Shown here: positions 1-61,373 of the stretch, piece by piece
Layout of the letters: each line of letters opens with the position of its first letter
How positions within the stretch are numbered: position 1 is the stretch's first letter
Origin: Bacteroidaceae bacterium
Lineage (GTDB): Bacteria > Bacteroidota > Bacteroidia > Bacteroidales > Bacteroidaceae
Assembly: GCA_017551925.1 (NCBI GenBank)
Contig: JAFZKA010000004.1
Span: 1-61,373 of the forward strand
Reading direction: 5' to 3'
Length of the DNA stretch: 61,373 bases
Position numbers and translations under genes: made by a program
Notes under the pieces: generated by a model
Told to the model about the DNA's origin: nothing
Databases searched by the model: none
What the model saw: the letters and a program-made list of their open reading frames with translations, nothing else

Positions 1-15
1 CACTTAGTTAATTAG
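1..15 (+). CDS. rplM: Possible last codons of ribosomal protein L13 (rplM), 5' truncated
   Basis: The first 15 bases can be read as four codons (His-Leu-Val-Asn) and a TAG stop, directly before rpsI. In Bacteroidota rplM normally sits immediately upstream of rpsI, so this is probably its tail. The assignment rests on gene order alone, because too little sequence is present to recognise the protein. Confidence 0.3.
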   Translation, partial: HLVN

Positions 16-22
16 AAAGAGA

Positions 23-409
23 ATGGAAGTAATCAATGCAATAGGCCGTAGAAAACGCGCCGTGGCACGTGTCTTCGTTTCTGAAGGAACTGGTAAGATT
101 ACCATCAACAAGAGAGATCTCGCTGTTTATTTCCCGTCTTCACTGCTTCAGTACGTAGTTCTCCAGCCTCTTAAGAAACTTGAGGTTGCTGAGAAGTATG
201 ATATCAAGGTGAATCTGGACGGTGGCGGTTACAATGGCCAGGCTAATGCCCTGCGTCTTGCTATCGCTCGCGCTCTCGTTAAGATCAATCCTGATGACAA
301 GAAGGCTCTTCGTTCAGAAGGCTTCCTGACCCGCGATTCCCGCTCTGTTGAGCGTAAAAAGCCCGGTCAGCCCAAGGCACGTCGCAGATTCCAGTTCAGC
401 AAGCGTTAA
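23..409 (+). CDS. rpsI: 30S ribosomal protein S9
   Basis: This 128-residue protein is a component of the small-subunit head, and its C-terminal tail reaches the P-site tRNA. It has the family N-terminus (INAIGRRKRAVARVF), the central GGGYNGQANALRLAIARAL segment and the basic end KARRRFQFSKR with the invariant terminal Lys-Arg. The length is normal for Bacteroidota. The ATG at 23 follows a purine-rich stretch. It lies eight bases after a probable rplM stop and is followed by rpsB and tsf, so the genes probably form one ribosomal operon with an internal leader before rpsB. Confidence 0.97.
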   Translation: MEVINAIGRRKRAVARVFVSEGTGKITINKRDLAVYFPSSLLQYVVLQPLKKLEVAEKYDIKVNLDGGGYNGQANALRLAIARALVKINPDDKKALRSEGFLTRDSRSVERKKPGQPKARRRFQFSKR

Positions 410-428
410 GCTCTGGATATATTTCCAC

Positions 429-451
429 GCCTGTACATTATATATACAGGC
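429..451 (+). promoter_or_regulatory. Short hairpin in the rpsI-rpsB spacer
   Basis: GCCTGTA (429-435) pairs with TACAGGC (445-451) around a nine-base AT-rich loop. There is no run of T after it, so it is not a convincing intrinsic terminator. It may be part of the folded leader of rpsB or an attenuator/processing site between rpsI and rpsB. Confidence 0.4.
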
Positions 452-477
452 CTCTGGCAATCTGTGTTTAGTATCTA

Positions 478-520
478 AACTGTCGGGATCTGTCGCGTAA
501 AGGACAGCTACCCGATAGTT
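478..520 (+). promoter_or_regulatory. Structured 5' leader of rpsB, candidate ribosomal-protein autoregulatory site
   Basis: AACTGTCGGG (478-487) pairs with CCCGATAGTT (511-520), ten pairs including one G-U. Inside it CTGTC (490-494) pairs with GACAG (503-507) around an eight-base loop, with a small asymmetric internal loop between the two helices. The structure ends 39 bases before the rpsB ATG and lacks a T run. Ribosomal-protein operons are commonly controlled by binding of their own product to such leaders. That S2 binds here is an inference from position and shape only. Confidence 0.5.
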
Positions 521-559
521 GATTTAAAAAAGAATGTAAACAAACTATCAAAACAATTT

Positions 560-1495
560 ATGTCAAGAACAAATTTTGAACAGCTTCTCGAAGCTGGTTG
601 CCATTTTGGCCACCTTCGCCGTAAATGGAATCCCGCTATGGCTCCTTATATCTTCATGGAGCGCAATGGCATTCATATCATCGATCTTAACCAGACTGTA
701 GCCGCTATTGATCAGGCTGCTGAGGTTCTCAAACGTATGGCCCGTGACGGCAAGAAGATCCTTTTTGTAGGTACCAAGAAACAGCTCAAGGAGCTTGTTG
801 CCCAGAAGGTATCAACCGTTGGTATGCCTTACGTTATTGAGCGCTGGCCCGGTGGTATGCTGACCAACTTCCCCACCATCCGCAAGGCTGTAAAGAAGAT
901 GGCTACCATCGATAAGCTGACCAATGACGGTACATATTCAAACCTCTCAAAGCGTGAGATCCTTCAGATTACACGTCAGCGCGCCAAGCTGGAGAAGAAC
1001 CTTGGTTCTATTGCTGACCTGTCACGTCTGCCGGCTGCTCTGTTCGTAATTGACGTGCTCAAGGAGAACATCGCCGTTCGTGAGGCTAACCGTCTGGGTA
1101 TCCCCGTATTCGCTATCGTTGATACCAACAGTGATCCTTCAAATATTGACTACGTAATTCCTGCAAATGATGACGCTACCAAGTCAGTTGACGCTATCCT
1201 GACCGCTTGCTGCGATGCTATCGCTGAGGGTCTTGCCGAGCGTAAGGCTGAGAAGGGTGATGAGGCCGCTGCCGATGATGAGGAGAAGGCCGAGAAGCCC
1301 CGCAAGGAGCGTATCCGCAAGGTTGCCCGCAAGTCAGATTCATTGGATGAGGCTCCTGCAGAGGAGGCTGCCGAAGAGGCACCTGCTGCTGAGGAGGCAC
1401 CTGCTGCCGAGGCTCCCGCTGAGGAGGCACCTGCCAAGCCAAAGCGCACCCGTAAGGCTGCTGCTCCCAAGGATGAGAAGGAGGCTGAGGCTTAA
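560..1495 (+). CDS. rpsB: 30S ribosomal protein S2 with long acidic C-terminal extension
   Basis: S2 joins the small-subunit body and head and helps dock S1. The first ~225 residues are a standard S2: N-terminal EAGCHFGHLRRKWNPAM, FVGTKKQ, RWPGGMLTNF and AIVDTNSDPSNIDYVIPANDDA. After that come about 80 residues rich in Ala, Glu, Pro and Lys, with repeated EEAPA-type units and a basic patch (KPKRTRKAAAPK) near the end. Such tails are known in Bacteroidota S2 and are probably disordered. The protein is 311 residues, against about 240 for E. coli. It is followed 27 bases later by tsf, the usual S2-EF-Ts pair. Confidence 0.96.
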   Translation: MSRTNFEQLLEAGCHFGHLRRKWNPAMAPYIFMERNGIHIIDLNQTVAAIDQAAEVLKRMARDGKKILFVGTKKQLKELVAQKVSTVGMPYVIERWPGGMLTNFPTIRKAVKKMATIDKLTNDGTYSNLSKREILQITRQRAKLEKNLGSIADLSRLPAALFVIDVLKENIAVREANRLGIPVFAIVDTNSDPSNIDYVIPANDDATKSVDAILTACCDAIAEGLAERKAEKGDEAAADDEEKAEKPRKERIRKVARKSDSLDEAPAEEAAEEAPAAEEAPAAEAPAEEAPAKPKRTRKAAAPKDEKEAEA

Positions 1496-1522
1496 TTTTA
1501 TAACCACTTAAATTTAAAGAAA

Positions 1523-2350
1523 ATGGCTGTAACACTTGATGATATTAAAGCCCTGCGCACCAAGACCGGTGCCGGTATGTCAGATTGCAAGAAGGCTCTT
1601 ACTGAGGCTGAAGGCGATTTTGAGAAGGCTATTGAGATAATCCGCAAGAAGGGTCTGGCAGTTGCTGCAAAGCGTTCTGACCGTGAGGCTTCGGAGGGTT
1701 GTGTACTGGTTAAGGTTGACGGTAACTTTGGTGCTATCATCGCCCTGAAGTGCGAGACCGACTTTGTTGCCAACAACAAAGATTTCATTGCTCTGACTCA
1801 GAGCATTCTGGATGCTGCTGTTGCTGCTAAGGCCAAGTCACTTGATGAGGTTAAGGCTCTGCCTTTTGAGGGCAAGACCGTAGCTGATCTTGTTCTGGAG
1901 CGCACCGGTATCGTTGGTGAGAAACTTGAGCTTGATGGTTACAACTACATTGAGGCTCCTGAGATTGCTTCTTACAACCATCAGGGTAAGAACTTCCTCT
2001 GCTGCCTGGTTGCCTTCAACAAGGAGGTATCAGACAAGGAGTATGTTCATGAGATCGCTCTTCAGGTTGCCGCTCAGAATCCTATCGCTGTAAAGCCTGA
2101 GGAGGTTCCCGCTGACATCGTTGCCCGTGAAAAGGAAATCGCTGCTGACAAGGCACGTGAGGAGGGCAAGCCCGAGAACATGATTGAGCGCATTGCTGAG
2201 GGTCGTATGAAGAAGTTCTATGATGAGAGTTGCCTCCTGAACCAGAAGTACATCGTTGACGAGAAGAAGACTGTTGCCGAGTACCTCAAGGCTCTGGACA
2301 AGGACCTCACAGTAACTGCATTCCGTCGCTTTACTTTGAAGTCTGAATAA
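1523..2350 (+). CDS. tsf: Elongation factor Ts
   Basis: EF-Ts is the guanine-nucleotide exchange factor that recycles EF-Tu-GDP. The N-terminal UBA-like domain carries the signature LRTKTGAGMSDCKKAL (about residues 11-26). The core exchange motif appears as IIALKCETDFVANNKDF (about residues 73-89). The length of 275 residues is normal. It is the last gene of the ribosomal operon, and a strong intrinsic terminator begins about 40 bases after its stop. Confidence 0.97.
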   Translation: MAVTLDDIKALRTKTGAGMSDCKKALTEAEGDFEKAIEIIRKKGLAVAAKRSDREASEGCVLVKVDGNFGAIIALKCETDFVANNKDFIALTQSILDAAVAAKAKSLDEVKALPFEGKTVADLVLERTGIVGEKLELDGYNYIEAPEIASYNHQGKNFLCCLVAFNKEVSDKEYVHEIALQVAAQNPIAVKPEEVPADIVAREKEIAADKAREEGKPENMIERIAEGRMKKFYDESCLLNQKYIVDEKKTVAEYLKALDKDLTVTAFRRFTLKSE

Positions 2351-2389
2351 TTCGGATTCCAAGGTAAAACTTTGACATTCATATTTATA

Positions 2390-2420
2390 ACAAGGGACTC
2401 AATTCGGGTCCCTTGTTTTT
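2390..2420 (+). terminator. Intrinsic terminator of the rpsI-rpsB-tsf operon
   Basis: ACAAGGGAC (2390-2398) pairs with GTCCCTTGT (2408-2416) around a nine-base loop and runs directly into five T residues. It lies 40 bases after tsf and before an unrelated gene, as expected for an operon-ending terminator. Confidence 0.9.
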
Positions 2421-2475
2421 AAATAATACCATCTGATAATCTGAACCATAATTATTTAAACTCTAATGCTGACAA

Positions 2476-4113
2476 ATGAAAAAATCTGTTTTACTTGCTC
2501 CTGCAATTGGGGATATTGCAGTTTTGCTCCTCTTTGCGTCAATGCTTGTTTCAAACACTCTTCACGGTGATCAGGTCTCGGCGCAACTCTTCAATCCGGT
2601 TTTTGTTATTGTTGCGGGGTATTATTTAGTCCGTCTGGTCATCTTGTTCAGGGTGAACTTTATCCACTCTGTAATAATTGCCCTAATTCAGATTCTGGCA
2701 ATATTTGAGGCCGCAAAAGGATTTCTGCAGATAATAGGGTTGCTGCATTCAAACAATTCATTGTTTATCTGTACCGGTTCATTTGATAATCCCGGCCCTT
2801 ATGGCGGTTTTCTGGCTGTATGTTGTTCAGTCTCACTTTTCGGATTGCTTGATTCCCGATACAGAACGGGTGCAAGTGCCATAAACAGGTTGTTGGCATA
2901 TGTGTCAATATTGATGTGCTCCATTGTTTTGCCTTCAACGCAGAGCAGGGCCGCATTGCTGGCTCTTATGTGTAGCGGTGCTGCTTTTGTATTGGCGAAT
3001 GGTAGAACGCGCTCATACTTGAGAAAGTACTGGAAACTGTTGCTGATGCTCATTCTGGTTGCTTTTGCTGTGATATTCATGTTCAAAAGGCAGTCTGCAA
3101 GCGGCCGTCTTTTCATTAATAAGATGAACCTTAGGACAATGGTTGACAACAGGATGCATGGGGTTGGAATGGGGCACTTTCCAAACGCCTACGGTAATAC
3201 CCAGATGGCATATTTCAAAGAGAGGATAGGTTTTGCTCAGGGAGAACTGGTTTATGACCGTTCAGATAAGGAAAGACAGACAGCCGATACTCCCAATGCT
3301 CCGTTCAATGAATATCTTAGAATTGGAATTGAGTTCGGTCTCTGTTCAATGGTGCTGTTTCTGTTGGTATGCTTATTCTCACTGTACCATTTGTATTTAA
3401 AGGGTTCCCCTTTGTTGTATTGTCTGGTTTCAATGTTAGTTTTCGCCCTGTTCTCTTATCCATTCTCACAATGGCAGTTCTTGACTTTGTTGGTAATCTG
3501 CATTGCGTATTCGGCATCGGAACAGAAAACTGACAGGGCTTTATTATGCAGAGTGGGGATGCCGCTTGTGCTGTCGGTGATATTTATTTGCCTGACAATA
3601 CCAAGACTTGGGCGGATGCGTGAATGTCAGAAAGGTCAGGCAGACTGGGAGAAACAGCGATTTCTGTATGAGGGCAAACAGTATGAAAACTACGGTTATT
3701 GCTGCTCGCAACTCTATGAGAGTCAGAAATACAATTATGCTTTTCTGTACGAATACGCCTATTCCCTGTTTATGAACGGCATGTATTCTGAAAGCGAATC
3801 AATTGCAAAGCAGGGGCTCAAACTTAACTGCAACCCTTTGTTCTATTGTTTGCTTGGTGATCTGTATAAGGCTCAGGGCAGACTTGCAGATGCTGAGAGA
3901 GAATATCAGGATGCGTTTTATCTGCTGCCTGACAGACTCTATCCGCTTGGCAGACTTGCAACATTGTATCATGAAAGCGGTGACAGTGTCAGGTTCAGGA
4001 ATATGGTTATGAGTATCAGGGAGTTTGAGCCAAGGGTGGAATCAGCCTCAACTCAGAGCATAAGGCGTATGGTCAATGAAATGGCTGAGCAGGATCACTT
4101 GGTTTGCGAATAG
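2476..4113 (+). CDS. O-antigen ligase/polymerase-like membrane protein with C-terminal TPR domain
   Basis: This 545-residue protein has about ten hydrophobic segments in residues 1-375, with a long extracytoplasmic loop between late segments (about residues 215-275). That loop contains VGMGHFPNAYGN and NAPFNEYLRIGIEFG, typical of the Wzy_C/WaaL superfamily. After the last segment a soluble tail (about 390-545) contains TPR-like helices, including the stretch around FYCLLGDLYKAQGRLADAE. WaaL-type enzymes move undecaprenyl-linked glycans onto lipid A-core or protein. With type IX genes nearby a role in A-LPS-type ligation is attractive, but polymerase or protein-glycosylation activity is equally possible. 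The last 19 bases overlap the convergent SUI1 gene. Confidence 0.75.
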   Translation: MKKSVLLAPAIGDIAVLLLFASMLVSNTLHGDQVSAQLFNPVFVIVAGYYLVRLVILFRVNFIHSVIIALIQILAIFEAAKGFLQIIGLLHSNNSLFICTGSFDNPGPYGGFLAVCCSVSLFGLLDSRYRTGASAINRLLAYVSILMCSIVLPSTQSRAALLALMCSGAAFVLANGRTRSYLRKYWKLLLMLILVAFAVIFMFKRQSASGRLFINKMNLRTMVDNRMHGVGMGHFPNAYGNTQMAYFKERIGFAQGELVYDRSDKERQTADTPNAPFNEYLRIGIEFGLCSMVLFLLVCLFSLYHLYLKGSPLLYCLVSMLVFALFSYPFSQWQFLTLLVICIAYSASEQKTDRALLCRVGMPLVLSVIFICLTIPRLGRMRECQKGQADWEKQRFLYEGKQYENYGYCCSQLYESQKYNYAFLYEYAYSLFMNGMYSESESIAKQGLKLNCNPLFYCLLGDLYKAQGRLADAEREYQDAFYLLPDRLYPLGRLATLYHESGDSVRFRNMVMSIREFEPRVESASTQSIRRMVNEMAEQDHLVCE

Positions 4114-4442
4114 CCCATGCTGATAAGTTTTGCTTTGATCTTTTCGCGGAAATCACCCTGAATTATTATCTCACCGTCTTTGGCCGAGCCTCCGCAACCG
4201 CAGAATGTCTTTAGTGTGCGGGCAAGATTCTCCATATCGGCATCAGGACCCTGGAAACCGCTTATCACGGTTACGGTTTTGCCGCCGCGGCCGTTTTTCT
4301 CCATACGCAGACGCAGTTTCTGCTGTTGGGGCGGCAGGAGTTCCTGTTCAGGCTCCTGATCAGTGCAATAATTGTAATCAGGATTGGTGGAGTACATGAC
4401 TCCAAGTCTGTCTTTCCAATCGTTATTATCTTTCTTTCCCAT
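4095..4442 (-). CDS. yciH: SUI1/YciH family translation initiation factor
   Basis: The protein has 115 residues with a C-terminal SUI1 (eIF1-like) domain. The region NGRGGKTVTVISGFQG (about residues 50-65) and the later TFCGCGGSAKDGEIIIQGD and KIKAKLISMGYSQ match the SUI1 core. In bacteria YciH is a minor factor proposed to act on initiation fidelity or stress-time inhibition of translation. The gene is convergent with, and overlaps by 19 bases, the O-antigen-ligase-like gene. Its promoter region is shared back to back with the FAA-hydrolase gene. Confidence 0.92.
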   Translation of the reverse strand: MGKKDNNDWKDRLGVMYSTNPDYNYCTDQEPEQELLPPQQQKLRLRMEKNGRGGKTVTVISGFQGPDADMENLARTLKTFCGCGGSAKDGEIIIQGDFREKIKAKLISMGYSQTK

Positions 4443-4461
4443 GTATTGTTCTGTTTGGTTG

Positions 4462-4478
4462 CAAAAGTACTAACTTTG
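4462..4478. promoter_or_regulatory. Back-to-back divergent -7 boxes for yciH (minus) and FAA-hydrolase/porU operon (plus)
   Basis: CAAAAGTA (4462-4469) is the reverse complement of TACTTTTG, a Bacteroidota -7 box (TAnnTTTG) facing yciH. After a single C it is followed by TAACTTTG (4471-4478) facing the other way. No clear TTTG -33 element stands at the ideal distance on either strand. The two boxes are so close that the two polymerases could not bind at the same time. Confidence 0.6.
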
Positions 4479-4533
4479 TTTTGAATATAAACCAAGCGTG
4501 CCAACAGCCGGCCGCGTATCGGACAATTATAAT

Positions 4534-5151
4534 ATGAAAATCATCTGTGTTGGAATGAACTACTCCAGGCACAATAAAGAACTTGGGGAAACGTTATTAA
4601 AGCCGGAGAGTCCGGTTATATTTATGAAGCCTGATTCTTCAATCCTGAGGAACCGTCGGCCGTTTTTTCTGCCTGAACATTTGGGAAGGGTTGATTATGA
4701 AACGGAACTTGTGGTGAGAATTGACCGCCTGGGCAAGAGCATTCCGGCACGTTTTGCTGACAGATACTGGGATGCGGTGACGCTTGGCATTGACTTTACG
4801 GCACGTGACATGCAGAATGATTTCCGAAAGAAAGGGCTGCCGTGGGAGTTGTGCAAGGGTTTTGACCAGTCAGCGGTAGTGGGTGACTGGATTCCTAAGG
4901 AAAAGATAGGAGACTTGCAGGATGTGCATTTCCGTTTGGATATAGACGGCAGCACAGTACAGGAGGGACATACCGCTGATATGATATTCCCGGTGAGCCG
5001 GATAATTGAGTACGTGAGCGGTTTCTGCACGCTTAAGACCGGCGACCTGATTTTTACCGGCACGCCTGTCGGGGTAGGGCCGGTAAGCATAGGCCAGCAT
5101 CTGCAAGGATTCCTTGAAGGAGAGAATGTGTTGGATTTTCATGTAAGATAA
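4534..5151 (+). CDS. Fumarylacetoacetate hydrolase (FAH) family protein
   Basis: The protein is 205 residues from the ATG at 4534. An upstream ATG at 4498 would add 12 residues with no family similarity. The FAH fold is shown by KPDSSI, the metal-binding Glu region VDYETELVVRI, the block GIDFTARDMQ with KGLPWELCKGFDQSAV, and the C-terminal IFTGTPVGVGPV. Members hydrolyse or isomerise acylpyruvates, or decarboxylate oxaloacetate, with Mg2+. The exact substrate cannot be read from sequence. It is followed seven bases later by porU, so it probably heads the FAH-porU-porV-ispF transcript. Confidence 0.9.
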   Translation: MKIICVGMNYSRHNKELGETLLKPESPVIFMKPDSSILRNRRPFFLPEHLGRVDYETELVVRIDRLGKSIPARFADRYWDAVTLGIDFTARDMQNDFRKKGLPWELCKGFDQSAVVGDWIPKEKIGDLQDVHFRLDIDGSTVQEGHTADMIFPVSRIIEYVSGFCTLKTGDLIFTGTPVGVGPVSIGQHLQGFLEGENVLDFHVR

Positions 5152-5158
5152 GACAGCA

Positions 5159-8100
5159 TTGAGATTGAGAAAGCCAATTGTTCTATTTTTGCTTTCCCTG
5201 TGTCTGATGATTGATATTCAGGCGCAGAGAAGCGGCTTTATGAACTCCGGTTGGCAGGATGTGAAAATTGATTCTTTGCGTCCGCGATGCTCTTTCAGTA
5301 TTCCGCTGGACGGATGCTGGAGTGATTCCGCATATTCTGTTGATATTGAATATCCTGAACTGACAGAGATTGATGAGAATGACCTGAAGCGTTGGAAAAT
5401 GGATGTCTCTCAGATTCCGTCATGGCCCGGGATTGACACTTTTATCGGCGTATCTCACGGTAACGCAACTCTTGATATCTCATTTATACCTTTGCTCAGA
5501 CGTGACGGCAAACTCTATGCCATAGAGTCTTTCAAGTATGTGATTGGTGCTGACAGGGTTGCGTTAAGAGCACCCACCAGAACCGGTTCTGCACCGCGTT
5601 ACACTGATAATTCAGTCTTGTCAAGCGGCCGGTGGGTAAAGATCAGGGTGGCGGAATCAGGTGTCTATAAACTTACTGACAGGTCTTTGCGCTCAATGGG
5701 TTTCAATGACCCCGCAAAAGTCAGGCTGTTCGGTTACGGCGGAGCGGTATTGCCTGAGACAGATTTGCAGAATATTGCTGATGATTTACCTGAGCAGCCG
5801 TTATGGCGTGCCGACGGATATATGTTGTTCTATGCCGATGGGCCTGTAAGTTGGAATCGTACTGCCAAGGGCTACACGCATCAGGTCAATACATATTCAG
5901 ACTGGGGCTACTATTTCCTGACGGACCGTGTTGACAGTACTTCGGTTTCATTCGGCCAGGTTGATGCCGATACCTTGCCGGGCCGTCTGATTGAATCGTA
6001 TCCTGACTTTGCGGTCTATGATCCCGATGAGTTCAGTTGGTACCGTTCAGGCAGGCGCTTTTTTGAATCATATGATTATTCATCGGGCAACAGCCGTTCC
6101 TATAAATTCAGTCTGAATGGAATAAATCCTGACAGTGTGAATGTAACCGTTGCTTTTTCTGCATCGGCCCCGGCACAGAGTAAACTGAACGTATATGTAA
6201 ACGGAAACCAAACAGGTACCATGTATATCGGAGGCGTAAGCGGAAATGATGTGGCGTCAATAAAGGAACAGACATTTGTGAGCCGCAAGCAGTTTGCCGA
6301 TGAAACTACGGTACGTTTGGTACATGAGATTCCGGCCGGAGCATCGGGACATCTGGATTTCATAAGGCTGAATTTTCAGAGAAAACTTGCCATGTACGGT
6401 TCCGGTATGGTATTCCGCACAGGCCGTAATGTTTACTCCTCAAGTTTCAGTATATCAGGTTCAAGTGCCGATGTGGTAGTGTGGAACCGCTCGTCAGACG
6501 GCAGGTGGTTCATTGTTCCCTCTGCTTTTGATGAAGGAATTACCACCACAATGTCCGCATCATTCAAGGCCGATGACCTGTTCGTGGCGGTCAACCCACA
6601 CGGATCTTTCCCTGAACCGCAGGTGGTGGGTGAGTTGCAGAACCAGAATCTGCACGGACTGGACTCTCTGGATATGGTGATAGTTGTGCCTGCATCGGGC
6701 AAACTTATTGCACAGGCGGAGCGTCTGGCGGCAGCACACCGCACTTATGACAGTCTCAGTGTGGCGGTAGTCAGGGCAGACATGGTCTATAACGAGTTTT
6801 CATCGGGTACTCCTGATGCAACAGCCTTGCGCCGTTTCATGAAAATGCTTTATGACCGCGGTGCCGATGGGCTTGCTCCAAGTTATCTGCTGCTTATGGG
6901 TAACGGAGCGTGGGACAACCGCATGCATACCGTAGAATGGAAAAGCCAGAATCCTGACGACTACCTGCTGTGTTATGAATCATACAATTCAACCAGCCAT
7001 ACCGAATCATATGTAATGGAGGATTATTTCGGACTTCTTGATGATTCTGAGGGCAAGAACCTGATGTCAGAAAAGGTTGACCTTGGTGTTGGGCGTATCC
7101 CGGCAACATCGGCGGCTGAGGCAAAGGGAAAGGTGGACCAGTTGATTGATTACATTACAGGCAAATACAGGGGACCGTGGAACAACAAGATACTGGTTCT
7201 TGGTGATGACGGTGACAACAATATCCATATGAGGGATGCCGATGAGGTGGCCGGTGTATATGAGAGCGTTGTTCCTGCGGTTAACGTACGCAAGATATTC
7301 TGGGATGCTTTCAACATGGAGGTGACCGCATCATACAACAGTTATCCTTCAATACGCAAACTGCTGTTGGAGCAGTTGGCCGACGGGGCGCTGATTGTAA
7401 ACTATTCAGGCCACGGAAGCACAGAGGTCATTTCACATGAACTGGTAATGAACAAGGGTGATATGAATGAACTGCGTTCAAATCATCCGGCATTCTGGAT
7501 AACCGCTTCATGTGACATTGCGCCGTTTGATTCACCTGTTGAGAGCCTGGGAATGAACCTGTTCAGTAACAGCCAGGGAGGTGCCATAGGCATGCTGTCA
7601 ACAACCCGCACTGTATATGCGAGTCTGAACATAAACATTAACCGTGCATTCTCAAAATACGTTCTGGCATGTTCTGCCAATGGTGTCCGTTACTCGGTTG
7701 GCGATGCTCTGCGTCTGGCCAAGAATGATCTGGTAACGACTGGCGGAGATACAGACCTGTCAGCAAACAAACTGCATTATGTTTTGTTGGGTGACCCTGC
7801 CTTGCGTCTTGCTTTGCCCCGTATGACCGCGGTCGTGGATTCGCTGATTGATATGTCGGGCAACAAGACCACCACGGCTAAGGCCGGTGACGTGATAAAG
7901 GTGTGCGGCCATATTGAGAACGGCGGCCTCAAGGAGAGCGGATTCAACGGAATCATTTCAGGTACTGTTTTTGACAATGAACGGCTTATTACCTGTTTCA
8001 ACAACCTTAATACTGCCGATGAACCTTTCCAGTTTGTATATCGTGACAGAACCCTGTATAACGGAAAGGACTCTGTCAGGAACGGAGAGTACTGTTTTAC

Positions 8101-8902
8101 ATTCCCGGTTCCGCTTGACATAAACTATTCAGGTGATGAAGGCCGGATAGTGCTGTTTGCATATGCAAATAATGACTCACGCACGGCAAACGGTTCTTTC
8201 TCTGACTTTACGGTCGGAGGTACTTATCCCGGACTCGGAACAGATTCCATAGGCCCTGAAATCAGACTGTACCTCAATACACCGTCATTCCAGTATGGTG
8301 AGAGCGTAAACAGCACTCCAACGCTTATGGTGGAGTTGCGTGACAGTTCCGGTCTGAATACATCGGGCAACGGATTGGGTCATGACATTCTGCTTGTGAT
8401 AGACAATAATCCCAACTGGACATGGACACTCAACAGCAGTTTCGTGCAGACCAACGGTGACTACACCAAGGGAACGTTGTCATTCTGCATACCTGAGTTG
8501 CCTGAGGGCAAGCATACGCTTATGCTCCGTGCATGGGATATGATGAACAATTCCACAACGGTATATCTTGGCTTTAAGGTTGTTGATGATCTGGAACCCC
8601 AGTTTACGGTTGATGTCACCAAGAGTCCTGCCAAGGAGAGCACCTCATTTGTCATAACGCATGACCGTCCGGGACAGCAGGCCAATGTGACTGTACAGGT
8701 GTCAGATATGACCGGAATGCTGCAGTGGAGTACATCGGTCAGTGATACGGGACAGAACGGGGTGACTGTCATTCCGTGGAACCTGCACGGCAGTTCCGGA
8801 CATCGCATGCAGCCGGGATTGTATCTGGTCAAGGCTATGGTTGGTACGGCCGACGGGGCAAGTGCTGCGTCATCGTGCAAACTGGTAATTGTGGGAAAAT
8901 AA
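5159..8902 (+). CDS. porU: Type IX secretion system sortase PorU
   Basis: PorU is the cell-surface gingipain-type (C25) peptidase that removes the C-terminal sorting domain of type IX cargo and attaches A-LPS. The 1247 residues begin at a TTG codon that gives a clean signal peptide ending near IDIQAQ. No ATG fits as well. The caspase-like catalytic dyad is visible as His752 in NYSGHGSTE and Cys785 in TASCDIAPFDSP. The C-terminus (about 1155-1247) is itself a sorting-domain-like beta sandwich, as in known PorU. porV follows directly, the order known from Porphyromonas. It acts with PorV, PorQ and PorZ in the attachment complex. Confidence 0.93.
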   Translation: MRLRKPIVLFLLSLCLMIDIQAQRSGFMNSGWQDVKIDSLRPRCSFSIPLDGCWSDSAYSVDIEYPELTEIDENDLKRWKMDVSQIPSWPGIDTFIGVSHGNATLDISFIPLLRRDGKLYAIESFKYVIGADRVALRAPTRTGSAPRYTDNSVLSSGRWVKIRVAESGVYKLTDRSLRSMGFNDPAKVRLFGYGGAVLPETDLQNIADDLPEQPLWRADGYMLFYADGPVSWNRTAKGYTHQVNTYSDWGYYFLTDRVDSTSVSFGQVDADTLPGRLIESYPDFAVYDPDEFSWYRSGRRFFESYDYSSGNSRSYKFSLNGINPDSVNVTVAFSASAPAQSKLNVYVNGNQTGTMYIGGVSGNDVASIKEQTFVSRKQFADETTVRLVHEIPAGASGHLDFIRLNFQRKLAMYGSGMVFRTGRNVYSSSFSISGSSADVVVWNRSSDGRWFIVPSAFDEGITTTMSASFKADDLFVAVNPHGSFPEPQVVGELQNQNLHGLDSLDMVIVVPASGKLIAQAERLAAAHRTYDSLSVAVVRADMVYNEFSSGTPDATALRRFMKMLYDRGADGLAPSYLLLMGNGAWDNRMHTVEWKSQNPDDYLLCYESYNSTSHTESYVMEDYFGLLDDSEGKNLMSEKVDLGVGRIPATSAAEAKGKVDQLIDYITGKYRGPWNNKILVLGDDGDNNIHMRDADEVAGVYESVVPAVNVRKIFWDAFNMEVTASYNSYPSIRKLLLEQLADGALIVNYSGHGSTEVISHELVMNKGDMNELRSNHPAFWITASCDIAPFDSPVESLGMNLFSNSQGGAIGMLSTTRTVYASLNININRAFSKYVLACSANGVRYSVGDALRLAKNDLVTTGGDTDLSANKLHYVLLGDPALRLALPRMTAVVDSLIDMSGNKTTTAKAGDVIKVCGHIENGGLKESGFNGIISGTVFDNERLITCFNNLNTADEPFQFVYRDRTLYNGKDSVRNGEYCFTFPVPLDINYSGDEGRIVLFAYANNDSRTANGSFSDFTVGGTYPGLGTDSIGPEIRLYLNTPSFQYGESVNSTPTLMVELRDSSGLNTSGNGLGHDILLVIDNNPNWTWTLNSSFVQTNGDYTKGTLSFCIPELPEGKHTLMLRAWDMMNNSTTVYLGFKVVDDLEPQFTVDVTKSPAKESTSFVITHDRPGQQANVTVQVSDMTGMLQWSTSVSDTGQNGVTVIPWNLHGSSGHRMQPGLYLVKAMVGTADGASAASSCKLVIVGK

Positions 8903-8938
8903 AAACAATAAATGAACTGTTTTGCAGTTTATAATATT

Positions 8939-10177
8939 ATGATGAGACGCTTTTTTATAAAGATATCTGTACTGACAGCCGCCGGATTGATGCTGGTGGC
9001 ACAGTCTGCTTTTGCACAAACTGAAAAAAACATATTCAATCCGGTTTATACAGGTGTAACATCACTTTCAATTGCTCCTGATTCAAGGGCCGGTGCTCTT
9101 GGCGATGTGGGTTGTGCTACTGACCCCTATCTGGATAACAACAGCCAATACTGGAATCCTTCAAAATATCCTTTTACAAACAGTCAGGCGGGTGTTTCAC
9201 TCTGTTACACACCTTGGTTGCGCAAACTGGTGAGTGACATTGACCTGGCAAATCTTACGGGATTCTATAAATTGGATGACTATTCGGCTCTGAGTGCATC
9301 ACTCACGTATTTTTCACTTGGTGACGTATATGTGATTGACGGATCGGGCGTGGGAACAAGCAATATCATTATCCATCCGTATGAGATGGCCATTGATTTT
9401 GACTATTCACGCAAACTCTCTGAACATTTCTCTGCTGCCGTAGGTATGCGTTTCATATACTCAGATCTGCAGTACAATTATGAGGATGACGTATTTCCGG
9501 GCAAGGCTTTCTCAGCCGATATCTCCATGTTCTATCAGAATTACGTCGGCATAGGGCGCAGGGACTGTCTGCTCGGCTTGGGACTGAATGCATCAAACAT
9601 CGGTAGCAAGATCTCATATGACGGTGGTCAGACCAATGAGTTCATACCGACCAACCTGCGTCTGGGTGCCTCTCTGACAGTACCTATTGACGAGTATAAC
9701 TCATTCTCAATCAGTGCCGATGCAAACAAACTGATGGTTCCCACCAAGCCTACCTACAACCAGTTCATGAGTGAGGTCTATCCCGGTGAGGATCCCAAGG
9801 ATCTGAGTTATACATCAGATTATGTTCAGTGGGTTGCCGGAACAGGATACAATGAAATGTCTCCCATTGCCGGAATATTCAAGTCATTCAGTGATGCTCC
9901 CGGCGGTTTTGAGGAGGAACTGCGTGAGATATACTGGGGTGTTGGTGCCGAGTACAATTACAATGACCAGTTCTTTCTGCGCGGAGGTTATCACTATGAG
10001 AACGAGTACAAGGGTAACCGCAAATACTTTACCGTAGGTGCCGGTTTCCGCATGAGCGTATTTTCACTTGATGCAGCATATCTTATCTCAACGGCTCAGA
10101 GCAATCCTCTGGACCAGACTTTGCGTTTCACCCTGTCATTTGATATGGATGGCATCAAACAGATTTTCGGCCGATGA
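8939..10177 (+). CDS. porV: Type IX secretion outer-membrane protein PorV
   Basis: PorV (LptO) is a FadL-like outer-membrane barrel that collects cargo from the SprA/Sov translocon and shuttles it to PorU. The ATG at 8939 (or the next codon, 8942) precedes a signal peptide ending AQSAFAQ. An ATG at 8912 would add nine residues ahead of it. Family features are the N-terminal SIAPDSRAGALGDVGCAT block, the NSQYWNPSKYPF segment, many alternating aromatic beta strands, and a last strand near DQTLRFTLSFDMDG. Length is about 412 residues. It follows porU and overlaps ispF by four bases, the same order I recall in Porphyromonas gingivalis. Confidence 0.93.
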   Translation: MMRRFFIKISVLTAAGLMLVAQSAFAQTEKNIFNPVYTGVTSLSIAPDSRAGALGDVGCATDPYLDNNSQYWNPSKYPFTNSQAGVSLCYTPWLRKLVSDIDLANLTGFYKLDDYSALSASLTYFSLGDVYVIDGSGVGTSNIIIHPYEMAIDFDYSRKLSEHFSAAVGMRFIYSDLQYNYEDDVFPGKAFSADISMFYQNYVGIGRRDCLLGLGLNASNIGSKISYDGGQTNEFIPTNLRLGASLTVPIDEYNSFSISADANKLMVPTKPTYNQFMSEVYPGEDPKDLSYTSDYVQWVAGTGYNEMSPIAGIFKSFSDAPGGFEEELREIYWGVGAEYNYNDQFFLRGGYHYENEYKGNRKYFTVGAGFRMSVFSLDAAYLISTAQSNPLDQTLRFTLSFDMDGIKQIFGR

Positions 10178-10659
10178 CTAACATACGCGTAGGATACGGA
10201 TTTGACGTGCACCGCCTTGTTGAGGGGCGTGACCTCTGGATTGGCGGTATTAAGATTGAGCATACTCTTGGTCTGCTGGGCCACTCTGATGCCGATGTGC
10301 TGATTCATGCAATCTGCGATGCCCTGCTGGGGGCTGCCACCTTGCGTGACATTGGTTACAACTTTCCGGATACTGACATACAGTACAAGGATATTGACAG
10401 CAAGATTCTGCTTAAGCGTACTGTTGACCTGTTGGCGTCCAAGGGATGGCAGGTGGTGAATGTTGATGCCACCGTCTGCGCTGAGCGGCCTAAACTGAAT
10501 CCGCATATTCCTGAAATGCAACGCGTCATGGCTCAGGTTATGGGCATTGACCCTGATCGGATTTCAATTAAAGCCACTACTACTGAGAAACTGGGCTTTA
10601 CCGGCCGCGAAGAGGGCATATCTGCCCATGCTGTCGCTCTTATAGAGAAAAATATTTAG
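10174..10659 (+). CDS. ispF: 2-C-methyl-D-erythritol 2,4-cyclodiphosphate synthase
   Basis: IspF is the fifth enzyme of the MEP isoprenoid pathway. It cyclises CDP-methylerythritol phosphate to MEcPP with release of CMP. The 161-residue protein has the zinc-site motif GYGFDVHRL, LGHSDADVLIHAICDALLGA, IGYNFPDTD, CAERPKL and the terminal ATTTEKLGFTGREEGI. The ATG overlaps the porV stop (ATGA), so it is translated from the porU-porV transcript. dxr of the same pathway lies at 17.7 kb. The stop is seven bases before a large palindromic element. Confidence 0.96.
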   Translation: MTNIRVGYGFDVHRLVEGRDLWIGGIKIEHTLGLLGHSDADVLIHAICDALLGAATLRDIGYNFPDTDIQYKDIDSKILLKRTVDLLASKGWQVVNVDATVCAERPKLNPHIPEMQRVMAQVMGIDPDRISIKATTTEKLGFTGREEGISAHAVALIEKNI

Positions 10660-10666
10660 TTTCTGC

Positions 10667-10870
10667 TTATACCGGATAACGGGTGCAAGGGAGCCGACGT
10701 TACGTGGCTACTCCGAACCTTTCCGGACCCTAAACGGCGAACTCCTCCATCATAGCCACCTATGGTGTCTATTCGTCGTCAGACAAGCGCCGTTTTTAAC
10801 GGGATCCTCCCAAGGTTCTGCGCTTTACGCCACTTCACTGATGCTCCCTTGCACCCGTTATCCGGTATAA
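10667..10870. repeat. 204-bp nested palindromic element with 28-bp perfect terminal inverted repeats
   Basis: Bases 10667-10694 are the exact reverse complement of 10843-10870 (28 of 28; the arms begin TTATACCGGATAAC). Pairing continues inward: GTGGC (10704-10708) with GCCAC (10829-10833), GAACCTT (10715-10721) with AAGGTTC (10812-10818), GGACCC (10725-10730) with GGGATCC (one bulged base), and AAACGGCG (10732-10739) with CGCCGTTT (10788-10795). The apex holds a small CACC/GGTG hairpin (10757-10767). I see no convincing protein. It sits between the convergent genes ispF and nadD, and the last codons and stop of nadD lie inside the right arm. It could be a MITE-like insertion or a structured RNA. 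Confidence 0.85.
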
Positions 10871-11439
10871 AGGGTCTTTTCTGCAATGGTGTGAGCGACA
10901 GACGGGGGGACCAAGTGGTCGATAGGGGCTCCCTGCTTTACCAGATTGCGGATCTCTGTTGATGAGATGTTTATCAGCGGGCAGTCTAATACAGTGGCTT
11001 TTGGGGTAATGCCGGTGATGTCGTAACCTTGGCGGGGATAGACTATTATGGGGTAGTTTTCAAGAATGTAATCTGAATCACGCCAGTTGCTGAATTTGGC
11101 CCAGTTGTCTGCACCTATGGTGAGTATGAACTTGCGGTCGGGGTAGTCAGCACTGATGTGGCGCAGGGTGTTGGCGGTGTATGAAGGTTTGGGCAGATGC
11201 ATCTCATAGTCTGAAACGGTGAGTCCTTCAATTCCCTCAACAGCGTTGACAGCCATCTCTAATCTCAGATTGTCATCAAGCAGGTCGTTGTCTTTTTTCC
11301 AGGGGTTGCAGGGGGTGACCAGAAGCCATACTTCATCGGCAAGGCCCTGTTCCAACACGCTTTTGGCAATGGTCAGATGGCCATTGTGCAGAGGGTCAAA
11401 CGTGCCCCCGAATAGTGCTGTCCTGATGAGTGCCGGCAT
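10858..11439 (-). CDS. nadD: Nicotinate-nucleotide adenylyltransferase
   Basis: NadD joins nicotinate mononucleotide and ATP to give deamido-NAD in NAD synthesis. The 193 residues contain the nucleotidyltransferase signature FGGTFDPLHNGHL (about residues 10-22), LVTPCNPWK, LTIGADNWAKFSNW and the C-terminal NISSTEIRNL. The final codons (Leu-Tyr-Thr-Gly-stop) run into the 28-bp inverted repeat, so the extreme C-terminus seems to be supplied or trimmed by that element. It is the last gene of a minus-strand unit yicC-gmk-nadD with short spacers. Confidence 0.95.
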   Translation of the reverse strand: MPALIRTALFGGTFDPLHNGHLTIAKSVLEQGLADEVWLLVTPCNPWKKDNDLLDDNLRLEMAVNAVEGIEGLTVSDYEMHLPKPSYTANTLRHISADYPDRKFILTIGADNWAKFSNWRDSDYILENYPIIVYPRQGYDITGITPKATVLDCPLINISSTEIRNLVKQGAPIDHLVPPSVAHTIAEKTLYTG

Positions 11440-11451
11440 GGAAAAAGGTTG

Positions 11452-12021
11452 TCAGATTTGCAGGAATGATTTGATGGTGGAGAGAGCCTTCTGCTGGGCC
11501 TCTTCAAGATTGTCATTTACAATTACCACGTCAAACTTGGGGGCAAAAGTAAGTTCAAAACCGGCCTTGGCAACGCGCTTGGCAATCATTTCAGGGCTGT
11601 CAGTCCCGCGGGCAACAAGGCGGCGCTCCAGTTCCTGGACCGATGGGGGCTGGATGAACATTGAAAGGGCCTCACTGCCAAAGTATTTCTTTATGTTGCA
11701 GCCGCCGGCCACATCAACGTCAAACACCACGTTCATGCCTTCATTCAGGCGCTTTTCAACCTGTTCCTTGAGCGTGCCGTAAAAACAGCCGGGATAGACC
11801 TCCTCATACTCAAGGAACTCATTGTTTGCAATGCGTTGGCGGAACTCATCGGCGCTCAAAAAGAAGTATTCAACGCCGTTCTTTTCAGTTCCGCGCGGAG
11901 CGCGGCTGGTGGCCGATATTGAGAACACCATCTTGAGTTCAGGGTGCTGCAGCAGCCAGTTTACGATGGTTGACTTGCCTGAGCCTGACGGGGCTGAGAA
12001 TATGAGACACTTGCCCTTCAT
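11452..12021 (-). CDS. gmk: Guanylate kinase
   Basis: This enzyme phosphorylates GMP to GDP with ATP. The 189-residue protein has the P-loop SAPSGSGKST (about residues 8-17), the GMP-binding region SISATSRAPRGTEKNGVEYFF and the segment LEYEEVYPGCFYGT, followed by VVFDVDVAGG and an Arg-rich lid. The length is typical. It lies one base after yicC and 12 bases before nadD on the same strand, an arrangement common in Bacteroidales. Confidence 0.97.
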   Translation of the reverse strand: MKGKCLIFSAPSGSGKSTIVNWLLQHPELKMVFSISATSRAPRGTEKNGVEYFFLSADEFRQRIANNEFLEYEEVYPGCFYGTLKEQVEKRLNEGMNVVFDVDVAGGCNIKKYFGSEALSMFIQPPSVQELERRLVARGTDSPEMIAKRVAKAGFELTFAPKFDVVIVNDNLEEAQQKALSTIKSFLQI

Positions 12022-12022
12022 A

Positions 12023-12898
12023 TCACATTACATTGAGGACTTGTTCCTTAATCTGCTCCAACTCATCTTTCATGCGGACAACAATGTTCTGCATCTCTGC
12101 CTGGTTGCTCTTACTGCCCAGGGTGTTGATCTCGCGCCCCATCTCCTGTGCAATGAATCCCAGTTTCTTGCCCTGTCCGTGACCCTCTTCAAGAGTCTTG
12201 ATAAAGTAGTCCAGATGGTTTGAGAGGCGCTGTTTCTCCTCACTGATATCAAGTTTCTCAATATAGAAAATCATCTCCTGCTCAAAGCGGTTCTCATCAT
12301 AGTTCTTGCCAACGGCATCAAGCATTGAGGCGCGCATACGCTCTTTAATCTTGACCACGCGGTCTTTCTCGTATGGCTCAACAGATGCAAGCAGGGCCGA
12401 TATGTTGGAAATCTTCTCGCGGAACTTCTTTTCAAGTGCGGCACCCTCAACTTTGCGGTATTCAACAAGAGCATTGATGGCCTGGTCAACAGCTTTTGAT
12501 ACGGCAGCCCACTCTTCATCACTTACCTCTTCCTGCTGGTTGGTGCTGAGTACTTCTGGCATACGCAGAATGACAGGGAACAAATCAGTAGGCATGGGTG
12601 CACCGGTTTCAGTCGCAACTGCCTTGATCTGCTCAAGATAACTTTTGAAAATAGGTACGTTTATGGCCTGTGCGCCCGATGTGGCGGCGGTATCAATATA
12701 GAGTGAAAAATCCACCTTGCCGCGTTCCAGAGCAGCAGTGATGCGTGAACGAATATCGAGTTCCTTGTCGCGATAGGCGGGTATGATCTTGGTTGATATA
12801 TCCATTGCCTTGCTGTTGAGCGACTTGATTTCAACTATCACTTTTCTGTTTCCGGTTTCAGCCGTAGCCTTGCCGTAACCTGTCATTGACTGAATCAT
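12023..12898 (-). CDS. yicC: YicC family endoribonuclease
   Basis: The protein has 291 residues from the ATG at 12898, giving the family N-terminus MIQSMTGYGKA. Farther upstream codons add a non-conserved stretch. The YicC_N domain covers about residues 1-155. The C-terminal DUF1732 region covers about 205-291 with RFEQEMIFYIEKLDISEEKQRL, HLDYF and GKKLGFIAQEMGREINTLGSK. YicC proteins are now regarded as endoribonucleases acting in RNA turnover, including small-RNA decay in E. coli. The pairing with gmk is conserved widely. Confidence 0.94.
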   Translation of the reverse strand: MIQSMTGYGKATAETGNRKVIVEIKSLNSKAMDISTKIIPAYRDKELDIRSRITAALERGKVDFSLYIDTAATSGAQAINVPIFKSYLEQIKAVATETGAPMPTDLFPVILRMPEVLSTNQQEEVSDEEWAAVSKAVDQAINALVEYRKVEGAALEKKFREKISNISALLASVEPYEKDRVVKIKERMRASMLDAVGKNYDENRFEQEMIFYIEKLDISEEKQRLSNHLDYFIKTLEEGHGQGKKLGFIAQEMGREINTLGSKSNQAEMQNIVVRMKDELEQIKEQVLNVM

Positions 12899-12919
12899 AT
12901 TATCCGATAAATTTGGGTG

Positions 12920-12927
12920 CAAAATTA
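12920..12927 (-). promoter_or_regulatory. Candidate -7 box of the yicC-gmk-nadD unit
   Basis: The plus-strand octamer CAAAATTA reads TAATTTTG on the minus strand, matching TAnnTTTG. It lies 21 bases upstream of the yicC ATG. No good -33 TTTG stands at 19-21 bases, so the call rests on the -7 box and position. Confidence 0.5.
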
Positions 12928-12994
12928 GTGAATTCCCACAAATTATCATATATTCGCAATCTGACCATTAACAAACCATTAATAGAGAAGGATT

Positions 12995-13549
12995 ATGAAA
13001 AAGAAATTCATCTGCACCGTATGCGGATACGTACATGAAGGAGACGAGGCACCCGAGCGCTGCCCACAGTGTAAAGCACCCAGAGAGAAATTCAAGGAGG
13101 TAGTTGAGAACGGCGAGGCATTGCAGTTTGCCTGCGAGCATATTCTTGGAGACGGCCAAGTCGGTTCTGCCGAGATGGTTAATGACCTGCGCATGCAGTT
13201 CAACGGAGAGTGCTCTGAGGTGGGCATGTATCTGGCTATGAGCCGCCAGGCTGACCGCGAGGGTTATCCTGAGGTTGCCGAGGCTTTCAAGCGCTATGCG
13301 TTTGAGGAGGCTGAGCATGCTGCCAAGTTTGCAGAGTTGCTGGGTGAGGTTGTTTGGGATACCAAGACCAATCTTAAGAAACGTATGGAGGCTGAGCATG
13401 GAGCATGCGCCGGAAAACTGGCGATTGCCAAGACTGCCAAGGCCCAGAACTGGGATGCTATCCACGATACCGTTCATGAGATGGCCAAGGATGAGGCCCG
13501 TCACGGCAAGGGATTCGAGGCTCTCTACAAGCGCTATTTCGGCAAGTAA
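12995..13549 (+). CDS. Reverse rubrerythrin (N-terminal rubredoxin, C-terminal diiron domain)
   Basis: Rubrerythrins are non-haem-iron peroxidases that detoxify H2O2 in anaerobes. The domain order here is inverted relative to the classical protein. Residues 1-35 form a rubredoxin knuckle with Cys7-x2-Cys10 and Cys23-x2-Cys26, and residues ~45-184 form a four-helix ferritin-like domain. The latter has Glu/His ligands in [23 protein letters not shown] and the C-terminal [12 protein letters not shown]. It stands alone between the divergent yicC operon and a terminator, as expected for an oxidative-stress monocistron. Confidence 0.92.
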
Positions 13550-13577
13550 ATACTGAAAATTGTACCAAATCAGGCTA

Positions 13578-13620
13578 AAGGCCGTATCGGGGCAGAAAAT
13601 AGACCCTGATACGGCCTTTT
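13578..13620 (+). terminator. Intrinsic terminator after the rubrerythrin gene
   Basis: AAAGGCCGTATCGGG (from 13578) pairs with CCCTGATACGGCCTTTT (to 13620) with one extra base on the right arm and a loop of about 12 bases, ending in four T. The run is flanked by A on the left, so it could work in both directions. It precedes tsaB. Confidence 0.85.
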
Positions 13621-13638
13621 CCTTTGGAAAAATATCCT

Positions 13639-13646
13639 TATTTTTG
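13639..13646 (+). promoter_or_regulatory. Candidate -7 box upstream of tsaB
   Basis: TATTTTTG fits TAnnTTTG and ends 25 bases before the tsaB ATG. The -33 position falls in the T run of the preceding terminator and is not a clean TTTG. Confidence 0.5.
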
Positions 13647-13671
13647 CAAGTTAATAGGTAGCAAAGACGGG

Positions 13672-14361
13672 ATGAGTGTAATTCTGCACATAGAATCAGC
13701 CACCGAAGGTTGTTCGGTAGCGGTGAGTGATGAAGGTCAGTTGGTGTTTGACAAGGCCGACCGTGAGGGCCATAACAATGCCGTATCTTTGGGCGTGCTG
13801 GTTGATGAGGCCCTTTCACTGGTTGACAGCCGCGGGCTCAAACTTGATGCCGTGGCTGTGAGTGAGGGTCCCGGTTCATATACCGGACTGCGCATCGGCG
13901 TTTCAATGGCCAAGGGCGTCTGTTACGGGCGTGGGCTCAAACTGATATCGGTTTCAACGCTGAAACTGCTTTGCGTGCAGCCTCTTTTGAGCCTTGAACT
14001 GCCCGATGATGCTTTGCTCTGTCCTATGATTGATGCCCGCCGCATGGAGGTATATTCTGCCATCTATGACCGCGCCCTCAATGAGGTGCGTGAAATAAGG
14101 GCTGACATCGTCACAGAAGATACTTACCGCGAGTATCTTGACAAACATCAGGTTTGGTTCATGGGTAACGGTGCCGCCAAGTGCAAGGATACAATCAATC
14201 ATCCGAATGCGCATTTTCTGGATGACATAAACCCTGAGGCCCGCTGGATGTTCCCGCTGGCAGAACAGGCGTTCAACCGTGAGGAGTTCCGTGACGTGGC
14301 CTACTTTGAACCCTATTATCTGAAAGATTTCATTGCTGTTAAACCTAAAAAACTGGTTTGA
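13672..14361 (+). CDS. tsaB: tRNA threonylcarbamoyladenosine biosynthesis protein TsaB
   Basis: TsaB is the partner protein of TsaD in making t6A37 on ANN-decoding tRNAs. The start is the ATG at 13672, giving MSVILHIESATEGCSVAV, the ASKHA nucleotide-binding fold start. The upstream in-frame ATG would add 16 unrelated residues. The motif GPGSYTGLRIGVSMAKG (about residues 64-80) and CPMIDARRMEVYSA are diagnostic. The protein is 229 residues. Its stop overlaps the start of the DUF4290 gene by one base. Confidence 0.94.
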   Translation: MSVILHIESATEGCSVAVSDEGQLVFDKADREGHNNAVSLGVLVDEALSLVDSRGLKLDAVAVSEGPGSYTGLRIGVSMAKGVCYGRGLKLISVSTLKLLCVQPLLSLELPDDALLCPMIDARRMEVYSAIYDRALNEVREIRADIVTEDTYREYLDKHQVWFMGNGAAKCKDTINHPNAHFLDDINPEARWMFPLAEQAFNREEFRDVAYFEPYYLKDFIAVKPKKLV

Positions 14362-14963
14362 TGAACTATAATACCCAACGAGAGAAAATGCCTATGCCCG
14401 AGTACGGACGTGCCGTACAGGAGATGGTGGAGTACGCTGTGACAATCCCAGACCGTGAGGAACGTCAGCATTGTGCCAATACAATCATCAACATCATGGG
14501 CAGTATGTTCCCTACATTGCGTGACGTACCTGATTTTCAGGGCAAGTTGTGGGATCATCTGGCATTCATGTCGGACTATAAACTGGATATAGACTATCCG
14601 TGCGAGATAACGCGTCTGGAGAAAACCCAGCAGAAACCGGATCATATTGACTATCCGGCAGGTGACATACGCTACCGTCATTACGGTCATATTGTCCCGT
14701 CACTGATAAAGGTTGCGGTTGATATGCCCGAAGGCCCCGAGCGCAGCCAGTTGGTACGCCTGCTTGCAGTGCAGATGAAAAAGGACCTTATGACCTGGAA
14801 CAAGGAACTTGTCAGTGACGAGCGCATAGCCGCCGATATAGACTATTTCTCACATGGCCGCATAACCCTTCAGCAGGGTGATCTTGATGTAACTTTTGCA
14901 CAGGCCCCGCCGCAGCAGCGTGGTCAGCAGCACGGAAAGAAAAAGAACAAACGCAGATATTGA
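14361..14963 (+). CDS. DUF4290 domain-containing protein
   Basis: This 200-residue cytosolic protein of unknown function is restricted to Bacteroidota. The opening YNTQREKMPMPEYGR and the segment HCANTIINIMGSMFP are typical of DUF4290. The end is Lys/Arg/Gln-rich. The ATG at 14361 shares its A with the tsaB TGA, so the two are translationally coupled. It is followed four bases later by murA. This tsaB-DUF4290-murA-rimM order recurs in Bacteroidales, hinting at a link with translation or envelope growth, but no function is established. Confidence 0.9.
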   Translation: MNYNTQREKMPMPEYGRAVQEMVEYAVTIPDREERQHCANTIINIMGSMFPTLRDVPDFQGKLWDHLAFMSDYKLDIDYPCEITRLEKTQQKPDHIDYPAGDIRYRHYGHIVPSLIKVAVDMPEGPERSQLVRLLAVQMKKDLMTWNKELVSDERIAADIDYFSHGRITLQQGDLDVTFAQAPPQQRGQQHGKKKNKRRY

Positions 14964-14967
14964 AAAT

Positions 14968-16275
14968 ATGCCGTCATTTCTGATAGAGGGAGGCCGCAGT
15001 CTCAAAGGAACTATTCGTCCGCAGGGTGCCAAGAATGAGGTGCTCCAGATTCTTTGTGCCGTACTGCTTACCGCCGAAGAGGTGACGGTAAGCAACGTTC
15101 CTGACATACTGGATGTAAGGAACCTGATAGATATGCTGGGCCAGTTGGGTGTCAAGGTCAATAATACCGCCCCCGGATGCTGGTCATTCAAGGCAGAGAC
15201 CATAGACCGTAACTATGCTGAGAGCATGGATTTTGTAACACGCAGCGCCGGATTGCGCGGTTCTGTCATGCTGCTCGGTCCGCTGTTGGCCCGCTTGGGT
15301 CATGCCACCGTGAGCAAACCCGGAGGCGACAAGATTGGCCGCCGCCGTGTGGATACACACATCAAGGGTTTCCAGGCACTGGGCGCAACATTTACCCTGA
15401 ATGAGGCACGCGGTTATTATGAACTCAGGGCTGATTGCCTGCGCGGCAATTACATGCTGCTTGATGAGGCATCGGTTACAGGTACCGCCAATATCATTAT
15501 GGCAGCCGTAATGGCTCAGGGTGATACTGTAATCTACAATGCCGCCTGTGAACCGTATGTGCAGCAACTCTGCCGTATGCTGGTACGCATGGGTGCCCGC
15601 ATTGAGGGCATAGGCAGCAACCGTCTTACCATTCACGGAGTAAAGGAACTGCACGGCACCAAACACAAGGTTCTGCCCGATATGATTGAGGTGGGCAGTT
15701 TCATAGGAATGGCCGCCATGACCGCCAGCGAGATAACCATCAAGGATGTATCGTACCAGAACCTGGGTATCATACCTGAGAGTTTTGCGCGTCTTGGCAT
15801 CAAGATGGAGCAGCGTGTTGATGACATATACATTCCTGCACAGGAGCATTATCAGATAGATTCATTCATTGACGGTTCCATAATGACACTGGCCGATGCT
15901 CCATGGCCGGGACTTACCCCGGACCTCTTGAGCGTACTGCTGGTTACAGCCACTCAGGCCAAGGGCAGCGTGCTTATACATCAGAAAATGTTTGAGAGCC
16001 GCCTGTTCTTTGTTGACAACCTGATAGACATGGGTGCACAGGTGATACTGTGTGATCCGCACCGTGTGGTGGTGATAGGTCATGACCGTCAGTTCCCGTT
16101 GCAGGCCCGCCGTATGTCATCGCCCGATATACGTGCCGGTATTGCGCTGCTGATAGCAGCCATGAGCGCAAACGGAACCAGCCGCATTGACAACATCGGT
16201 CAGATTGACCGCGGTTATCAGGATATAGACGGCCGTCTGAATGCGCTTGGAGCAAAGATAACAAGAGTGGAGTGA
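14968..16275 (+). CDS. murA: UDP-N-acetylglucosamine 1-carboxyvinyltransferase, Asp-type active site
   Basis: MurA makes the first committed step of peptidoglycan synthesis, transferring enolpyruvate from PEP to UDP-GlcNAc. The start at 14968 gives MPSFLIEGGRSLKG and 435 residues. Lys22-Asn23 of the PEP site are seen in GAKNEVLQ. The mobile loop reads KPGGDKIGRRRVDTH. The residue equivalent to catalytic Cys115 of E. coli MurA is Asp121. Cys-to-Asp enzymes are active and are not alkylated by fosfomycin, so intrinsic resistance at target level is expected. The gene follows DUF4290 by four bases. Confidence 0.96.
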   Translation: MPSFLIEGGRSLKGTIRPQGAKNEVLQILCAVLLTAEEVTVSNVPDILDVRNLIDMLGQLGVKVNNTAPGCWSFKAETIDRNYAESMDFVTRSAGLRGSVMLLGPLLARLGHATVSKPGGDKIGRRRVDTHIKGFQALGATFTLNEARGYYELRADCLRGNYMLLDEASVTGTANIIMAAVMAQGDTVIYNAACEPYVQQLCRMLVRMGARIEGIGSNRLTIHGVKELHGTKHKVLPDMIEVGSFIGMAAMTASEITIKDVSYQNLGIIPESFARLGIKMEQRVDDIYIPAQEHYQIDSFIDGSIMTLADAPWPGLTPDLLSVLLVTATQAKGSVLIHQKMFESRLFFVDNLIDMGAQVILCDPHRVVVIGHDRQFPLQARRMSSPDIRAGIALLIAAMSANGTSRIDNIGQIDRGYQDIDGRLNALGAKITRVE

Positions 16276-16276
16276 T

Positions 16277-16795
16277 ATGATAGAACTGAGTGAGGTACAG
16301 AGAATAGGCACTATAGTCAAACCGCACGGAGTGGGCGGCGAGATGGCTGTTACCGTGCCCGCTTCACTCAATTGGACTGATGATATTGACTGTCTGGTAT
16401 GCTCTATGGACGGCATTCTGGTGCCGTTCTGGCTGGAGTCAATCCGTGAAAAGAGCAGCACAACCATACTGGTCAAGTTTGAAGGCTATGATTCAGTTGA
16501 GGCCACGAGCCGCTTTATGGGCGTAACGGTATATATGCCCCTGCGTTTTATGGCAGAGACCGATGATGAGGTTCCGTCATGGAGTACATTCCTTGACTGG
16601 AAGATTGTTGATTCTGCAGCGGGGCCTCTCGGTTCCGTACATGCGGTTGATGACAGTACTCCCAATATACTGTTCCTGGTGCGTGACGGAGAGCGCGAGA
16701 GAATCATACCTGCCAATCCTGAATGGATTGTCAAGATTGACAGAAAGAACAGAACTTTGTTGTATAACCTGCCAGAGGGGCTTGCTGAATTGTAA
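16277..16795 (+). CDS. rimM: Ribosome maturation factor RimM
   Basis: RimM binds S19 and aids maturation of the 30S head. The 172-residue protein has the N-terminal RimM domain (IGTIVKPHGVGGEMAV, then VKFEGYDSVEATSRFMGVTVYMP) and a C-terminal PRC barrel ending RERIIPANPEWIVKIDRKNRTLLYNLPEGL. It starts one base after murA and is followed by an M23 peptidase gene. Confidence 0.94.
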   Translation: MIELSEVQRIGTIVKPHGVGGEMAVTVPASLNWTDDIDCLVCSMDGILVPFWLESIREKSSTTILVKFEGYDSVEATSRFMGVTVYMPLRFMAETDDEVPSWSTFLDWKIVDSAAGPLGSVHAVDDSTPNILFLVRDGERERIIPANPEWIVKIDRKNRTLLYNLPEGLAEL

Positions 16796-16800
16796 GAGAT

Positions 16801-17688
16801 ATGAAGAGCATCCTTCAGAAACGTAAAGAGGTTGGCCGTAAGAGCCTTTTCCGCAGGTTCGTTTACCTATACAGGCTTACTGTGGTGAATGAGGACGAGC
16901 AGCGCCGGGTGTTCCGCATGAAAATATCGCACCTCATCCTGACTCTTGCCGTTATTGTTCTGATTGGACTAGGAGCATGGGGAGGTATAGAGATTTACAG
17001 ACATTCTCCAAAACAGAAAGGCACAACCCTTGAGGATTACAGGATAAGGCAGGCAATTGTAAATGAGGCTCTCAGGATAGACTCACTTGAACAGGTCTTT
17101 GAAATGCAGAACCGTTACATAACCAGTCTTCAGGATATAATATCGGGCACAGTATCGCTTGATACCGTTTATTCCATTGATTCACTGACACGTCAGCGCA
17201 GCGAACAGATTATGGAGCACACTGAGCGTGAGGAGAATTTTATGCGTCAGTATGAGGAGGCTGAGAGATATAACATAACATCACAGTCGCAGACGGTAAA
17301 CAATGATGTCCGCAGCATAAGTATGTTCCGTCCCACCGCAGGTCTTGTTTCACAAAGTTACAATGCATTGGAACAGCATCTGGGCGTGGATATAGCAGCC
17401 AGTCCCAATCAGAGCGTAGTATCAGTCCTTGACGGTACGGTTCTGCTGGCTACATATACTTCAGAGACGGGTTATACCATTTGTATTGCCCACCCGGGAG
17501 AACTGATATCCATTTACAAGCATTGTGAGTCTTTGCTCAAGAAATCAGGCGAACGGGTAAAACAGGGTGAGGTCATTGCCCTTGTGGGTCGTGAAAAAGA
17601 CCACGCCCTGCAGGGATCTCATCTGCATTTTGAATTGTGGTATCAGGGGCAGCCCCTTGATCCTGAAAAATATATTTTGTTCCAGTGA
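16801..17688 (+). CDS. Membrane-anchored M23 (LytM-type) peptidase
   Basis: The protein has 295 residues with a basic cytoplasmic N-terminus, one membrane segment (about residues 44-62) and a periplasmic coiled-coil-prone region (about 75-160). The C-terminal LytM/peptidase M23 domain covers about 185-290. Zinc-site motifs are visible: LGVDIAASPNQSV with the preceding His, and HLHFELWYQGQPLDP with the HxH. These enzymes cut peptide cross-links in peptidoglycan or act as scaffolds for elongation and division. The gene overlaps dxr by four bases. Confidence 0.92.
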   Translation: MKSILQKRKEVGRKSLFRRFVYLYRLTVVNEDEQRRVFRMKISHLILTLAVIVLIGLGAWGGIEIYRHSPKQKGTTLEDYRIRQAIVNEALRIDSLEQVFEMQNRYITSLQDIISGTVSLDTVYSIDSLTRQRSEQIMEHTEREENFMRQYEEAERYNITSQSQTVNNDVRSISMFRPTAGLVSQSYNALEQHLGVDIAASPNQSVVSVLDGTVLLATYTSETGYTICIAHPGELISIYKHCESLLKKSGERVKQGEVIALVGREKDHALQGSHLHFELWYQGQPLDPEKYILFQ

Positions 17689-18833
17689 AACAGATAGCAA
17701 TTCTTGGTTCTACAGGTTCTATAGGAAGGCAGGCGCTTGATGTGATTGCTTCACATCCCGATGAATATGAGGTGTATGCATTGACCGCCAACAACAGTGT
17801 GGATTTGCTTATAGAACAGGCACTCAAGTTTAAGCCTGAGGCTGTTGTCATAGCCAATGAGGCGCATTATCCCAAACTGCGTGACGCATTGGCCGGCCAG
17901 CCCGTAAAGGTATATGCCGGTGCCGATGCTCTCAGTCAGGTAGTGCAGGCGGATCCTATTGACATTGTCCTTGCGTCAATGGTGGGATTCGCAGGATTGT
18001 GCCCTACGATTGAGGCTATAAAGGCAGGTAAGGTTATTGCTCTGGCAAACAAGGAGACAATGGTGGTGGCCGGTGAACTTGTTACCTCATTGGCTCTTCA
18101 GTATAAGACTCCCATTCTGCCTGTTGATTCGGAGCATTCGGCCATATTCCAGTGCCTTAGCGGTGAGACCATGAACCCGGTTGAGAAGATTCTGCTTACA
18201 GCCAGCGGTGGTCCTTTCCGTATTCTTGGCAAAGACCAACTCAAGACTGTTACCAAGGCTCAGGCGCTCAAGCATCCCAACTGGGATATGGGTGCCAAGA
18301 TTACCATAGATTCTGCCTCAATGATGAACAAGGGCTTTGAGGTTATTGAGGCCAAATGGCTGTTCGGCGTACCTTACAGCAAGATACAGGTAGTGGTACA
18401 TCCGCAGTCTGTAATCCATTCCATGGTTCAGTTTGCCGATGGTGCGGTGAAGGCCCAACTTGGCGCTCCTGACATGCGTCTGCCCATCCAGTATGCATTC
18501 TCATATCCGCGCCGTTTGCAGGCAGATTTTCCACGGGTTGACTTTACTACACTTGGTACACTCACGTTTGAGGAACCTGACACCGAGCGTTTCCGTAATC
18601 TGGCACTGGCTTACCTGGCCATTGAGCGCGGCGGTAACATGCCCTGCATACTGAATGCCGCCAATGAGGTCTGTGTGGCTGCGTTCCTGCATGACCGCAT
18701 AGGATTCCTTGAGATGAGTGATGTGATTGCAGAGACTATGGAACGTGTTGCTTTCCGCAGTAAATCCACACTTGAAGAGTATATTGAGACCGATGCTGAA
18801 GCCCGCAGGGTAGCGGCATCACTGATTAAATGA
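17685..18833 (+). CDS. dxr: 1-deoxy-D-xylulose 5-phosphate reductoisomerase
   Basis: Dxr converts DXP to 2-C-methylerythritol 4-phosphate with NADPH, the first committed step of the MEP pathway. The 382 residues start at a GTG overlapping the previous stop, giving QIAILGSTGSIGRQALDVI with the NADPH-binding GSTGSIG. LANKETMVVAGE, PVDSEHSAIFQCL, LTASGGPF and MNKGFEVIEAKWLF carry the metal and substrate residues. The length is normal. With ispF this gives two MEP-pathway genes in the window. Confidence 0.97.
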   Translation: MKQIAILGSTGSIGRQALDVIASHPDEYEVYALTANNSVDLLIEQALKFKPEAVVIANEAHYPKLRDALAGQPVKVYAGADALSQVVQADPIDIVLASMVGFAGLCPTIEAIKAGKVIALANKETMVVAGELVTSLALQYKTPILPVDSEHSAIFQCLSGETMNPVEKILLTASGGPFRILGKDQLKTVTKAQALKHPNWDMGAKITIDSASMMNKGFEVIEAKWLFGVPYSKIQVVVHPQSVIHSMVQFADGAVKAQLGAPDMRLPIQYAFSYPRRLQADFPRVDFTTLGTLTFEEPDTERFRNLALAYLAIERGGNMPCILNAANEVCVAAFLHDRIGFLEMSDVIAETMERVAFRSKSTLEEYIETDAEARRVAASLIK

Positions 18834-18853
18834 ACTTTTAAAACAAATTAGAT

Positions 18854-20347
18854 ATGTCATCATTCTGGATTCGCTTAATCCAACTTGTACTTTCTCTTAC
18901 CATTCTTGTTGTTTTCCATGAATTCGGTCATTTCCTGTTTTCACGACTGTTTGGTGTAAGGGTGGATAAATTCTATGCTTTCTTTAATCCCCGTTTCTCA
19001 ATTGTCAGGATTAAAAAGGTTAACGGCAAGATCCGTGTCAAATTCTTTGCCAAGAATGTTCCTGACAGTTATGAAGAGGAGAAACATTACAATTTTGAGG
19101 GTAAGGAGGAGATAACATACAAGCCCATTGACCTGGAGTCACTGCCTGCTGATGACTGGCGCCGTTCACCTGAGAACACGGAGTTCGGTGTGGGTTGGGT
19201 ACCGTTTGGCGGATACTGCAAGATAGCCGGTATGATTGACGAGTCTATGGATATTGCCGCCATGAAACAGGAGCCCAAACCGTGGGAGTTCCGCACCAAA
19301 TCATCATGGCAGCGTCTGCTCATTATGGTTGGCGGTGTGCTGTTCAACCTGATTCTGGCGTTCTTTGTCTATTCAATGGTATTGTTCAAGTGGGGTGACA
19401 GTTATATTCCGGCACAGGGCCTGAAACATGGCATGGAGTTCAATGAGCATGCAGAATCAATAGGATTCCGTGACGGTGATATCATAACCGCGACCGATGG
19501 CAAACCGACCTGTCAGTTTGACGGTGATTTGTACCGCGCAATAGCCAAGGCATCAAAAGTGACTGTGCTCCGTAACGGAAAGGAGACAGTGATTGACATG
19601 CCTGATGACCTGTCACTATTTGACTTTACCCGTGCTACTCCGTTTGTATCGATACTCAGTCCAATGGTTATTGACAGCGTTCTGACTGATCAGGGTACGA
19701 ACGGTGCTTATGCAGCCGGCCTGATGGCAGGTGATACCATACTTGCCGTTAACGGTGAGTATGCAGCCACATGGACATCGTTCCAGACCATTCTGTCGGG
19801 ATTGCGCACCAAGGCACAGGACAGTTATGTAAGCCGTGACCTCAAGATGGTGATTGGCCGCCCAGGTGCAGGCCGTGATACACTGACTGTGGTTGCTGAT
19901 GATAATTTCAAGGTGGGCATTGTTCATTTTACTGATGAGTATGAGCCCGTATTTGTTGATTACGGTTTCTGGGCTTCAATCCCTGCCGGTATAAAGTACG
20001 GATGGAACACCCTGAAAGGTTATGTGGGTGATTTCCGTTACGTATTCACCAAGGAGGGTGCCAAGAGCCTGGGCGGATTCGGTACCATTGGCAGCATATT
20101 CCCTGAAAAATGGAACTGGCATGCATTCTGGCTCATGACCGCGTTCCTTTCAATCATTCTGGCATTCATGAACATTCTGCCTATCCCTGCACTTGACGGC
20201 GGTTACGTGCTGTTCCTGCTTGTTGAGGTGGTTACAGGCAAGAAACCCGGTGACAAGTTCCTTGAGGTGGCCAACACCATAGGTATGATAATCCTGTTCG
20301 GACTGCTCATTTTTGCCAATCTGAATGATATCATAAGACTGTTCTGA
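18854..20347 (+). CDS. rseP: RseP-type site-2 intramembrane metalloprotease (M50)
   Basis: The protein is 497 residues with the zinc motif His22-Glu23-x2-His26 (HEFGH) in the first membrane helix, two PDZ-like regions between about residues 200 and 350, and the second catalytic motif NILPIPALDGGYV near the C-terminus. Family members cut anti-sigma factors or signal-peptide remnants in the membrane. It is somewhat larger than E. coli RseP because of insertions before the first PDZ. It sits 20 bases after dxr, a classical neighbour, and overlaps the following symporter gene by one base. Confidence 0.95.
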   Translation: MSSFWIRLIQLVLSLTILVVFHEFGHFLFSRLFGVRVDKFYAFFNPRFSIVRIKKVNGKIRVKFFAKNVPDSYEEEKHYNFEGKEEITYKPIDLESLPADDWRRSPENTEFGVGWVPFGGYCKIAGMIDESMDIAAMKQEPKPWEFRTKSSWQRLLIMVGGVLFNLILAFFVYSMVLFKWGDSYIPAQGLKHGMEFNEHAESIGFRDGDIITATDGKPTCQFDGDLYRAIAKASKVTVLRNGKETVIDMPDDLSLFDFTRATPFVSILSPMVIDSVLTDQGTNGAYAAGLMAGDTILAVNGEYAATWTSFQTILSGLRTKAQDSYVSRDLKMVIGRPGAGRDTLTVVADDNFKVGIVHFTDEYEPVFVDYGFWASIPAGIKYGWNTLKGYVGDFRYVFTKEGAKSLGGFGTIGSIFPEKWNWHAFWLMTAFLSIILAFMNILPIPALDGGYVLFLLVEVVTGKKPGDKFLEVANTIGMIILFGLLIFANLNDIIRLF

Positions 20348-21714
20348 TGGCTGTAAAACCCAGAGAGACATTCGGCAGCCGTATGGGCATGCTTCTGGCT
20401 ATGGCCGGTTCGGCCATCGGCTTGGGCAACATATGGCGCTTTCCATATACTCTGGGCAAGAACGGCGGCGCTGCTTTCCTGCTGCTTTATGTCATCATGC
20501 TGGTGTTCATCTGTCTGCCGGTCATGATATCGGAGTATCTGATAGGCCGCAGGGGCGCATCAAATCCGTTCCGTACTTTTGATAAACTTGCTCCCGGCTC
20601 CAAGTGGCGGTGGATAGGTTTTATTGCCGTACTGGCATCGGGCTGCATACTCTCATTCTACTGCGTGGTGGGCGGCTGGTCAGTCAAGTACCTGGTTGAT
20701 GCGGTGTCGGGCTCACTTATGTCATTTGGGGGTGATTATGCTGATTTCTTCGGGGCATTCATAAGCAATCCGTGGGAGCCGCTTACCTTTACGTTGATCT
20801 TTCTTGGCATTACAGGGCTTATTATAGCATTCGGCGTACGTAACGGAATAGAACGCATGTCAAAGATTATGATCAGTGTGCTGTTTGTAATCATTGTGCT
20901 TGTGGTGATACGTTCGCTCACGCTGCCGGGCGCATCGGCCGGATTGAGGTATATGTTTGTGCCTGACATGAGCAAGATTGACGCCAACACATGCGTAGCC
21001 GCCATGGGGCAGGCGTTCTTTTCACTCAGCATAGGTTGCGGCTGCATACTTACATACGCATCATACGTAAAAAAGGATGAGAACATTGCCGCTTCGGCCG
21101 CGTGGATATCATTCTTTGACACCGGATTTGCCGTGATAGCGGGATTGGCAATAATTCCGGCGGTCTATGCCATTGCGGCCATGAACGGTGTTGAGCCCGA
21201 TGTCAATGCCGGCCCTGGTCTGGTGTTCATTACGCTTCCGGGCGTGTTCAGTTCCATGCCTCTGGGTAATGCTGCGGCCGTACTGTTCTTTCTGGCACTG
21301 TTGCTGGCTGCCATAACATCGGCCATATCGTTAATGGAGGTGCTGGCGGCATATATCATTGAGGAACTGCGCAAGTCACGTGCCATGGCCGTGATTATAA
21401 GTTTTGTGCTTTGCGGTGTGGTGGGTATGTTCTGCTCGCTCTCATTCGGCCCCCTTGACGGTTTCAAACTGTTTGGCTTGAGCGTGTTTGATTTCTTTGA
21501 TTACATAACATCAAACATAATGCTGCCTGTGGGCGGTCTGTTCCTTGCACTGTTTGCAGGCTGGAGGCTGAAACGCGCCAATTTTATTGATGAACTTACC
21601 AACGGCGGCGCACTCAAAATGCCACGCTGGCTCAGCCTGACTATCTACTATCTGGTCAAATTCGTAGCACCGATAGCCATTTCAGTCATTTTCCTGAACT
21701 GCATTCTCAGTTGA
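20347..21714 (+). CDS. Sodium-dependent transporter of the neurotransmitter:sodium symporter (NSS/SNF) family
   Basis: This 455-residue inner-membrane protein has about 11-12 hydrophobic segments. The first helix carries the Na+/substrate signature AMAGSAIGLGNIWRFPY. SIGCGCILTYASY in helix 6 and LFFLALLLAAITSAISLMEV in helix 8 fit the LeuT fold. Bacterial members take up amino acids, often Trp, Tyr or Leu. The substrate here cannot be told. Its start codon overlaps the rseP stop. Its last 33 bases overlap the 3' end of a convergent lipoprotein gene. Confidence 0.93.
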   Translation: MAVKPRETFGSRMGMLLAMAGSAIGLGNIWRFPYTLGKNGGAAFLLLYVIMLVFICLPVMISEYLIGRRGASNPFRTFDKLAPGSKWRWIGFIAVLASGCILSFYCVVGGWSVKYLVDAVSGSLMSFGGDYADFFGAFISNPWEPLTFTLIFLGITGLIIAFGVRNGIERMSKIMISVLFVIIVLVVIRSLTLPGASAGLRYMFVPDMSKIDANTCVAAMGQAFFSLSIGCGCILTYASYVKKDENIAASAAWISFFDTGFAVIAGLAIIPAVYAIAAMNGVEPDVNAGPGLVFITLPGVFSSMPLGNAAAVLFFLALLLAAITSAISLMEVLAAYIIEELRKSRAMAVIISFVLCGVVGMFCSLSFGPLDGFKLFGLSVFDFFDYITSNIMLPVGGLFLALFAGWRLKRANFIDELTNGGALKMPRWLSLTIYYLVKFVAPIAISVIFLNCILS

Positions 21715-22548
21715 ATCATCCTTCATTTTTGAACGGATGAACATGAGGTGACGCTCAGCCTCGGCACGCAGATTCTTATGCTCTTCAAGAGCCAGAAGTA
21801 TCTGTGACAGGTCATAAAGTTTTGCTATGGCGTAGCGGTCATCCTTGGTCATCTTAAGGTTGCGGTAAACCGGACGGCTGCTGTCAGGACCCGTTTGACG
21901 ATATAATGTAAAGCGGATATCGGCATCCTTGTTGGCACTGATAAAAGCGGCTGCTCCGCCGTCATTTCCGTTTATGAAACTTACCCTTTCATAGCAAACA
22001 TCCAGGTCTTTGAACTCATGACGGTCATTTGATACGGGAGTATCCACATATTTGTCATCGACACTAAGTTTCAGCCAGTCATGATGCAGATATGAACTGC
22101 CGCTGTAACTGGAAATGAGCGTCATCTTGCCCTGCTCATCAACCTGTGCACGAATATATGTGCGGTCAATATTACGTGTAGGTGCCTGGCTTTTTATTGT
22201 GTACAGACCTATGTCCTGATAACGCTCGTCTTTTTCAAATACATAGTCTCCTTTTATCTTTTCAAATGCGGCAGTTGCGGCCACAATCATGCTGTCCTCA
22301 TATTCCAGGGCGCGCAGTTGCTCAGCCTCCTCAACCTGCTGCATGAGGCGAATGCCCTGCTTACGGGTCTCAAATGCTTTGGGATATAGAATCCTTATGC
22401 TGTCAATCTCCTGTTTTGCCAGATTGAAATTACCTATGCTGAATGCCTCTTTTGCATTGTCAAGATGCTTTGAGGCTTGCTTTTCAACATTCTCCTTGCA
22501 TGATGTGGCCAAGGCAATAATTGCCATTATTATCAATGTTTTTCTCAT
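21682..22548 (-). CDS. Bacteroidales lipoprotein of unknown function with coiled-coil region
   Basis: The protein has 288 residues from the ATG at 22548. This start gives a lipoprotein signal peptide with lipobox ALATSC (Cys17), whereas upstream codons in the same frame run through the promoter region. Residues ~20-100 are helical with TPR/coiled-coil character (ASKHLDNAKEAFSIGNFNLAKQEIDSI). The middle, about 110-230, is beta-rich, and the end is charged and helical. I do not recognise a named family. The 3' end overlaps the symporter gene. Its promoter is back to back with that of the CCA-type gene. Confidence 0.75.
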   Translation of the reverse strand: MRKTLIIMAIIALATSCKENVEKQASKHLDNAKEAFSIGNFNLAKQEIDSIRILYPKAFETRKQGIRLMQQVEEAEQLRALEYEDSMIVAATAAFEKIKGDYVFEKDERYQDIGLYTIKSQAPTRNIDRTYIRAQVDEQGKMTLISSYSGSSYLHHDWLKLSVDDKYVDTPVSNDRHEFKDLDVCYERVSFINGNDGGAAAFISANKDADIRFTLYRQTGPDSSRPVYRNLKMTKDDRYAIAKLYDLSQILLALEEHKNLRAEAERHLMFIRSKMKDDSTENAVQEND

Positions 22549-22578
22549 ACCGTATAATATCATGTTCATTGTCAACTG

Positions 22579-22595
22579 CAAAATTACTACTTTTG
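22579..22595. promoter_or_regulatory. Back-to-back divergent -7 boxes for the lipoprotein (minus) and CCA-type (plus) genes
   Basis: CAAAATTA (22579-22586) is TAATTTTG on the minus strand. One C later comes TACTTTTG (22588-22595) on the plus strand. Both fit TAnnTTTG. The geometry, two -7 boxes separated by a single C, is the same as at 4462-4478. The plus-strand box would give a leader of only a base or two before the ATG at 22604. Confidence 0.6.
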
Positions 22596-22603
22596 CATAA
22601 TAT

Positions 22604-24037
22604 ATGAAGTTATTTACTGATGAGGAACTGGCCGTGCTGCTTGACCGCAAGGAGTTCAGGCTGCTGTCTCAGACTGCCGATAGTCTGGGACTGGAGTGCT
22701 ATGTGGTGGGAGGATATGTGCGTGACCTGTTTCTGGAGCGCCCCAGCAAGGATATTGATGTGGTTGTTGTAGGCAGCGGGCTTGAAATGGCCAAGGCTTA
22801 CGGCAAGGCATTGGGACGCGGCGCACACGTGAGCCTGTTCAAGAATTTTGGCACGGCACAGGTCAAGAAGGGTGACCTTGAGGTGGAGTTTGTGGGAGCC
22901 CGCAAGGAGTCTTATCACCGCGACTCACGCAATCCCATTGTTGAGGACGGCACTCTTGAGGATGACCAGAACCGCCGTGACTTTACAATAAACGCCATGG
23001 CCATATGCCTTAACGGAGACCGTTTTGGTGAACTGGTTGATCCGTTTGGCGGCATTGATGATTTGCAGGACCGTGTAATACGCACTCCGCTTGACCCGGA
23101 TATCACATTCAGCGATGACCCCCTGCGCATGATGCGTTGCATACGTTTTGCCACACAACTCAACTTTTACATTGAAGATGAGACTTTCAGTTCACTTGAA
23201 AAGAACCGTGAACGTATAGGCATAATATCAAAGGAACGTATAGCAGAGGAACTGAACAAGATACTGCTTGCCCCCATACCTTCAAAGGGTTTTATTGATC
23301 TGGACCGATGCGGCCTGCTTGAACTGATATTCCCTGAACTTACTGCTCTTGAGGGTGTGGAGACTGTGAACGGTCGCGGCCATAAGGATGTGTTCCTGCA
23401 TACACTTGAGGTGCTTGACAATGTAGCCCGTAACAGTAATGACTTGTGGCTGCGCTGGGCCGCCCTGCTGCATGACATAGGCAAACCCCGCACCAAAAAA
23501 TGGGAGCCTGAGCACGGCTGGACATTCTACAACCATAACTATGTGGGCATGAAAATGATTCCCGGCATATTTGAACGTATGAAACTGCCCAAGAATGAAA
23601 AGATGAAATACGTTCAAAAGATGGTTGAACTGCATATGCGCCCCATAGCCATTGTTGATGATGAGGTGACAGACTCTGCCGTACGCCGTCTGCTTTTTGA
23701 TGCCGGTGATGACATTGATGACCTGATGACCCTGTGTGAGGCCGACATAACCTCAAAGAACGAGCAGAAAAAGAAACGCCATTTGGAGAATTTCAAACTG
23801 GTTCGGCAAAAGATGGTTGACCTTGAAGAGAGGGACAGGATACGCAATTTCCAGCCTCCTGTTGACGGATTGGAGATAATGCGCACATTCGGTCTGGAGC
23901 CTACCGCCATTGTGGGTGAACTGAAAGCCGCTATAAAGGATGCAATCCTTGACGGAGTGATTCCTAATGAGCATGATGCCGCATTCAGTTTCCTGATTGA
24001 TGAGGCACGCAAGCGTGGGCTCGAGCCTGTAATCTGA
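22604..24037 (+). CDS. cca: CCA tRNA nucleotidyltransferase/poly(A) polymerase family protein with HD domain
   Basis: The protein has 477 residues. The class II nucleotidyltransferase head has GGYVRDLFLERPSKDIDVVV with the two catalytic Asp residues, and RRDFTINAMA plus DPLRMMRCIRFATQL follow. An HD domain is seen at LLHDIGKP with HNYVG. In Bacteroidota such proteins add or repair the tRNA 3'-CCA end, and the HD domain suggests an extra phosphohydrolase activity. The ATG lies almost at the likely transcription start, so the mRNA may be nearly leaderless. Confidence 0.93.
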   Translation: MKLFTDEELAVLLDRKEFRLLSQTADSLGLECYVVGGYVRDLFLERPSKDIDVVVVGSGLEMAKAYGKALGRGAHVSLFKNFGTAQVKKGDLEVEFVGARKESYHRDSRNPIVEDGTLEDDQNRRDFTINAMAICLNGDRFGELVDPFGGIDDLQDRVIRTPLDPDITFSDDPLRMMRCIRFATQLNFYIEDETFSSLEKNRERIGIISKERIAEELNKILLAPIPSKGFIDLDRCGLLELIFPELTALEGVETVNGRGHKDVFLHTLEVLDNVARNSNDLWLRWAALLHDIGKPRTKKWEPEHGWTFYNHNYVGMKMIPGIFERMKLPKNEKMKYVQKMVELHMRPIAIVDDEVTDSAVRRLLFDAGDDIDDLMTLCEADITSKNEQKKKRHLENFKLVRQKMVDLEERDRIRNFQPPVDGLEIMRTFGLEPTAIVGELKAAIKDAILDGVIPNEHDAAFSFLIDEARKRGLEPVI

Positions 24038-24067
24038 TTACATTAACCTGAACATACTGACCTGATT

Positions 24068-26386
24068 ATGACTAAGAAAGGGCTTATTCCAGTTTTATGT
24101 GCCGTATTGGTGGCATTTGTATCCGTATCATGTGGCCTCAAGGTGGAGTTCGGCAAGTCACCTGTCAAGAGGGTGGTTGCTGCAATGACACTTGAGGAAA
24201 AGGTAAGCCTGCTTGTGGGTGTTGGCGCCTGGAACGGCAATGATATTGCCCAGGAGATTAAGGATGCCAAGGCCCTGATACCAGGTTGTGCCGGTCAAAC
24301 CTATCCCATACCGCGTCTGGGTATCCCGTCAGTAATGTTACCCGATGGCCCTGGCGGCCTGCGTATCAATCCAACGCGTCAGGATGATGATAAGACATAT
24401 TACTGCACATCATTCCCTGTTGCAACACTGTTGGCCCAGAGTTGGAACCCGCAACTTGTTGAAGAGGTTGGTGCCGCCATAGGTGATGAGGTAAAACGTT
24501 ATGGTGCAGACTGCCTGCTTGCTCCTGCATTGAACCTTCATAGAAATCCGTTGTTGGGCCGCTCATTCGAGTATTACTCTGAGGATCCCGTTGTATCAGG
24601 CAAGACAGCCGCAGCCATGGTTCGCGGAGTGCAGAGCAACGGAGTAGGGGCCACCATCAAGCACTACGCCCTGAACAACCAGGAGACCAACCGCATGGCC
24701 AATGACGTGCGTATTGACCAGCAGACAGCACGTGAACTCTATCTCAAAGGTTTTGAGATTGCAGTCCGTGAGTCACAGCCGTGGGCGGTAATGACATCAT
24801 ACAATAAGATCAACGGCACATATGCCCCTGAGAACGCAACCCTTATAGACAGCATACTGCGCCGTGAGTGGGGCTTTGAGGGTATGGTCATGACAGACTG
24901 GGGTGGCGGCCGTGATGCCGTTGCCACTGTTGAATCTGGTAATGACCTGCTTATGCCGGGCAGTGCCAATCAGATTAAGGCAATAATTGATGCGGTTGAG
25001 GACGGCACTCTTGATGAAAAGGTCATAGACCGTAATGTGGTCAACGTACTTGCATTCATAGACCGCTCACCCAAAATGCATGGTTATGAGTTTCTGAATG
25101 ACCCAGACTTGACGGCACATGCCCAGGTATCGCGTTCAAGCGCAACAGAGGGTATGGTGCTGCTTAAGAATAACGGCGCCCTGCCGCTTGACAGCAAATG
25201 CCGTATGATTGCCCTGTACGGTGTCAGTTCATATGACCTGTATGTGGTAGGTACCGGTAGCGGCAGTGTGAACTACAAGCATGCCGTAGGGCTTGATGAG
25301 GGACTCAAGGCTGCCGGCTACAAGTTGGAGCCCTCTGTCTCAACGGCATACAGCAGGTATGTAAGCGAGCATAAGAGTGCAGCGCGTCCGGGTGATTTTA
25401 TGCGCACCAACCTGACCAATCATGTAATCCCGCAGTCACTTGTACGCAAGCCTTTCCAGTATCGTGCCGATGCCATTGCAAGTGATATTGCAATCATCAC
25501 CATAGGCCGCAGTTGCGGAGAGTCTGCAGACCGTACTTATGATGGTGATTACACACTTACGGAGATAGAGCAGGGCCTTATCACAGATGTATGTGATGCA
25601 TTCCACTCAAAGGGTAAAAAGGTGGTGGTGATACTGAATATCGGTGCTCCTATTGAGACTGCCAGTTGGAAATCACAGCCCGATGCCATACTGCTTGCCG
25701 GACTCCCCGGCCAGGAGGCTGGATATGCCATAACAGATGTACTGAAAGGCGCCGTCAACCCGTCAGGCAAGTTGGTTGATACGTATGCTATTGACTATAT
25801 GGATATGCCGTCAACCGCCAACTATCCGCTCAATGCCCGTGAACTCCAGCAGCAGGCACGTGCCAACCGAGGCAATCCTGATGCCAAGCCCGTGGCTCTT
25901 TATGATTACACTGAATACAAGGAGCGCCTTGACATAGGCTACCGTTATTATGACTGTCATCCTGAAAAGGTCTCTTATCCGTTCGGATTCGGACTCAGTT
26001 ATACCACATTTGCGTACAGCGAGCCTCAGGCCAAGGTTGTTGACGGCATTGTTACTCTCTCTGTTAAGGTTACCAATACAGGTAAGGTGGCAGGCAAGGA
26101 GTCAGTGCAGGTCTATATTGAGGCCCCCAATGGAGGTCTGAACAATCTAAAAAAGGAACTCAAGGCATATGGCAAGACCGCCCTGCTTATGCCCGGTGCA
26201 TCAGAGGTGCTTGAGTTCAAACTGTCAGGCTATGAACTGGCCGGTTTTGATATGTTATCTTCAAGTTGGCAGACCCTGCCAGGTGAATACAAGGCTGATT
26301 TTGCCGCCTCATCACAGGATATCCGCTGCCAGTCGGCATTCACTGTTGCAGAATCAACCAACTATCCTGCCTACGGCACTCTGTAA
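24068..26386 (+). CDS. Glycoside hydrolase family 3 beta-glucosidase-type lipoprotein
   Basis: The protein has 772 residues with a lipoprotein signal (SVSCGLK, Cys near residue 20). The GH3 N-terminal barrel has MLPDGPGGLR, GRSFEYYSEDP, IKHYALNNQETNR and the nucleophile Asp in GMVMTDWGG (about residue 278). The GH3 C-terminal alpha/beta sandwich and a C-terminal fibronectin-III-like domain (PFGFGLSYTTFAYSE onward) follow. It hydrolyses beta-linked glucosides or related sugars at the cell envelope. It lies 30 bases after the CCA-type gene with no adjacent SusC/SusD pair, so it is an isolated glycosidase. The substrate is not predictable. Confidence 0.93.
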   Translation: MTKKGLIPVLCAVLVAFVSVSCGLKVEFGKSPVKRVVAAMTLEEKVSLLVGVGAWNGNDIAQEIKDAKALIPGCAGQTYPIPRLGIPSVMLPDGPGGLRINPTRQDDDKTYYCTSFPVATLLAQSWNPQLVEEVGAAIGDEVKRYGADCLLAPALNLHRNPLLGRSFEYYSEDPVVSGKTAAAMVRGVQSNGVGATIKHYALNNQETNRMANDVRIDQQTARELYLKGFEIAVRESQPWAVMTSYNKINGTYAPENATLIDSILRREWGFEGMVMTDWGGGRDAVATVESGNDLLMPGSANQIKAIIDAVEDGTLDEKVIDRNVVNVLAFIDRSPKMHGYEFLNDPDLTAHAQVSRSSATEGMVLLKNNGALPLDSKCRMIALYGVSSYDLYVVGTGSGSVNYKHAVGLDEGLKAAGYKLEPSVSTAYSRYVSEHKSAARPGDFMRTNLTNHVIPQSLVRKPFQYRADAIASDIAIITIGRSCGESADRTYDGDYTLTEIEQGLITDVCDAFHSKGKKVVVILNIGAPIETASWKSQPDAILLAGLPGQEAGYAITDVLKGAVNPSGKLVDTYAIDYMDMPSTANYPLNARELQQQARANRGNPDAKPVALYDYTEYKERLDIGYRYYDCHPEKVSYPFGFGLSYTTFAYSEPQAKVVDGIVTLSVKVTNTGKVAGKESVQVYIEAPNGGLNNLKKELKAYGKTALLMPGASEVLEFKLSGYELAGFDMLSSSWQTLPGEYKADFAASSQDIRCQSAFTVAESTNYPAYGTL

Positions 26387-26405
26387 TAATCGCCTATAGA
26401 TGGCT

Positions 26406-26428
26406 GCTGTAAAATATTTATTTACAGC
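26406..26428 (+). terminator. Hairpin after the GH3 gene, possible terminator
   Basis: GCTGTAAA (26406-26413) pairs with TTTACAGC (26421-26428) around a seven-base loop, 20 bases after the GH3 stop. The following GGTTTAAAT has only three T in a row, so termination would be weak. It also lies just upstream of the operator array. Confidence 0.4.
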
Positions 26429-26440
26429 GGTTTAAATGCT

Positions 26441-26480
26441 GCGGGACAAATTTGTCCCGCATTTGTCCCATTTTTGTCCC
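26441..26480. promoter_or_regulatory. Operator array: 16-bp palindrome plus 11-bp-phased TTTGTCCC units (site 1)
   Basis: GGGACAAATTTGTCCC (26443-26458) is a perfect palindrome, extended to 20 bp by the flanking GC on both sides. TTTGTCCC units start at 26451, 26462 and 26473, exactly 11 bases apart, so they lie on one face of the helix. The last unit ends 32 bases before the -7 box TATATTTG (26513-26520), placing the array at about -84 to -47, a typical activator position. An array of the same design precedes the gene at 30473-32530. Confidence 0.85.
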
Positions 26481-26512
26481 GCGTATTTATTCAAACAGTA
26501 TCATTACAATTA

Positions 26513-26520
26513 TATATTTG
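26513..26520 (+). promoter_or_regulatory. -7 box of the TPR-regulator promoter
   Basis: TATATTTG matches TAnnTTTG. Transcription would begin near 26527, about ten bases before the ATG at 26537. There is no TTTG at the -33 position. This fits a promoter that needs an activator bound at the array just upstream. Confidence 0.6.
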
Positions 26521-26536
26521 TGGATATTTAAAAAAG

Positions 26537-28156
26537 ATGACAAAGAGAATAGCAGTACCCTTATTATCCCTATTTGTTCTTTTTGTTTCATGTAGGGATA
26601 TTGACACTTATCGTAATCTGCAGTATGTGGAGCAGTTGCTTGAAACTGATGCTGTGGCGGCCGATTCAATTCTTGGCTCCATTCAACTTTCAGGTAATAA
26701 ACGTAACAGGGCATATTATGCTGTCCTAAAGACACAGGCGGATTACAAGAACTATGTCGTTGCTCAAGATGACAGCCTTATCCTTAGTGCCGTAAGGTAT
26801 TATGACAACCGTTATGGTAATAAAAAGAACTATCATGCCGCCATGGCATGGTACTCGCTTGGCTGTGTCTATACTGACATGGAGAATGATGTTGAGGCCA
26901 TTAATGCATATCTGACCGCAAAAGCATTGTTTCCGGATACCCTGGTACGCTATTATGCACTTGCAGAACAGAACCTTGGCCAACATTATCTGGACCAGAT
27001 GATGTTTGATCTCTCTTTGAGCAACCTTAGGGGGGCACTCAAGAACTCGCTTAGGCTTCATGACAACGTGCTAACCTCAAACGTAAGGTATCTTATTGCC
27101 TTGAATGCATTGCATCAGGCAGACTACATGGTTGCAGACTCTCTCTTTACTATTATTCTTAAGGACCCTCTTTCATCAAGCATACGCAACCGCCAATGTT
27201 ATATGAGCCTGGCCAAGATTTATCTGAACGGATATCAGGATTATTCCAAGGCCATGAAATATATTGACCGCTACCTGTATGAGTTAAAGGACTCATTTGA
27301 GATGGGCGTGGGTTACAGCGTAAAGGCAGACATTTATTTTGAGACACAGGAGTATGATTCGGCATACCTTTATTACAATAAATCCATGGAGTGTCAGTAT
27401 GAACTCTATACCGTATGTGACAACTGCGGTAAACTTGCAGTTCTTTCCGTAATTAAAGGCAATCCAGATGAGGCTCTTGAATACATGGAACTCCATGATG
27501 AACTTATAGACTCCATCTATGAAATGCGCAAGGATGTAGCCATAGAGGATGTAATCCGCAAACATGATATTATGTTGAAGGATAGTGAGACCAGATTCAG
27601 GAACAAAAGACTCATAATAATCAGCATGTCACTGCTGGTTCTTTTCATTATGGCATATCAGTTATACAGGTCAGTACTACGTATTAAATATGCCCGTAAT
27701 GAGATAAAACAGCGCGACCAGATCAGGAATAACAACATAGAGGTTATTAAGGCCCATATGTTAGATACGCCAGACAATGATCTGGGGCTATCCAGAGAGT
27801 CTATCATGGCATTGTACAGGGAACGTCTGAATACGTGCAAGGATGTTTTCAGAGCAACTTCAGAGTATTCATGCCTGTCACAAAAGCTGTTGAATAACAA
27901 CTATCTGTTCAATGCTGAAGAACGGACTTCCATAATAAACAAGATATCAGAGATTTTCATAGACGTAATACTTGATATGAACATTGAGATAGAAAACCTG
28001 AGCAGGGAGGACATAATTATATGCATTCTTTCATGTATGAGTTTCAATAACAAGTTCATATCGTCATTCATAAACATTTCTGAGAGCGGAGTCAGAAAAC
28101 GCAAGTTGCGTCTTGTGGAAAAGTCAAGAAAAGAATTTATTGAACTGTTCATTTAA
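26537..28156 (+). CDS. Membrane-anchored TPR protein with putative C-terminal DNA-binding domain (transcriptional regulator)
   Basis: The protein has 539 residues from the ATG at 26537, which gives a signal/lipoprotein-like start with LFVSC (Cys19). An ATG at 26474 would lie inside the promoter. Residues ~30-340 form TPR-like helices (AMAWYSLGCVYTDMENDVEAI; YFETQEYDSAYLYYNKSM). One membrane segment follows at about 357-375 and then a coiled coil. The cytoplasmic C-terminus contains a helix-rich, LuxR/HTH-like segment (about 485-530: LSREDIIICILSCMSFNNKF, ISESGVRKRKLRLVEK). Bacteroidales have many such one-component regulators sensing envelope signals. Ten bases downstream lies a type IX cargo gene. 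I infer it binds the TTTGTCCC array and so controls itself. Confidence 0.75.
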   Translation: MTKRIAVPLLSLFVLFVSCRDIDTYRNLQYVEQLLETDAVAADSILGSIQLSGNKRNRAYYAVLKTQADYKNYVVAQDDSLILSAVRYYDNRYGNKKNYHAAMAWYSLGCVYTDMENDVEAINAYLTAKALFPDTLVRYYALAEQNLGQHYLDQMMFDLSLSNLRGALKNSLRLHDNVLTSNVRYLIALNALHQADYMVADSLFTIILKDPLSSSIRNRQCYMSLAKIYLNGYQDYSKAMKYIDRYLYELKDSFEMGVGYSVKADIYFETQEYDSAYLYYNKSMECQYELYTVCDNCGKLAVLSVIKGNPDEALEYMELHDELIDSIYEMRKDVAIEDVIRKHDIMLKDSETRFRNKRLIIISMSLLVLFIMAYQLYRSVLRIKYARNEIKQRDQIRNNNIEVIKAHMLDTPDNDLGLSRESIMALYRERLNTCKDVFRATSEYSCLSQKLLNNNYLFNAEERTSIINKISEIFIDVILDMNIEIENLSREDIIICILSCMSFNNKFISSFINISESGVRKRKLRLVEKSRKEFIELFI

Positions 28157-28166
28157 ATATTAGAGT

Positions 28167-29456
28167 ATGAAAAGAGTAGTTTTAACATTGTTTTTTGTTG
28201 TTTTAGCATTGGCGTCAATAAATGCCAAGGTATATATTCGTCTGGTAAAAACCACATCAGGGGGACACACCGGTGCTGCCAGAGCCGGTATAAGGACAAG
28301 TGTGTATGAGCCAATGGCCTTTTTTGAGGGTGATTCCCTTTACATACAGTTTCCTGCAAACACTGTTTCAAGTGTAATTATCACAAATGATTCAACGGAT
28401 CTGGCTATCATGACCCGGAATTTTGAACAAGAATCCAGTCTTATCAGTATGGATATTTCTTCACTGAGACGGTATCATCCATACAATCTGTCTGTCAACG
28501 CATTCGGAGTCTGGTGGGTAGGCTATTTTGATTATTTGGAAACAACAAGCAGCCAGTCAATACAAAAAGGTTTTTCTTTCATAGTTGATGATATGGGCAA
28601 GGAACGCAATTATGGTATCTATAGTATTGCGGGTAACGCCAATCCAGGCTGGAACTATGGAATAAGCGGAATTGTTTCAGGTCAGAACAGCGGAACAGGA
28701 ATTTACGGGTCATCCATGCAAGATGAGGGATTCAACACAGGCGGGCGTTTTGCCGGTTTGTTCCATGGAGACCTTAAGACAACCGATGCGGTATATGCAT
28801 CGGCATATAACACATTGGCTGATTCCAGGTTAAACAAGGATATGGAGCAGTTGGAGAGTGATGGCCTGGATAAAATAATGCAGGTTAGCGTATTCAGATA
28901 CGGCCTTAAGCAGTTTGACGTGGATAATGGATCTGAAACAATACCATTGGGATATTACAATGATGATTCGGGCATACTTGATAAAGAACATTACGGCCTG
29001 TCAGGGCAGGAAATAAAAGAGATATTTCCCAATCTGGTAACTGAGAATCAGGAGGGCTATCTTTCAATCAATTACGTAGAGATGGTTCCGTTGCTTATTC
29101 AATCAATCCAGGAACTCAAAACGGAGTTGGATAACACAAATGCAGAACTGGAGTCGCTTAAAACAGGTACTAAAGCCATAACCAGAACAATAGATCAGAC
29201 TGTTATGTACCAAAATACCCCGAATCCATTCAAGGAAAAGAGTATTGTGAACTGTTTTATTCCACAATATGTAAAAGATGCTTCATTCTATCTGTATGAC
29301 TATAGCGGCCGTCAAATACAGTGCAGAGAAATTCAGGATAGAGGCAATGTGCAGATTGTAGTTGATGGTACTGAACTGGAACCGGGAATATACTTGTATT
29401 CTTTGATTGCTGACGGTGTTATAGTGGATACCAAGCGTATGATTCATATTGAGTAA
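28167..29456 (+). CDS. Secreted protein with peptidase-S74-like chaperone domain and type IX C-terminal sorting domain
   Basis: The protein has 429 residues and a signal peptide ending ASINAK. Residues ~100-210 are Gly/Asn-rich, as in tail-fibre-like beta structures (GNANPGWNYGISGIVSG). Residues ~211-335 resemble the S74 intramolecular chaperone: ADSRLNKDM, YGLSGQEIKEIFPNLV, GYLSINYVEMVPLLIQSIQEL and a terminal coiled coil. The usual self-cleavage site SDxRLK reads ADSRLN here, so cleavage is doubtful. Residues ~345-429 are a type-A sorting domain (YQNTPNPFKEKSIV, YDYSGRQIQ, ELEPGIYLYSL). It is co-transcribed with the TPR regulator. Confidence 0.8.
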   Translation: MKRVVLTLFFVVLALASINAKVYIRLVKTTSGGHTGAARAGIRTSVYEPMAFFEGDSLYIQFPANTVSSVIITNDSTDLAIMTRNFEQESSLISMDISSLRRYHPYNLSVNAFGVWWVGYFDYLETTSSQSIQKGFSFIVDDMGKERNYGIYSIAGNANPGWNYGISGIVSGQNSGTGIYGSSMQDEGFNTGGRFAGLFHGDLKTTDAVYASAYNTLADSRLNKDMEQLESDGLDKIMQVSVFRYGLKQFDVDNGSETIPLGYYNDDSGILDKEHYGLSGQEIKEIFPNLVTENQEGYLSINYVEMVPLLIQSIQELKTELDNTNAELESLKTGTKAITRTIDQTVMYQNTPNPFKEKSIVNCFIPQYVKDASFYLYDYSGRQIQCREIQDRGNVQIVVDGTELEPGIYLYSLIADGVIVDTKRMIHIE

Positions 29457-29482
29457 TAAAGCATCCTTTTCTACGACAACAT

Positions 29483-29510
29483 AAAAGAGGGTGAATCCAC
29501 CCTCTTTTTT
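29483..29510. terminator. Bidirectional intrinsic terminator between convergent units
   Basis: AAAAGAGGGTG pairs with CACCCTCTTTTTT around the four-base loop AATC. T runs (or A runs on the other strand) flank both sides. It stands between the S74-like gene and the convergent gene at 29537-30397 and can end both transcripts. Confidence 0.9.
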
Positions 29511-29536
29511 GTTGTGCTCACCTATCTGAGTTACCC

Positions 29537-30397
29537 TTATTTTATAAAGACTTTATTGACAGTGCCATCAGCATTGGTTCTGATTTGGATTCCTGTAGAT
29601 AATGGTTCAACTCTTTTCCCATCCAAGCCGTAACTGGAAATCTTTTCTTCTGTATTTGATTTACCAATAGAATTCACTTGGGTCTGATCTGACTGTTCCA
29701 AGCGACAGAGTGCCTTATCTGCATTGGAATAGACGTATAAAAAGCCTTGATATCCGGCTATTCCCGCAGGAGATTTTATGTTTACAACAGCATCAGAATA
29801 TGCTATTTGATTTTCGGTTCGTTCTTTTGCGTATGTAAGGGATACGCACTCATTCAAAAGACTTATACCGTAAACTATGCCACCATAAACACATAAGCCT
29901 ACGATACAGGGTGTCCAGAAAACGGGAATGCTTAATTCTTCAAAAAGGTTCCTTACCTGATCACTGTAAGAGTATCTTGTTGTACGCCCCCAATATACGT
30001 AAATGCCTGATGATGTCGCTGCAATATATTGACTTTCAAATGATTCTAAATTTTTCTCACCTTCACGAAGTACGCTGGCAATAGAATCTCCCTTTGTATT
30101 CTCAACCTTCAAATCATTTAAGATTAATGTATCACCATTAAAAACCGTAAAGTAGGTATATGGATTGTCCGTTATACTCAATATGGAACCTTGAGAATCT
30201 GTCTTAACAAGTTTTCCGGTTACAGTCTGAAAACAGAACTCGGCATTTCCTGAACCTGTTCCAATAGTATCAATGTAGAAATTGTACACACTATCTGTAT
30301 CCAGTTCAAACACCTTCACGGCGTTAAACACCGTTTGTGAATGTGCAAAAAATGCAGACAGAATAAATACATACAAAAGTGCAATTTTCCTTTCCAT
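29537..30397 (-). CDS. Exported protein of unknown function with short C-terminal sorting-like motif
   Basis: The protein has 286 residues and a signal peptide ending FFAHSQ. The body is a series of beta strands with short repeats that could be part of a propeller (AATSSGIYVYWG; GYQGFLYVYSNADKALCRL). One hydrophobic stretch in the middle is probably buried. The last ~33 residues (YGLDGKRVEPLSTGIQIR, ending KVFIK) look like the short Prevotella-type C-terminal sorting tail (usually YDLxGRRV...GLYI...K). No named family is recognised. It lies 75 bases after the Ig-like gene on the same strand and probably shares its promoter. AT content is higher than in the housekeeping genes around. Confidence 0.7.
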   Translation of the reverse strand: MERKIALLYVFILSAFFAHSQTVFNAVKVFELDTDSVYNFYIDTIGTGSGNAEFCFQTVTGKLVKTDSQGSILSITDNPYTYFTVFNGDTLILNDLKVENTKGDSIASVLREGEKNLESFESQYIAATSSGIYVYWGRTTRYSYSDQVRNLFEELSIPVFWTPCIVGLCVYGGIVYGISLLNECVSLTYAKERTENQIAYSDAVVNIKSPAGIAGYQGFLYVYSNADKALCRLEQSDQTQVNSIGKSNTEEKISSYGLDGKRVEPLSTGIQIRTNADGTVNKVFIK

Positions 30398-30472
30398 TTA
30401 TTTCAAGTAAAAGGTTTATACTACGTATGCAATTTTATCTCAAGACAACCTGTTTATGTTACCAGAATAATA

Positions 30473-32530
30473 TTACTTGAACAGTTTCTTTTCAGTGCGT
30501 ACACTACCGTCGCTATAATATGTAGCAACTATTGTCAAGCCTGAGGGTACATCCATTGGAGAGCCAAGCAGGTCATAATACTTAATCCCAATTTCTTGCG
30601 GTTCATTATCTGCAGTCTTGACATCAGTTGTAGAGCTCCAAAGAATCAATTGGTAAACCAGAGTAGTATGCGGTGTCGCATATTTCAAATAACCTGTCTC
30701 GTATAGGCTTCTACAAACAGACAGCACATCCATTGTCTTTGGTACCTCATATAGTGCATATCTAATCCTTTCAAGTTCTTCAACCAAGTTCAGATTAAAA
30801 TCATTTATGATTCTTAATTTATCATCATTGGTCACTTCTTTTTTGAAAGATATTTCAATTCCATCAAGACCAAAATCCTTGGGATTTGTCAAGCCTTCTC
30901 TCAATAAAAATTCATAATCACTAATATCAAGATACTTATGACTTACCCCAATTACAAGATCTTCCATAAGTAAAGCATTCATTGCCCTCTCCACGTTTTC
31001 AGGATTTGTAAATACTGTTAAATCGCTATCATTATTCCAAATAATATCTGATTCCTCAACATATCTTTTAATGATAGACTCCATTAAAGATTTATTTGTA
31101 CTAGGATTAATTCTTACCATAAATCTATCAACAATCTCGTACAGATATTTCTTATCGCCATTATCTAAGTAATAAAATGGTAGAGTTGTTTTGTCAATAG
31201 GCTGAATCGGAAGTGTCTTTTTGTGGGTAATAAAGCTCGGACTTACAAGTCTAAAACAACCTGACTCTTGCAATTGGTTAGCAATAGCGATAATATCCAT
31301 GCCCTTCTGGATATGTGCCGAACCTCCGTCTATCCCCTGATAGTATATTTCAAGCCCCATTGATTCCATCAACGCATCTGCCTGGTTATTAGCTTCTATA
31401 TCCACGTTGTTTATATAACGAAAAGATATATCACCTGTAAAACAATATGTAGCTACCTTATTCACGGGATACAAGTCCATCAGGTCTTTATATGTTTTCC
31501 TGATGTAATTTTTACTTGCGAATGATACCGCATTCTCATCAAGGAGATTCTTAATAGCATAATCCAGGTTTCCGGATTCAGTTATTACCAAACAGAAATC
31601 GGCTAGCCCACTAATATTAGACCATTCAAACTGGGCATCAGGAAGATATTCTCTTACAACTACTTCCAGAGAATCTTTATCTATGTCAGACCTTTTTTGA
31701 ACTGTTATTTCGTCTGACAACGGATATAACAGAATTGGATAAATATCTTCAACTTTAGGCACATAGTAAGAGTAATCTGCATCATAACCGTAAACATACG
31801 GATATTCAGACTTTATGCCTATGCTTTCTGTCTTGGTGGTGCCGTCTGTTGATGATCCCCTTCTGATTGAATAACTGGCAAAACTGTTGTTTGATTCCAA
31901 AACCTGTGTTCTGTTGTTGAGATATATATTGTAGGCTGGTGCGTTACAATCATTTATTTCAAGAGTAAACGGTTGAGGATAGAAATTCATTGTTGAATCA
32001 GAATAGTCTATCTCAAACCAAAGAAATATACACTGGTCTGACACGGTGTAATTCAGTTGGTTGTTTTTGGCGCCGCTACCATAGTATGTACCTTGGGCAA
32101 TAAGGCTGCCCTCATCTGTCAATGTGAATTTCATATCATTCCATTCACATTCTGTGGTAGGTTCAAATTGCTTGCTCCCAGTCCTTACTGCACCTTGATC
32201 AAGTACCGTAACTGAGGTCTGCTTTCTTGAACTGCCATCCAATGATTCCACAGCAACGTAAGATTTACCTGCTTTCAAAGCTGTAACAAGTCCGTTCTGG
32301 TCAACGACTGAAACAGGATTAACCGTAAAATCCCACGCTCCGCTTATCCATCTTACTTTTGCATTTGCGGGATTTACATGTAATTGGAAACTTTCACCTA
32401 CTATAAGAGTAATGTTCTGCTCTTCAATGGTGAAATCAGTTACCAGTGTAGTATCTTTCTGCGCATACGCGTAACTACACACACACATCATTGCGAGTGT
32501 AAAACCTAATTTAGTCAAAGTCTTTTTCAT
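30473..32530 (-). CDS. Secreted Ig-like protein with four tandem subtilase-propeptide-like modules and short C-terminal sorting tail
   Basis: The protein has 685 residues from the ATG at 32530, with a signal peptide ending SYAYAQ. Longer in-frame starts would run through the operator. Residues ~31-111 form a bacterial Ig-like (BIG2) domain (ITLIVGESFQLHVNPANAKV). Residues ~112-260 form a beta-rich domain. Residues ~272-627 hold four ~75-residue modules. Each ends with a pattern like IANQLQESGCFRLVSPSFI or VCRSLYETGYLKYATPHTTL, resembling propeptides of secreted subtilases, but no Asp/His/Ser protease domain is present. Modules 1-2 and 3-4 align as a duplicated ~150-residue unit. Residues ~650-685 (YYDLLGSPMDVPSGLTIVA, ending KKLFK) look like a short sorting tail. 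It is preceded by operator site 2. Confidence 0.75.
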   Translation of the reverse strand: MKKTLTKLGFTLAMMCVCSYAYAQKDTTLVTDFTIEEQNITLIVGESFQLHVNPANAKVRWISGAWDFTVNPVSVVDQNGLVTALKAGKSYVAVESLDGSSRKQTSVTVLDQGAVRTGSKQFEPTTECEWNDMKFTLTDEGSLIAQGTYYGSGAKNNQLNYTVSDQCIFLWFEIDYSDSTMNFYPQPFTLEINDCNAPAYNIYLNNRTQVLESNNSFASYSIRRGSSTDGTTKTESIGIKSEYPYVYGYDADYSYYVPKVEDIYPILLYPLSDEITVQKRSDIDKDSLEVVVREYLPDAQFEWSNISGLADFCLVITESGNLDYAIKNLLDENAVSFASKNYIRKTYKDLMDLYPVNKVATYCFTGDISFRYINNVDIEANNQADALMESMGLEIYYQGIDGGSAHIQKGMDIIAIANQLQESGCFRLVSPSFITHKKTLPIQPIDKTTLPFYYLDNGDKKYLYEIVDRFMVRINPSTNKSLMESIIKRYVEESDIIWNNDSDLTVFTNPENVERAMNALLMEDLVIGVSHKYLDISDYEFLLREGLTNPKDFGLDGIEISFKKEVTNDDKLRIINDFNLNLVEELERIRYALYEVPKTMDVLSVCRSLYETGYLKYATPHTTLVYQLILWSSTTDVKTADNEPQEIGIKYYDLLGSPMDVPSGLTIVATYYSDGSVRTEKKLFK

Positions 32531-32561
32531 AAAAATAAGCATTTTTGGTTCAACTTCCACG

Positions 32562-32593
32562 CAAAAGTCATTGCAATTATATGAAAAACCAAA
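32562..32593 (-). promoter_or_regulatory. Promoter of the Ig-like/propeptide-repeat gene
   Basis: On the minus strand TTTG (32593-32590) is followed after 20 bases by GACTTTTG (32569-32562), a good -33 box and a -7 box that departs from TAnnTTTG at one base. Transcription would start near 32555, about 25 bases before the ATG at 32530. The operator array ends exactly 32 bases upstream of the -7 box, as at site 1. Confidence 0.6.
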
Positions 32594-32601
32594 TAAAAAA
32601 T

Positions 32602-32639
32602 GGGACATTTTCGGGACATTTTCGGGACAAATTTGTCCC
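32602..32639. promoter_or_regulatory. Operator array: 16-bp palindrome plus 11-bp-phased GGGACA units (site 2)
   Basis: GGGACAAATTTGTCCC (32624-32639) is identical to the palindrome of site 1. GGGACA units begin at 32602, 32613 and 32624, an exact 11-base period. Seen from the minus-strand gene, the order is palindrome, unit, unit, then 32 bases to the -7 box, the same geometry as site 1. The unit spacers differ from site 1 (GAAAATGTCCC here), so the match is in motif and spacing, not simply a copied block. Confidence 0.85.
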
Positions 32640-32678
32640 ATCACGGTTCAAAGGGCGCCAATAGGCATTTATGTTTTT

Positions 32679-35600
32679 TTATCTGGTCAGAGTGAATTTC
32701 AGGGTCATGCCGGCATCATGTGTTGATGTGGGGAATGATGAGGTGGATACCAGCGGGAAATTGCTCTGGTAGTCATAGTAGAAATTTACGGTGAGCATAC
32801 GGCTGTAGGTGTAGTCTGCCTGGAATGACAACTTGATGGCACGGTTGCCGCTTGTGGCCTGGGTGGTTGATTCACGCAGGTTGCGGCAGAGTGCGTTCTG
32901 GTTCCTGAGTGAGAAATCCATGCTCATGTTAAGGTCATTGCTTACCTGATTACGGCCGGATCCCTGTTTTGCTCCGAACAGTTTAAGGCCGTTTATCTTG
33001 TAGCCGGCACCCGCGGTGATGTCATCGGATGTGGTCTCAACCAGTTGGACTGCCGTTGTGCTTAGAGTCAGTACGCGGGTCTTTCTGTACTCAAAGCGTG
33101 CCGATATGTTGTTCTTAAAGGTCATGTCAACTCCGGCTAACGGTGCGAAAGATTCATTGATTGAAACGGAACTGATGTTGAACATGCTGCTTGGTATGGG
33201 ATTGCCGCTTGTAACATCGTCAATGAATCCGCGACCGTTCATGTATTCAATATAACTGTTGAACGTGTTGAAACTGCCCACAGAATACACGCTCTTGTAG
33301 GCATGTTTCAGGTTGAAACTCTTGAAATATTTCTGGAAGAAAGGCAGTTTTGACAATCCGCTGTAGGTCAGTGACCAGTTGGGCAGCATGCTCAGCATTG
33401 AGGGGAACAGGTCAAGCGATGCCTTGTTTGCATCACGTCCGGTATAGGCGGCAAGGAAAGCCGGTATCAACACATCAGACGAATACATGTCAACGGCTCC
33501 GTTTGACGGGTTGTACAACTGTCCTGCAAGGCTGCTGCCTGCGGGATAGCGGGCGCCGTCATACATCTCCTCTATGCGGTCACGGAAAGTGGGCAGGCTG
33601 TTAATGAAACGGTCAAATGTACGTGAATGGTAGTTGTTGTTTGGAGAATGGCTCTCAAAGGCGCTTCCAATGGTTATTACGGTCATTGAGAAACTGCCGC
33701 CACGTGTGCTGGGCATACCTGCATACATATATTGAATGCGGTTTGAACCTGATTTGTTCCAACTGGCATTGGCGTCAATCTTTATGTCACTGAACGGTTC
33801 AATTGACATCTTGATTTGAAGGTCCTCTGTAGCGTTCGATGAAGCGGAGTGGGCTATGCTGTCATTTGAGAGCAACCAGTTGTTGTCCATTGCCTTGTAG
33901 AGATAGTCATCGCCTGTAAAGCCGAATGCAAAGTCAAGTCCCGGAGCAAGCAGCCCGTATGCTTTGTTCTGGCCAAACAACTTGGAGTCTGGCATAAAGC
34001 CGGGCAGTGACATGGAGTAGTTGTTGCGGTATGTGACATTAAAGTTCCTTACCATCATAAGGACGCGGAGTCCCATGTCAACGCCCTCATGGAAATTGAA
34101 TTCTCTGTTGCGCGGCTGTCTGTCAGGGTCTTGGATAACCTTGATTACCAGGCTCAGTGTATCCTTAACCTTGATTGAGAGACTGTCTGCTCCTAACTTG
34201 CGGTATTTGAGTTTTACCCGGCTGCCGTCCTTGGCCGTTGCGGTCAGTTTTGGGGTGAAAGTGCCCAGATTGTGTTTTATTACGTTCTTCTTGCCCGGAA
34301 CAAGCAGAACCTCCTCCTGGAAATTCTTGGCTCTTCGGGTGGTCTGCGTTGAAGGCCTGTTGGATACGTAACGGTTGTTTATGCGATGCAGGTATGTTAC
34401 CTTGTTATAAAGGTTGAGCAGGTTGAACCGGCCGTTTACAGAAATGTCACGGCGTGTTGATATTATGTTACCGTATGATTTGCCTTGGGCGTAGGTGGTT
34501 CCTCTGTTCCATGAATAGTTTGAACTGAAACTCATGTCCATGTTGAGCCAGTCAAAAGCCGGTATCAGGTTCAGAGGCAGAGCGTATGATGCCTGGAATG
34601 ACTGTCCGTAATCAAGCGGGCGTCCCATGTTCATTATACTCATCTTGACTGAATCTTTCCATATCTGATACTGGTCAGGATAGAGGTCCTTGTTGACCAC
34701 CATATACGGCTCCTCAATCTCTGCTCTTGTGTTGGCTGAGAATGACAGTTTGAGCAGTTTGATTGGATCCCAACGTAGTGAAAAATCGCGGTTCCAGTAG
34801 AATTGCTGTGAGAACACAACGGGAATACCGTCAGACCCCTCAAGGTCACGCTCCTGCAGTTCATGATAACTGCGCTGGAATCCGGTATTGAATGATATGC
34901 TCTGCGGAACAAAATTGATGGTGGTCTGTTTGATGGGCGCAAACAGTGCAGCCTCTGAGCCTATGTTACTGAACGGCTGCCATCCTTTTATTCCGGGAGA
35001 ATAACTGTAGTCCATTGATGCTCTCCAGTTCTCATCATGCTCATACTCTATGGTGCTGCTGCTGTTGTCCTGAACGCTCTTGGAATAACTGAAAGAGAAA
35101 TTGGCAGGGTCATACGGCATTGGAGTCTCGCTGCTTATGTTGACCTTGGCGTTTGAGATGCTGAAATTATGACTCTCTCTTATCTGTTGCGTAATGCTGC
35201 GAATGGAGTCACGCGAATGGCTGTCAGGATATGACTCAATGACATCATCCAACAGCAGGTCTGTGTCATACGGACTGTATTTGGGTGACGTGTTCTCTTT
35301 TGAGAATGAGTAGTAAACCGGCACAGAAATGTGTGAACTTTCAGGGAGGAATCGGCCCACGTTGAAACTGGTGGTTGCCGAGTATTTGTAATAGTCATCA
35401 GTGCGGCGCTCCTTGATGCCCTGTTCCAGGCCTCCGTATCCGGCTGTGGTCATCTGTCCGGCAAGGTCAACAGAGGCTACGTCAGACAGTCTGAGTCCGA
35501 GCGTTCCGTGCGCTGCCATACCTCCCTTGCTCTCATATCCTACCAGACGCAGTTCATTAACCCATACCTCGGCTGATTTTGCGCTCATGGAGTTGTTCCT

Positions 35601-38600
35601 GACACCAATCATTATTGCACGCACATTGCCTATTGACGGGTTGCCGACCACGCTGATGCGGTTGTCAGGGTTGTTGGGGTCATATTCGCTATATACGGCA
35701 GAACTGCTTATAGCGCCCAGGTTCTTCTGTACATTGCGGTTGTTCTTGACCTGGGTGAGTATGTTGAAATCAATGTCAAGCATGTTGCTCTCCGGCCATA
35801 CCATACGGCGGTCATTGTCATTTGTTCCGCTGTAGTGTCCGGCTGGAGTCAGGTCAAGCGGAATCTCATATTCGTAATAGTTGCCTGAGTAGTCAGAACC
35901 CATTCTGATGAATACTGAAATATCACCGTTCTTGAGCGTGCCGTCATCGGGCAGGACAGCCTCAGCATGGGTGAACATCTGTATGCGCTTGTATTTGCGC
36001 AGGTCAAGTGAACTCTTTTTGTATATGCCGCGTGCCTCACCTGCACCAAGTCCTGTCACCTTGAGGCTCATGGCCTGCTCGTTGTCCTGAACCAACTGGC
36101 TCTGGCTGGGGTCAAGGATACGTGTCACGCCTGGCGGAACAACGTAGTTCACGGGTGAGCGGTCACCGTTCTCCTCAATGTTGACCGATGTGGCTGAGAA
36201 CTTGCCTGATATGGTCGGAGTGCGGTTGGTGGCACTGTAAATGGGCTGTTCATAGTTGCGCCATTGGCTGGTCATGAGTTCCAGCGTTCCGAAACGAACG
36301 TGCACCTCCTCTGAGAATCCGGTCAGGTATATTCGCATGAACCTGATGGAACTGAAATCACGTATGCCTCCCTCTGCCTTTTCATAATCTGAGATTGGAA
36401 CGCGGAAACAGTACCAGTTTACTGTCTCCGTATTGCCGTTGCGCAGTTTTACCTTGACTTCACGCTTGTCAGATATGTAGTTGCGGCCTATCTCAAAGTC
36501 TGTGGGGCGTAGTGATATGCGGTACTGGAAAAATTTCTCATATTCGTCAAGTGTATAATCACCGTTTGCATCCTCAACATCGGGGGTGGTACGTGAAGAC
36601 TGGTCATATTGGCTTCCGCTCTCGGCAGAGTTGGGGGAGTTGCCCTCTGTGCCGTTGTATTTACGGTAGCGGTCCAGGACTGACATCTGCACGTCATCAT
36701 AGTCTGAACCACGGTAGTAGTGATAGTTGTCTGCAGCAGGGTCATCATAGAATGTCTGATATACCTCAGGTTTAAGTTTGCCTCTGATCTCATTTAGGTA
36801 TGATGCGTATGCCGGCCAACTGCGCTCCTCCTCAGTTGAAAGACCGTTCAGTCCAACGTCCTGTCTGTCACGGCTGTTGGCATTGTTGTTGTCAAAGGCA
36901 TAGACAAGGCTCTTTGCTGTGGGTATCTTGCCCCATACGGTGCTTGCCCATTTGGCGGTATCGCCGTCGGCCGGAAGTCCGTTCTCAAAGAATTTCTTGC
37001 CGTCAAGAAGCACATCCTCTGATACCTCACCTAGGTTCAGGTACATATCACCGCCTTTGGCTCCCTGATTGTATATGAACGGATCAAGCATCCAGAACTC
37101 AATGTATTCTATGTTGGCCGCCTCAAAGTCAGTGGTTGAGATCTTGCGCATTATACCGCCCCAGTTGTCCTGAGGGTCGGGCAGATGTCCGTCGGCATCA
37201 AGGTCAGGGTTGAGGTTGTACGGGCCGCGCTCATTGGGATAATATGCAAGGTTCAGAACCTGGAGTGTTGTGGATTCACTTGATGTGGATTCCTTGTTGG
37301 GATACAACTCTCGTTCATAAACCTCACGCACATAGTGGTTTGACAACTGGTCAAGGTCACTCTTAAGGTGTGACGGGGTCAGCGGTGAGTTGCGGCGGGT
37401 AAAAAGAGGGTCTATGCTGAACCAGTTCAACAGCGCACGGTTAAAGCCTGATTCAATATCTCCTGATTTTCCGTATCCTTTCATTCCTTTTGGAACGGCT
37501 GACAGGCTCCAGGCATGCGGCTGGGCCATGTTAATGCCGCTCTCAGCCGCCTCAAAGTCATCAATGTATGAAGCCTGTCCCTGAACCTTGTCAGAGACTT
37601 TTGACTGCAGGGCGGCCATTTCAGCCTTAAAGTTTATGCTTGAAGGTTTGGTGGCGTTGACAAACGGTATGTAGTTTATCAGTTTTGTAATGGCCTGACT
37701 CTCATGTTTCCAGTTTATGTTGAGTCCGTACATGGTGTTGACCAGCGGTTCGTCACCCATTGTCACCTTGCTTGTGAGCGGTTTCTCATTCAGGTGCATA
37801 AAGGTACCTCCAATCTGGAAATCCTTGCTGAAATCATACATCCAGTTGACTCCGGCCATGGTCTTGCGCTGCATGCTGAATTCGGTATTGCTCTCCAACT
37901 GAACGTTTACGCTTGTACCGGCATCAATTATGCTTTGGTTGATGATGGTGACCGTACCCATGCTGTAGTCAACGGTGTAGTCACTGTTCTCTACCAGTGT
38001 CACACCGCCTGCAGTTACTATCACTGAGCCGCGCGGAATATTGTATGAACCCAGTGTTATGACGTTGCTGCCGGAACCTGAATACTGTCCCATAAGCACG
38101 AACTTGTCTTTATCGGCAATACGTTTGGCCACCACGCGGGTTGAGTCATACAACTCCTGGAACACATACTTGTCGGCAATCTGGTCATTGCCTATGACTT
38201 TTCTCAGATGGCTTCCAAAGGGCTCAACTACCGGGAATATGATCTTTCCGTTTGATGCCTGAACGGTATAACCCTGTATAAAGTCAAACTTGCCGTTGGG
38301 GTGCAGGGCCTGATTGTCATCCAGGCGGTCCAGGTTCATTAAACGCAGAAGCGGCGAGTTCTTGAGTCCCGGTTCAGGCAGATATGAGATGCGGCTGCCT
38401 GTGCTGTCACTGTCATAGTAGATGCCCAGTTTGAATTGTGCGCTCTGAATGTTACCCTGGGTGATGGAGTAGATGTTTTTCATCATCAGGTCCCAGGTTC
38501 CGCTTCCGGGTGAGTTGGCGTTTGATTTCAGGAGTTTTACGTAGAGCGTCTGGGCTGCATCGGTCTTGTCTGATGAGAACTCACCCACCTGATAACTGTT

Positions 38601-39911
38601 GCCTGCGTATGTGTATTCATATGCTACGGCCAGAACCTCATCGGATGTAAGGGCGTTCTTGAGTGATATGTAACCCAGTTCGCTGTTCAGCGTATAGTCT
38701 GATGTGCTCAGTTTGCGGGCGCTTGAAATCTTTTCATAGTCAGTGCTGCCGGTAAGGAACTGGCCTATTGTGACAGCCACCTGATCTATATCGCGTGACT
38801 GCGGGTAGTCATTGCAGATACGGCTGTAAAGGTCATTCGCCGAGTTTGAAGGGACAGATGAGCCGCTCGCATTCCAGGTGGGGTTGCTCAGATGACTTGT
38901 TTCACCCAGGTCAGTGAACGCCACTATGTTACGCGGGTTGTCATAGTTGCTGCGCTTGTTCGTTACCCAAACCTCAATGCGCGTTATCTGTATTCCTGAT
39001 ACAATGCTGGGCAACATTGACATGTTGGCGTCATAGTTGTCACGGAAAAAGTGTGCCAGAAAGAAATGGCGGTTCTCATCATAACTGCTGGCGTCAATCT
39101 CAAAATCAGTTATCTGCTGTCCGCCCTGTGAGTTTACCGATGTTGATGATGACTCTTTCTGTGAGAGAACCATCTGCAGGTTCAGTTTGCCGAATTGCAG
39201 GTCTGTGCGTACGCCGAAAAGTGATGTGGCGCCCTGTATCAGGGATGAGTTGGTGGGGAAACTTATGTTACCTGCCTCCAAAAGGCGTATTATCTCATCC
39301 TCCTTACCCTCATAGCGCATTTTTATCATTTTGGCGTCAATGTCAAATGTGGCCTCGGTGTTATAGTTGAGGTTCATGTTGACTTTGTCGCCTACGCGGG
39401 CGTTTATGTTCAGGTTGATCTGCTCGTCAAAATCAAATCCGCCGGTAGAACGGTTCTGTACTGAGAGTGACGGGTTGTCAACTGTGTTGCGGTTATATCC
39501 GAACTTTACGGCTGCTGATCCGCTGGTCTTTACCTGTACGCCGCCCGGTCCGAATATCTTTTCGGCCGGACCCAGGTCAAATTTCATGTCGGTAAAATCA
39601 AAGCGGTTGTTATCCTGCGTTTTCAGTTCTTCAGAGTATTTGCTCTTGTAGTATGACTGCATGGAATACTGCATTGTCATACGGTTGAACTCCTCGGTAG
39701 TCATCAGGTCTGGCACGTCAAGGTAACTGTCACCCAACTTGTATCCTATCCTGTAGGTGTCATCGGTCTCATTGTATTCAACAGACTCTGTTATGTTTTC
39801 AGGGTTGGGCAGAGTAAGTTGGGGCTCCTGTGCATAAAGCCGGACAAGGCTTTCCGTAAATGGAAAGCCAGCAAGCATAATTATTGCAATAAGGTGCCGG
39901 AGTGATGACAT
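32679..39911 (-). CDS. sprA: Type IX secretion outer-membrane translocon SprA/Sov
   Basis: SprA (Sov) is the giant 36-strand barrel through which type IX cargo crosses the outer membrane. The 2410 residues begin with a signal peptide ending LVRLYAQ. Family features include the N-terminal repeated block around GPGGVQVKTSGSAAVKFGYN and NRNTVDNPSL, INLNINARVGDKVNMNLNYN, many long beta-strand stretches rich in Ser, Asn and Tyr, and a final strand GMTLKFTLTR. The length is typical (about 2400-2500). ruvA lies 23 bases upstream on the same strand, a conserved Bacteroidota pair. Eight consecutive C on the coding strand end two bases before the ATG. Confidence 0.95.
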   Translation of the reverse strand: MSSLRHLIAIIMLAGFPFTESLVRLYAQEPQLTLPNPENITESVEYNETDDTYRIGYKLGDSYLDVPDLMTTEEFNRMTMQYSMQSYYKSKYSEELKTQDNNRFDFTDMKFDLGPAEKIFGPGGVQVKTSGSAAVKFGYNRNTVDNPSLSVQNRSTGGFDFDEQINLNINARVGDKVNMNLNYNTEATFDIDAKMIKMRYEGKEDEIIRLLEAGNISFPTNSSLIQGATSLFGVRTDLQFGKLNLQMVLSQKESSSTSVNSQGGQQITDFEIDASSYDENRHFFLAHFFRDNYDANMSMLPSIVSGIQITRIEVWVTNKRSNYDNPRNIVAFTDLGETSHLSNPTWNASGSSVPSNSANDLYSRICNDYPQSRDIDQVAVTIGQFLTGSTDYEKISSARKLSTSDYTLNSELGYISLKNALTSDEVLAVAYEYTYAGNSYQVGEFSSDKTDAAQTLYVKLLKSNANSPGSGTWDLMMKNIYSITQGNIQSAQFKLGIYYDSDSTGSRISYLPEPGLKNSPLLRLMNLDRLDDNQALHPNGKFDFIQGYTVQASNGKIIFPVVEPFGSHLRKVIGNDQIADKYVFQELYDSTRVVAKRIADKDKFVLMGQYSGSGSNVITLGSYNIPRGSVIVTAGGVTLVENSDYTVDYSMGTVTIINQSIIDAGTSVNVQLESNTEFSMQRKTMAGVNWMYDFSKDFQIGGTFMHLNEKPLTSKVTMGDEPLVNTMYGLNINWKHESQAITKLINYIPFVNATKPSSINFKAEMAALQSKVSDKVQGQASYIDDFEAAESGINMAQPHAWSLSAVPKGMKGYGKSGDIESGFNRALLNWFSIDPLFTRRNSPLTPSHLKSDLDQLSNHYVREVYERELYPNKESTSSESTTLQVLNLAYYPNERGPYNLNPDLDADGHLPDPQDNWGGIMRKISTTDFEAANIEYIEFWMLDPFIYNQGAKGGDMYLNLGEVSEDVLLDGKKFFENGLPADGDTAKWASTVWGKIPTAKSLVYAFDNNNANSRDRQDVGLNGLSTEEERSWPAYASYLNEIRGKLKPEVYQTFYDDPAADNYHYYRGSDYDDVQMSVLDRYRKYNGTEGNSPNSAESGSQYDQSSRTTPDVEDANGDYTLDEYEKFFQYRISLRPTDFEIGRNYISDKREVKVKLRNGNTETVNWYCFRVPISDYEKAEGGIRDFSSIRFMRIYLTGFSEEVHVRFGTLELMTSQWRNYEQPIYSATNRTPTISGKFSATSVNIEENGDRSPVNYVVPPGVTRILDPSQSQLVQDNEQAMSLKVTGLGAGEARGIYKKSSLDLRKYKRIQMFTHAEAVLPDDGTLKNGDISVFIRMGSDYSGNYYEYEIPLDLTPAGHYSGTNDNDRRMVWPESNMLDIDFNILTQVKNNRNVQKNLGAISSSAVYSEYDPNNPDNRISVVGNPSIGNVRAIMIGVRNNSMSAKSAEVWVNELRLVGYESKGGMAAHGTLGLRLSDVASVDLAGQMTTAGYGGLEQGIKERRTDDYYKYSATTSFNVGRFLPESSHISVPVYYSFSKENTSPKYSPYDTDLLLDDVIESYPDSHSRDSIRSITQQIRESHNFSISNAKVNISSETPMPYDPANFSFSYSKSVQDNSSSTIEYEHDENWRASMDYSYSPGIKGWQPFSNIGSEAALFAPIKQTTINFVPQSISFNTGFQRSYHELQERDLEGSDGIPVVFSQQFYWNRDFSLRWDPIKLLKLSFSANTRAEIEEPYMVVNKDLYPDQYQIWKDSVKMSIMNMGRPLDYGQSFQASYALPLNLIPAFDWLNMDMSFSSNYSWNRGTTYAQGKSYGNIISTRRDISVNGRFNLLNLYNKVTYLHRINNRYVSNRPSTQTTRRAKNFQEEVLLVPGKKNVIKHNLGTFTPKLTATAKDGSRVKLKYRKLGADSLSIKVKDTLSLVIKVIQDPDRQPRNREFNFHEGVDMGLRVLMMVRNFNVTYRNNYSMSLPGFMPDSKLFGQNKAYGLLAPGLDFAFGFTGDDYLYKAMDNNWLLSNDSIAHSASSNATEDLQIKMSIEPFSDIKIDANASWNKSGSNRIQYMYAGMPSTRGGSFSMTVITIGSAFESHSPNNNYHSRTFDRFINSLPTFRDRIEEMYDGARYPAGSSLAGQLYNPSNGAVDMYSSDVLIPAFLAAYTGRDANKASLDLFPSMLSMLPNWSLTYSGLSKLPFFQKYFKSFNLKHAYKSVYSVGSFNTFNSYIEYMNGRGFIDDVTSGNPIPSSMFNISSVSINESFAPLAGVDMTFKNNISARFEYRKTRVLTLSTTAVQLVETTSDDITAGAGYKINGLKLFGAKQGSGRNQVSNDLNMSMDFSLRNQNALCRNLRESTTQATSGNRAIKLSFQADYTYSRMLTVNFYYDYQSNFPLVSTSSFPTSTHDAGMTLKFTLTR

Positions 39912-39912
39912 C

Positions 39913-39920
39913 GGGGGGGG
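39913..39920 (-). repeat. Eight-base homopolymer just upstream of the sprA start codon
   Basis: Eight G on the plus strand (eight C on the coding strand) stand one base away from the sprA ATG. The tract lies in the 23-base ruvA-sprA spacer, where a ribosome would first contact the start region. Tracts of this length are prone to slippage. Confidence 0.8.
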
Positions 39921-39934
39921 TTGTAAGAAATGGC

Positions 39935-40531
39935 TCAGATGCGTTTCAATGCTTCACGAATGACTGATTCAACACTCAATCCGTCAGTCTCTTTAAGGAT
40001 ACTCTGCACCACTTTCTGTGATGCGGCCTGCGGGAATCCTAATGTAACCAGAGCGGTAACGGCCTCGGTGGCCACCTGTCCGGTCTGTATTCCGGTCTGC
40101 AGGTTCAGAGGCATATCATCTGATTGTGTCTTGGCAATCTTGTCATGCAGGTCAACTATAATGCGCTGGGCTGTCTTGGCACCGATGCCCTTAACTTTCT
40201 TGAGCAGAGAGTCATTGCCTGAACTGATTATGCCTATCAGTTCTGAGGGTGAGAATGATGACAGTATCATTCTGGCCGATGCACCGCCTATTCCCGGTAC
40301 GGATATGAGCATAAGGAACAACTCGCGTTCCTGCTTGCCGCTGAAACCGTACAGTATGTATGCATCCTCACGTATGGCCTCAAAGACATAGAGGCGTGCC
40401 TCATCCTTGCCCTGAATGGCAGAATAGGTATATATCGATATGTTCAGGTCATATGCAACACCTCCCGCAGTAAGTATTACAGCCTGGGTGGGGGTGAGAT
40501 CCTCAATTTTTCCTTGTATGAATTCAATCAT
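39935..40531 (-). CDS. ruvA: Holliday junction branch migration protein RuvA
   Basis: RuvA binds four-way junctions and loads the RuvB motor. The 198-residue protein has the N-terminal OB fold ([29 protein letters not shown]), the helix-hairpin-helix domain ([34 protein letters not shown]) and a C-terminal UBA-like RuvB-binding domain ([16 protein letters not shown]). It is upstream of sprA and probably co-transcribed with it. Confidence 0.97.
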
Positions 40532-40654
40532 AGTATGTTTATGTTCGGGTTGTTATGAAATAACGTTATTGTAGTGTTATTATTGCACGTGCGCATACAC
40601 ATAAGGCGGTTTTTTTATAACTTCGCACCCTGAAAAAACATAAAACCAAGATAT

Positions 40655-41554
40655 ATGGAAAAGATTAAAGCCGCGATTGTAGGATACGGAAACATAGGCA
40701 AGTATGTTCTTGAGGCACTTGAGACAGCCCCTGATTTTGAGGTAGCAGGTATAGTACGCCGTAACGGTGACGTAGATTGCCCCAAGGAGTTGACAGGTTA
40801 TAAGATTGTAAGAAAAATTACAGAACTCCCCAAGCCCGATGTGGCTATCCTGTGCGTTCCTTCACGCAAGGCCGAGGAGTATGCCAGGGATATACTTCCG
40901 TTAGGTATAAATACAGTTGACAGTTTTGATATCCATACCCTTATTCCTGAAACACGCAAACGTCTGGGACAGGTGGCTGCCGAATCAGGAAAGGTGGCTA
41001 TCATCTCTGCAGGATGGGATCCGGGTACGGATTCTATTGTTCGTGCGCTTATGCAGGCCATGGCTCCCAAGGGTGTGAGTTACACCAACTTCGGTCCCGG
41101 AATGTCAATGGGACACTCTGTTGCCGTAAAGGCCATACCAGGTGTCAAGACTGCACTCTCAATGACAATTCCTGTAGGAACCGGCATTCATCGCCGTATG
41201 GTATATGTTGAGATTCTTGACGGTTACCGTTTTGAGGATGTGGCTGCTGCTATCAAGGCTGATCCATATTTTGTAAATGACGAGACACACGTTATGCAGG
41301 TTGAGTCAGTTGATGCGCTCAAGGATATGGGACACGGTGTCAACCTAACCCGTAAGGGTGTATCGGGCAAGACCCAGAACCAACTCTTTGAGTTTGATAT
41401 GAAGATCAACAATCCGGCCCTTACCGGTCAGATCCTGGTTTGCGCTGCACGTGCTTCAATGATTCAGAAACCCGGCTGCTACACCATGATTGAGATTCCT
41501 GTCATTGATTACCTGTACGGTGACAGAGATGATCTGGTAAGACATCTGGTCTAA
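40655..41554 (+). CDS. ddh: meso-Diaminopimelate D-dehydrogenase
   Basis: Ddh reductively aminates tetrahydrodipicolinate directly to meso-DAP with NADPH, a one-step route to lysine and peptidoglycan precursor. The 299 residues start with KAAIVGYGNIGKYVLEAL (Rossmann GxGxxG). Then come VDSFDIHTLIPETRKRLG, AGWDPGTDS and the substrate loop FGPGMSMGHSVA, all characteristic. The gene is divergent from ruvA and its stop is three bases from the convergent MORN gene, with no terminator between them. Confidence 0.95.
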   Translation: MEKIKAAIVGYGNIGKYVLEALETAPDFEVAGIVRRNGDVDCPKELTGYKIVRKITELPKPDVAILCVPSRKAEEYARDILPLGINTVDSFDIHTLIPETRKRLGQVAAESGKVAIISAGWDPGTDSIVRALMQAMAPKGVSYTNFGPGMSMGHSVAVKAIPGVKTALSMTIPVGTGIHRRMVYVEILDGYRFEDVAAAIKADPYFVNDETHVMQVESVDALKDMGHGVNLTRKGVSGKTQNQLFEFDMKINNPALTGQILVCAARASMIQKPGCYTMIEIPVIDYLYGDRDDLVRHLV

Positions 41555-41557
41555 GTC

Positions 41558-42637
41558 TCAAAAGGTTATTCCCGCACCAAAATAGAATCCGTCAATGTTG
41601 CTGTAGCCTACTCTTAATGAGCAGGAACTGAATAATGGAATGTTGCGGTTCAGAACGCAGTCTGTAAACAGGTTGTAGTTGAATTTTGCTCCCGTTATTT
41701 TCTGGCGGAAATACAAGGTGCCGGCTTCATAGTAACTGTCGTTGCCTGAAAGGCTTCGGCAGTTACGTATGGAGTTCTGTATGCCTATGCCCATGGCGGC
41801 TCCTATTGAGAAACGCCCCCAACAGAGTCCGCATTCGCCTGCTATCTTGAACATGGTGTATGTTGTCTCGGTCATTATTTCATCCATATACCAGTCCCAT
41901 CCTATCAGGGTTACCCATGCGCTTTTCTCTTCATCATAAACCTCAGACACCTCGCCTCTCTGATAATTTGATGTGTTGAGCCCGATGTTTGCACCTATAA
42001 AGAACCTGTCTGAAGTGTAAAAATCAGCGTTAAAGGAGAGGATATGCTCGGTTCCGTATGTTACGAACAGGCTGACATCGCCAAAATAGTGTATGCCTGA
42101 TTCTTTTTCAACGTCCTGAACACCGTCAGATGACCGGTCAAATCTGTCATTGCTGAAATATCCTTTATAGAGTGTTTCGGTCGTATTGTCAAACAGGACG
42201 CCCACGCCGTCTTTCATGTCATCTTTCCAATTGCCGGCATAGACGCTTCCGTCAGCATAGTTCATGGTGCCGGCGCCGTTGAACTTTCCGTTTTGCCAGT
42301 AACCTTCATATTTGCCTCCGTCAGCATATATGTATGTGCCGTATCCGCTGAACTGGTGATCCTTGAATTCACCTTTGTACAGATCACCGTCAGGATATGT
42401 CAGTTGGCCTTTCCCGTTCCATAAACCGTTCTTCCATTCTCCCTGATAGACTGTGTTGTCAGCATATATCATTTTACCCGTTCCGTTGAACAGCGAATCA
42501 GATATCTGGCCCATATAGACAGAGCCGTCATCAAAGAATATGGTGTCGGTGCGGACTGTCCCGGACTGCGTTGCTGCAATTGCAGAAACGGTAATGAGAG
42601 ACATTAATATGCAGAATAGAACGTGTTTGATTGACAT
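41558..42637 (-). CDS. MORN-repeat protein with C-terminal outer-membrane-barrel-like region
   Basis: The protein has 359 residues from the ATG at 42637, with a signal peptide ending VSAIAAT. A GTG farther upstream would not give one. Residues ~30-165 hold about six MORN repeats (YxGxWKNGxxNGxGxxxYxDG), for example YQGEWKNGLWNGKGQLTYPDG. The remaining ~180 residues are beta-rich with alternating hydrophobics and end in Phe (FYFGAGITF), as in small outer-membrane barrels. MORN arrays bind proteins or lipids. The joining with a barrel suggests an envelope-exposed scaffold, but the function is unknown. Confidence 0.8.
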   Translation of the reverse strand: MSIKHVLFCILMSLITVSAIAATQSGTVRTDTIFFDDGSVYMGQISDSLFNGTGKMIYADNTVYQGEWKNGLWNGKGQLTYPDGDLYKGEFKDHQFSGYGTYIYADGGKYEGYWQNGKFNGAGTMNYADGSVYAGNWKDDMKDGVGVLFDNTTETLYKGYFSNDRFDRSSDGVQDVEKESGIHYFGDVSLFVTYGTEHILSFNADFYTSDRFFIGANIGLNTSNYQRGEVSEVYDEEKSAWVTLIGWDWYMDEIMTETTYTMFKIAGECGLCWGRFSIGAAMGIGIQNSIRNCRSLSGNDSYYEAGTLYFRQKITGAKFNYNLFTDCVLNRNIPLFSSCSLRVGYSNIDGFYFGAGITF

Positions 42638-42664
42638 TGCGGTGCTAAGGTAGGGAAAAATCAT

Positions 42665-42672
42665 TAACTTTG
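42665..42672 (+). promoter_or_regulatory. Candidate -7 box for DUF2007-proB-proA
   Basis: TAACTTTG fits TAnnTTTG and ends 30 bases before the ATG at 42703. A -33 TTTG at the right distance is not evident. Confidence 0.5.
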
Positions 42673-42702
42673 CGGATTCACAATAGTTAAACACTCATTG
42701 TC

Positions 42703-42918
42703 ATGAATGAAAAACAGGATTTGGTATGCGTTTTCAAAGGTCAGGCCTTTGAGGCCGAGGTCGTGAAATCCCGTCTGGAATCAGACGGAATTCCGGCTAT
42801 GATCATGAACAATTCCATGAGTGCTATTTTTTCAACATATACCGTAATGGCCGGTCCGGTCAGCGTGCTTGTAAACCCGCAGGATAAGGAACGTGCCGAA
42901 CAATTGCTGCAGGAATGA
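42703..42918 (+). CDS. DUF2007 family small protein
   Basis: The protein has 71 residues. The pattern VFKGQAFEAEVVKSRLESDGIPAMI followed by GPVSVLVNPQDKERAEQLL matches DUF2007 (putative signal-transducing protein), a small alpha/beta fold with similarity to PII-like domains. No biochemical role is established. It overlaps proB by four bases (ATGA), so it is likely co-translated with proline-synthesis genes. Confidence 0.88.
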   Translation: MNEKQDLVCVFKGQAFEAEVVKSRLESDGIPAMIMNNSMSAIFSTYTVMAGPVSVLVNPQDKERAEQLLQE

Positions 42919-43700
42919 TGAAACAACCCAAAAGAATTGCTGTCAAGGTAGGCAGCAATGTACTTACACGTCCCGACGGACGTCTGGATATAGCGCGTAT
43001 GGCGGCTCTGGTTGATCAGATCGCCGAACTGCGCCACAGAGGTATTGAAGTGCTGCTTATCTCATCAGGTGCGGTGGCATCGGGCCGTGGAGCCCTGTCC
43101 AGTCTCAAGGATGAGAGCGTAGCCAGCCGTCAGTTGTTTGCTGCTGTGGGCCAGGCCAAACTCATAGAGCACTATTATGATTTGTTCCAGGAGTACGGAA
43201 TCATTGTAGGCCAGATACTCACCACAAAGGAGAATTTCATTAACGAGACTCTTCACGCCAATCAGATGCGTTGTATGACCGCAATGCTTGACAACGGCAT
43301 TGTGCCTGTAATCAATGAGAACGATACCGTATCAGTAGAGGAACTGATGTTTACTGATAACGATGAGCTTTCAGGTCTTGTGGCCCGTATGATGAAAACA
43401 GAGTTGCTCATTATTCTGAGTAATGTTGACGGTGTCTTTACCGGTAATCCCGATGAGCCCGGCTCAGAACTCATCCATGATGTCTATCCTGATGATGATT
43501 ATACACAGTATGTGAGCAGCAGCAAGTCAAAATACGGCAGGGGAGGCATGCTTACCAAAATGAAGACCGCACTCGGTGTGGCTGCCGACGGCATTGAGGT
43601 GCGTATAGCCAACGGCCGCCGTCAGGATGTCCTGCTTGAGGTCCTGACAGATCCTGAGAATGCCCGTTGCACCCGTTTTCACGCTTCAAAGAAAAAGTAA
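42915..43700 (+). CDS. proB: Glutamate 5-kinase, short form without PUA domain
   Basis: ProB phosphorylates glutamate as the first step of proline synthesis. The 261 residues contain the amino-acid-kinase fold: [50 protein letters not shown] and [11 protein letters not shown]. The C-terminal PUA domain found in E. coli ProB is absent. Such short forms occur in Bacteroidota. Its stop overlaps the proA start by one base. Confidence 0.95.
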
Positions 43701-44944
43701 TGATAGAGAATACATTAAAACTACTTAGAGACGCCTCATACAATCTTGCTTTCCTTGAGGAGAGTAAAGTCAATGAGGTGCTTAACAGCGTTGCTGATTC
43801 AATAGAAAAAGAGTCAGAGTCACTCATACGTGCCAATGCGCTTGATTTGGCAAGGATGGATAAGACCAACCCCATGTATGACCGCCTTCTGCTCACACCT
43901 GAGCGTCTCAAAGGTATTGCCGATGATATGCGCAAAGTGTCGGAACTGGAGAGTCCGGTAGGTAAGGTCATTGATGAGCGGGTACGCCCCAATGGCATGA
44001 AACTTACCCGTGTGCGTGTCCCGTTCGGCGTTATCGGCGTAATATATGAGGCACGTCCTAACGTAAGTTTTGATGTTTTCTCACTTTGTTTCAAGTCACG
44101 TAACGCATGCGCTCTCAAGGGTGGCAGTGACGCCTATGATTCCAACAAGGCAATTGTGGAACTCATTCACCGCGTGCTTGAGCAGAAGGGTGTTGATCCG
44201 CATGTGGTAGAACTGCTGCCTGCCGGTCATGAGGCCGCTACAGAACTGATGAAAGCCGTAGGCATGGTTGATCTGCTCATTCCCCGAGGCAGCGCACGTC
44301 TTATCAAGTCGGTTCGTGAGCAGGCCCAGGTGCCCTGCATTGAAACCGGTGCCGGTGTTTGCCATACATACTTTGACAAGGAGGGTGACCTCAAGAAGGG
44401 TGCCGATATTATTTTCAACTCCAAGACCCGTCGCATAAGTGTATGCAATGCGCTTGATTCACTTGTCATTCATGCTGACCGCCTGGGGGAACTGCCGGAA
44501 CTCTGCATCCGTATGGCAGCCAAGAATGTGGTCATTGAGGCCGATGAGCAGGCTTACGCAGCACTTGACGGCAAGTATCCCGCCGAACTGCTGGAACATG
44601 CTACTGCTGACAGTTTCGGCAAGGAGTTCCTGGCATACCGTATGTCAATCAAGACAGTGCCTTCATTTGATGAGGCTCTGCTGCACATTCGCCGCTATAC
44701 ATCACATCACAGCGAGTGCATAGTAACTGAAAATGCGGAACATGGCCGTATGTTCCAGCAGTACATTGATGCAGCCTGTGTATATGTGAACGTATCAACC
44801 GCATTCACTGACGGTGCCCAGTTCGGTCTGGGAGCGGAGATAGGTATCAGTACCCAGAAAATGCATGCCCGCGGTCCTATGGGACTTGAGGAGATAACCA
44901 CTTATAAATGGCTGATAAACGGTGACGGCCAAACAAGAAGTTAA
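43700..44944 (+). CDS. proA: Gamma-glutamyl phosphate reductase
   Basis: ProA reduces glutamyl-5-phosphate to glutamate-semialdehyde with NADPH. The start at 43700 gives 414 residues. An upstream ATG at 43667 lies inside proB. The aldehyde-dehydrogenase-like fold shows [55 protein letters not shown] and [14 protein letters not shown] with the catalytic Cys, followed by [20 protein letters not shown]. It is directly downstream of proB. Confidence 0.96.
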
Positions 44945-44955
44945 TTAAACAGAAT

Positions 44956-45912
44956 ATGAGACATTTTACTTGTGTAAAGGATCTTGGTGACCTGCATGAG
45001 GCATTGCAGGAGGCCCTTGAGATAAAGAGAGACCGCTATAAATACGTAGAGTTGGGCCGTAGCAAGACCCTTCTGATGGTGTTCTTCAACTCCAGTCTGC
45101 GTACCCGCCTTAGTACACAAAAGGCAGGTCTTAACCTGGGCATGAACGTGATTGTGCTTGATGTCAATCAGGGTGCCTGGAAACTTGAGACCGAGCGCGG
45201 CGTGATTATGGACGGTGATAAGTCTGAGCATCTGCTTGAGGCTATTCCCGTTATGGGCTGCTATTGTGATGTGATAGGCGTACGCTCATTTGCCCGTTTT
45301 GAGAGCCGTGAGGATGACTATGAGGAGAAGATCCTGAACCAGTTCATCCAGTACTCCGGCCGCCCTGTATTCTCAATGGAGGCTGCCACTGGACATCCGC
45401 TCCAGAGTTTTGCCGATTGGATTACCATTGAGGAGCATAAGACCGTGGAGCGCCCCAAAGTGGTGATGAGTTGGGCTCCGCATCCCAAGGCTCTGCCGCA
45501 GGCTGTGCCAAACTCATTTGCACAGTGGATGGTGGCTGCCGGTTATGAGGTGGTGATTACACATCCTGAGGGCTATGAATTGGATCCAAAGTTTACGGCA
45601 GGAGCCAGGATTGAGTATGATCAGATGAAGGCCTTTGAGGGTGCCCATTTTGTATATGGCAAGAACTGGTCTGTTGCTAATCCGGAGCATTACGGCGAGG
45701 TACTTAACAAGGACCGCAGTTGGACCATCAGCGACCGTCAGATGGCTGTTACTGACAATGCGTTCTTTATGCACTGCCTGCCTGTGCGCCGTAACATGAT
45801 TGTGACCGATGACGTGATTGAAGGCCCGCGCTCACTGGTAATACCTGAGGCTGCCAACCGTGAGATATCGGCAACAGTTGTACTTAAGAAAATACTGGAG
45901 GGGTTGAAATAA
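44956..45912 (+). CDS. argF': N-succinylornithine-type carbamoyltransferase
   Basis: This enzyme carbamoylates an N-acylated ornithine in the Bacteroidota variant of arginine synthesis. The 318 residues carry the carbamoyl-phosphate motif FFNSSLRTRLSTQKA instead of the usual STRT, plus NQGAWKLETERG, FSMEAATGHPLQSFAD and FMHCLPVRRNMIVTDDVI. Residue 90 is Ser (GDKSEHL). As I recall, Bacteroides fragilis has Pro90 (succinyl-specific) and Xanthomonas Glu92 (acetyl-specific) there. Small residues at this position were reported to favour succinylornithine, so succinyl specificity is likely. It follows proA by 11 bases, making a proline-arginine cluster. Confidence 0.92.
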   Translation: MRHFTCVKDLGDLHEALQEALEIKRDRYKYVELGRSKTLLMVFFNSSLRTRLSTQKAGLNLGMNVIVLDVNQGAWKLETERGVIMDGDKSEHLLEAIPVMGCYCDVIGVRSFARFESREDDYEEKILNQFIQYSGRPVFSMEAATGHPLQSFADWITIEEHKTVERPKVVMSWAPHPKALPQAVPNSFAQWMVAAGYEVVITHPEGYELDPKFTAGARIEYDQMKAFEGAHFVYGKNWSVANPEHYGEVLNKDRSWTISDRQMAVTDNAFFMHCLPVRRNMIVTDDVIEGPRSLVIPEAANREISATVVLKKILEGLK

Positions 45913-45914
45913 CC

Positions 45915-46535
45915 TTACTCGTAAATAATTTTTTCTACACGGTCTCCTTCAAAACTCTTGTAGCAGAAGGAGACTGTGTCGTTTTTATGGATGTGCAACC
46001 ATACCGGAATTGACAGGCATATGTTCTGAGTGTATATGGGCTCGTCATTGTGCGCATTATGATACAGCGTAAAGATAAGGTTCTTTTTGCTGTTGCTCCG
46101 TGTATAGAAAATGTTGTGGCTGGTGTTCTCATTCTTGACCATGATACCCAGATTGACGTTCAGATACCCGCCGCCAAGATAAATGCTTTTCAGGACAACG
46201 GGATCCTTAACCTTCAACTCATTCTGAACCTTTGAGTCTAAAGTGGCAATTTCAGAAAGCGGGAATATCTTGTTTGTGATCATGGTGTCACCGTCCTGGC
46301 CCTCAATGGTGGCAACGATGCGTACGGTGGTGTTAGGTGACAGTTCACTGTTATCCTCAAACACGTTGTAGGTCCTACCCATGTCATCAGTTACCTTGTA
46401 TATGTGGGAGTTTGCGTTCGTATGTGCCGTAAAGAATCCTGTTACGGTAAACGGTATATTCCTTTTCTCATCAGAACATGACGCCAACATGATTGCTGCC
46501 GCCAAGATGCATATATAAAAATGTAGCCTTTTCAT
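45915..46535 (-). CDS. NigD-like lipoprotein
   Basis: The protein has 206 residues with a lipoprotein signal (MLASCSDE, Cys20). The two-part beta fold with VTGFFTAHTNANSHIYKVTDDMG and a C-terminal beta sandwich (VNLGIMVKNENTSHNIFY, HNAHNDEPIYTQNICLSIPV) resembles NigD-like proteins of Bacteroidales, whose role is unknown. The assignment is by overall pattern only. Stop codons of this gene and argF' are two bases apart. Upstream on the same strand lies the acyltransferase gene, with a two-base gap. Confidence 0.65.
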   Translation of the reverse strand: MKRLHFYICILAAAIMLASCSDEKRNIPFTVTGFFTAHTNANSHIYKVTDDMGRTYNVFEDNSELSPNTTVRIVATIEGQDGDTMITNKIFPLSEIATLDSKVQNELKVKDPVVLKSIYLGGGYLNVNLGIMVKNENTSHNIFYTRSNSKKNLIFTLYHNAHNDEPIYTQNICLSIPVWLHIHKNDTVSFCYKSFEGDRVEKIIYE

Positions 46536-46537
46536 AA

Positions 46538-47692
46538 TTACATTACGCTTAACTGATTAATGAGAGGGTTTGCATACATTGTCAGGATTCTCTCCCTGAG
46601 ATAATCCCAATCAGGATTTGGTATTGTTATTTTCTTGAGTTGACCGTCCAGATATCTCTCAAATTTCTGTTTCTCCTTGGGTGTATAGTATTGGGACTGG
46701 GCATTGTCTCCACGCAGCATGTCAAGCGCTATCCTGTTGCCGGGATAAATCTTGTAGCCCTTGAATATATGCTTGTCAACAATGGCTGCAACCTGATCCA
46801 GAAATACGTTGCGCGGTACGGACTCATCCAGAAGTGCTATCTCGCGGTCAATGGGCTCGGATACCTGATAATGGATGTGCCCCTTGTAGCCTAAAATACC
46901 GGTCTTCATGTTGTCCAGGTCATCCTGCTTGCTCTTTTTAAAGCCCGGGTTATCACGTTTCTGCTGGAACTCCTGCGCCTTGAGATAATCGCACGGATCA
47001 TACTCATAACTTATGGTTAAGGGGGTTATATGCAGGGAGGCAAGGCGTTCGCAAAGTGAACCTTCACCTGACATTGTCAGCATCTTGAGTACGCTCTTCT
47101 GGGTGCGGTCATCAGAATCTTTTGCGCGCCCTTCACGTTGTGCCAGCCAAACAGGCTTCTGCTTTTGCGTAATGACAAACCGTATGTATGATGAGAGTTT
47201 GGCCGATGCCTCAATAAGTTCAGCGGCACTTGCCGACCTGTTCACTACAAAACTGCGGTTCAGCCTGACAAGCGTTTCAATCCACGGATATATAAGCAGA
47301 TTGTTTCCGATACCTATCTCAACTGATGTCTTGCCTTTTGGCAGCAGTATATAGTCAAGGTATGCTGAATCAAGCACTATATCCCTGTGGTTTGACATGA
47401 ACAGATAGTCCTCACGGTCTTTTGACTTCAATTTGAAATTGTGTGAGAAACCGTCAGTGCTGTCCCTCAGGATTTTCTTGAGAATAAACGGATATATTAC
47501 TCCCAACTGGAAGTGGTTGATGGTCTTGAACCTGCGGGTGTATAACCTGATAAGCCAAAGGGGGATACCTTTCATTACGCGGTTGAGTACAGTTCTCCTG
47601 AACCTGTCATCTTCAAGCAGACTCTGAATGGCACCTTGCACCTCCGAGTCATAGTATGACCGCATTGATTCAAATTCCTGGGGCACTTCCAT
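46538..47692 (-). CDS. Glycerol acyltransferase (PlsC-like) family protein
   Basis: The protein has 384 residues, with no signal peptide and no clear membrane helix. The acyltransferase motif appears as FMSNHRDIVLDSAYLDYI, followed by LIYPWIETLVRLNRSFVVNRSAS and KPVWLAQREGRAKDSDD, the equivalents of PlsC motifs I-III. The His-to-Asp spacing in the first motif follows the Bacteroidales variant, not the exact HX4D form. It probably acylates lysophosphatidate or another lipid head group. It lies 11 bases downstream of ddl on the same strand. Confidence 0.85.
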   Translation of the reverse strand: MEVPQEFESMRSYYDSEVQGAIQSLLEDDRFRRTVLNRVMKGIPLWLIRLYTRRFKTINHFQLGVIYPFILKKILRDSTDGFSHNFKLKSKDREDYLFMSNHRDIVLDSAYLDYILLPKGKTSVEIGIGNNLLIYPWIETLVRLNRSFVVNRSASAAELIEASAKLSSYIRFVITQKQKPVWLAQREGRAKDSDDRTQKSVLKMLTMSGEGSLCERLASLHITPLTISYEYDPCDYLKAQEFQQKRDNPGFKKSKQDDLDNMKTGILGYKGHIHYQVSEPIDREIALLDESVPRNVFLDQVAAIVDKHIFKGYKIYPGNRIALDMLRGDNAQSQYYTPKEKQKFERYLDGQLKKITIPNPDWDYLRERILTMYANPLINQLSVM

Positions 47693-47703
47693 ATGGTCGG
47701 TTT

Positions 47704-48681
47704 TTAAAAACTATCCTCAATTATTTCAGTAAATACGTCAGTCAGGTTCATTCCGGCAGCCCTGATCTGCTGCGGTATGAAACTTGTGGCTGTCATGCCG
47801 GGGGTTGTGTTGACCTCAAGCAGGTTTATCTTGTCACCGTCAGTGATGATGTAGTCATTACGGATAATGCCGTGGCAACCTATCAGGTCATAAATCTTTG
47901 CTGTCAGATCCTGAATGCGGTCGCGCAGTTCATCGGATATGCGTGCGGGAGTTATCTCTTCAACCTTGCCGTTGTATTTGGCGTCATAGTCAAAGAATTC
48001 ACTCTTGGGCACGACCTCTGTTACAGGCAGTTTAACCTCACGCTTGCGGGTCTTGTAATAGCCGTTGGTAACCTCTGTGCCCTGCATGAATGACTCTATC
48101 ATAATCTCGCTGTTCTCCTTGAAAGCCTCCTCCACTGCAGGGACAATCTGCTCACGTGTCTTGACCTTGGTGGTGCCGAAACTGGAACCGCCGTCAGTGG
48201 GCTTGATAAAGCAGGGCAGACCTACCTTGCGGATAATCTTGTCAGGGTCAATTACATCGCCTCTGCGCAGGCGCCTGGAGTTGGCTACATTCACCTTGCA
48301 ACTCTTCATTGTCTTGTTCAGCACGAATTTGTTGAAAGTAAGTGCCGATGCAAGCACGTCACAGGTGGAGAACGGGATACGCATCAGTCTCAGGTAACCC
48401 TCAAACACCCCGTTCTCACCTGGTGTTCCGTGAATGGTTATATATGCGTAGTCAAAGTTCTTTTTGGTGCCGTTAAAGGTGAAACTGAAATCATTCCTGT
48501 CAACCGGCGCGGTAACACCTTCTTTTACATGGACCTGCCAACTCTTGCCTTCAATCTCAACGATATAAGGTTCATACCTCTCCTTGTCCATGTGCTCAAG
48601 AATGGTGGCTGCACTCCTGAGTGATACCGGATTCTCGCTTGAATCACCTCCGGCGACTATTGCAATAATGCGTTTGCTCAT
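47704..48681 (-). CDS. ddl: D-alanine--D-alanine ligase
   Basis: Ddl makes the D-Ala-D-Ala dipeptide of peptidoglycan with ATP. The 325 residues have the ATP-grasp fold: IAIVAGGDSSENPVSLRSA, TIHGTPGENGVFEGYL, LPCFIKPTDGGSSFGTTKV, CHGIIRNDYIITDGDKINLLEVNTTPGMTATSFIPQQ. It is the cell-wall member of a minus-strand unit PASTA protein, rluD-like, ddl, acyltransferase, with short gaps. Confidence 0.95.
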   Translation of the reverse strand: MSKRIIAIVAGGDSSENPVSLRSAATILEHMDKERYEPYIVEIEGKSWQVHVKEGVTAPVDRNDFSFTFNGTKKNFDYAYITIHGTPGENGVFEGYLRLMRIPFSTCDVLASALTFNKFVLNKTMKSCKVNVANSRRLRRGDVIDPDKIIRKVGLPCFIKPTDGGSSFGTTKVKTREQIVPAVEEAFKENSEIMIESFMQGTEVTNGYYKTRKREVKLPVTEVVPKSEFFDYDAKYNGKVEEITPARISDELRDRIQDLTAKIYDLIGCHGIIRNDYIITDGDKINLLEVNTTPGMTATSFIPQQIRAAGMNLTDVFTEIIEDSF

Positions 48682-48689
48682 ATTATGTT

Positions 48690-49787
48690 TTATTTTTCAA
48701 AATCTCTTGATTTCACATATTCACGCCATCTTTCAATAAGCGTTGTCATATCGGCCGGCAGTTCAGAGTTGAAGAACATCTCTTTACCTGTCAACGGGTG
48801 CACAAAACCAAGTGTCTTGGCGTGCAGGGCCTGGCGTGGGCAGATATCAAAGCAGTTTTGCACGAACTGGCGGTAACGGCTGTAGGTGGTACCCTTAAGA
48901 ATCTGGTCACCTCCGTATCGGCTGTCACTGAACAGCGGGTGTCCGATATGTTTCATATGCACCCTTATCTGATGCGTACGCCCTGTCTCCAGACGGCACT
49001 CCACCAATGATGTGTATCCGAAACGTTCCAGCACCGTGTAGTGAGTGACAGCGTGCTTGCCCACCTCAGGGTCAAATGACACGGCCATCTGCAGTCGGTC
49101 CTTGGGGTTGCGGGTTATCTGGCTCTCAATGGTGCCTTCGGCCGGTTCGGGAACACCCCATACCAGAGCCTGATATGCACGTTTGGTGGTCTTGTCATAG
49201 AACTGCTTGCCCAGGCTGGTCTTGGCATCGGGGGTCTTGGCTACTACAAGCAATCCTGATGTATCCTTGTCAATGCGGTGCACCAGACCCACCTGCGGAC
49301 TGTTGGGATCATAGTCAGGATTGTCACGCAGGTGCCATGCTACGGCGTTCACCAGCGTACCGTGAAAATTGCCGCATCCGGGGTGAACCACAAGCCCGGC
49401 AGGCTTGTTTACGACCAGAAGGCAGTCATCTTCAAAAACAACATCAATGGGGATATCCTCCGGCTCGATATCGCTGCTGTAACGCGGACGGTCCATCATG
49501 ACCGTTATCACATCAAGCGGCTTGACCTTATAGTTGCTCTTTACCGGACGGCCGTTAGCCATGACCATTCCGGCATCGGCGGCCTTCTGTATGCGGTTGC
49601 GTGAAGAGTGCTCCAGATGGTCAAACAGGAACTTGTCAACACGGAGCAGACTCTGGCCCTTGTCTGCCACTACACGGAAATGCTCGTACAGTTCTACCGT
49701 GTCAGGGGTAGGCTCAAGGTCATCAAGTGACTCCTCAATCTCGTCGTCAAGTTCCACCATGGGATTATTCAAAGAACCCTGCGTCAA
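48690..49787 (-). CDS. rluD: RluD-family 23S rRNA pseudouridine synthase
   Basis: The protein has 365 residues. An N-terminal S4 RNA-binding domain (LLRVDKFLFDHLEHSSRNRIQKAADAG) precedes the RluA/RluD catalytic domain. The latter has LLVVNKPAGLVVHPGCGN, the catalytic Asp in GLVHRIDKDTSGLLVVAK, and TGRTHQIRVHMKHIGHPLFSDSRYGG. The most likely substrates are helix-69 uridines of 23S rRNA, though the RluA/C/D choice is not certain. The start overlaps the upstream PASTA gene by 23 bases. Confidence 0.92.
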   Translation of the reverse strand: MTQGSLNNPMVELDDEIEESLDDLEPTPDTVELYEHFRVVADKGQSLLRVDKFLFDHLEHSSRNRIQKAADAGMVMANGRPVKSNYKVKPLDVITVMMDRPRYSSDIEPEDIPIDVVFEDDCLLVVNKPAGLVVHPGCGNFHGTLVNAVAWHLRDNPDYDPNSPQVGLVHRIDKDTSGLLVVAKTPDAKTSLGKQFYDKTTKRAYQALVWGVPEPAEGTIESQITRNPKDRLQMAVSFDPEVGKHAVTHYTVLERFGYTSLVECRLETGRTHQIRVHMKHIGHPLFSDSRYGGDQILKGTTYSRYRQFVQNCFDICPRQALHAKTLGFVHPLTGKEMFFNSELPADMTTLIERWREYVKSRDFEK

Positions 49788-50379
49788 TTATCGTTGTTGA
49801 ATCAGCCGCCTCAATGTTCTCAACCGGATTGCCGTTACCGGCCACGATAGTCAGTAAAGAACCCTCTGGAACCTCTTTGCCTGCATCTATCTTTTCACCC
49901 TTGTATTTTATCTCATAGACCCAATCCATGTCACCGTCAATGTACTCTGTCTCTGAGAGTTTAAAGCCGGCTGCAAGCAGTTGTGATTCTGCGGCACGCA
50001 GGGAACTGTTGTCGGCCAGGTCTGGTATCGCTTTCATAGGCTCTTTTCCTGAGTTGACAGTCAGGTAAACTTTACGTCCCTGCTTTACACCTTCACCGGC
50101 CTTGGGTTTTTGCTCAATTACGCCGCCCTCAACCATTGATTTTTCAAACCGGTAATCCGTAACCTCATATTTCAGTCCTGATACGGCAAGTGCGTTGGCA
50201 GCCTCAGCCTCATACATTCCGGTTACGTCAGGAACAGTGATATATTGTCCGTGCAGCGTGTATGTACGCATCCAGCGAAATGTGACAAGTATCAGCAGAA
50301 TGGCCACGATGACCATAACCAATATGTTGATCAGGATCAAAAGTATCCCTCTCTCTCTCTTTGCATTTTCCTTTCCCAT
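49765..50379 (-). CDS. Membrane-anchored PASTA-domain protein
   Basis: The protein has 204 residues from the ATG at 50379. A codon at 50397 would add six, but a -7-like box at 50402-50409 makes the shorter start likelier. A basic N-terminus and one membrane helix (about residues 10-35) are followed by PASTA repeats: YITVPDVTGMYEAEAANALAVSG, KPKAGEGVKQGRKVYLTVNSG and a second set ending LLTIVAGNG. PASTA domains bind peptidoglycan fragments, here without a kinase. The neighbour ddl supports a cell-wall role. Confidence 0.88.
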   Translation of the reverse strand: MGKENAKRERGILLILINILVMVIVAILLILVTFRWMRTYTLHGQYITVPDVTGMYEAEAANALAVSGLKYEVTDYRFEKSMVEGGVIEQKPKAGEGVKQGRKVYLTVNSGKEPMKAIPDLADNSSLRAAESQLLAAGFKLSETEYIDGDMDWVYEIKYKGEKIDAGKEVPEGSLLTIVAGNGNPVENIEAADSTTIIDAGFFE

Positions 50380-50401
50380 TGTAAAATCAGGTTTCAAACT
50401 A

Positions 50402-50409
50402 CAAAAATA
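50402..50409 (-). promoter_or_regulatory. Candidate -7 box of the PASTA-rluD-ddl-acyltransferase unit
   Basis: CAAAAATA on the plus strand reads TATTTTTG on the minus strand, fitting TAnnTTTG. It lies 22 bases before the preferred start at 50379. Confidence 0.45.
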
Positions 50410-50534
50410 AATTATAATGACGAGTATCTGAAATGCAAGGTTCTTATTTTTAAAGGATTCAACATTTTTTTTAGAGTGATACCCTGATGATTAGCCATGT
50501 GTCGTCATCAAACGTGTGAAAAATGTACAATTTC

Positions 50535-50567
50535 TTTACATTTTTTATCATATTAACCATAACTTTG
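50535..50567 (+). promoter_or_regulatory. Promoter of the SusC/SusD pair
   Basis: TTTA (50535-50538) and TAACTTTG (50560-50567) are 21 bases apart, close to the Bacteroidota -33/-7 arrangement. The predicted start near 50574 gives a leader of about 45 bases before the ATGs at 50616 and 50622. Confidence 0.55.
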
Positions 50568-50615
50568 CGTTATGGTATCGGACAGAATAATATTGTTAAA
50601 CTTAATAAATTGTGT

Positions 50616-53600
50616 ATGAGAATGAAAAAACTTCTCTTATTGATGGCTGCTGTTTTGAGCGCGGGCTTGGCCTTTGCTCAGAATGTGCAGGTTTCAGGTG
50701 TTGCCATATCGGCCGAGGACGGAGAGCCCATGCCGGCGGTGGCAGTGGCAGTGCAAGGTACCGGTAAGGGTACTACAACAGACCTGAACGGAGCATATTC
50801 AATTTCTGTACCCTCAGACGGTACATTGGTATTCTCTTTTCTGGGTTATAATGATGTTGCTGTTCCTGTAAACGGCAGAACCGTAATCAACGTGGAACTT
50901 GAGCCTGATGAAATCATGATTGATGACGTGGTTATCACTGCAATGGGTATCAGCCGTGAAAAGAAGGCTCTGGGATACGCCGTTCAAGATATCAAGAGTG
51001 ACGAACTTGTGAGTGCGGCCAATACCTCATTGGGCTCCGCTCTTCAGGGTAAGGTGTCAGGTATTGACATTACCCCTTCATCGGGTATGCCGGGCGCTTC
51101 ATCAAAGATTGTCATCCGCGGTGCCCGTTCATTTGACGGCAACAACACACCGCTTTATGTGGTTGACGGTATGCCTATCGCATCAACTCCTGATGTTGAT
51201 ACCGGAGAATCCGTTGTAGGATCAGATTACTCAAGCCGTGCACTTGATATAGACCCCAATGATATTGAAAGTGTCAACATTCTTAAGGGACAGGCTGCAT
51301 CGGCCCTTTATGGTATGCGTGCCAGCAATGGTGTTATAATCATTACCACCAAGAAGGGAAAGCATAACAGCAAGGCAATGGTTACTGTCAATTCAAGCAT
51401 ATCGGCCGACAGGGTTTCTGTGCTTCCAAAATTCCAGACTAAATACGCTCAGGGTAGTTATGATGAAGATTTAGGTCAGGCAGTGTATGATCCTAATGCA
51501 TCATTGTCATGGGGTCCCCTGATTTCAGAACTCCCCAATGATCCCGTTTATGGCGGAAATACCGATAATGAATACACCCAGGAGTATGGAAAACAGCCGG
51601 GCAAGTATTATGTTCCCCAACTTGCCTTGGCCGGTCTTAACCCGTGGGTGGAACCTGGTTCCTACAATAATGCCAGGAACTTTTTCAGGATTGGCTGGAC
51701 CCAGTCCAATTCAGTCTCTGTCACAAAGGGTATTGACGGCGGCAGTTTTGCCATGTCTTTAGGTAATACAAAGTCTGAAGGTGTTGTTCCCGGCACAGGA
51801 TATGAACGTTACAATGCCAGAATGTCTGCCGATACAAAACTCTCAGACGCATTTACCGCAGGTTTTTCAGGAAACTTTGTGGCATCAAAACTGAAAAAGT
51901 CAACAGGTGCCAATGACGGTATTGTGGCAACCATTTACGGCTGTCCTCCCAGTTATGACCTGATGAACATGCCCACGCATGAATTGAATAATCCTTATGC
52001 GCAGGTTAATTATCGGGGAACAACATTTTTTGATAATGCAATATGGTCCACAGAGAACAATGAACACTCTGAGAGAACCCAGCGTTTCTTTGGAGATGCC
52101 TTTGTCCAGTATGAGAACAGGTTCAATTCTGCTGACAAGAAACTGACACTTAAGTATCAGCTTGGCGAGGATGCCTACTCCTCTACATATGCCGATATCT
52201 GGGGATACGGACATACCAATGCAAAGGGTGAAGCAAATGAATATTCATTCCAGATCAATGAGACCAACTCCCTGTTTACCGCCAATTTTGACTGGAAAAT
52301 AAACAATGATATAAATTTCAATGCCCTGTATGGTAATGAGATTGTCTTCTCAACAAGGAAATTTTTAAATACTTATGGAACGGCAGGTTTCAATTTCAAG
52401 GGCTGGAATCATATAAACAATCTCTCCTCATATCAGGGGGCGGCATCGTTTGAGCGTGCACTTACCTTCGGTAATTTTGCAAGTCTGTCAGCCGATTTCC
52501 ATGAGATGCTGTTCCTGAATGTTACAGGCCGTATAGACCGCGTTTCATCAATGCCTAACGGCAGCCGCACATATTTCTATCCTTCAGTATCGGCCGGTTT
52601 TGTGTTTACAGAACTGGAACCGCTCAGGAATGATGTTCTTACATTCGGTAAGGTTCGCGGCTCATACGCTGAGGTGGGTGCTTCGGGCGAATATGTTCCT
52701 TCTTATTATGAAGTGCCGGAATATGGTACAGGATTCTCCAATGGAACTCCAGTGGCTTATCCTATAAACGGAACAGTTGCTTTTACAAGCAGTTCCACTC
52801 TTTATGACGATAATTTAAAGCCGCAGAACACAATGTCATATGAATTCGGACTTGACCTTGGTTTCTTTGACGGCAGGATTTCACTGAGTTATACATTTTC
52901 ACGTCAGAACGTAAAGGATCAGATCTTCAAGGTGCCTATGCCGTCATCGACCGGTTATAATGAGAAACTTACAAATGCTGGAAAGATTCACACAAATGCA
53001 CATGAGGCAACCATCGGCTTTATTCCTATACAAAAGAAAAACATTGAGTGGAACATTGACGTAAACTTTACAAAGATTGACAACTATGTTGATGAACTGG
53101 CCGAGGGTGTTGAGTCCATATATCTGGGCGGATTTTCCGAGCCCCAGGTACGTGCCGGTATAGGTGAAAAGTTCCCTGTTATTTACGGTGTATCATTCCT
53201 GCGTAATGAGAATGGTGATATAGTGGTTGATGAGGACGGCATGCCTCAGGCAGGCGAGGAAAAGGTTCTCGGACAGGTTTCACCTGATTTCCAGATGGGA
53301 TTCAGCACAGGTGTTACCTGGAAGAGACTCTCATTCAATGCTGTTCTTGACTGGAAACAGGGAGGTTACATGTATTGCGGTACTGATTATAACCTTGATT
53401 ATTATGGTACCTCACAGCGCTCGGTTGATTATCGTGAAACGGACCAGTTTCTGTTTGAAAAGCCTGCTGTCAAGGAGGTCTTTGATGATGAAGGCAATGT
53501 TACAGGCTATGCTCCGAATGACATAATGATTTCAGGCTCAGATGCATCTGCATATTTGGATGCTTTGTGCAACATCTCTGAAGCAGCCATACACGAGACT

Positions 53601-53825
53601 TCATATCTGAAAGTACGCGAGTTATCTCTGTCATACAAACTGATACAAAAGCCAAAGGTTTCCCTCTCAGTAAACGCATTTGCACGCAATCTCATACTGT
53701 GGAGCACTCTTAAGGGATATGATCCTGAGGCATCACAGGGAAACAACAATATGGGTGGCGGATTTGAAAGATTTTCACTTCCGGGTACATCAAGTTTTGG
53801 CGGTGGCCTCACGTTGAACTTTTAA
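50616..53825 (+). CDS. SusC/RagA family TonB-linked outer-membrane protein
   Basis: SusC-like proteins are TonB-dependent channels that import glycans or peptides together with a SusD lipoprotein. The start at 50616 (or 50622) gives about 1069 residues with a signal peptide ending GLAFAQ. A longer reading from 50523 would cross the promoter. Domains: carboxypeptidase-like regulatory domain (VSGVAISAEDGEPMPAVAV), plug with the SusC signature (YVVDGMPI and SVNILKGQAASALYGMRASNGVIIITTKKG), and a barrel ending GGGLTLNF with a terminal Phe. No extra N-terminal sigma-interaction domain is seen. No glycosidase or sensor gene is adjacent, so the substrate is unknown and could be peptide. Confidence 0.94.
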   Translation: MRMKKLLLLMAAVLSAGLAFAQNVQVSGVAISAEDGEPMPAVAVAVQGTGKGTTTDLNGAYSISVPSDGTLVFSFLGYNDVAVPVNGRTVINVELEPDEIMIDDVVITAMGISREKKALGYAVQDIKSDELVSAANTSLGSALQGKVSGIDITPSSGMPGASSKIVIRGARSFDGNNTPLYVVDGMPIASTPDVDTGESVVGSDYSSRALDIDPNDIESVNILKGQAASALYGMRASNGVIIITTKKGKHNSKAMVTVNSSISADRVSVLPKFQTKYAQGSYDEDLGQAVYDPNASLSWGPLISELPNDPVYGGNTDNEYTQEYGKQPGKYYVPQLALAGLNPWVEPGSYNNARNFFRIGWTQSNSVSVTKGIDGGSFAMSLGNTKSEGVVPGTGYERYNARMSADTKLSDAFTAGFSGNFVASKLKKSTGANDGIVATIYGCPPSYDLMNMPTHELNNPYAQVNYRGTTFFDNAIWSTENNEHSERTQRFFGDAFVQYENRFNSADKKLTLKYQLGEDAYSSTYADIWGYGHTNAKGEANEYSFQINETNSLFTANFDWKINNDINFNALYGNEIVFSTRKFLNTYGTAGFNFKGWNHINNLSSYQGAASFERALTFGNFASLSADFHEMLFLNVTGRIDRVSSMPNGSRTYFYPSVSAGFVFTELEPLRNDVLTFGKVRGSYAEVGASGEYVPSYYEVPEYGTGFSNGTPVAYPINGTVAFTSSSTLYDDNLKPQNTMSYEFGLDLGFFDGRISLSYTFSRQNVKDQIFKVPMPSSTGYNEKLTNAGKIHTNAHEATIGFIPIQKKNIEWNIDVNFTKIDNYVDELAEGVESIYLGGFSEPQVRAGIGEKFPVIYGVSFLRNENGDIVVDEDGMPQAGEEKVLGQVSPDFQMGFSTGVTWKRLSFNAVLDWKQGGYMYCGTDYNLDYYGTSQRSVDYRETDQFLFEKPAVKEVFDDEGNVTGYAPNDIMISGSDASAYLDALCNISEAAIHETSYLKVRELSLSYKLIQKPKVSLSVNAFARNLILWSTLKGYDPEASQGNNNMGGGFERFSLPGTSSFGGGLTLNF

Positions 53826-53837
53826 AACAGAACAATT

Positions 53838-55409
53838 ATGAAAGCAATATTTAAAAAGACTGGAACAATCCTGTTGGGTACTATCGCTGCTTTGTCATTT
53901 GCGGCTTGTTCAGAGTCGTTTTTGGATGAAATCAACAAGGATGTCAACCATCCTACTGATGTTGATTCCAAGTTTATTATTCCTGACATTGTACTTAGGA
54001 CTGCCCAAAATGTTGTGGGAGGTGACGTAAATACATATTCCGGTATATTTTTGGAGCATTGGGCCGGCACGCATGGGCAGTTATGGCAGGCAGATAGCCG
54101 AGACGGGTATGAAAGAGTCGCTTCAACATACAATGATCCCTGGGTGTTTTTATATAAAATAATTACGGATGCCAAGACTGTAATCGGGAAAACCGAGGAA
54201 GGTGCGGTTGAGAGTGAAAATACAATGGCAAGGGCGGTTGCTGAAATCATGCTTGCATATAACGCTGCAGTTGCCACTGATTTATTCGGTGACACTCCGT
54301 ATAAAGAGGCTGGAGACTACATTAATTATGCAACCCCGAAACTGGATAAGCAGGAGGATATATACAAGGATGTGATGAGACTGCTTGATGACGCTATCGT
54401 ATTGCTTGGAGATACATCGGGATGGGCTTCAAATACATTGAACAGTTATGATCTGATGTATAACGGCAATGCAGAGAAATGGCAGAAATTTGCTTATGGT
54501 CTCAAGGCGCGTTATACAATGAGGCTTATTTTCCGTTCAACTGACAAGGCTGCTGATTATCAGAAAATACTTGATTACATAGACAAGTCATTTGCAGGTG
54601 CCGATGAACAGGCTTCAATCAATGTATATGACGGCAAGAACCAGAATCCGTTGTTTGATCTTGAGTGGAGCCGTGACGCTATTTCATCAAGCCGTAGTCT
54701 GTACAATAAACTTATGGCAAGGAGCGATCCGCGTGTAAACAGAGCATATCTTCATTCTTATGAATGGTATTATATGGACTCTGCAACAGTAAGGGATTTT
54801 CTTCCGAAAAACGGAGAACAGCCGTCAGAATCGCAGTACCGTTTTGCCTATGACTACAGTATGTTGGCCGAAATTGCCAGTGTGCATCTTTTGAGCTATC
54901 ATGAGTTGCTGTTCCTCAAGGCTGAGGCTCTTGCCAGCCTTAACCAGGTTGATTCAGCCAAGGTAATCCTTGAAGATGCCATTGTGGCCAGCATGGCTAA
55001 TTTTGAAAACAATCTTGCTGCAGCACTGAATTCACCGACATTGTTAGATGAAGGTGGTATTGAGGGTCCGGCCGATGAAACAATCCCGTTTGAAGAGATA
55101 GATTCATGTTTTAATAATTTTGTCGTACCTCTCTTTGATGCTGACCCCATAAAGGAGATAATGTTACAGAAATATTTTGCTTTCTGGGGTGCCAACGGTG
55201 AATCTACAGAATGCTATAACGATGTTCGCAGAATGATGGCCATGGGTAAGGATATCTATGATTTTGCTAATCCAAAAGCTGACAGATTCCCTCTCAGAGC
55301 ACCTTACGGAGCCGATGATGCCAGTGCAAATCCTAATGTCAGGGATGCATATGGTAACGGATTCTACATCTATTCAGAACCGGTATGGTGGGCCGGTGGT
55401 ACCAGATAA
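53838..55409 (+). CDS. SusD/RagB-like nutrient-binding lipoprotein (SusD_2 type)
   Basis: The protein has 523 residues with a lipobox LSFAACSES (Cys near 23). The opening FLDEINKDVNHPTDVDSKFIIPDI, and later YNAAVATDLFGDTPYKEAG and LHSYEWYY, fit the SusD-like-2 group of surface lipoproteins with TPR-like helices. These proteins form the lid on the SusC channel. The gene follows SusC by 12 bases and is closed by a strong terminator, so the pair is a two-gene operon. Confidence 0.92.
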   Translation: MKAIFKKTGTILLGTIAALSFAACSESFLDEINKDVNHPTDVDSKFIIPDIVLRTAQNVVGGDVNTYSGIFLEHWAGTHGQLWQADSRDGYERVASTYNDPWVFLYKIITDAKTVIGKTEEGAVESENTMARAVAEIMLAYNAAVATDLFGDTPYKEAGDYINYATPKLDKQEDIYKDVMRLLDDAIVLLGDTSGWASNTLNSYDLMYNGNAEKWQKFAYGLKARYTMRLIFRSTDKAADYQKILDYIDKSFAGADEQASINVYDGKNQNPLFDLEWSRDAISSSRSLYNKLMARSDPRVNRAYLHSYEWYYMDSATVRDFLPKNGEQPSESQYRFAYDYSMLAEIASVHLLSYHELLFLKAEALASLNQVDSAKVILEDAIVASMANFENNLAAALNSPTLLDEGGIEGPADETIPFEEIDSCFNNFVVPLFDADPIKEIMLQKYFAFWGANGESTECYNDVRRMMAMGKDIYDFANPKADRFPLRAPYGADDASANPNVRDAYGNGFYIYSEPVWWAGGTR

Positions 55410-55438
55410 TGTTTTCTGATACAGGCTTGATCTGAAAG

Positions 55439-55473
55439 TGAGACTGTCCGGTTGCGGGCAGTCTCATTTTTTT
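55439..55473 (+). terminator. Intrinsic terminator after the SusC/SusD pair
   Basis: TGAGACTG (55439-55446) pairs with CAGTCTCA (55459-55466). The loop can extend the stem by CC/GG pairing, and seven T residues follow. It lies 30 bases after the SusD-like stop. Confidence 0.9.
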
Positions 55474-55543
55474 GCGCTCAAAAAAATGAGGACCGAACTT
55501 TATGTCCGGTCCTCTGTGTCTTATACCTTATACTAATAAGGAA

Positions 55544-55705
55544 TTACTTTTTGTTTCCGCAATACTCGTCAGATACTGTGAGTTTTTTGCGGCCCTTTGC
55601 TCTGCGTGATGCAAGTACCCTACGGCCGTTTGCTGTGGCCATTCTCTCACGGAAACCGTGCTTGTTCTTTCTCTTCCTGTTGGAAGGCTGAAATGTTCTT
55701 TTCAT
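55544..55705 (-). CDS. rpmH: 50S ribosomal protein L34
   Basis: This short gene encodes 53 residues on the minus strand. It opens [19 protein letters not shown] and continues with [24 protein letters not shown]. These are the conserved L34 features, with a Bacteroidota-type C-terminal extension ending CGNKK. It is isolated from dnaA and rnpA, as is usual in Bacteroidales. A good promoter stands about 45 bases upstream, with the efp gene divergent beyond it. Confidence 0.96.
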
Positions 55706-55751
55706 CGTTATATATTTTTATTGTTTTCCTTGCGTTTTTGGAATCGGAGGG

Positions 55752-55783
55752 CAAAGGTAGTTTCTTTTTTCTTAATATGCAAA
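55752..55783 (-). promoter_or_regulatory. rpmH promoter
   Basis: On the minus strand TTTG (55783-55780), a 20-base spacer and TACCTTTG (55759-55752) give a complete Bacteroidota -33/-7 promoter. Transcription would begin near 55745, leaving a leader of about 40 bases before rpmH. Confidence 0.75.
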
Positions 55784-55808
55784 TTGCATCTCTTTTTTTG
55801 TCTAAAGT

Positions 55809-55839
55809 TTTGTCTATTTGTGCCATTGCACTACTTTTG
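55809..55839 (+). promoter_or_regulatory. efp promoter
   Basis: TTTG (55809-55812), exactly 19 bases, then TACTTTTG (55832-55839) match the Bacteroidota housekeeping promoter. Initiation near 55846 gives a leader of about 37 bases before the efp ATG at 55883. Confidence 0.75.
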
Positions 55840-55882
55840 CAGAACAATTGAATGATTTACTAATAAATAGAACTAATTTTTT

Positions 55883-56449
55883 ATGATTCTTTGTCAAGAC
55901 ATCAAGATCGGTACCTGCATCAATCTGGAGGGCCAGCTTTATTTCTGCATTGATTTTCTGCATGTAAAACCGGGCAAGGGTAACACATTTGTACGCACCA
56001 AACTTAAGAACGTTGTAAACGGACGTGTATTGGAGCGCACTTTCCAGATTGGTTTCAAACTGGAGGATGTACGCGTTGAGCGCAGACCTTACCAGTACCT
56101 CTATCAGGATGATATGGGTTATATTTTCATGAACCAGGAGAATTTTGAGCAGGTTACTATCATCAAGGACCTTATCAACGGTGTTGATTACCTTAAAGAG
56201 GGTGAGGTTGTTGATGTTGTTACCAACGCCAACACAGGTGAGATTCTGTTTGCAGACCTGCCTGTTAAGGTTGTTCTTAAAGTTGTTTATACAGAACCGG
56301 GCCTCAAGGGTGATACGGCTACAAATGCCACCAAACCCGCTAAGGTTGAGACCGGTTGCGAGGTTCGCGTACCTCTGTTCATCAATGAAGGTGAACTCAT
56401 TGAGGTCGATACCCGCGACGGATCTTACCAGGGCCGCGTAAAGGCATAA
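55883..56449 (+). CDS. efp: Elongation factor P
   Basis: EF-P rescues ribosomes stalled on polyproline. The 188-residue protein has three OB-like domains. The tip loop reads [17 protein letters not shown] with Lys32 at the position normally modified. [23 protein letters not shown] and the C-terminal signature [22 protein letters not shown] follow. No epmA/epmB-type modification gene is adjacent, so the modification, if any, cannot be told. Confidence 0.96.
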
Positions 56450-56457
56450 AAGAATGA

Positions 56458-57153
56458 ATGATTAAGCCAGACAAGCTGAATCTTAAGCAGTGGGCCACAG
56501 AGGATCGCCCCCGTGAAAAGATGAAGCAAAAGGGCGCAAAAGCGCTGACAAACGCTGAGTTATTGGCGATTCTGATACACACTGGAAACACTGAAGATTC
56601 GGTGGTGGCTTTAACACAAAAAGTGATGGCTTCCTGCCGCAACAGTCTTTCCGAACTTGGAAAACTTAGCGTCGGGGAGCTATGCTCTTTCAAAGGGATA
56701 GGTGAGGCAAAGGCAGTGACCATCCTGGCAGCCTGTGAACTTGGCAGGCGCCGCAAAGAGGAGGAACCTGTACAGAAACCTCAGATCAGGACATCACGTG
56801 ATGTCTATGACTATTTCTATCCCGATATGATTGACCTCCAGGTTGAGGAGTGCCATGTGCTGTTCCTTAACCAGTCGTCAAGAGTGATTGACAGCATGCG
56901 TGTCAGTCAGGGTGGCCTGGCTAGCGCATCGGTTGATATACGCCTGATTCTGCGTGAGGCATTTTTGCACAGGGCAACAGGTTTGACTTTATGTCATAAC
57001 CATCCGTCAGGTACGGCATTGCCCAGCAGGCAGGATGATGAACTTACCAGGTCAGTGGCACAGGCCTGCCGAATGGTGAATGTGCCGTTGCTGGATCATG
57101 TGATTTTTACTGAGAACGGTTACTACAGTTACGCCGACAAAGGCCGGGTATAA
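56458..57153 (+). CDS. radC: RadC/JAB-domain protein
   Basis: The protein has 231 residues. An N-terminal helix-hairpin-helix region (LTNAELLAILIHTGNTEDS, LCSFKGIGEAKAVTILAACELGRR) precedes a JAB/MPN metallo-domain with HNHPSGTALPSRQDDELTR, the HxH...D zinc motif. The family was named DNA repair protein RadC, but that role is now doubted, and a metallo-isopeptidase-like activity is possible. It begins eight bases after efp and is followed closely by the DUF59 gene. Confidence 0.92.
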   Translation: MIKPDKLNLKQWATEDRPREKMKQKGAKALTNAELLAILIHTGNTEDSVVALTQKVMASCRNSLSELGKLSVGELCSFKGIGEAKAVTILAACELGRRRKEEEPVQKPQIRTSRDVYDYFYPDMIDLQVEECHVLFLNQSSRVIDSMRVSQGGLASASVDIRLILREAFLHRATGLTLCHNHPSGTALPSRQDDELTRSVAQACRMVNVPLLDHVIFTENGYYSYADKGRV

Positions 57154-57159
57154 AACAGT

Positions 57160-57474
57160 ATGGCTGAAAAGTTTGACATAGAGGAAAAGATAGTTGAGGT
57201 GCTCAAGACGGTCTATGACCCTGAGATACCGGTTGATATCTACAACCTGGGGCTGATATACAAGATTGATGTCGATGATGATGCGAATGCCGTCATTGAC
57301 ATGACGCTTACTGCTCCCGGATGCTCTCTTGCAGACTTTATTGTTGAGGATGTACGCTTGCGCGTTGAGGGGCTGGAGTGTGTCAAATCCGCTACGGTCA
57401 ATCTGGTGTTTGAGCCGGAGTGGAACAAGGATATGATGACCGAAGAGGCTAAACTTGAACTGGGACTGGAATGA
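57160..57474 (+). CDS. DUF59/MIP18 family iron-sulfur cluster assembly protein
   Basis: The protein has 104 residues. The motif VYDPEIPVDIYNLGLIYKI and MTLTAPGCSLADFIVEDV with its single conserved Cys, then VNLVFEPEWNKDMMTEEAKLELG, identify the SufT/PaaD-like DUF59 fold. It helps load Fe-S clusters on target proteins. It overlaps the next gene by four bases. Confidence 0.92.
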   Translation: MAEKFDIEEKIVEVLKTVYDPEIPVDIYNLGLIYKIDVDDDANAVIDMTLTAPGCSLADFIVEDVRLRVEGLECVKSATVNLVFEPEWNKDMMTEEAKLELGLE

Positions 57475-58235
57475 AAAACGTTTACTTTATATCTGATGCT
57501 CACCTGGGTTCGTGGGCTCTTGATCACCGCCGCATGCAGGAACGCCGTCTGGTGCGTTTCCTTGATGACATCAAGGACAAGGCACAGGCTTTATATTTGC
57601 TGGGCGATATGTTTGATTTCTGGTATGAGTACAAGTATGTTGTACCCAAAGGTTATACCCGTTTTCTTGGCAAGTTGTCAGAACTCACTGACCGCGGCGT
57701 TGAGGTGCACTATTTTATAGGCAACCATGACATATGGATGTACGGCTATCTGGAGCGCGAATGCGGCGTTATTATGCACAAGGAACCTATAACCGTTGAG
57801 ATTATGGGTAAGGAGTTTTTCCTGGCCCACGGTGACGGAATGGGTGACCCCAGCCGTATGTTCCGTTTTATGCGTGGCATATTCCACAGCCGTGTATGTC
57901 AGTTCCTATATTCAATGTTGCCCAGCCGGTGGAGCATGTGGTTTGGACAGCGTTGGGCTCAGAAAAGCATGGAAGACCACCGTTTGTCAGGAGTTGACAA
58001 ATATCTGGGTGAGGATAAGGAGTTCCAGGTTTTATTTGCCAAGAAGTATCTTGAAACACATCCCGATATAAACTATTTCATATTCGGACACCGTCACATT
58101 GAACTTGACCTGATGTTGAGTCACTCCTGCCGCCTGCTTATTATCGGTGACTGGATAAGCCAATACACCTACGCCATGTTTGACGGCAAGAAACTTACAA
58201 TGCTGAACTACCTGGAAGGTGGTGACAATGAATAA
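57471..58235 (+). CDS. lpxH: UDP-2,3-diacylglucosamine diphosphatase family (LpxH-like) phosphoesterase
   Basis: The protein has 254 residues of the calcineurin-like metallophosphoesterase fold. All five metal motifs are visible: ISDAHLG, LGDMFDFW, FIGNHDIW, LAHGDGM and FGHRH. LpxH removes UMP from UDP-2,3-diacylglucosamine in lipid A synthesis, and the length and spacing fit. It ends an efp-radC-DUF59-lpxH run and is closed by a terminator. Confidence 0.9.
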   Translation: MKNVYFISDAHLGSWALDHRRMQERRLVRFLDDIKDKAQALYLLGDMFDFWYEYKYVVPKGYTRFLGKLSELTDRGVEVHYFIGNHDIWMYGYLERECGVIMHKEPITVEIMGKEFFLAHGDGMGDPSRMFRFMRGIFHSRVCQFLYSMLPSRWSMWFGQRWAQKSMEDHRLSGVDKYLGEDKEFQVLFAKKYLETHPDINYFIFGHRHIELDLMLSHSCRLLIIGDWISQYTYAMFDGKKLTMLNYLEGGDNE

Positions 58236-58264
58236 AAAAAAGCGGCTTGAGCCGCTTTTTTTAT
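58232..58264. terminator. Bidirectional terminator between lpxH and ackA
   Basis: AGCGGC (58241-58246) pairs with GCCGCT (58251-58256) over a TTGA loop. The stem is extended by A residues on the left and T residues on the right. The symmetric A/T flanks allow termination of both convergent units, and the left edge touches the lpxH stop. Confidence 0.9.
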
Positions 58265-59460
58265 TTCACCAATGCCTTGGTGTCGTTCGCTATCATAAGT
58301 TCCTCGTCTGTTGGTAGGACTACAACTTTGACTTTGGAGTCTGGCGTTGAGATTATGCCGTCCTTGCCGAACATGATCTTGGCGTTCTGTTCCTTGTCAA
58401 GTTTGATGCCCAGGAACTCCATGTTCTCACATACAGCCTCACGAACCTCATGACGGTTCTCGCCTACGCCGCCGGTAAAGATGATAACATCAACGCCACC
58501 CATTGCAGCAGCGAATGCGCCTATGTATTTCTTGATGCGGTAAGCATACATCTTTTTGGCCAGGGCGGCACGCTCGTTACCGGCCTCCATTGAGGCTGTA
58601 ACCTCACGCATATCTGATGACACGCCTGATATACCCAGCAGACCAGATTTCTTGTTCAGAAGGTTTGACATACCGGTGCTGTCCAAGCCCTCTTTCTCCA
58701 TGAGGAATGTAACGGCGCCACCGTCAATGTCACCGCTGCGGGTACCCATCATGATGCCCTCAAGGGGGGTCAGACCCATTGTAGTGTCAACGCTCTTGCC
58801 GTCCTTGACAGCGGTGATTGAGCCGCCGTTGCCAATGTGGCAGGTGATAACTTTTGAGCCCTCAACCGGCATGTTCAGGTATTTGAATATCTCGCCTGAT
58901 ACAAAGCGGTGTGATGTTCCGTGGAATCCGTAGCGGCGAACTCCGTATTTCTGATACAGTTCGTATGGAATGGCATACAGATATGCGTAGTCAGGCATGG
59001 TCTGATGGAAGGCGGTATCAAACACACCTACCTGTGGTATATTGGGGAGCAACTCACTGACTGCGTTCACACCCTTAAGGTTGGCAGGGTTGTGCAGAGG
59101 AGCCAGGTCATTGCAGGCTGCGAATGCTTCCAACACCTCAGGGGTAAGCAGAACGCTCTTGTTGAACTTCTCGCCTCCGTGCACCATGCGGTGACCTACT
59201 GCGTTGAGTTCGCTGAGTGACTTGAGTACGGCATACTTGCCGGTTGTGAGCACCTCAAATATGAACTTTACTCCGCATGTGTGCTCAGGTATCTCCTTCT
59301 CAATGATGACTTTCTCGCCGTTTGCATCGGTCAGTTTAAGGAAAGACCCCTTCATGCCTATCTTTTCAATGCCACCCTGTGCAATGACATCGTTCTTGTC
59401 CATGTCAAACAGTTTGTACTTGATTGACGAACTGCCGCAGTTCAAAACCAGAATCTTCAT
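58261..59460 (-). CDS. ackA: Acetate kinase
   Basis: AckA interconverts acetyl phosphate and ADP with acetate and ATP, the energy-yielding end of fermentation. The 399 residues show the ASKHA signatures: LVLNCGSSSIKYKLFD, GHRMVHGGEKF, VFDTAFHQTMP, HGTSHRFV, CHIGNGGSITAVKDGKSVDTTMGLTPLEG and FTGGVGENRHEVRE. pta lies five bases upstream, forming the usual pta-ackA operon. Confidence 0.97.
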   Translation of the reverse strand: MKILVLNCGSSSIKYKLFDMDKNDVIAQGGIEKIGMKGSFLKLTDANGEKVIIEKEIPEHTCGVKFIFEVLTTGKYAVLKSLSELNAVGHRMVHGGEKFNKSVLLTPEVLEAFAACNDLAPLHNPANLKGVNAVSELLPNIPQVGVFDTAFHQTMPDYAYLYAIPYELYQKYGVRRYGFHGTSHRFVSGEIFKYLNMPVEGSKVITCHIGNGGSITAVKDGKSVDTTMGLTPLEGIMMGTRSGDIDGGAVTFLMEKEGLDSTGMSNLLNKKSGLLGISGVSSDMREVTASMEAGNERAALAKKMYAYRIKKYIGAFAAAMGGVDVIIFTGGVGENRHEVREAVCENMEFLGIKLDKEQNAKIMFGKDGIISTPDSKVKVVVLPTDEELMIANDTKALVK

Positions 59461-59465
59461 AGTGC

Positions 59466-60479
59466 TTATGCCTTTTTGGCTGCCATAGCCTGGTTGGCTG
59501 TAACAGCAATCATTTTATAAACGTCATCAACAGAACAGCCGCGTGACAGGTCGTTCACGGGGCGTGCAATACCCTGAAGGATAGGGCCGATGGCCTCAGC
59601 GTTACCTATGCGCTGTACCAGTTTGTATGCAATGTTGCCTACCTCCAGGTTGGGGAATACAAGTACGTTGGCCTTTCCTGCAATCTCTGAACCGGGAGCC
59701 TTGCTTGCGCCAACTGACGGAACAATTGCTGCGTCGGCCTGGAGTTCGCCGTCAATCTTGAGGGTGGGGGCCAGTTCCTTTGCCTTTTGGAGAGCGGTGG
59801 TAACCTTGTCAACAACTTCATGCTTGGCTGAACCCTTGGTTGAGAAACTCAGCATTGCCACGCGGGGCTCGGCGAATCCTGCTACTGCAGTTGCAGTACC
59901 TGCTGATGCAACGGCAATCTGTGCCAACTGGTCTGCATCAGGAACGGGAGTAACTGCGCAGTCTGCGAATACCATAATACCGTTCTCACCATACTGCGGA
60001 GTCTTGGTCAGCATGATGAATGCACCTGATACGACTGAAATGCCGGGAGCGGTCTTGATTATCTGGAGCGCAGGGCGGAGTACATTGCCCGTGGTGTTGC
60101 GTGCACCTGCCAACTGACCGTCGGCATCACCGTTCTTTATGATAAGACAACCCAGATAGAGAGGATCAAGCACTTTTTTCTGTGCCTCCTCAATTGTCAT
60201 GCCCTTGTTCTTTCTGAGTTCGAACAGCAGGTTTGCATAATAGTCCTTTTTGGGGTTGTTCTCAGGGTCAATGATTGTGGCCTTTGAGATGTTCTTAAGA
60301 CCCCATTGTGCGGTAAGTCCTTCAATCTCTGATTTGTTACCAATAATAATAAGGTCTGCCACACCGTCGGCCAGAACCCTGTCGGCTGCCTTAAGTGTAC
60401 GTTCCTCAGTACCCTCAGGCAACACAATGCGCTGCTTGTTCTCCTTAGCCCGCGCAATAATCTGCTCCATTAATTCCAT
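59466..60479 (-). CDS. pta: Phosphate acetyltransferase
   Basis: Pta converts acetyl-CoA and phosphate to acetyl phosphate. The ATG at 60479 (or 60470) gives [23 protein letters not shown] and about 337 residues, the short form with only the PTA/PTB domain. The earlier in-frame ATG would run through the promoter and a palindrome. Motifs: [76 protein letters not shown]. Confidence 0.96.
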
Positions 60480-60512
60480 AGTTCTATATATTAAATTGCA
60501 ATCTCCACTTAG

Positions 60513-60520
60513 CAAAATTA
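60513..60520 (-). promoter_or_regulatory. Candidate -7 box of pta-ackA
   Basis: CAAAATTA on the plus strand reads TAATTTTG on the minus strand. It lies 33 bases upstream of the pta ATG. The place where a -33 box should be falls inside the left arm of the palindrome that begins at 60531, so the element overlaps the promoter. Confidence 0.55.
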
Positions 60521-60530
60521 CCGCAAATTT

Positions 60531-60625
60531 ACACAATAGGGACGGTTCCTTCCGTGTACATATGATAAAAAAATCATAAAATAAAAAATATAGCATGTAC
60601 ACGGAAGGAACCGTCCCTGTTGTGT
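60531..60625. repeat. Long palindromic element with 31-bp arms (REP/MITE-like)
   Basis: Bases 60531-60561 pair with 60595-60625 at 30 of 31 positions, with a 33-base AT-rich loop. The arms contain GGGACGGTTCCTTCCGTGTA. The GGGACGGTTCC core resembles palindromic repeats I recall from many Firmicutes and Bacteroidota genomes and often linked to Y1 (REP-associated) transposases. No transposase is in the window. It is adjacent to the pta -7 box. Confidence 0.8.
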
Positions 60626-60944
60626 CAAAAATAATCTTGTATTAATGATTCATTGATTAAACACTGTGAATACATTTAGAAAGAAATTTCAAATGATACA
60701 GAAATTTACAGTGTTCTTTCTGTTACATAAAAAATATTGCTTTCTTTGTAAAAAAATAATAATATATGAAAAAGGACCATATTAATACTACTATATTAAT
60801 GTTGTGTACAAATTATGATAGGATTGTATTGACCATATGTCAGTTTTAGTTTGAACGTACACAACAGTACATACTATTAATGCAGTCTTTAAAGCAAGTT
60901 TGGCATTATCTCTGTCAGACTGAATATTATTTACAGAATAGGAG
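60626..60944. other. AT-rich gene-less stretch with a small inverted repeat
   Basis: With the preceding palindrome this makes the longest gene-free region (about 465 bases from 60480). I find no credible open reading frame, tRNA or clear -33/-7 pair. TGTTGTGTAC (60800-60809) and GTACACAACA (60857-60866) form a perfect 10-bp inverted repeat with a 47-base spacer. Its TGTTGTGT also ends the 60531-60625 palindrome. The promoter of the following lipoprotein gene must lie here but is not obvious. Confidence 0.5.
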
Positions 60945-61373
60945 ATGAAATATTTACATAACATATTCATAACCGTAACGATACTGTTGCTTTCAGCTTG
61001 CAGTTACAATAGCCGTCATCTGTCAAATGCCTTAAAGGTGGCCGGTGACAACCGCCCCGAGCTGGAGGCCGTTCTTGATCACTACAAGGATAATCCGGAA
61101 AAACTTGCAGCAGCACGTTTTCTTATAGAGAACATGCCGGCCCACCGCTCATACAAGGGTGATGAGATACATCAATATTATGAGATTGCAAAAGATGTAT
61201 TGGCTTCAGGGCTCAGTCCAGTAGAGCAACGCGACTCCCTGCTGTATGTGAGCGATTATATGTTTCCTGGGCTTGAAGACCGCACCGTCAGTGACATACG
61301 TGTCATAAAATCTGATTTCCTGATACGCAGCATAGACCAGGCGTTTGACGAGTGGAAGAACCGCCCATGGGCC
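60945..61373 (+). CDS. Transglutaminase-like family lipoprotein, 3' truncated by window end
   Basis: The open reading frame from ATG 60945 continues past the end of the window (143 codons visible). The lipobox LLSACSYNS (Cys19) marks an exported lipoprotein. The region ALKVAGDNRPELEAVLDHY, then AARFLIENMPAHRSYKG, is characteristic of a group of large Bacteroidales lipoproteins with an internal transglutaminase-like domain. That domain would lie beyond the visible part, so the call depends on the N-terminal signature only. Confidence 0.65.
   Translation, partial: MKYLHNIFITVTILLLSACSYNSRHLSNALKVAGDNRPELEAVLDHYKDNPEKLAAARFLIENMPAHRSYKGDEIHQYYEIAKDVLASGLSPVEQRDSLLYVSDYMFPGLEDRTVSDIRVIKSDFLIRSIDQAFDEWKNRPWA

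Follow-up and report, generated by a model that had tools for sequence, protein, structure and literature searches.

An 11-bp-phased promoter array as the likely operator of a membrane TPR-HTH regulator and its secreted cargo in a Bacteroidaceae bacterium

Two promoters in the genome of an uncultured, gut-type Bacteroidaceae bacterium carry the same phased repeat upstream, and one of them lies in front of a gene for a putative membrane-bound regulator. Both lie in the window, by which we mean the whole 61,373-nucleotide stretch of DNA analysed here. Which protein reads the repeat, and to what effect? We know of few regulators of surface or type IX cargo with a known operator in gut and rumen Bacteroidales. 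We consider it likely that the array serves as operator for the TPR-HTH product of 26537-28156, which would activate its own operon and secreted cargo; the binding, its direction and the membrane topology are what we infer.

Both window operators have the form GGGACA-N4-TGTCCC-N5-TGTCCC-N5-TGTCCC, with a -7 box 32 bases beyond the last unit. Site 1 (26443..26480, + strand) contains the inverted GGGACA at 26443-26448 and direct TGTCCC units at 26453-26458, 26464-26469 and 26475-26480, an 11-bp period. A gap of 32 bases (26481-26512) separates its last unit from TATATTTG, the -7 box of the regulator operon (26513..26520, + strand). Site 2 (32602..32639, - strand) has the same layout, with GGGACA at 32639-32634 and TGTCCC at 32629-32624, 32618-32613 and 32607-32602, and its -7 box, GACTTTTG (32569-32562, - strand), lies 32 bases from the last unit and belongs to the second cargo operon. 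The common 11-bp-phased operator, equal 32-base spacing and differing spacers of the original prediction are all seen at both sites. As in operators of the OmpR/PhoB or SARP type, 11-bp direct repeats are present upstream of the core promoter. The consensus TAnnTTTG, which the accessible text of one study gives for the Bacteroides housekeeping promoter (PMC7366714), is matched exactly at site 1 and at five of six fixed bases at site 2.

Such a layout is rarely reached by chance. With up to three mismatches allowed, the three-unit pattern has three matches in the window against 0.01 expected from shuffles; two are sites 1 and 2, and the third is site 2 shifted one unit earlier. The palindrome on its own is weaker evidence than the three-unit pattern, with two window matches against 0.22 expected and at least two reached by 3 of 100 shuffles. 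A -7 box with no more than one mismatch is found 32-34 bases from a random window position in 1.6% of cases, and in 3.9% within AT-rich stretches.

Genome-wide (2.62 Mb, 97% complete), there are no exact copies of the three-unit pattern besides the two window sites, and the reversed-pattern control gives none. At two mismatches a single match is added, a third site on contig 47 (C47) that was not chosen for its surroundings. It has a palindrome-like GGGACAAGTTTGTCCC upstream and an exact TATATTTG at 32 bases. Downstream of it come a 146-aa ORF in which a type IX sorting domain is recognized (54.8 bits, cut-off 27) and then a 2192-aa ORF. The latter is RHS/FG-GAP/SpvB-like (contig 47, L013:1605-8183, - strand). 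Since a profile search of the genome yielded only these three arrays and one weak match without an array, the strong regulon would comprise three promoters. A small target set had been predicted, and three strong sites, the third ahead of a type IX sorting-domain gene, agree with it; the regulon has few targets but is not isolated, being one member of a family with relatives across the order, many of which lack such an array.

The regulator gene (26537..28156, + strand) encodes a TPR protein, with TPR_2 at 32.6 bits against a cut-off of 27 and TPR_1 also above its Pfam cut-off. A lipoprotein-like signal and one membrane helix at about residues 359-381 were recognized by eye, and the membrane topology proposed for the protein is read from its sequence. 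Structure models predict a C-terminal HTH with helices at 28004..28123 (+ strand; residues 490-529), the part common to the other array-linked regulators. The modelled domain is all helix, free of strands and probably LuxR/GerE-like; Foldseek gives nothing under 0.001, and NprR is among the structure matches of the TPR part. Two of four array-linked relatives pass the GerE profile cut-off and a third passes Sigma70_r4_2 instead, while the HTH of the window protein itself has no Pfam HTH match, GerE included, at E up to 1.

Two other identities were considered for this protein and set aside. OmpR/PhoB and SARP regulators have a winged helix with strands; the C-terminal model has no strand. Hybrid two-component systems combine kinase, receiver and AraC-type domains within one protein, and Pfam shows only eight TPR families and a weak Sel1 match.

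The first cargo gene (28167..29456, + strand) begins 10 bases past the regulator gene and encodes an S74 chaperone domain above cut-off, a DUF3244-like N-terminal part below cut-off and a type IX sorting tail. The tail is supported by the NCBIfam model TIGR04183 (23.6 bits, cut-off 23), with the Pfam model below cut-off (19.8 of 27). The second cargo gene (30473..32530, - strand) has an ATG at 32530 or 32542 within a longer GTG ORF and encodes Big_2 Ig-like and Fervidolysin-type propeptide domains, both above the Pfam cut-off; its product matches no NCBIfam model, the type IX tail included, and has no Pfam tail, and its end is tail-like by eye only. Both operons probably encode secreted proteins, as originally proposed, although the models detect a type IX tail for the S74 cargo alone and none for the Big_2 cargo. 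The gene 75 bases downstream of the second cargo gene (29537..30397, - strand) has no Pfam family above cut-off and is probably co-transcribed with it.

Its start is nearly identical, by eye, to that of the last gene in the other regulator module of this genome. That module, on contig 98 (C98; L025:6457-11818), comprises a degenerate TGTCCC-type array, a paralogous regulator, a TGGACA array, DUF3244, an S74/type IX gene, an ORF without a Pfam family and the gene with the 29537-30397-like start. Around the window island, genes for beta-glucosidase, tRNA nucleotidyltransferase and sprA (by eye; 22604-26386 and 32679-39911) are partly kept in related genomes, and the cargo genes vary.

Within the genus, the three-unit array (up to one mismatch) was found in 7 of 37 genomes, with none for the reversed control. 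The same seven genomes, and no others, hold a regulator 68-100% identical to that of the window (7/7 versus 0/30), a co-occurrence that is largely trivial because one site adjoins the regulator gene. Four of the other six genomes (G005, G008, G012 and G025) have a pair of sites separated by 3-4 kb, of which one precedes the regulator and the other a different gene. We compiled 15 sites, including a degenerate one found by eye before the C98 regulator. A -7 box (up to one mismatch) lies at 32-34 bases in 13 of them and at 44 bases, about one turn more, in the other two; the inverted unit is GGGACA or GGGAAA in 10. The distal sites L011:11929 (G005) and L023:10175 (G008) have their best -7 box, with one mismatch, 44 bases away.

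TGTCCC pairs at the same promoter distance are also seen upstream of paralogues. The two-unit pattern TGTCC-N6-TGTCC-N32..37-TANNTTTG has 24 matches in 13 of the 37 genus genomes, against two for the reversed pattern. A downstream ORF could be assigned for 21 of the 24: ten are family regulators and eleven encode something else, many of the latter beginning, by eye, with signal-like sequence. Promoter-anchored two-unit arrays are present in 13 of the 27 genomes that contain a family member (E 1e-30) and in none of the 10 others (Fisher p 0.007). A profile model (E up to 0.05) matches 18 of the 37 genomes, including two of the 10 that lack a family member, G030 (E 4e-4) and G009 (E 0.009); the G009 match is poor in sequence, the G030 match has no -7 box, and neither resembles a full array with promoter. 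The G030 match, on contig 40 (position 14447, L215), is a perfect TTTGTCCC pair at 11-bp period. Genome G035 has two nearly identical promoters with a TGTCCA variant array on contigs 34 and 81 (L099, L111), one of which drives a DUF3244 gene.

Arrays of this kind extend beyond the genus. Across the order, the two-unit pattern has 47 matches in 36 of 393 genomes, and the reversed control has 9, so about 9 of the 47 would be chance matches; in 244 genomes outside the order, searched with a slightly narrower gap, there is no excess (2 matches versus 3 reversed). Forty loci with long flanks cover 41 of the 46 non-window matches; the five left out are four in G106 and one in G210, two of which were seen as short loci. 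At five places in G106 (contigs 272, 544, 637 and 750) and G210 (contig 581), a TGTCCC pair comes with almost the same promoter, which may mark a mobile repeat.

The genus-family HMMs detect a related ORF in 22 of these 40 loci, which had been found by DNA, and within 400 bp of the array in 16 of 40. As a control we took 190 other exact -7 boxes from the same loci, more than 2.5 kb from the array; only 8 have such an ORF within 400 bp (p 1e-8). The remaining 18 loci have no HMM-matching ORF in the examined stretch. Eleven of the ORFs were examined in full, most of them encoding TPR proteins in which a membrane helix can be recognized by eye; L165 combines a receiver domain with the same HTH. 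The HTH aligns across 41 rows, and the sensor parts vary among array-linked ORFs. That the HTH is what array-linked ORFs have in common is the strongest reason for naming it as the array reader.

Searching from the protein side gave less. Among 30 distant relatives chosen by protein, a TGTCC pair with a -7 box occurs in only four (reversed control 1), two of which (G102, G210) are loci already found by DNA, and 26 have no array; a period scan of the 30 shows no excess, with three at period 11 and zero to three at others. Relatives found by protein are MAGs of Bacteroidales, Bacteroidaceae or Muribaculaceae, several from reindeer, yak and water buffalo; those with RUG titles presumably come from rumen. 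In four distant genomes (L131, L137, L144 and L151, from G372, G130, G246 and G276, respectively) a regulator is followed by an array and then by a short ORF, which we take, by eye, to be acylphosphatase-like.

Some genus paralogues have different 11-bp-phased units, TGGACA, GGGACG, GTGACG or TTTCCG, at a similar distance from the -7 box of the next gene. Around 71 genus regulators we looked, at periods 7 to 16, for exact 6-base repeats that stop 28-37 bases short of an exact -7 box; the scan reached 300 bp upstream of the gene and 450 bp downstream of it, where such a box is present for 48 and 32 regulators, respectively. Upstream, 11 regulators have repeats at period 11 and zero to three at other periods; downstream, 11 have them at period 11, five at period 12 and none at any other. 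Looser matching narrows this lead, to 18 versus 4-10 upstream and 21 versus 4-13 downstream.

A second class of array occurs only downstream of the regulators of one clade, with units in the opposite orientation, three or four of which are visible; spacings counted by hand are about 11, 20-21 and 11, or 11 throughout. Its units are TGGACA after the C98 regulator and in G035, GGGACA in G008, GGGACG in G013 and G029, and GTGACG in G031, with AGGACA in G026 found with a looser box only. Both TGGACA regulators have the helix SGSRKFKARIKE, and a link between this helix and the unit is suggestive only, at n = 2. A genome search for the second class gave seven matches in the genus, five of them these arrays, against three reversed. 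On a tree of 65 genus regulators, omitting 6 of the 71 that are under 440 residues, 14 were labelled class A, 7 class B and 44 none; a rule on the word repeated assigned the labels, and for class A a fixed pattern served as fallback. Array class requires seven changes on this tree, against a shuffled mean of 19.3 with 0 of 200 shuffles as low, a clustering that may come partly from common descent of whole loci. The 44 regulators with no array by the scan criteria include the entire clade of this genome's C61 copy. The proposed link between operator and HTH regulator is supported by the genus co-occurrence, the order searches that began from DNA, and the other units beside some paralogues.

How might such a system work? 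We propose that the TPR part senses a signal outside the cytoplasm, and that the LuxR/GerE-like C-terminal HTH lies on the cytoplasmic side. Each 11-bp unit would take up one HTH, so that several of them line up head to tail along a single face of the DNA, and the inverted unit would hold one more. The array lies adjacent to the -33 region or slightly upstream of it, within reach of polymerase for an activator. There would be three targets: the operon of the regulator itself, which includes the S74/type IX cargo, that of the Big_2 cargo, and an operon on C47. The regulator would thus drive, by positive feedback, its own operon and cargo plus distant cargo. We can only guess that the TPR signal is tied to secretion or to the cargo itself. 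Some of its relatives in Bacteroidales probably use comparable layouts, their units varying from one regulator clade to another.

Activation is the direction suggested by position: the array ends 32 bases before the -7 box, at about the -33 region, so that a bound protein most likely contacts RNA polymerase and activates. The same protein might instead bind the array and repress, or do nothing beyond autoregulation. Regulators often autoregulate, yet arrays stop about 28-35 bases short of the -7 box without overlapping it, which fits activation; nor would autoregulation be the sole role, since for 11 regulators the array follows the regulator and precedes the next gene. We regard repression or pure autoregulation as unlikely. 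Slightly less likely still, in our estimate, is that another factor, such as a response regulator of the OmpR/PhoB type, binds the array and that the TPR-HTH gene is merely one of its targets. PHO boxes share the geometry, being tandem 11-nucleotide direct repeats bound head to tail in the accessible account (PMC4415409), but a single outside factor is difficult to reconcile with units that differ within one genome (TGTCCC in C43 and C47, TGGACA after the C98 regulator), that cluster with regulator clade, and that adjoin the same HTH family when arrays are found from DNA.

The window palindromes begin 56 and 39 bases past the stop of a co-directional gene, as a terminator or RNA hairpin of the upstream genes would if the repeats were incidental, but two-unit arrays lack such a palindrome, the G025 array lies between divergent genes and the distance to the -7 box is fixed, making this very improbable. 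Chance, or a mobile repeat copied together with its promoter, is scarcely credible even with one G106/G210 family in five places with a near-identical promoter, as spacers and promoters vary between sites, reversed-pattern controls are low, and array and regulator recur independently in the order search that began from DNA.

If the TPR-HTH protein does read the array, a broader picture is conceivable: a large, undescribed family of membrane TPR-HTH proteins in Bacteroidales, each with a private operator of 11-bp units at a fixed distance from the -7 box, a unit vocabulary set by the HTH, and neighbouring surface or secreted cargo. We find the considerations for and against this extension evenly balanced, and with arrays absent in 44 of 65 genus regulators and no excess among distant relatives, such a grammar is not proven for the whole family. 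If true, period, distance and adjacency would allow unannotated TPR proteins to be treated as transcription factors that can be tested and whose targets can be named. Such proteins would provide a natural collection of HTH variants, each matched to its own sites, and, since operator and regulator adjoin, an HTH-to-DNA code could be read from genomes and used for target prediction.

Several known systems share parts of this arrangement. MalT and NprR also join a TPR-type sensor to an HTH but are cytoplasmic. PhoB is a response regulator with a winged helix, unlike the C-terminal model of the window regulator, which has no strands. Its PHO box resembles the window arrays in its tandem 11-nucleotide repeats and head-to-tail binding, so far as the available text describes them (PMC4415409). 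The SARP-LAL regulator PimR offers a close likeness in its operator, with direct repeats at an 11-bp period upstream of the core promoter: the accessible part of that study describes three repeats upstream of -35, without overlap, and activation by monomers that cooperate and presumably occupy a single face of the DNA (PMC5930380). PimR has a SARP DNA-binding domain, whereas the window regulator has a predicted all-helix, LuxR/GerE-like domain and, by eye, a membrane-anchored look. The SusR-like regulators of Bacteroides are described, in the available text, as membrane-anchored with a C-terminal HTH, direct-repeat motifs and polysaccharide gene targets; when compared by operator motif, their two sites are 67 or 77 bp apart and the window units 11 bp apart (PMC3878776). 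BT_3442 is a TPR protein clustered with an Ig-like protein and MACPF proteins, and the accessible portion of its source describes no regulator role or operator for it (PMC2954219). Its family (NF053779) matches the window regulator weakly over the full length, and at 24.7 bits against a curated cut-off of 940 we rejected membership. A literature search, conducted largely outside subscription papers, found no 11-bp-phased operator for Bacteroidetes TPR-HTH regulators. The geometry is known from other families; what is new, relative to the literature found, is that it goes together with a membrane TPR protein and a probably LuxR-like HTH, that it recurs across the order and that the units change between paralogues.
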